Below, in pieces: positions 1 to 18,070 of a DNA stretch of 18,070 nt. The notes beneath the pieces were generated by a model. That model had not been told where the DNA came from. It worked only from the letters and a program-made list of their open reading frames with translations, and made no database searches. Position 1 is the stretch's first letter. Every line of letters starts with the position of its first letter. The stretch lies in assembly GCA_021325365.1 (NCBI GenBank), contig JAJPHF010000133.1, forward strand, positions 1 to 18,070. The letters run 5' to 3'. The translations under genes and the position numbers were made by a program. Source of the DNA: Pseudomonadota bacterium. Lineage in GTDB: Bacteria > Chloroflexota > UBA6077 > JAJPHF01.

Positions 1-585
1 ACCGGCACCGGCGCGACCGGCGGCAACGGTGGGAACGGCGGCAATGCGACTGGTCCGGGCGCTCAGGGGGGCAACGGCGGCAACGGCGGCAACGCGCACG
101 GGCCGGGTGCGACCGGCGGCAACGGCGGCAACGGCGGCAATGCGCACGGGCCGGGCGCCATCGGCGGTGGCCAGTGCGGCGGCAACGGCGGCAACGGCGG
201 CAACGCGACCGGCACCGGCGCTCGCGGCGGCAACGGCGGCAACGGCGGTGACTGCACCATCGTCGTGAACAACACCACCCAGGTGAACAACGTCAGCTGG
301 ACCATGCCGGCTCCGATCTACGCCAGCGCTCCGGTCTACTCGGACGTCACGGTCCCGGTCGTGCAGACGGTCGTCGCGCCTCCCATCGTCACCTGCGCGC
401 TGCCGTTCGGGACGCTGTACGGACAGCCGGTCGACCCCAAGCTCCAGCCGGTGGTCGTGGACGGGGTGACGGTGGACTATCTGCCCCTCTGCCAGACCTA
501 CACCTACGAGCCCTACTTCGACTGCGCCACGGCCTACTACTACTACGCCGACCAGAACCTCTTCTACTGCGTGGTCCCCGCGTAA
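1..585 (+). CDS. Gly/Asn-rich repeat protein, C-terminal part (5' end missing)
   Basis: The reading frame is open from base 1 to the TAA at 583-585, with no true start in the window. It begins with GGNGGNGGN-A(T/H)G(P/T)GA-X units of 16 codons: regular units at 16-63, 64-111 and 112-159, one irregular 21-codon unit at 160-222 containing GGGQC, and a last half unit to about 252. A non-repetitive tail of about 110 residues follows, rich in Val, Pro and Tyr (one AYYYY run). Six Cys codons lie at 175, 253, 394, 490, 523 and 568, an even number that would suit disulfides in an exported protein. The repeats resemble mycobacterial PGRS domains, but there is no PE domain and I recognise no family in the tail. 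Bases 1-71 equal 18000-18070 in the same frame, so this is probably the end of the gene starting at 17196, or a close paralogue. Function unknown; surface or extracellular location is inferred. Confidence 0.75.
   Translation, partial: TGTGATGGNGGNGGNATGPGAQGGNGGNGGNAHGPGATGGNGGNGGNAHGPGAIGGGQCGGNGGNGGNATGTGARGGNGGNGGDCTIVVNNTTQVNNVSWTMPAPIYASAPVYSDVTVPVVQTVVAPPIVTCALPFGTLYGQPVDPKLQPVVVDGVTVDYLPLCQTYTYEPYFDCATAYYYYADQNLFYCVVPA
16..252 (+). repeat. 48-bp coding repeat array, 5' contig end
   Basis: Tandem 48-bp (16-codon) units encoding X-GGNGGNGGN-A(T/H)G(P/T)GA start at 16, 64 and 112. An irregular unit follows at 160-222 and a partial one at 223-252. They belong to the same family as the array at 17343-18070. 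Confidence 0.85.
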
Positions 586-603
586 GCGCAACCCTCCGAG
601 CAA

Positions 604-639
604 CGAAGCGTCCCCCGGCCGTGGCCGGGGGACGCTTCG
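604..639. terminator. Bidirectional hairpin terminator between convergent genes
   Basis: A perfect inverted repeat has 17-bp arms (604-620 and 623-639) around a central GT. It lies 18 bases after the stop of the repeat gene and 68 bases before the end of the convergent iorB-like gene. No strong T-run follows on either strand (CATTCT on the plus side), so the call rests on the stem and its position. Confidence 0.7.
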
Positions 640-706
640 CATTCTACGGCTGCCGACAGGCAGGACTATTCTGCTGGGTAGTCCTGCGGGCGTTTACACC
701 TACGGG

Positions 707-3019
707 TTATCCGCGCTGGGCGAGCGCGGCCTTCACCCGCTCGGCGGTGAAGGGCACGCGGCGCAGTCGCACCCCCGTCGCGTCGTGGATCGCGTTCGCG
801 ATCACCGCCCCCAGCGGGATGCACCCCGACTCCCCCGCGCCCGACGACCGCACGTCCGGGCGGTTGATCAGCACCACGTCCACGTCCGGCACGTCGTTGA
901 ACGTCAGGATCGGGTACGTCCGCCAGTCGATGCTGGTCACGCCCGTGCTGTCCCAGGTGGCCTCCTCGAACAGCGCGCGGCTCAGCCCTTGCAGCACGTT
1001 GCCCTCGATCTGGTTGCGCACGCCGTCGGGATTGACGATCAGCCCGCAATCGTGCGCGACCACGATGCGCGGCACCCGCACCGCGCCGCTGTCCGGGTCC
1101 ACCTCCACGTCGGCCACCGCGCTCACCCAGGTGGTGCCCGTCTGCGGCGTCACGCCGTACTCGGTCAGCGCCACGCCGCGGCCCGTCAGGACGCCTCCCG
1201 TCGCGGCGCCCCGCTTCGGTGAGGGCCGCGTCTCCCAGCCGGCGCGCTCCGTCGCCGCCCGTAGCGCGTCGATGGCACGCGGGTCCGACAGGTAGCGCAG
1301 GCGGTACTGCACCGGGTCCTGGCCCGCCGCCGCCGCCAGCTCGTCGATGAACGACTCGGCGGCAAAGGCGCTCAGAATCGCCCCCAGGCTGCGGTTGTTG
1401 CCGTAGCGCAGCACCGCGCGGTCGAGGGCGTGCAGCACGTAGCGGCGGTTGGCGAAGTCGTAGAACTTCGGCGTGTCGTCGCCCACGAACACCGGGTCGA
1501 GCGGGATCACCCAGTTGCCGCCGGTCTGGTCGCCCAGCAGCGCCTGGCCGGTGTGCCGCGCCGACCACGCTTGGTGCTCCCAGGCCACCACGTTGCCGCT
1601 CGCGTCCAGGCCAGCGCGCATGTCGAACAGCATCGGCGTGTTCGCGTGGTCCCAGCCGTGCTCGTCCTGGCGCATCCACTGCACGCGCACGGGCCGGCCC
1701 ACCGCCTGCGACAGCATGGCTGCGTCGAGGGCCGCGTCGTCGGTCGTGTAGCGCCCGTAGCAGCCCGAGCCCTCCGTGTAGATGATCCGCACGTTCTCGA
1801 TCGGCAGGCCGAGCCGCTGGGCCAACAGCCGCTGGTGCCCCAGCGGGTACTGCGTGCCCGACCACACCGTCGCGCGGCCGTCGCGCACGTCCGCCACGCC
1901 GCAGTCCGGCCCCATCATCGCGTGGATCTGCTGCGGCCACTCGTAGGTCGCCTGGAGGGTACGCGCCGCGCTCGCCAGCGCCCCGTCCACGTCGCCCACC
2001 TCGGCCAGCACGCGATCGTCGCTCGGCGTGTTTCGCATGAGCGTGAACACCTCCGCCTGGGGCGGCAGCCCCGGCGGGTCCGACCACGTGACCTTGAGCT
2101 GACGCGCGGCCTTGATCGCGTTCTCCTCGCGCTCGGCCACCACGCCCACCCAGTTGCCCTGCCGCACCACCTGCACGAGGCCCGGCACGTCGCTCACCGA
2201 GTCCTCGTCCACGCTCACCAGCGTGACGCCCGACTGCGGCGGGCTGGGCCGCACCACGCGGCCGTGCAGCATCCCCGGCACGCGCACGTTCTGCACGTAC
2301 TGATAGGTGCCGACCATCTTAGCCGGGATGTCCACGCGCGGAATCGACCGCCCGACGATCGTGTACTGCGCGGGGTCCTTCGGCTGGGCGTCGTCGCTCA
2401 CCGCGACGCCGAAGCGCTGGCCGCCGATCAGGTCGCCATAGGAGGCGCTGCGCGTGGGCGCCTGGTCGTTCGGCTGCCAGGGGTCCGACGCCACGTAGAC
2501 GATGCCATCTTTGACGGTGAGCTGGTCGGCCGGCACGCCGAGCCGCTCGGCCGCCAGGCCGACGAGGGCCTGTCGCGCCGCGGCCGCCGCGCGCCGGATC
2601 TCGGCGCCGCCGCGCGATACCGTGGTGCTCCCCACCGAGGCACCCTGGTCCACCGTGCGAGCGGTGTCGCCCTGGAGGATGGTGACGCGGTCGAGGGGCA
2701 CGTCTAGCTCCTCGGCGGCGATCTGCACGAGCGCCGTCTCGACGCCGGTGCCCAGCTCGACGCGGCCCGAGTAGACCGTCACCGCGCCGTCGCCGTCGAT
2801 CGCCAGCCAGGAGTCGAGCAGGTCCGCCGGGTCGCCGAATGGCGGCGGCTGCTGCGCGTGCGCCGCGGGCGCCGAGAGCAGCCGCGCGGGGCCGGCCACG
2901 CTGACGCCGACGACGAGGATGCCGCTGGCCTTCAGGAAGGTGCGCCGCGAGAGCCCGCGGCGCGGGGTCGAGGTCGCGCTAGTGGTGGCGGCGGTTCGCG
3001 CCTGCTCGTTCGCGCTCAT
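707..3019 (-). CDS. IorB-like molybdopterin-binding subunit of a xanthine dehydrogenase-family hydroxylase, Tat-exported
   Basis: Encodes 770 aa, the usual size for the large subunit of two-subunit molybdenum hydroxylases of the isoquinoline 1-oxidoreductase (IorAB) type, which hydroxylate N-heteroaromatics or oxidise aldehydes with water. A twin-arginine signal (SRRTFLK, RR at 25-26), a hydrophobic stretch and an AHA-Q site near residue 55 predict export with its folded partner. GSGCYGR matches the molybdopterin-contact glycine motif, and GAGESG near the C-terminus supplies the conserved catalytic Glu (about E730). The start ATG at 3019 overlaps the stop of the 2Fe-2S subunit by four bases (ATGA), so translation is probably coupled. 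The frame stays open upstream to 3352, but that part is antisense-like and covered by the 2Fe-2S gene. There is no FAD subunit or XdhC maturation gene nearby. Substrate unknown. Confidence 0.9.
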   Translation of the reverse strand: MSANEQARTAATTSATSTPRRGLSRRTFLKASGILVVGVSVAGPARLLSAPAAHAQQPPPFGDPADLLDSWLAIDGDGAVTVYSGRVELGTGVETALVQIAAEELDVPLDRVTILQGDTARTVDQGASVGSTTVSRGGAEIRRAAAAARQALVGLAAERLGVPADQLTVKDGIVYVASDPWQPNDQAPTRSASYGDLIGGQRFGVAVSDDAQPKDPAQYTIVGRSIPRVDIPAKMVGTYQYVQNVRVPGMLHGRVVRPSPPQSGVTLVSVDEDSVSDVPGLVQVVRQGNWVGVVAEREENAIKAARQLKVTWSDPPGLPPQAEVFTLMRNTPSDDRVLAEVGDVDGALASAARTLQATYEWPQQIHAMMGPDCGVADVRDGRATVWSGTQYPLGHQRLLAQRLGLPIENVRIIYTEGSGCYGRYTTDDAALDAAMLSQAVGRPVRVQWMRQDEHGWDHANTPMLFDMRAGLDASGNVVAWEHQAWSARHTGQALLGDQTGGNWVIPLDPVFVGDDTPKFYDFANRRYVLHALDRAVLRYGNNRSLGAILSAFAAESFIDELAAAAGQDPVQYRLRYLSDPRAIDALRAATERAGWETRPSPKRGAATGGVLTGRGVALTEYGVTPQTGTTWVSAVADVEVDPDSGAVRVPRIVVAHDCGLIVNPDGVRNQIEGNVLQGLSRALFEEATWDSTGVTSIDWRTYPILTFNDVPDVDVVLINRPDVRSSGAGESGCIPLGAVIANAIHDATGVRLRRVPFTAERVKAALAQRG

Positions 3020-3474
3020 GCCTGTAGCCCCCGTGCGTAGCGGCTCACGGCTCGCAGGATGCGCAGGTGCGTGGCGCAACGGCAGAGGTTGCGCGACATC
3101 GCCTGCCGGATAGCCGCCTCGTCGGCGTTGGGATTGCTGTCGAGGAATGCCTTGGCCGTGATGATCATGCCGTTGATGCAGTAGCCGCACTGCGCGGCCT
3201 GCTCGTCGATGAAGGCCTGCTGGAGCGGGTGCGGGTTGTCCTCGGTGCCCAGCCCCTCCAGGGTAATCACCTCGGCCCCCTCGGCCGCCGAGAGGGGCGT
3301 GACGCACGAGCGCGTCGCGCGCCCGTTCATGAGGACCTCGCAGGCGCCGCACTGCGACAGCCCACAGCCAAACTTCGGGCCGGTCAGCCCGAGATCGTTG
3401 CGCAGCACGTACAGCAGCGGCGTGTCGGGCTCGGCATCCACCGTGTACGTGCGGCCATTCACGTTCAGGTCCAC
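3016..3474 (-). CDS. IorA-like (2Fe-2S)-binding subunit of molybdenum hydroxylase
   Basis: Small iron-sulfur subunit carrying two [2Fe-2S] clusters that pass electrons from the molybdenum site. With a GTG start at 3474 it is 152 aa, typical of IorA, and begins directly at the family core (DLNVNGRTYTVD). The plant-type cluster is C37, C42, C45, C57 (CX4CX2CX11C). The second is C96, C99, C131, C133 (CX2C-X31-CXC). The GTG has an AAGGGAGG ribosome site eight bases upstream; an in-frame ATG at 3534 would add 20 residues with no family match. It has no signal peptide and probably leaves the cell by hitch-hiking on the Tat signal of the large subunit, as is usual for this family. Its stop overlaps the next start (ATGA). 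It is the first gene of the minus-strand pair, divergent from the UbiD gene. Confidence 0.9.
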   Translation of the reverse strand: MDLNVNGRTYTVDAEPDTPLLYVLRNDLGLTGPKFGCGLSQCGACEVLMNGRATRSCVTPLSAAEGAEVITLEGLGTEDNPHPLQQAFIDEQAAQCGYCINGMIITAKAFLDSNPNADEAAIRQAMSRNLCRCATHLRILRAVSRYARGLQA

Positions 3475-3659
3475 CGCCTGCACCTCCCTTCCCGATACTG
3501 CTCCGGGCCAGCGCTCCACCGCGTCGGGCGCCATGCGCCCCCGATGATTTCGCAGCTTACCATAGTGTACGGCGCCCGGCTACGCCCGGCGTGGCGCGGG
3601 GGCGCGGCGCTATGCTAAGAAGAAGCGAGTCCAACGCTTGCAGCCGCGAGGGAGGCGCC

Positions 3660-5087
3660 ATGCCGAAGGATCTGCGCACGTTTCTCGACCAGGTGGCGCG
3701 CACCATGCCCGACGAGGTGCGCGTCGTGTCGCAGGAGGTCGACCCGCGCTGGGGCGCCACCGCTGTAGCCGCGCGCCTGGAGCAGCAGCAGCGCTTCCCC
3801 GCGCTCGTCTTCCGCCGCGTGCGCGGCTCGCGCATCCCCGTCGTGCTGAACCTGACGGCCACCTACGAGCGCCTCGCCCTCTCCCTCGATACCGACGTCG
3901 AGAACATGGTGCGCGTCTACGGCGAGCGCCAGGCCAAGCCGATCCGCCCCGTGGACGTGCCCGCCGGCCCCGTGCACGACGTGGTGCTCACCGGCGCCGA
4001 CGCGCGGCTCGACGTGCTGCCGATCCTCACCCACAACGCCCTCGACGCCGGGCCGTTCGTCGCGGGCGGCTGCCTGGTGGCGCGCGACCCCGACAGCGGC
4101 GCCGTCAACGTCGGCCTCTACCGCCACCAGGTGCTCGGGCCGCAGCGCCTGGGCGTGTTTTTCAACGACGGCCACCACGGCGACTACTTGCGGCGGCGCT
4201 ACGAGGAACTCAACCGCCCGATGGAGGTCGCCATCGCCATCGGCCATCATCCGGGGTTCATGATGGGCGCCGTCTCGCGGTTGCCGGGCATCGGCGAGGA
4301 GTTCGGCGAGGCCGGCGCGCTGATGGACGAGCCGGTGGAGCTGGTGCGCGCGAAGACGGTGGACCTGCCGGTGCCGGCGCGGGCCGAGATCGTCATCGAG
4401 GGCGTCATCCCGCCGGGCGCGCGCCAGTTCGAGGGGCCGTTCGGTGAGTGGCCGGGCCACTACACGGCCGACGGCGACAAGCCGTACATCGACGTAACCG
4501 CCATTACCATGCGCCGCGACGCGATCTACTACGACGTGGTCGCGGCCCACCGCGAGCATGTCGTGCTGGGCAGCCTGCCGCGCATGGGCAGCGTCTACCG
4601 CCGCGTGAAGCAGGTCGTGCCGGGCGTGCAGCAGGTGAACGTCCCGGCGCATAGCCGCATGCACTGCTACGTGGCGATCAAGAAGACCGCCGACGCCGAG
4701 GTGGGCCGGGCGGCCTACGCCGCGCTGCTCACCGAGCCCGAGAACTTCCGCATGATCGTCGTGGTGGACGACGACGTGAACGTGTTCAACGACGGCGACG
4801 TGCTCTGGGCCATCGGCACGCGGTTCCACGCCGACACCGACCTCGTCATGGTGCCGAACATCGGCGGCCCGGGGGGCCTCAGCCCCGTCGGCTACAACTT
4901 CGGCCCGAACGGCGAGAAGACGCCGCGCCCCAGCATGGCGATCATCGTCGACGCGACCAAGCCCGCGCCGCCCGCCGAGTACCCGCCGCGCGCCGTCGTG
5001 CCCGACGAGGCCATTCGCGCCGTCGACCTCGACGGCCTGCTCGAGCCCTACACCGCCGAGTCCCTCTCCCTGACGCCCGCCCCATGA
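3660..5087 (+). CDS. UbiD-family prenylated-FMN-dependent decarboxylase
   Basis: Encodes 475 aa, full length for UbiD/Fdc enzymes, which reversibly decarboxylate aromatic or alpha,beta-unsaturated acids with prenylated FMN. The catalytic triad is present: Arg155 in VNVGLYRHQV, and Glu258 and Glu263 in EGPFGEW, matching R173, E277 and E282 of Fdc1. The ATG at 3660 follows a GGGAGG site (GAGGGAGGCGCC) and starts at the family N-terminus (MPKDLRTFL). No UbiX prenyltransferase is in the window, so the cofactor must come from elsewhere. It heads a plus-strand group with a PLP enzyme and an LLM oxidoreductase and diverges from iorAB, which suggests a shared aromatic substrate. That link is inference; the family alone does not give the substrate. 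Confidence 0.92.
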   Translation: MPKDLRTFLDQVARTMPDEVRVVSQEVDPRWGATAVAARLEQQQRFPALVFRRVRGSRIPVVLNLTATYERLALSLDTDVENMVRVYGERQAKPIRPVDVPAGPVHDVVLTGADARLDVLPILTHNALDAGPFVAGGCLVARDPDSGAVNVGLYRHQVLGPQRLGVFFNDGHHGDYLRRRYEELNRPMEVAIAIGHHPGFMMGAVSRLPGIGEEFGEAGALMDEPVELVRAKTVDLPVPARAEIVIEGVIPPGARQFEGPFGEWPGHYTADGDKPYIDVTAITMRRDAIYYDVVAAHREHVVLGSLPRMGSVYRRVKQVVPGVQQVNVPAHSRMHCYVAIKKTADAEVGRAAYAALLTEPENFRMIVVVDDDVNVFNDGDVLWAIGTRFHADTDLVMVPNIGGPGGLSPVGYNFGPNGEKTPRPSMAIIVDATKPAPPAEYPPRAVVPDEAIRAVDLDGLLEPYTAESLSLTPAP

Positions 5088-5099
5088 CACGGTGTCGTA

Positions 5100-5122
5100 G
5101 GGCAGGGGCTCGTCCCCTGCCC
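5100..5122. repeat. GC-rich hairpin between the UbiD and PLP-enzyme genes
   Basis: A perfect 9-bp stem, GGGCAGGGG and CCCCTGCCC, closes a five-base loop (CTCGT) 12 bases after the UbiD stop. It has no T-run and resembles the other G/C-run hairpins in the gaps of this window. It may be an interspersed repeat or a weak pause/mRNA-end signal within the operon. Confidence 0.5.
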
Positions 5123-5154
5123 CTGCCCCGCCCCCTCCCGGCCGCCGGCCTGCC

Positions 5155-6513
5155 ATGACGTACCTGCGGCACCTGCGGTGCTTCCGCTGCGGGCACACCT
5201 ACCCGCCCGGGCCGCACTGGGGCGGCTGCCCGGCCTGCGCGGCGGCCGGCAAGCCCGCCAACCTGCACTGCGTCTACGACTACGCGCGAGTGGCCCAGGC
5301 GCTCGACCGGACGGCGCTCGCCAGCCGGCCGCACACGATGTGGCGTTACCGCGAGCTACTGCCCGCCGCCGAGCAGCACGTCGCCTCGCTCGACGAGGGG
5401 TTCACGCCGCTCCTGCGCGCCGAGCGCCTGGGCCGCTCCTACGGCCTTGACCACCTGTACCTCAAGGACGAGTCGCGCAACCCAACGTGGTCGTTCAAAG
5501 ACCGGCTGGCCGTCGTCATGGCGGCCAAGGCGCGCGAGTTCGGACGCCAGGTGCTCGCCGTCGCCTCGTCCGGCAACGCCGGCGCCGCCACGGCGGCCTA
5601 CGCCGCCCGCGGCGACCTCGACGCCTACCTGTTCACCACCGAGCAGTTCCCGCCCACCATGCGCGCCTTCATGCAAGCTTACGGCGCCAAGGTCTTCGCC
5701 GTGCCCACGGCGCCCGACCGCCTGACGATGGTGCGGCGCGGCGTCGAGGAGCAGGGCTGGGTGCCCATCCAGAACTACACGCTGCCGCCCGTCGGCGCCC
5801 CGGCCTACGCGCTCGACGGCGCCAAGACGGTGGGCTTCGAGCTGGCCGAGCAGCTCGGCTGGCGCGCGCCCGACGTCGTCGTGGCGCCCACCTCGAACGG
5901 CGACCTGCCGGTCGGCGTGTGGCGCGCGTTCCAGGAGCTGCGCGAGCTAGGCTGGGTGGTCAGCATCCCGCGCATGGTCGCCGCCGAGGTGTACGGCGCG
6001 CTGCAGAACGCGCTGGCGAACGATCTCGACCACACCGAGCCGATGCCCGGCGGCCCGACCGTGGCGGTGTCGGCGGCGAATCAGGTGAGCGCCTACCAGT
6101 CGCTCGCCATGCTGCGCCAGACCGGGGGCACCGCCATCGGCGCGACTGACGACGAGATCATGGCCGAGCAGCTCCGCCTCGCGCGCACCGAGGGGCTGTG
6201 GGCCGAGGCCGCGTCGGCGCTCACCCTGGCGGCGATTCGCAAGCTCGCCGCCCAGGGCGCCATTCGCCGCGACGAGGTGGTGGTCGCCCTCATCACCTCG
6301 ACCGGCCTCAAAGACCCCGACGTGACCCTGCGCTACGTCCCGCCCATCCCCCTCATCCAGCCCACCTTCGCCGACCTCCAGCGCGCCCTCGCCGAGAGCT
6401 ACGCCGACCCGTCCACCACGGGGGTGCAGGGGCGCTCCCCTGCCGGGGGGTTGGGGGTGTCCCCCAATATCCCCCTTTCTCCCCCCAGGATTGGGGGGCC
6501 GGGGGGGCGATGA
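5155..6513 (+). CDS. Threonine synthase-like PLP enzyme (fold type II) with N-terminal zinc ribbon
   Basis: Encodes 452 aa. Residues 9-28 form a CX2C-X12-CX2C zinc-ribbon motif, found at the N-terminus of some bacterial and archaeal threonine synthases. The PLP lysine is K115 in NPTWSFKDR, and SSGNAG (138-143) is the PLP-ring loop. Authentic threonine synthases normally read NPTGSFKDR, so Gly to Trp beside the Schiff-base lysine is odd, and the phosphate loop (APTSNGDLP) is also diverged. The true reaction may therefore differ from making threonine from O-phosphohomoserine. The last 34 or so residues (from about STTGVQG) are read from a hairpin repeat and look like an acquired tail. Its TGA overlaps the next ATG (ATGA). 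There is no clear ribosome site at the ATG; coupling to UbiD 67 bases upstream is possible. Confidence 0.82.
   Translation: MTYLRHLRCFRCGHTYPPGPHWGGCPACAAAGKPANLHCVYDYARVAQALDRTALASRPHTMWRYRELLPAAEQHVASLDEGFTPLLRAERLGRSYGLDHLYLKDESRNPTWSFKDRLAVVMAAKAREFGRQVLAVASSGNAGAATAAYAARGDLDAYLFTTEQFPPTMRAFMQAYGAKVFAVPTAPDRLTMVRRGVEEQGWVPIQNYTLPPVGAPAYALDGAKTVGFELAEQLGWRAPDVVVAPTSNGDLPVGVWRAFQELRELGWVVSIPRMVAAEVYGALQNALANDLDHTEPMPGGPTVAVSAANQVSAYQSLAMLRQTGGTAIGATDDEIMAEQLRLARTEGLWAEAASALTLAAIRKLAAQGAIRRDEVVVALITSTGLKDPDVTLRYVPPIPLIQPTFADLQRALAESYADPSTTGVQGRSPAGGLGVSPNIPLSPPRIGGPGGR
6426..6498. repeat. Three G/C-run hairpins inside the end of the PLP-enzyme gene
   Basis: Three perfect 7-bp stems follow one another: GCAGGGG/CCCCTGC (6426-6443), TTGGGGG/CCCCCAA (6451-6467) and CCCCCCA/TGGGGGG (6481-6498). 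This has the style of an intergenic repeat, yet it is translated as the low-complexity C-terminal tail of the upstream enzyme and abuts the start of the next gene. Confidence 0.65.
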
Positions 6514-7520
6514 TCTTCACCCTCTCCATCCCGACCTGCCGCGAGGGACTGACGCTCCCCGTGCCGTTCGCCAGCGCCGACGAGCTGGTGCAGATGGCGG
6601 TGCTGGCGGACCGGCTCGGCTACCACTCGGTGTGGGGCAACGACCACATCACCCCGCCCAGCTACGTCCGCGACACCTACGCGCAAACGCCCAACTTCTT
6701 CGAGCCGCTGACCATCCTCACCTACGTGGCGGCCCAAACCGCGCGCATCCGGCTGGGCACCAGCGTCATCCCGCTGCCGCTGCGCGAGCCGGCCTACCTG
6801 GCCAAGCAGGTCGCCACCCTCGACGTGCTCTCGGGCGGGCGGGTGCTGCTCGGCGTGGGGCTGGGCGCCTACCGCGAGGAGTACGAGCGCCTATGGCCGC
6901 GGCGCCGCCGCGTGCGGCGCGAAGACCTGCTGAACGAGGGCATCGAGGCGCTGACGCTGCTGTTCCGCGACGAGGAGGCGAGCTACGCCGGCCAGCACGT
7001 CGCCTTCGACGGCATCCGCCTCGCGCCCAAGCCCGTGCAGCAGCCGCTGCCGCTCTACGTCGCCGGCAACAGCCCGGGCGCCATCGAGCGCGCGGCGCGC
7101 TGGGGCGCAGGCTGGCTGCCGGCGGCGCTCGCGCCCGCCGCCGTGGCGCGCGGCGCGGCCCGCCTGCGCGAGGCTGCCGCCCGCCACGGCCGCGACCCCG
7201 CCAGCCTCCACGTCGGCCCGCAGCTAAGCTGCGTCATCGCGCCCAGCCGCGCCGCCGCCCGCCGCCGCTTCGAGGGCAGCCAGACCCACAAGCACCTCGT
7301 CAGCCTCGCCGCCTCGACCCTCAAGGGCGCGGACCTCTCGCGCCTGGAGGACACGCTCCTGATCGGCTCGCCTGCCGAGATCGTCGAGCAGATCGGCGCC
7401 TACGCCGACGCTGGTGCGACCATGCTCGCGGCGATGATCTTCGTCAGCGAGACGCCCCAGGCCATGCTCGACGACATCCAGCACTTCGCCGAGGCCGTCC
7501 TCCCCGCCTTCGGCGCCTAG
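6510..7520 (+). CDS. LLM-class flavin-dependent oxidoreductase (luciferase-like)
   Basis: Encodes 336 aa, usual length for bacterial luciferase-like (TIM-barrel) oxidoreductases that use F420 or FMNH2. Family marks include an early WGNDHITPP segment, the LGTSVIPLPLREP strand, the KQVATLDVLSGGR helix-strand, then GVGLGAYREEYE, and a late flavin-phosphate region (LPLYVAGNSPGAIERAARWG). It starts with an ATG overlapping the previous stop by four bases, so it is translationally coupled to the PLP enzyme. Sequence alone does not decide between F420-dependent reductase/dehydrogenase and FMN-dependent monooxygenase. In this setting oxidation of a ring or decarboxylated product is plausible but unproven. 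It ends 11 bases before a perfect palindrome. Confidence 0.88.
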   Translation: MIFTLSIPTCREGLTLPVPFASADELVQMAVLADRLGYHSVWGNDHITPPSYVRDTYAQTPNFFEPLTILTYVAAQTARIRLGTSVIPLPLREPAYLAKQVATLDVLSGGRVLLGVGLGAYREEYERLWPRRRRVRREDLLNEGIEALTLLFRDEEASYAGQHVAFDGIRLAPKPVQQPLPLYVAGNSPGAIERAARWGAGWLPAALAPAAVARGAARLREAAARHGRDPASLHVGPQLSCVIAPSRAAARRRFEGSQTHKHLVSLAASTLKGADLSRLEDTLLIGSPAEIVEQIGAYADAGATMLAAMIFVSETPQAMLDDIQHFAEAVLPAFGA

Positions 7521-7531
7521 CTACCAGTCGG

Positions 7532-7587
7532 TGATTGGTAGATGGCTGGGGAGTGTGAGCTCACACTCCCCAGCCATCTACCAATCA
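7532..7587. terminator. Perfect 56-bp palindrome between convergent genes
   Basis: Arms 7532-7559 and 7560-7587 are exact reverse complements with no spacer (28 bp each). It sits between the LLM stop (7520) and the stop of the convergent lipoprotein gene (7595). CTACCAGTC at 7521-7529 can also pair with GATTGGTAG inside the left arm (one G-T pair), so alternative folds exist. The most likely role is a bidirectional terminator. No U-run follows. Confidence 0.7.
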
Positions 7588-7594
7588 GGGATTA

Positions 7595-8701
7595 CTACTG
7601 CGCCCGCGCCATCTCCAGGTACTTGAAGTCGAGGTACTTGTCGCGGCTGGGCAGCGGCTGCGTCGCCTCGCCCGTCTCCACCAGCATGTCTTCCATCGCC
7701 TTCAGGCCGCCTGCGGGCGCCTCGCCGTCGTGCGGGAAGAACTGCTCCTGCTCGATCCACTGCTCGTAGGTGCGCCGCGCGTAATCCTCGCTCAGCTGCA
7801 TGCGGTCTTGCAGCACGCCCATCGCCTGCGCTTTGTTGGCCGGATCGTACAGCCAGTGCAGGCTGTTCACATACGCGCGCAAGAAGCGCACCGTCGCGTC
7901 CTGGTTGTTCTGCGCCCAGTTGCGCATCGCCGCCAGGAACTGGAACTGGTACTCCGGCACCGCCTCGTTCACCTCGGCGAGGCGCTTCAGGCCCATGTCC
8001 TCCAGCCGGTAGTTGTCGGGCGGCGGCATGATCGTGCCGTCGATCTGCTTCGTGCTCATCGCCGTCACGCGGTTGCGCGACGCGCCCGCCACGACCAGGC
8101 TGTAGTCGCTCTCGGTCAGCCCATACTTGCGCAACAGCGCCTTCATGAACACGACCTCGCCCGTGCGCAGCGCCGACGCGCCCAGCGTCTTCCCCTTCAG
8201 GTCCGTGATCCGCTGGATCTCCGGCTGCACCATAAGGCTATAGCTGGCCTTGTTGTTGAAGCCCGCGATGCCGATGGCGTCCGCGCCGCGCATCTGTGCC
8301 AGGACGACCACCTCGCTGTTCGTCGTAATCACGTCCAGCGAGCCGCCGGCCAGCGCCGACAGCCCATCGCTGCCGCTGCGCGTCTCGGTTGTCTCCACGT
8401 CGAGCGCCTCGCGGTCGAAGAAGCCCTTGTCGAGCCCCACATAGATCGGCCAGTAGAAGGCCGAGAAATTCACCAGCCCATACTCGATCTTGCGCCGCGC
8501 CGGCACGGCCGTGGGCGCGCTCGCCGCCGGCGCACTGCCCGCCGTCGCATTCGCCGCGGGCGCGCTCGTCGCCGCCCCGCCCGCCGCCGGCGCCGCCGGC
8601 GCGCTCCCGGTCGGCTTGGCGGGCGCGGCCGCCGGCGTGCTGCACGCCAGCAGCGCGAGAGCGAGCGCGCCCACGAGTCCTGGCGCAAGCCTCCGAATCA
8701 T
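7595..8701 (-). CDS. ABC-type substrate-binding lipoprotein (SsuA/NMT1/THI5-like)
   Basis: Encodes 368 aa with a lipoprotein signal (MIRRLAPGL, then a hydrophobic run) and lipobox LLAC with Cys20. An Ala/Pro/Ser/Thr linker runs to about residue 66, followed by a periplasmic-binding-protein core starting KIEYGLVNFSAFYWPIYVG and GFFDREALDVE, as in NMT1/THI5 and SsuA proteins that bind nitrate, sulfonates, pyrimidine precursors or aromatic acids. I chose the ATG at 8701 because AAGGGGGAG lies six bases upstream; the in-frame ATG at 8707 would leave almost no spacing. A promoter-like pair lies at 8733-8761. No permease or ATPase gene is in the window, so it is an orphan here. Ligand unknown. Confidence 0.85.
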   Translation of the reverse strand: MIRRLAPGLVGALALALLACSTPAAAPAKPTGSAPAAPAAGGAATSAPAANATAGSAPAASAPTAVPARRKIEYGLVNFSAFYWPIYVGLDKGFFDREALDVETTETRSGSDGLSALAGGSLDVITTNSEVVVLAQMRGADAIGIAGFNNKASYSLMVQPEIQRITDLKGKTLGASALRTGEVVFMKALLRKYGLTESDYSLVVAGASRNRVTAMSTKQIDGTIMPPPDNYRLEDMGLKRLAEVNEAVPEYQFQFLAAMRNWAQNNQDATVRFLRAYVNSLHWLYDPANKAQAMGVLQDRMQLSEDYARRTYEQWIEQEQFFPHDGEAPAGGLKAMEDMLVETGEATQPLPSRDKYLDFKYLEMARAQ

Positions 8702-8732
8702 CGACATCTCCCCCTTACATAAATGCTAAGGC

Positions 8733-8761
8733 AGTATGCGGCTCCGCCCGGGTGCGGGCAA
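8733..8761 (-). promoter_or_regulatory. Sigma-70-like promoter for the lipoprotein gene
   Basis: On the minus strand TTGCCC (8761-8756) and CATACT (8738-8733) are separated by exactly 17 bases, each matching four of six consensus positions. A start site near 8726 would give a leader of about 25 bases before the ATG at 8701. Confidence 0.45.
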
Positions 8762-8770
8762 GGAGCACCT

Positions 8771-8958
8771 AGACCCCTCTCCCCCCAGCCCCCCTCTCCC
8801 CCATAGGGGCAAGGGGATGCCCGCTCCCTCTCCCCCGACTCCGTCGGAAAGCCCCCGCTCCCTGATACGTAGGCGGGGAGCCGGCTCCGCCGGGGCCACC
8901 CCCACCGGAAGCCCCCCTTCCCCTTCTGGGGGAAGGGGGGGTGGGGGGAGAGGGGTCT
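8771..8958. repeat. MITE-like element with about 32-bp terminal inverted repeats
   Basis: The segment begins AGACCCCTCTCCCCCCA and ends with the exact reverse complement of those 17 bases. Beyond that the arms stay similar for about 15 more bases with one substitution and one gap. The 188-bp unit has no coding content I trust and lies between two minus-strand genes, ending seven bases from the acyl-CoA dehydrogenase stop. No clear target-site duplication is visible. It may be a non-autonomous element or an interspersed hairpin repeat that also ends transcription. Confidence 0.55.
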
Positions 8959-8964
8959 CCGCCC

Positions 8965-10134
8965 CTACTCCAGCAGCGCGTCCGCGATCGCGCCGCGCTG
9001 CTGCAGCGCGTTGCCCGCGGCCGCCTGCGTGACCTTCGCGTCGCGGAAGTAGCGCTGCACCGCCGCCTCGCGCATGTAGCCGTAGCCGCCGTACACCTGC
9101 ACCGCCTTCGTCGCCGCCAGCATCGCCGTCTCGCCCGCGTGCAGCTTCGCCATCGCGGCCGCGCTGCCCACGGGCTGCCCGCGCGCATACATCCATGCCG
9201 CGCGGTAGACCAGCGGCCGCGCCGCCTCCACCGCCAGCGCCACGTCGGCCAGCAGGTGGCGCAGCCCCTCGAACCGCGCGATCGGCTGGCCGAACTGCTG
9301 CCGCTCCTGCGCGTAGGCCACCGCCGCGTCCAGCGACGCCCGCGCGATCCCCAGCGCCTGCGCCGCGCTGCCGATCAGCCACAGCGCATGCACCCGCTCG
9401 GCCAGCGGTCCACCACCCTCGCTCTCGCCCGCGCCCTCGCCCACACCCAGCCGCGCGTCCTCCGGCAGCCGGCAGCCGGCGAGCGCCAGGTCGGCCGTGA
9501 CGGCCCCGCGCAGCCCCACCTTCTCGATCGGCGCCCCCGCCCGCACGCCCGGCGCGTCGGCCGGCACCACGAACGCCTCCAGCCCCGTCGCGCCCTGCTC
9601 CGTCCCGCCCGCGCCCTCGACTGCCGCGAACACGACGTACAGCGCCGCCTCGCCGCCGTTCGTCACCCAGCGCGCCGCGCCGTCGAGCTGCCAGCCGTCC
9701 GCGGTCGGCGCCGCCCGCACTTCAGGGCCGCTGGCCCCGCCAGCGGCCTCCGCGCTCGCCAGCCAGCCGGCGCCGAGCGCCTCGCCCCGCGCCAGCGCCG
9801 GCAGCCAGCGCGCCTGCTGCACCGCCGTGCCGGTCAGGACGAGCGACAGCGCCCCCAGCGCGTTGTGCGCGTTCAGCAGCGCCGCCATCGCCGCGCTCGC
9901 CCGCGCGATCTCCTCTAGCGCGATCGCGAAGCGCATAGCGCCAACGCCCGCGCCGCCCTGCGCCTCGGGCACCAGCATGCCGAACAGGCCCAGCGCGGCC
10001 GTCTGCGCCAGCACCTCCGGCGCGAACCGCCCGGCCTCATCGGCGGCCGCCGCGGCCGGCGCCAGCACCGCCGCCGCGAACTCGCTCACGGCGCCACGGA
10101 ACAGCTCCTCGTCCTCGCTCAGCGCGAAGTCCAT
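8965..10134 (-). CDS. Acyl-CoA dehydrogenase-like flavoprotein lacking the usual catalytic Glu
   Basis: Encodes 389 aa, normal length for the acyl-CoA dehydrogenase family, FAD enzymes that desaturate acyl-CoA thioesters at alpha-beta. It begins MDFALSEDEELF; the C-terminal half carries YAQERQQFGQPI and VYGGYGYMREAAVQRYFRDAK, both family hallmarks. The catalytic base normally sits in a YEGT motif; here the aligned stretch is AAGN, placing Ala373 where Glu is expected. The alternative Glu used by isovaleryl-CoA dehydrogenase is not obvious either. The FAD/substrate motif (WLASAEAAGG) is also diverged from the usual TEP-GSD. It may be a specialised or hydroxylase-like member, or weakly active. 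The ATG at 10134 has GAGG six bases upstream. No electron-transfer flavoprotein genes are nearby. Confidence 0.85.
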   Translation of the reverse strand: MDFALSEDEELFRGAVSEFAAAVLAPAAAAADEAGRFAPEVLAQTAALGLFGMLVPEAQGGAGVGAMRFAIALEEIARASAAMAALLNAHNALGALSLVLTGTAVQQARWLPALARGEALGAGWLASAEAAGGASGPEVRAAPTADGWQLDGAARWVTNGGEAALYVVFAAVEGAGGTEQGATGLEAFVVPADAPGVRAGAPIEKVGLRGAVTADLALAGCRLPEDARLGVGEGAGESEGGGPLAERVHALWLIGSAAQALGIARASLDAAVAYAQERQQFGQPIARFEGLRHLLADVALAVEAARPLVYRAAWMYARGQPVGSAAAMAKLHAGETAMLAATKAVQVYGGYGYMREAAVQRYFRDAKVTQAAAGNALQQRGAIADALLE

Positions 10135-10480
10135 GGTTCCTCTCGCGAGGTGATCGGCGGGTAACAGCCGCCAGCCGCGTGCCGAGACCGGGCGGCGCCA
10201 GCGGCGCTCCGCGAGCAGCCCTCCGCGGCTCGGACCCAATGCGGGGCGGCGTCAGCTCTGCCCGCCGGGCGTTCCCGATCTCTCACCAGCAGCCCTGCGC
10301 CATCCCCGCTCGGCACGGGGGCCGCTCGGCTAGCCCAGTGTACAGGACCCCGCGGCATTTGCCGGGGCCGCCCCTACACCAACCCGCCCGGGTCGAGTAA
10401 GATAGGCCCAATTCCGACGCGGCGCGCGGCGGCGCGGTCTGACCGCGAAGCCCGCCGGCACTACCCGAAGGGAGGCGGCG
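10135..10480. other. Divergent intergenic region with repeat debris
   Basis: These 346 bases separate the divergent acyl-CoA dehydrogenase and lipoprotein genes. I see no gene. A degenerate hairpin begins TGTACAGG at 10339 and ends CCCCTACA at 10378, resembling an interspersed repeat with TGTAGGGG ends. A TAAGAT box at 10398-10403 could be a -10 for the plus-strand gene, but no good -35 accompanies it. Confidence 0.5.
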
Positions 10481-11611
10481 ATGGACAGGACCTGCGAGCG
10501 GATCCACCGGCGCGGGGCCCAGGCCGGTAGGCACGTAGCCCGCATGGCGCCCCTGCTGCTCGCCCTCGCGGCGCTCGGCGGGCTGCTGGCGGCCTGCCAG
10601 CCCGTGCCCGCCGCGTCCAGCGCCCCGCCCCCCGCGGCCCCGCCCGCCGCCAGCGCGCCGGCCAGCGCGGCGCCCGCCGCCCCGCCCGCGCTCATCCCGC
10701 TCGCCGCGGCCAATCCCGTCATCGGCTCCGTCTCAATGGTCGTCCCCGTGCTCCAGCGGCTCGGGCTGTTCCAGGAATACGGCCTCGACGCCACCGTGAC
10801 CTACATCCAGAGCGGCCAGCGTACCGCCGCCTCCGTCATCGCCGGCGAGACGCCGATCGCTTTCTCGGGCGGTCAGCCCGTTATCAGCACCCAGCTCAGC
10901 GGCGGCGACCTGGTGTGCGTCGCCATCCTCGTGCCGCGCTTCACCTACGACGTGCAGGTCACGTCGAACATCGAGCGCCCCGAGCAGCTGCGCGGCGGGC
11001 TGATCAGCAGCTCCTCGCGTGGCGGCACCGCCGACATGGCGCTCCAGTATCTGGCCGAGCAGTGGGGCATGAAGCTCGACGAGGACGTGCACGTGCTGGC
11101 CACCGGCGGCCAGCCCGAGCGCCTGGCCGCCCTCGAATCGGGCCAGGTCCAGGCCGCGATGGTCGAGCCGCCGTTCTCGCTCATCGCCCAGCGCATGGGG
11201 TTCCACACGCTCGTCAACCTGCGCGACGCCGACTACGAGGCACCCACCTACGGCGTCATCACCACCCGCGCCTACATCGCCAGCAACGAGGAGGTGGTGC
11301 GCCGCTTCCTGCGCGCCGCGGTAGCCGCCGTCCACCGCATGAAGACCGACCCGGAGAGCCTGGTGCCGCTGCTGGTCGACGAGTACAAGCTGGACGGCCC
11401 GGAGTTCGCCCGCGAGATGCTGAACGAGGTCCCCCTCAAGCTCATGCCGCGCGCGCCCTACCCGACGCCGCGCATGTTCGAGAACACCATCCGCAACCTG
11501 GCGCTCACCACGCCCGAGGTCGCCCAGCTCCGCGTCGAGGACCTGATCGAGCCCCGCTTCGTCCGCGAGCTGGACGAGGGCGGCTTCATCCGCGGCCTCT
11601 ACGGCGACTAA
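10481..11611 (+). CDS. Second ABC-type substrate-binding lipoprotein (NMT1/THI5-like)
   Basis: Encodes 376 aa. A charged N-region of about 22 residues precedes a hydrophobic segment and lipobox LAAC with Cys39, then an Ala/Pro/Ser linker to about residue 73. The binding-protein core shows VLQRLGLFQEYGLDATV, the GETPIAFSGG segment and AALESGQVQAAMVEPP, all typical of NMT1/SsuA proteins. A GGGAGG site lies five bases before the ATG. It resembles the lipoprotein at 7595-8701 in class but not closely in sequence, so the two probably bind different ligands or are old paralogues. No transporter membrane or ATPase genes accompany it. A run of hairpin repeats begins at its stop codon. Confidence 0.86.
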   Translation: MDRTCERIHRRGAQAGRHVARMAPLLLALAALGGLLAACQPVPAASSAPPPAAPPAASAPASAAPAAPPALIPLAAANPVIGSVSMVVPVLQRLGLFQEYGLDATVTYIQSGQRTAASVIAGETPIAFSGGQPVISTQLSGGDLVCVAILVPRFTYDVQVTSNIERPEQLRGGLISSSSRGGTADMALQYLAEQWGMKLDEDVHVLATGGQPERLAALESGQVQAAMVEPPFSLIAQRMGFHTLVNLRDADYEAPTYGVITTRAYIASNEEVVRRFLRAAVAAVHRMKTDPESLVPLLVDEYKLDGPEFAREMLNEVPLKLMPRAPYPTPRMFENTIRNLALTTPEVAQLRVEDLIEPRFVRELDEGGFIRGLYGD

Positions 11612-11737
11612 GCCCTCGTCTCTCTGCGAGAGGGCCGGAGTGAACGCGCGTCTTACGCCCTCTCCCCCTGGGAGAGGGCGGGGGTGAGGGCGCGTCTTAC
11701 TCTCTCTCCCTCTGGGAGAGGGCTGGGGTGAGGGCGT
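11611..11737. repeat. Three tandem hairpin units between convergent genes
   Basis: Units start at about 11611, 11657 and 11701. The first two end with the same GCGCGTCTTAC, and the last two share GGGAGAGGGC followed by GGGGTGAGGGCG. The middle unit forms a 10-bp stem (GCCCTCTCCC/GGGAGAGGGC), the third a 7-bp stem, and the first is degenerate. They lie exactly between the convergent stops at 11611 and 11758 and probably act as a two-way transcription end. Confidence 0.65.
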
Positions 11738-11757
11738 CCCGCTCGCGCCCGCCGCCG

Positions 11758-13269
11758 TCAGCGTACGGCCACCCCCGCACGCTCCGGCCGCGGGAACGGC
11801 GCGTACCGCGCGCGTACCCCCTGGTACAGGTCGGGCGCGCGCAAGCCCAGGTCCGCGAGGTCCTGGGCCACGAAGTCGATGAAGATCTGGCGCACGTGGC
11901 CGTTCTGCGCCGTCTTGATGCCCAGCGCGCAGTAGCGCTCCTCGTTCGGCGACCCGTCGCGGCCGAACACGTCCACGGCGTACCGATACCACTTGTCCAC
12001 GGCCGCCTGGACGGCCTCGTGGTGGCCCGCGGCGAGCAGCCCCCGCGTGCGCTCGCGCCATGCCGCGAAGAAGCCCTCGTGCGCCCGGTAGTGCATGCCC
12101 GCCCAGGCCGCGAACGGCACCAGGCAGCTGCCGAAGCACGCCAGGCTCGACAACATGTTCGCGCGCGCCCACAGCATCTGCTGCGGACACGTCTCCACCC
12201 AGTCGTCGCCGAGCGGCTGCTTGAGGAAGTCCACCTTCGCGCGGCCGCCCGCCAGCGTGCGCTCCGCCTCGTCGGCGAGGGCATCCGGGTCCTCGCCGAG
12301 CGCGCGCAGGAAGCGCGCCACGTGCAGCCCGAGCGCCCGCTCGTCGCGCAGCTGGTGCCCGGTCGCCACCTTCTCCTCCGGCGTCGGCGCCGAGAAGACG
12401 ATGGGATCGTTCTGGCGCGCGTACTTCGCCTGCACCCACCCCCGCAGCAGCTTTGCCAGCCACGGCCGCGTCGCCGCCGGCACCTCGTCGACGTCGAGAT
12501 ACACCTGCAGCGCCGCGTCGGGCTCCTCGGGATAGTGGTGGCGATCGCCCTGCCAGGGATCGGGCGGCAGCCGCAGCCCCAGCGCGTCCAGGTCCCGCTG
12601 CAGCGAGCGCATCCACAGGCGTCGCGTCTGGTTGTTCGTGAGCGTCTTGATCCCCAGCTCCAGGTACTTCCGCTCGTTCGGCGTGCCCACGCCGCCGAAG
12701 ATGTCCAGGCACCACGGATAGAACTTGTCGGCCGCGCGCTGGCATTCCGCCGCGCGGCCCTCCTCGATCAGCCGCCGCGTGTAGCGCACGCCCTGCACGG
12801 TATGCCCCAGCGCCTCGTCGCCGTAGTTCTTGGCGTGCCATAGCGCCAGCGGCACGAACCACGTGCCCAGCCCCGCCACCGTCTGGATGGCGCCGGTGCG
12901 CTCGGCCAGCACGCGGGTCAGCGTGCGCTCGACCCAGTTCTCCATCCGCATGCGGAAGTAGTCCAGCTTGCGCGAGCCCTCCGTGACCGAGCCCTCGGCC
13001 TCCTTGATGTACGCGGTCGGGTCAACCCCCAGGCTCCGCAGCATCTGCGCGACGCCCAGACCGTGCTCCTTCTCCTGCGAGAGCTGCAGATCCAGCCAGG
13101 TCTTGTCCTCGACGGTCGGGCACACCGCGCCCGAGCGGTCCGGCGCGTCGCCGTACTCCGACTGGAGCTGCACCGTCAGCATCTTCACTAGATACTGCCG
13201 CGCCTCCGCCGGCAGCTCGTCCGCCGTGAAGTAGAACTTGCGGTTGCGCACCGTCTCCGGGATGGGCAT
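11758..13269 (-). CDS. Tandem PaaA-like ferritin-fold di-iron protein (fused catalytic and degenerate halves)
   Basis: Encodes 503 aa made of two PaaA/PaaC-type domains, residues about 15-240 and 255-482. Each ends with a matching (T/S)PNE..Y..LGIKT segment and a DLxxLGLRxP stretch, which align with the SPNSARSLTWKIKRFTN and LGMTVPDP region of E. coli PaaA. PaaA is the oxygenase subunit that epoxidises phenylacetyl-CoA. Against its ligands E42, E72, H75, D126, E155 and H158, domain 1 has E38, E66, H69, E123 and H156, with E152 one residue off the expected place. Domain 2 has K282, E310, L313, A368, E398 and F401, so most ligands are lost. This mimics the PaaA-PaaC pair in a single chain. The ATG at 13269 has GGAGGGGG upstream. 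No paaB, paaD or paaE reductase is seen. Substrate unknown; an aryl- or acyl-CoA is plausible. Confidence 0.82.
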   Translation of the reverse strand: MPIPETVRNRKFYFTADELPAEARQYLVKMLTVQLQSEYGDAPDRSGAVCPTVEDKTWLDLQLSQEKEHGLGVAQMLRSLGVDPTAYIKEAEGSVTEGSRKLDYFRMRMENWVERTLTRVLAERTGAIQTVAGLGTWFVPLALWHAKNYGDEALGHTVQGVRYTRRLIEEGRAAECQRAADKFYPWCLDIFGGVGTPNERKYLELGIKTLTNNQTRRLWMRSLQRDLDALGLRLPPDPWQGDRHHYPEEPDAALQVYLDVDEVPAATRPWLAKLLRGWVQAKYARQNDPIVFSAPTPEEKVATGHQLRDERALGLHVARFLRALGEDPDALADEAERTLAGGRAKVDFLKQPLGDDWVETCPQQMLWARANMLSSLACFGSCLVPFAAWAGMHYRAHEGFFAAWRERTRGLLAAGHHEAVQAAVDKWYRYAVDVFGRDGSPNEERYCALGIKTAQNGHVRQIFIDFVAQDLADLGLRAPDLYQGVRARYAPFPRPERAGVAVR

Positions 13270-13659
13270 GACCGCCCCCTCCAGCAAGCTTGGACAAACG
13301 CCGGCCCCCTACCACCTCGTCGGGACGGGCGGGAGTACGCACGTGCCTCGTCGGGGCGGGCTTCACGCCCGCCCGCGGCCTGTGGCGCGGCATCCGGCCA
13401 GCGCCCCTGCTCCCGTCCCAGAGCCGGAGCGACCGGTCCGGCCGGCGTAGCGGGGGCTTGGGGCGCGGCATCCGGCCAGCGCCACTGGCCGCCGCCCTGG
13501 CCCAGCGCCGCCCAGGCTGCGCGAGCGCCCACCGGCCCCTGTCCGCGAATGGCTGACTGCCGACCGCTTACTCTAACATAGGGACGCCGCCCCCTCGCCG
13601 GGCGAGCATTATTCCCCGCCGTCAGCCGCCAGCCGCTGACGGCTGATAGCTGACGGCCA
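13270..13659. repeat. Repeat-rich divergent intergenic region
   Basis: No gene is supported in these 390 bases. They contain an identical 22-bp direct repeat at 13384-13405 and 13462-13483, two CCTCGTCGGG copies near 13315 and 13347, and a perfect 8-bp hairpin GGGCGGGC/GCCCGCCC (13354-13374) of a kind widespread in high-GC genomes. A GTCAGC/GCTGAC hairpin (13621-13640) runs into further GCTGA-type copies that include the start codon at 13660. Confidence 0.6.
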
Positions 13660-15219
13660 ATGGCTGATCGCGCCCCCTGGGCCATCCACGCCGGCGCCCT
13701 GCTGCGCCGCGGCGCCGCCCGCGCGCCGCGCAAGATCGCCGTCATTTGGGAGGAGGGCGCGCGCACCTACGGCGACCTGCTGCGCCGCGTGGACCGCCTC
13801 TCCGCCGGGCTCGCGGCGCACGGCGTTCAGCGCGGCGACCGCGTGGGCGTCCTGTTTCCGAACGGCCCCCACTTCCTCGAGGCCTGGTGGGCCGTCGCCC
13901 AGCTCGGCGCCGTCGTCGTGCCGCTCAGCACCCGCGCCGTGCCGCGCGAGCTGGCCTACGTCCTGACCGACGCCGAGGCCGTCGCCGTGCTGGCCGACGC
14001 CGCGTTTCTGCCCACGCTACTGGACGTGCGCCGCGAGGTGCCCTCCCTGCGGCTGCTGGTCGGCCACGGCGACGCGCTCCCGCCCGAGGTCGTGCCGTTC
14101 GATGCCCTGGCCGAGGGGCCGCCCGTCGCGCCGCCGGCCGTGGACCTCGCCCTGAGCGATCCGTGCGCGATCTACTACACCGCCGGCACGACGGGCGTCT
14201 CGAAGGGCGCCGTGCGCTCGCACCTCAGCGTCACGTGGGGCCTGGCGCTGCTCGCGGCCGCCATCCCGCCCGACGAGGTCTACCTGGCGCGGGCGCCGAT
14301 GTACCATACCGGCGGCTCGCTCACCGGCCCCTTCGCCACCCTCGCCGCGGGCGCCACGCTCGTCAGCATGCGCGGCTTCGAGCCTCGCGCCCTGCTCGCC
14401 GCCGTCGAGCGCCACCGCATCACCCGCGCCTACGTCCACCCTACGCTCGTCGCCAACGCCCTGCTGGACGAGCTGGACCGCCGCCCCTACGATCTGACCT
14501 CGCTGCGCTACGTCCAGTGGACCGCCGGGCCGCTGCCCGAGGCCGTGCGCGCCCGCCTGCTGGAGCGCTTCGCCGGCCTCCCCTTCGAGGTCACCTACGG
14601 CATGACCGAGGTCAGCAACATCGCCAGCTACCAGTACACGGGCGGGCCGCTGAAGGCCGCGAGCTGCGTGGGCCTCGGCCCCATCGGCACCGCCATCCGC
14701 ATCGTGGACGAGGACGACCAGCCCGTGCCCGCCGGCCGCGTCGGCGAGGTAGCGGTGCGCTCGCCCACGGCGATGACCGGCTACTGGCGCGACCCCGCGC
14801 GCACGGCCGCGGTGCTCGCCGGCGGCTGGGTCCACACCGGCGACCTGGGCTACCTCGACGCCGACGGCTACCTCCACCTCGCCGGGCGGCAGAAGGACGC
14901 CATCGTGACCGGCGGCGAGACGGTCCACGCCGTCGAGGTCGAGAACGCGCTGGCCAGCCTGCCCGCCGTCGTCGAGGCGGCCGTCGTCGGCCTGCCCGAC
15001 CCGACGTGGGGCGAAGCCATCACCGCCGTCGTCGTCGCCCGCCCCGGCGCCGCCCTGACCGACGCCGCGATCATCGCCCACTGCCGCCAGCACCTAGCCG
15101 GCCACAAGTGCCCCAAGCGCGTCCTCTTCGTCGACGCCCTCCCCAAGAACGCCGTTGGCAAAGTCCAGAAAGTCGAGCTGGTGCGCCGTTACGGGGCTGA
15201 TCCGAGGGCAGACCGGTAA
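13660..15219 (+). CDS. Acyl-CoA synthetase (class I adenylate-forming ligase)
   Basis: Encodes 519 aa, standard for fatty-acid or aryl-acid CoA ligases, which form an acyl-AMP and then the CoA thioester. Core motifs are intact: YYTAGTTGVSKG (172-183), YGMTE (313-317), HTGDLGYLD (392-400), GRQKDAIVTGGE (409-420) and the C-terminal PKNAVGK with catalytic Lys501. Acid specificity cannot be read from the sequence. The ATG at 13660 lies inside a GCTGA-type repeat and has no clear ribosome site, so the start is less certain than the rest. It is followed by an acetyltransferase and an enoyl-CoA hydratase on the same strand and diverges from the PaaA-like gene, which fits CoA activation of an acid before oxygenation or beta-oxidation. 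Confidence 0.9.
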   Translation: MADRAPWAIHAGALLRRGAARAPRKIAVIWEEGARTYGDLLRRVDRLSAGLAAHGVQRGDRVGVLFPNGPHFLEAWWAVAQLGAVVVPLSTRAVPRELAYVLTDAEAVAVLADAAFLPTLLDVRREVPSLRLLVGHGDALPPEVVPFDALAEGPPVAPPAVDLALSDPCAIYYTAGTTGVSKGAVRSHLSVTWGLALLAAAIPPDEVYLARAPMYHTGGSLTGPFATLAAGATLVSMRGFEPRALLAAVERHRITRAYVHPTLVANALLDELDRRPYDLTSLRYVQWTAGPLPEAVRARLLERFAGLPFEVTYGMTEVSNIASYQYTGGPLKAASCVGLGPIGTAIRIVDEDDQPVPAGRVGEVAVRSPTAMTGYWRDPARTAAVLAGGWVHTGDLGYLDADGYLHLAGRQKDAIVTGGETVHAVEVENALASLPAVVEAAVVGLPDPTWGEAITAVVVARPGAALTDAAIIAHCRQHLAGHKCPKRVLFVDALPKNAVGKVQKVELVRRYGADPRADR

Positions 15220-15275
15220 ACACGCGGCGGCGACGCGCGCCGCTCCACGCGACACGAATCCTGGAGAGATGTCGT

Positions 15276-15752
15276 TTGGCCGTCCTGGTTCCGGCGCACA
15301 GTGGCTCGTACCTGGAGCAAGCGCGTGCTCTACTCCGAGAGTACGCCGCGGGGCTTGGCTTCAGCCTCGCCTTCCAAAGCTTCGATCAGGAAGTGGCCGA
15401 TTTGCCGGGGCCCTATAGTCCACCAGCAGGCCGCTTGATCCTGGCTCTCCAAGCCGGCGAGGCAATAGGCTGTGTCGCCCTGAGACCACTTGATCTACAG
15501 ACGTGCGAGATGAAACGACTCTACGTTCGCCCTGCATTTCGCGGCCACAAGCTAGGCCGCACCTTGGCTAGCCACGTTATCGACGAGGCGGGCACGATTG
15601 GCTATGCCACGATCCGGCTGGACACGTCGTCGTCGATGACCGAGGCCATCGCCCTGTACCGCTCGCTTGGATTCACCGAGACCGCTCCGTATAACGACAA
15701 CCCTTTGCCAGGCGCCCTCTTCTTCGAGCGTCGCCTGCGGGCGAGCGGCTAG
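15276..15752 (+). CDS. GNAT-family N-acetyltransferase
   Basis: Encodes 158 aa with the GNAT fold: an N-terminal ALLREYAAGLGF helix, the LPGPYSPPAGRL segment, IGCVALRPL, EMKRLYVRPAFRGHKLGRTLA (acetyl-CoA pyrophosphate loop at 89-94, RGHKLG) and a final ALYRSLGF. The start is TTG at 15276, about eight bases after GGAGAG; the ATG at 15269 is in another frame and gives no family match. Base composition is lower than in the neighbours: 15481-15540 has 30 G/C of 60, against 46 of 60 at 16141-16200. This suggests later acquisition or different codon pressure. Acceptor substrate unknown; it has no obvious role in the surrounding pathway. Confidence 0.82.
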   Translation: MAVLVPAHSGSYLEQARALLREYAAGLGFSLAFQSFDQEVADLPGPYSPPAGRLILALQAGEAIGCVALRPLDLQTCEMKRLYVRPAFRGHKLGRTLASHVIDEAGTIGYATIRLDTSSSMTEAIALYRSLGFTETAPYNDNPLPGALFFERRLRASG

Positions 15753-15804
15753 GCTGGCGCTCTTACACTGAAGTCAGCAACGCCTAACGACGAGGAGTCG
15801 CCCC

Positions 15805-16584
15805 ATGCCTTACGACACGATCCTTTTCGAGGTGCGCGAGCGCGTCGCCTACATCACGCTGAACCGCCCCGAGCAGCTCAATGCGCTCAGCTTCCCGATG
15901 CGCGCCGAGCTGAGCCAGGCGTTCGACGCCTGCGCCGCCGACGACGCCGTGCGCGCCGTCGTGTTGGCCGGCGCCGGGCGCGCGTTCTGCGCGGGCGTCG
16001 ATCTCGGCGACGGCAGCTTCGAGGAGAGCCCCGTCGAGTCCGTCGAGGTGCGCGTGCGCGGCGACTTCCGCGCCAAGCTCGTCGGCATGGGCAAGCCGAC
16101 CGTCGCCGCCGTCCAGGGCTACGCGCTCGGCGGCGGCTGCGAGCTGGCGCTGTGCTGCGACCTGCGCCTGGCCGCCGAGGACGCGCAGTTCGGCCTGCCC
16201 GAGATCAACCTCGGCTCCATTCCCGCCGGCGGCGCCACCCAGCGCCTGCCGCGCCTCATCGGCCCCACCCGCGCCCTGGAGCTGCTCATGACGGGCGACC
16301 GCCTGCCCGCCGACGAGGCCTACCGCCTCGGCCTCGTGAACCGCGTCGTCCCACGCGACGCGCTGCCCGACGCCGCCGCCGAGCTAGCGGGCAAGCTCGC
16401 CGCGAAGGCCCCCCTCGCCATCCGCTACCTCCGCGAGGCCGTCTACCGCGGCCTCGACCTGCCGCTCGACGACGGTATCCGCCTGGAAGCCTACCTCGGC
16501 GGCCTGCTCCGCACGACCGAGGATCGCGTCGAGGGCCTCGCCGCCTTCCGCGAGAAGCGTCCGCCCAACTTCCAGGGGCGCTAA
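15805..16584 (+). CDS. Enoyl-CoA hydratase/isomerase family (crotonase)
   Basis: Encodes 259 aa, typical crotonase length. It hydrates 2-enoyl-CoA in beta-oxidation-like pathways. The oxyanion-hole segments are AFCAGVDL (60-67) and GYALGGGCELAL (105-116). Both catalytic glutamates of true hydratases are present: Glu113 in GGGCE and Glu133 in LPEINLG, matching E144 and E164 of rat mitochondrial hydratase. The ATG at 15805 follows GAGGAG by eight bases. It is last in the plus-strand group with the acyl-CoA synthetase. The upstream GNAT gene is 52 bases away. Confidence 0.92.
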   Translation: MPYDTILFEVRERVAYITLNRPEQLNALSFPMRAELSQAFDACAADDAVRAVVLAGAGRAFCAGVDLGDGSFEESPVESVEVRVRGDFRAKLVGMGKPTVAAVQGYALGGGCELALCCDLRLAAEDAQFGLPEINLGSIPAGGATQRLPRLIGPTRALELLMTGDRLPADEAYRLGLVNRVVPRDALPDAAAELAGKLAAKAPLAIRYLREAVYRGLDLPLDDGIRLEAYLGGLLRTTEDRVEGLAAFREKRPPNFQGR

Positions 16585-16709
16585 GCACCTCCAGGCCGTG
16601 ACTCGGGGGCCTGCGGCGCCGGCTCCGGCGTGGCGGTGGTTGCGGCCGCGGCGGGAGCCGTGGGCGAGGGCGTCAGGGTGCGCGTCGGCGTCAGCCGCGG
16701 TCGCCCCAT
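16581..16709 (-). other. Possible short Thr/Pro-rich ORF or remnant of a protein tail
   Basis: A 42-residue frame (ATG at 16709, TAG at 16583-16581 overlapping the hydratase stop) reads LTPTRTLTPSPTAPAAAA, then TTATPEPAPQAP. This composition is like linkers and tails of exported Chloroflexota-type proteins. An in-frame stop lies just upstream, so it is at best a leftover fragment or a chance product of GC-rich sequence. Confidence 0.15.
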
Positions 16710-17195
16710 GCCACTCCCCCATCGTCGCTAAGCTGGCTGTGGCCCCCGGCCCCCCGGCCCGCGGCGGCCCCCTGACCAGACGGTCTCCGCTCGCTAGCGA
16801 CACACAGGAGTCCCGGCCCGCACTAGGCCGGCTCGCCCAGAGCGATCGCCCCGCGGTGGGCGCGCGCGTCTCGCCCGCTTGGGCACCGTCCGCCCCGCTG
16901 CCCCCCTGGGGGCGCGCGCGTCGCCCGCCCTCGCGGCCGCGCTCGGCGGTCCGCGGCTGCTGGATTGAGCGGGTGCGCGGCCGCCTGATTGCACCCAAAT
17001 GTGCGCCGGCGCACAGCCACACTGTGAGCGCGCCCGCGTTGTCCGATGGTTCACGTCGGGATAGTGAGCCGCGTCGCAGTCCTGGCCAGGTTTTGCTTCT
17101 AGACTGCTGCTATAGGACAGCGGCCCGCCACACGGGCGCTGACCCTCCAAGAACAAACAACCACTCGGCGGTAGAGGAAGGAGCGGAGGACGATC
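16585..17195. other. 611-bp intergenic region, leader of the repeat gene
   Basis: Apart from the doubtful short minus-strand frame at 16581-16709, I find no convincing gene. Longer open frames here have Arg/Pro/Ala-biased products typical of unselected GC-rich DNA. GC drops in the last 110 bases, where promoter-like and ribosome-binding sequences appear. No tRNA or riboswitch is recognised. Confidence 0.55.
17108..17116 (+). promoter_or_regulatory. Possible extended -10 promoter for the repeat gene
   Basis: TGCTATAGG matches an extended -10 (TGn followed by a TATAAT-like box) in a locally AT-richer stretch 80 bases before the start. The upstream TTGCTT (17093-17098) is only 12 bases away, too close for a normal -35, so the call depends on the extended -10 alone. 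Confidence 0.3.
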
Positions 17196-18070
17196 ATGAC
17201 GCGGAAGAGCAGCGTGCAGCCCAAGGCGCAGCACCTGGTGTTGGCAGCAGGCATGGCAATGAGCCTCGTGCTCGGCGGCATTGGCCCGGCGGTGATTCGG
17301 CCGGCCCACGCGGCCGAGTTGTTCCAGCCCGCCTGGGGTACCATTGGTGGCAACGGCGGGAACGGCGGCGATGCGACCGGGCGCGGCGCGGTCGGCGGGA
17401 ATGGCGGCAACGGCGGCAACGCCCACGGGCTGGGCGCCGTCGGTGGCAATGGTGGTAACGGCGGGAACGCCCACGGCCCGGGCGCGATCGGCGGCAATGG
17501 GGGCAACGGGGGCAACGCCCACGGGCTGGGAGCCGTCGGCGGTAACGGCGGGAACGGCGGCAACGCGACTGGCCCAGGGGCCCAGGGTGGCAACGGTGGC
17601 AATGGTGGCAATGCTACCGGGCCAGGGGCGGTCGGCGGCAACGGCGGCACTGGTGGCAACGCTCACGGGCCGGGTGCGACCGGCGGCAATGGTGGCAACG
17701 GCGGCAACGCGACCGGGCCGGGTGCGACCGGCGGTAACGGCGGCAACGGCGGCAATGCGCACGGCCCCGGGGCCGTGGGCGGTAACGGTGGCAATGGCGG
17801 CAACGCTCACGGGCCGGGTGCGACTGGCGGCAACGGGGGCACTGGTGGCAACGCCACCGGCACCGGCGCCCAGGGGGGCAACGGGGGCACTGGTGGCAAC
17901 GCCACCGGCACCGGCGCCCAGGGGGGCAACGGGGGCAATGGTGGCAACGCGACTGGTCCGGGCGCCCAGGGCGGTAATGGCGGCAATGGTGGGAACGCGA
18001 CCGGCACCGGCGCGACCGGCGGCAACGGTGGGAACGGCGGCAATGCGACTGGTCCGGGCGCTCAGGGGGG
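17196..18070 (+). CDS. Secreted Gly/Asn-rich (PGRS-like) repeat protein, N-terminal part (3' end missing)
   Basis: The ATG at 17196 follows GGAGGA by five bases. The product opens with a signal peptide (MTRKSSVQPK, a hydrophobic run to about residue 37, and an AHA-A cleavage site at 39/40), then a short spacer. From residue 50 it is 15 full units plus part of a sixteenth, each 16 residues: X-GGNGGNGGN-A(T/H)G(P/L/T)GA with X being Val, Thr, Gln or Ile. The frame is open to the end of the window. The pattern resembles mycobacterial PE_PGRS arrays, for which polyglycine-II-type folds have been proposed, but a Sec-type signal replaces the PE domain. Bases 18000-18070 equal 1-71 in frame, so the C-terminal part is probably the sequence at 1-585, giving a 462-aa protein. 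Surface or matrix role inferred; function unknown. Confidence 0.82.
   Translation, partial: MTRKSSVQPKAQHLVLAAGMAMSLVLGGIGPAVIRPAHAAELFQPAWGTIGGNGGNGGDATGRGAVGGNGGNGGNAHGLGAVGGNGGNGGNAHGPGAIGGNGGNGGNAHGLGAVGGNGGNGGNATGPGAQGGNGGNGGNATGPGAVGGNGGTGGNAHGPGATGGNGGNGGNATGPGATGGNGGNGGNAHGPGAVGGNGGNGGNAHGPGATGGNGGTGGNATGTGAQGGNGGTGGNATGTGAQGGNGGNGGNATGPGAQGGNGGNGGNATGTGATGGNGGNGGNATGPGAQG
17343..18070 (+). repeat. 48-bp coding tandem repeat array, 3' contig end
   Basis: Fifteen complete 48-bp units run without interruption from 17343 to 18062, with a sixteenth cut by the window end. Units differ mainly at the X position and in the A(T/H)G(P/L/T)GA half. The copies at 17831-17878 and 17879-17926 are identical, showing recent expansion. 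Confidence 0.9.
18000..18070. repeat. 71-bp terminal direct repeat (identical to 1-71)
   Basis: Every base of 18000-18070 equals 1-71, and the codon phase is the same. Exact end overlap is what an assembler leaves on a circular molecule, or when both ends stop inside the same repeat. Confidence 0.9.

Follow-up and report, generated by a model that had tools for sequence, protein, structure and literature searches.

Among the known systems nearest to the protein presented here are the catalytic subunit PaaA of the PaaABCE complex and BoxB. According to PMC4498308 and PMC7497051, PaaA is expected to bind its metal through Glu42, Glu72, His75, Asp126, Glu155 and His158, and a lysine bridge joining Lys68 with Glu49, Glu72 and Asp126 has been proposed to relay electrons from PaaE. 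PaaA alone is insoluble, as an excerpt of PMC4498308 states. For BoxB, an excerpt of PMC5489048 describes Gln116, four residues ahead of the first Glu ligand, as contacting both benzoyl-CoA and Glu120. Here, we analyze a protein of 503 residues in which two bundles related to PaaA follow one another in a single chain. It is encoded on the reverse strand at 11758..13269 of an 18,070-nucleotide stretch of DNA, hereafter the window.

A two-bundle protein and its predicted active site

The open reading frame starts with an ATG at 13269, while an alternative upstream TTG would give 11758-13287. Pfam family PF05138 (PaaA_PaaC) matched the product in two stretches (E 8.3e-15; 55.1 bits, above the gathering cut-off of 28.5). 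When solved structures were searched by sequence, residues 17-238 aligned with residues 23-245 of E. coli PaaA (E 2.5e-4) and residues 398-480 with another PaaA (E 6.6e-4). The sequence-only reading that preceded this work, which proposed two PaaA-like bundles in one chain, is borne out. The PaaA equivalog model TIGR02156 was the sole NCBIfam model to match at E ≤ 0.01, with 46.9 bits against an equivalog cut-off of 280. Domain 1 (residues 1-249; 12523..13269, reverse strand) and domain 2 (residues 250-503 and the stop codon; 11758..12522, reverse strand) share 35.7% identity across 241 positions (BLASTP, E 4e-45).

Protein searches, in which about 8,000 proteins sharing the most words were scored, returned 75 (single sequence) and 76 (profile) proteins among the 7995 best candidates. 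Among the 76 homologues, 11 shorter ones were left out and 65 of at least 470 residues were kept for conservation counts. Some are labelled by source as Piscinibacter sakaiensis, as Burkholderiaceae or, for P0012 and P0020 at 74-75% identity, as Chloroflexota. An artefact in which faulty assembly or a frameshift merged adjacent, ordinary paaA and paaC genes is exceedingly improbable: it is excluded by the 65 full-length homologues, one of them in P. sakaiensis 201-F6, and in the tree described below domain 1 and domain 2 form groups of their own (99/99 and 100/100), apart from PaaA and PaaC. Viral contigs gave no match to the protein, and a plasmid search gave three weak ones (40-45% query coverage, 24-27% identity). 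Among the open-licence PMC papers listed by literature searches, none concerned a fused PaaA family, and PMC13186573 does not contain the terms fusion, fused, PaaAC, PF05138 and Chloroflexota. This small fused family is apparently as yet undescribed.

The six predicted iron ligands of domain 1 (E38, E66, H69, E123, E152 and H156) are kept in 65/65 homologues, as are Q62 and D151. All of the ligands but Glu152, a sixth candidate that had been missed, were named in the sequence-only reading. As in diiron ferritin-like oxygenases, the predicted site consists of two histidines and four carboxylates spread over four helices. The residues ascribed to the aligned positions of domain 2, namely Lys282, Leu313, Ala368, Phe401 and the retained Glu310, were confirmed as well. 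Lys282, at the position of the first ligand, occurs in 64 of the 65 homologues (Ser in the remaining one), and residue 310 is Glu or Asp in 64, perhaps forming a salt bridge with the lysine; His is never found at 313, nor an acidic residue at 368. Mean pairwise identity is 73.9% for domain 1 versus 55.5% for domain 2, and domain 1 is the more conserved in 2079 of 2080 pairs. Taken together, conservation and identity across the 65 homologues indicate that domain 1 is under selection for a diiron-type site and domain 2 for a lysine in its place; judged by its residues, domain 2 has lost the metal site. The earlier interpretation is partly supported: the sequence speaks well for an active and a structural half, with a presumed packing and chemistry. 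The protein is classed here with the PaaA/BoxB kind, as a variant outside the PaaA equivalog.

The position of Lys68 in PaaA is occupied by Gln62 in all 65 fusion proteins and by Lys in the four PaaA rows of the alignment, leaving domain 1 without the lysine bridge. The nine rows of unfused A-like proteins (see below) have Gln there in eight cases and Lys in P0097. The BoxB-type Gln corresponds to Gln34, which is present in 63 of the 65 fusion proteins (Ser in the other two), in all nine A-like rows and in both BoxB rows, whereas all four PaaA rows have His; by this residue comparison, domain 1 tends towards holding the thioester as BoxB does. In helix 4, domain 1 and all nine A-like rows have D-E-x3-H, one residue longer than the E-x2-H of PaaA and BoxB, and the extra residue between the ligands could alter the metal site.

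Gene neighbourhood and electron supply

An AMP-forming CoA ligase (13660..15219, forward strand) is encoded divergently from the fusion gene, and an enoyl-CoA hydratase/isomerase-family (crotonase) protein at 15805..16584 on the same strand as the ligase. Both genes thus lie opposite to the fusion gene with a GNAT gene between them and do not form one operon with it. A single scan of a genome collection revealed six betaproteobacterial loci (L001-L006) in four genomes (G001-G004). Three of these are metagenome-assembled genomes (MAGs), the fourth being P. sakaiensis 201-F6; L001 to L004 are pairs of paralogous ligase–crotonase–fusion cassettes, one pair in each of two MAGs. In all six loci, CoA ligase, crotonase and fusion follow in this order on one strand. 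Among 93 matches of the window's ligase in the four genomes, the top six (408-481 bits; next 275) are the copies adjoining the six fusions, and the same holds for the crotonase, with 30 matches (top six 291-310 bits; next 194). UbiD, encoded close to the fusion in the window and adjoining it in L001, was considered as a further member. Of its 14 matches in G001-G003 (none in G004), the copy beside the L001 fusion ranks only fifth, because of which UbiD was left out; this failure demonstrates that the best-match test applied to ligase and crotonase is capable of failing. An aldehyde dehydrogenase gene follows the fusion in two of the six loci (L005 and L006), while only 1.1 kb of L003 and 0.2 kb of L004 lie beyond it.

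Ligase and crotonase each scored below the cut-off of its 25 best NCBIfam models, and the substrate is therefore not named by them. The same architecture might serve another chemistry, such as hydroxylation, desaturation, N-oxygenation or oxidative cleavage of a non-aromatic or heteroaromatic CoA ester. We consider this unlikely, since the glutamine that contacts the substrate in BoxB is matched in the fusion and A-like proteins and in none of the PaaA rows, and since crotonase and aldehyde dehydrogenase neighbours suit the handling of an epoxide or oxepin.

As the sequence-only reading had claimed, no paaB, paaD or paaE was found nearby: E. coli PaaB, PaaD and PaaE and the BoxA of G001 gave no tblastn match in the window at E ≤ 0.01, with one query each, by which distant versions could be missed. 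The same threshold yielded no match of E. coli PaaB and PaaE or of G001 BoxA in L001-L006. In the window's genome, paaB and paaE could lie elsewhere, beyond the window. G001, G002 and G003 also carry paaA, paaC and paaB. Full-length PaaE-like reductases score above the cut-off in G002 and G003 and at 411.8 versus 420.8 in G001; BoxA is above its cut-off in G001, and reading and alignment identified BoxB-like genes in G001 and G003. In G004, a 1.9 Mb MAG whose completeness is not given, the fusion is the only PF05138 locus, PaaB has no match, and the PaaE and BoxA models match only weakly. This gene content implies that the fusion protein need not belong to a canonical complex and that another reductase is to be expected there, unless the genes are absent from that MAG. 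Elsewhere, L036 encodes a single-bundle PF05138 protein (8104-8925, 86.9 bits) and, about 7 kb off, a stretch resembling the PaaE reductase (15958-16911; 25% identity, E 1e-13).

Other features of these loci may be recorded. At 707-3534 (reverse strand) and 3591-5087 (forward strand), the window encodes a molybdenum hydroxylase large subunit and a putative 2Fe-2S small subunit next to the UbiD-family decarboxylase, and a putative UbiD-like fragment lies beside the fusion in L002. NMT1-type substrate-binding proteins (7595-8707, reverse; 10481-11611, forward) flank an acyl-CoA dehydrogenase gene; L001 likewise encodes an NMT1 protein, and L006 and L027 encode TctC proteins. The fusion gene is closely followed, at 11612-11736, by 2.8 copies of a 44-base unit with an inverted CCCTCTCCC/GGGAGAGGG motif. 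Bases 1-71 of the window are identical to its last 71 (18000-18070), and both ends sit in Gly/Asn-repeat reading frames (1-585; 17196 to the end) with tandem repeats, so that a repeat may have served to close the contig on record.

Unfused relatives and the origin of the two domains

A census of the order of G001, with at most three candidates scored per genome, found matches to A1 at E ≤ 1e-20 in two of 399 sampled genomes, G001 and G006, the latter with an unfused gene; two of the five genomes of G006's family match A3. PaaB and PaaE are above their cut-offs in G006. Its locus L027 holds a crotonase, a CoA ligase, a 376-residue ORF (7441-8571), a 256-residue protein, a 275-residue PF05138 protein, a further crotonase and a TctC protein. 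The 376-residue ORF, between the ligase and the 256-residue protein, had no Pfam match at E 0.001. The 275-residue A-like protein groups with 12 listed proteins of 268-278 residues (P0080-P0086, P0089, P0090, P0093-P0095), and hhalign matched domain 1 to this A-like group at E 3.5e-56. The C-like 256-residue protein, encoded directly upstream, has no Pfam match; by hhalign it is nearest to domain 2 (96.0%, E 4.6e-9), followed by domain 1 (84.8%, E 6.5e-6), with PaaC at 0.2%. These matches suggest that a comparable partnership is formed by two separate genes whose order is reversed.

These comparisons bear on the role of domain 2, which might be a substrate-docking, reductase-docking or regulatory domain on another face of domain 1 rather than a PaaC-like scaffold. 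Its sequence bears little likeness to PaaC (hhalign E 0.006), and it has invariant residues of its own, e.g., Trp278 (65/65), both of which would suit such a role. The high pTM of the whole-chain predicted structure, as well as a domain 2-like gene directly upstream of an A-like gene in the unfused relative, nevertheless fit a heterodimer-type partner, and we hold a non-scaffold role to be quite improbable.

A tree of 57 rows was calculated; it and A1 include 18 of the 65 fusion proteins and 9 of the 13 A-like proteins, and the tree leaves out the PaaC of G001 and has the PaaA rows of G001-G003 trimmed at the N-terminus. The two domains are placed near the A-like proteins and separately from PaaA, BoxB and PaaC, with weak deep joins, and the union of domain 1 and domain 2 as one group has a support of only 83/53. 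Long branches, which meet in the tree, are those of the C-like, Rhodococcus, Variovorax, P0097 and E. coli PaaC rows. By p-AU, neither domain 2 with PaaC (0.25) nor domain 1 with the A-like proteins (0.359) is rejected, and joining domain 1, the A-like proteins and PaaA gives 0.089. Capture of a PaaC as domain 2 is made less likely by the hhalign profile comparison, while the tree does not reject that placement. Domain 2 is probably a duplicate of the catalytic domain that subsequently decayed; this is the preferred history, although it is unproven.

Proposed function and comparison with known systems

Homology and gene neighbours point to a CoA-thioester oxygenase. We regard it as fairly probable that the protein is a single-chain diiron enzyme of this type, probably epoxidising a ring and carrying its own structural partner, with a ligase and a crotonase encoded nearby and a reductase elsewhere. 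The neighbouring ligase would supply an acyl- or aroyl-CoA. Domain 1, predicted from conservation and the PaaA alignment to bind two irons through E38/E66/H69 and E123/E152/H156, would activate O2 and oxygenate the CoA ester, most likely by ring epoxidation as in PaaA and BoxB. Domain 2, with a lysine in place of the first ligand, would act as the covalently attached structural partner in the role of PaaC. The crotonase-family neighbour may rearrange or hydrolyse the unstable product, like PaaG or BoxC, and the aldehyde dehydrogenase of two loci would be expected for ring opening to a semialdehyde. Electrons would come from a reductase encoded elsewhere, without a PaaB/PaaE-type arrangement.

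If true, this would represent a second, possibly independent, way of providing a diiron CoA-ester oxygenase with a metal-free partner, and expression and study of the one-gene form may prove simpler than for PaaABCE. It also points to what looks like an uncharacterised aerobic degradation route, which accompanies canonical paa genes in G001-G003 and occurs in their absence in G004. More tentatively, PaaABCE and BoxAB might be joined by these proteins as a third class of ring oxygenases that are aerobic and CoA-dependent, in which a duplicated bundle became a scaffold, a lysine plugs its iron site, electrons arrive without PaaB or the lysine bridge, and a dedicated ligase–oxygenase–crotonase cassette is common to betaproteobacteria and, probably, Chloroflexota.

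As in the PaaA–PaaC pair described in the cited passages of PMC4498308 and PMC7497051, one metal-binding and one metal-free ferritin-like bundle would be combined, and the PaaABCE pathway likewise has CoA-ligase and crotonase partners. The differences are that the pair consists of two chains and the fusion of one, that PaaB, PaaD and PaaE were not found near the fusion, and that domain 2 is closer to domain 1 than to PaaC (hhalign). Domain 1 is 24.5% identical to E. coli PaaA, from which it differs by Glu123 in place of Asp126, by the missing lysine bridge and by E-x3-H instead of E-x2-H. SSO1313 of Sulfolobus solfataricus (PDB 4mud), whose title gives no function, has one bundle versus two in the fusion. 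The unfused L027 pair and its relatives share the domain 1-type ligands, the Gln and D-E-x3-H, and a ligase and two crotonases adjoin the pair, a neighbourhood drawn from L027 alone; they differ in being separate genes, with the C-like one first, opposite to the arrangement in the fusion. BoxB, finally, resembles the fusion as a single chain of similar length that does not need a separate structural subunit, as noted in an excerpt of PMC4498308, and shares with it the Gln at four positions ahead of the first Glu ligand as well as crotonase-type and aldehyde dehydrogenase pathway partners.
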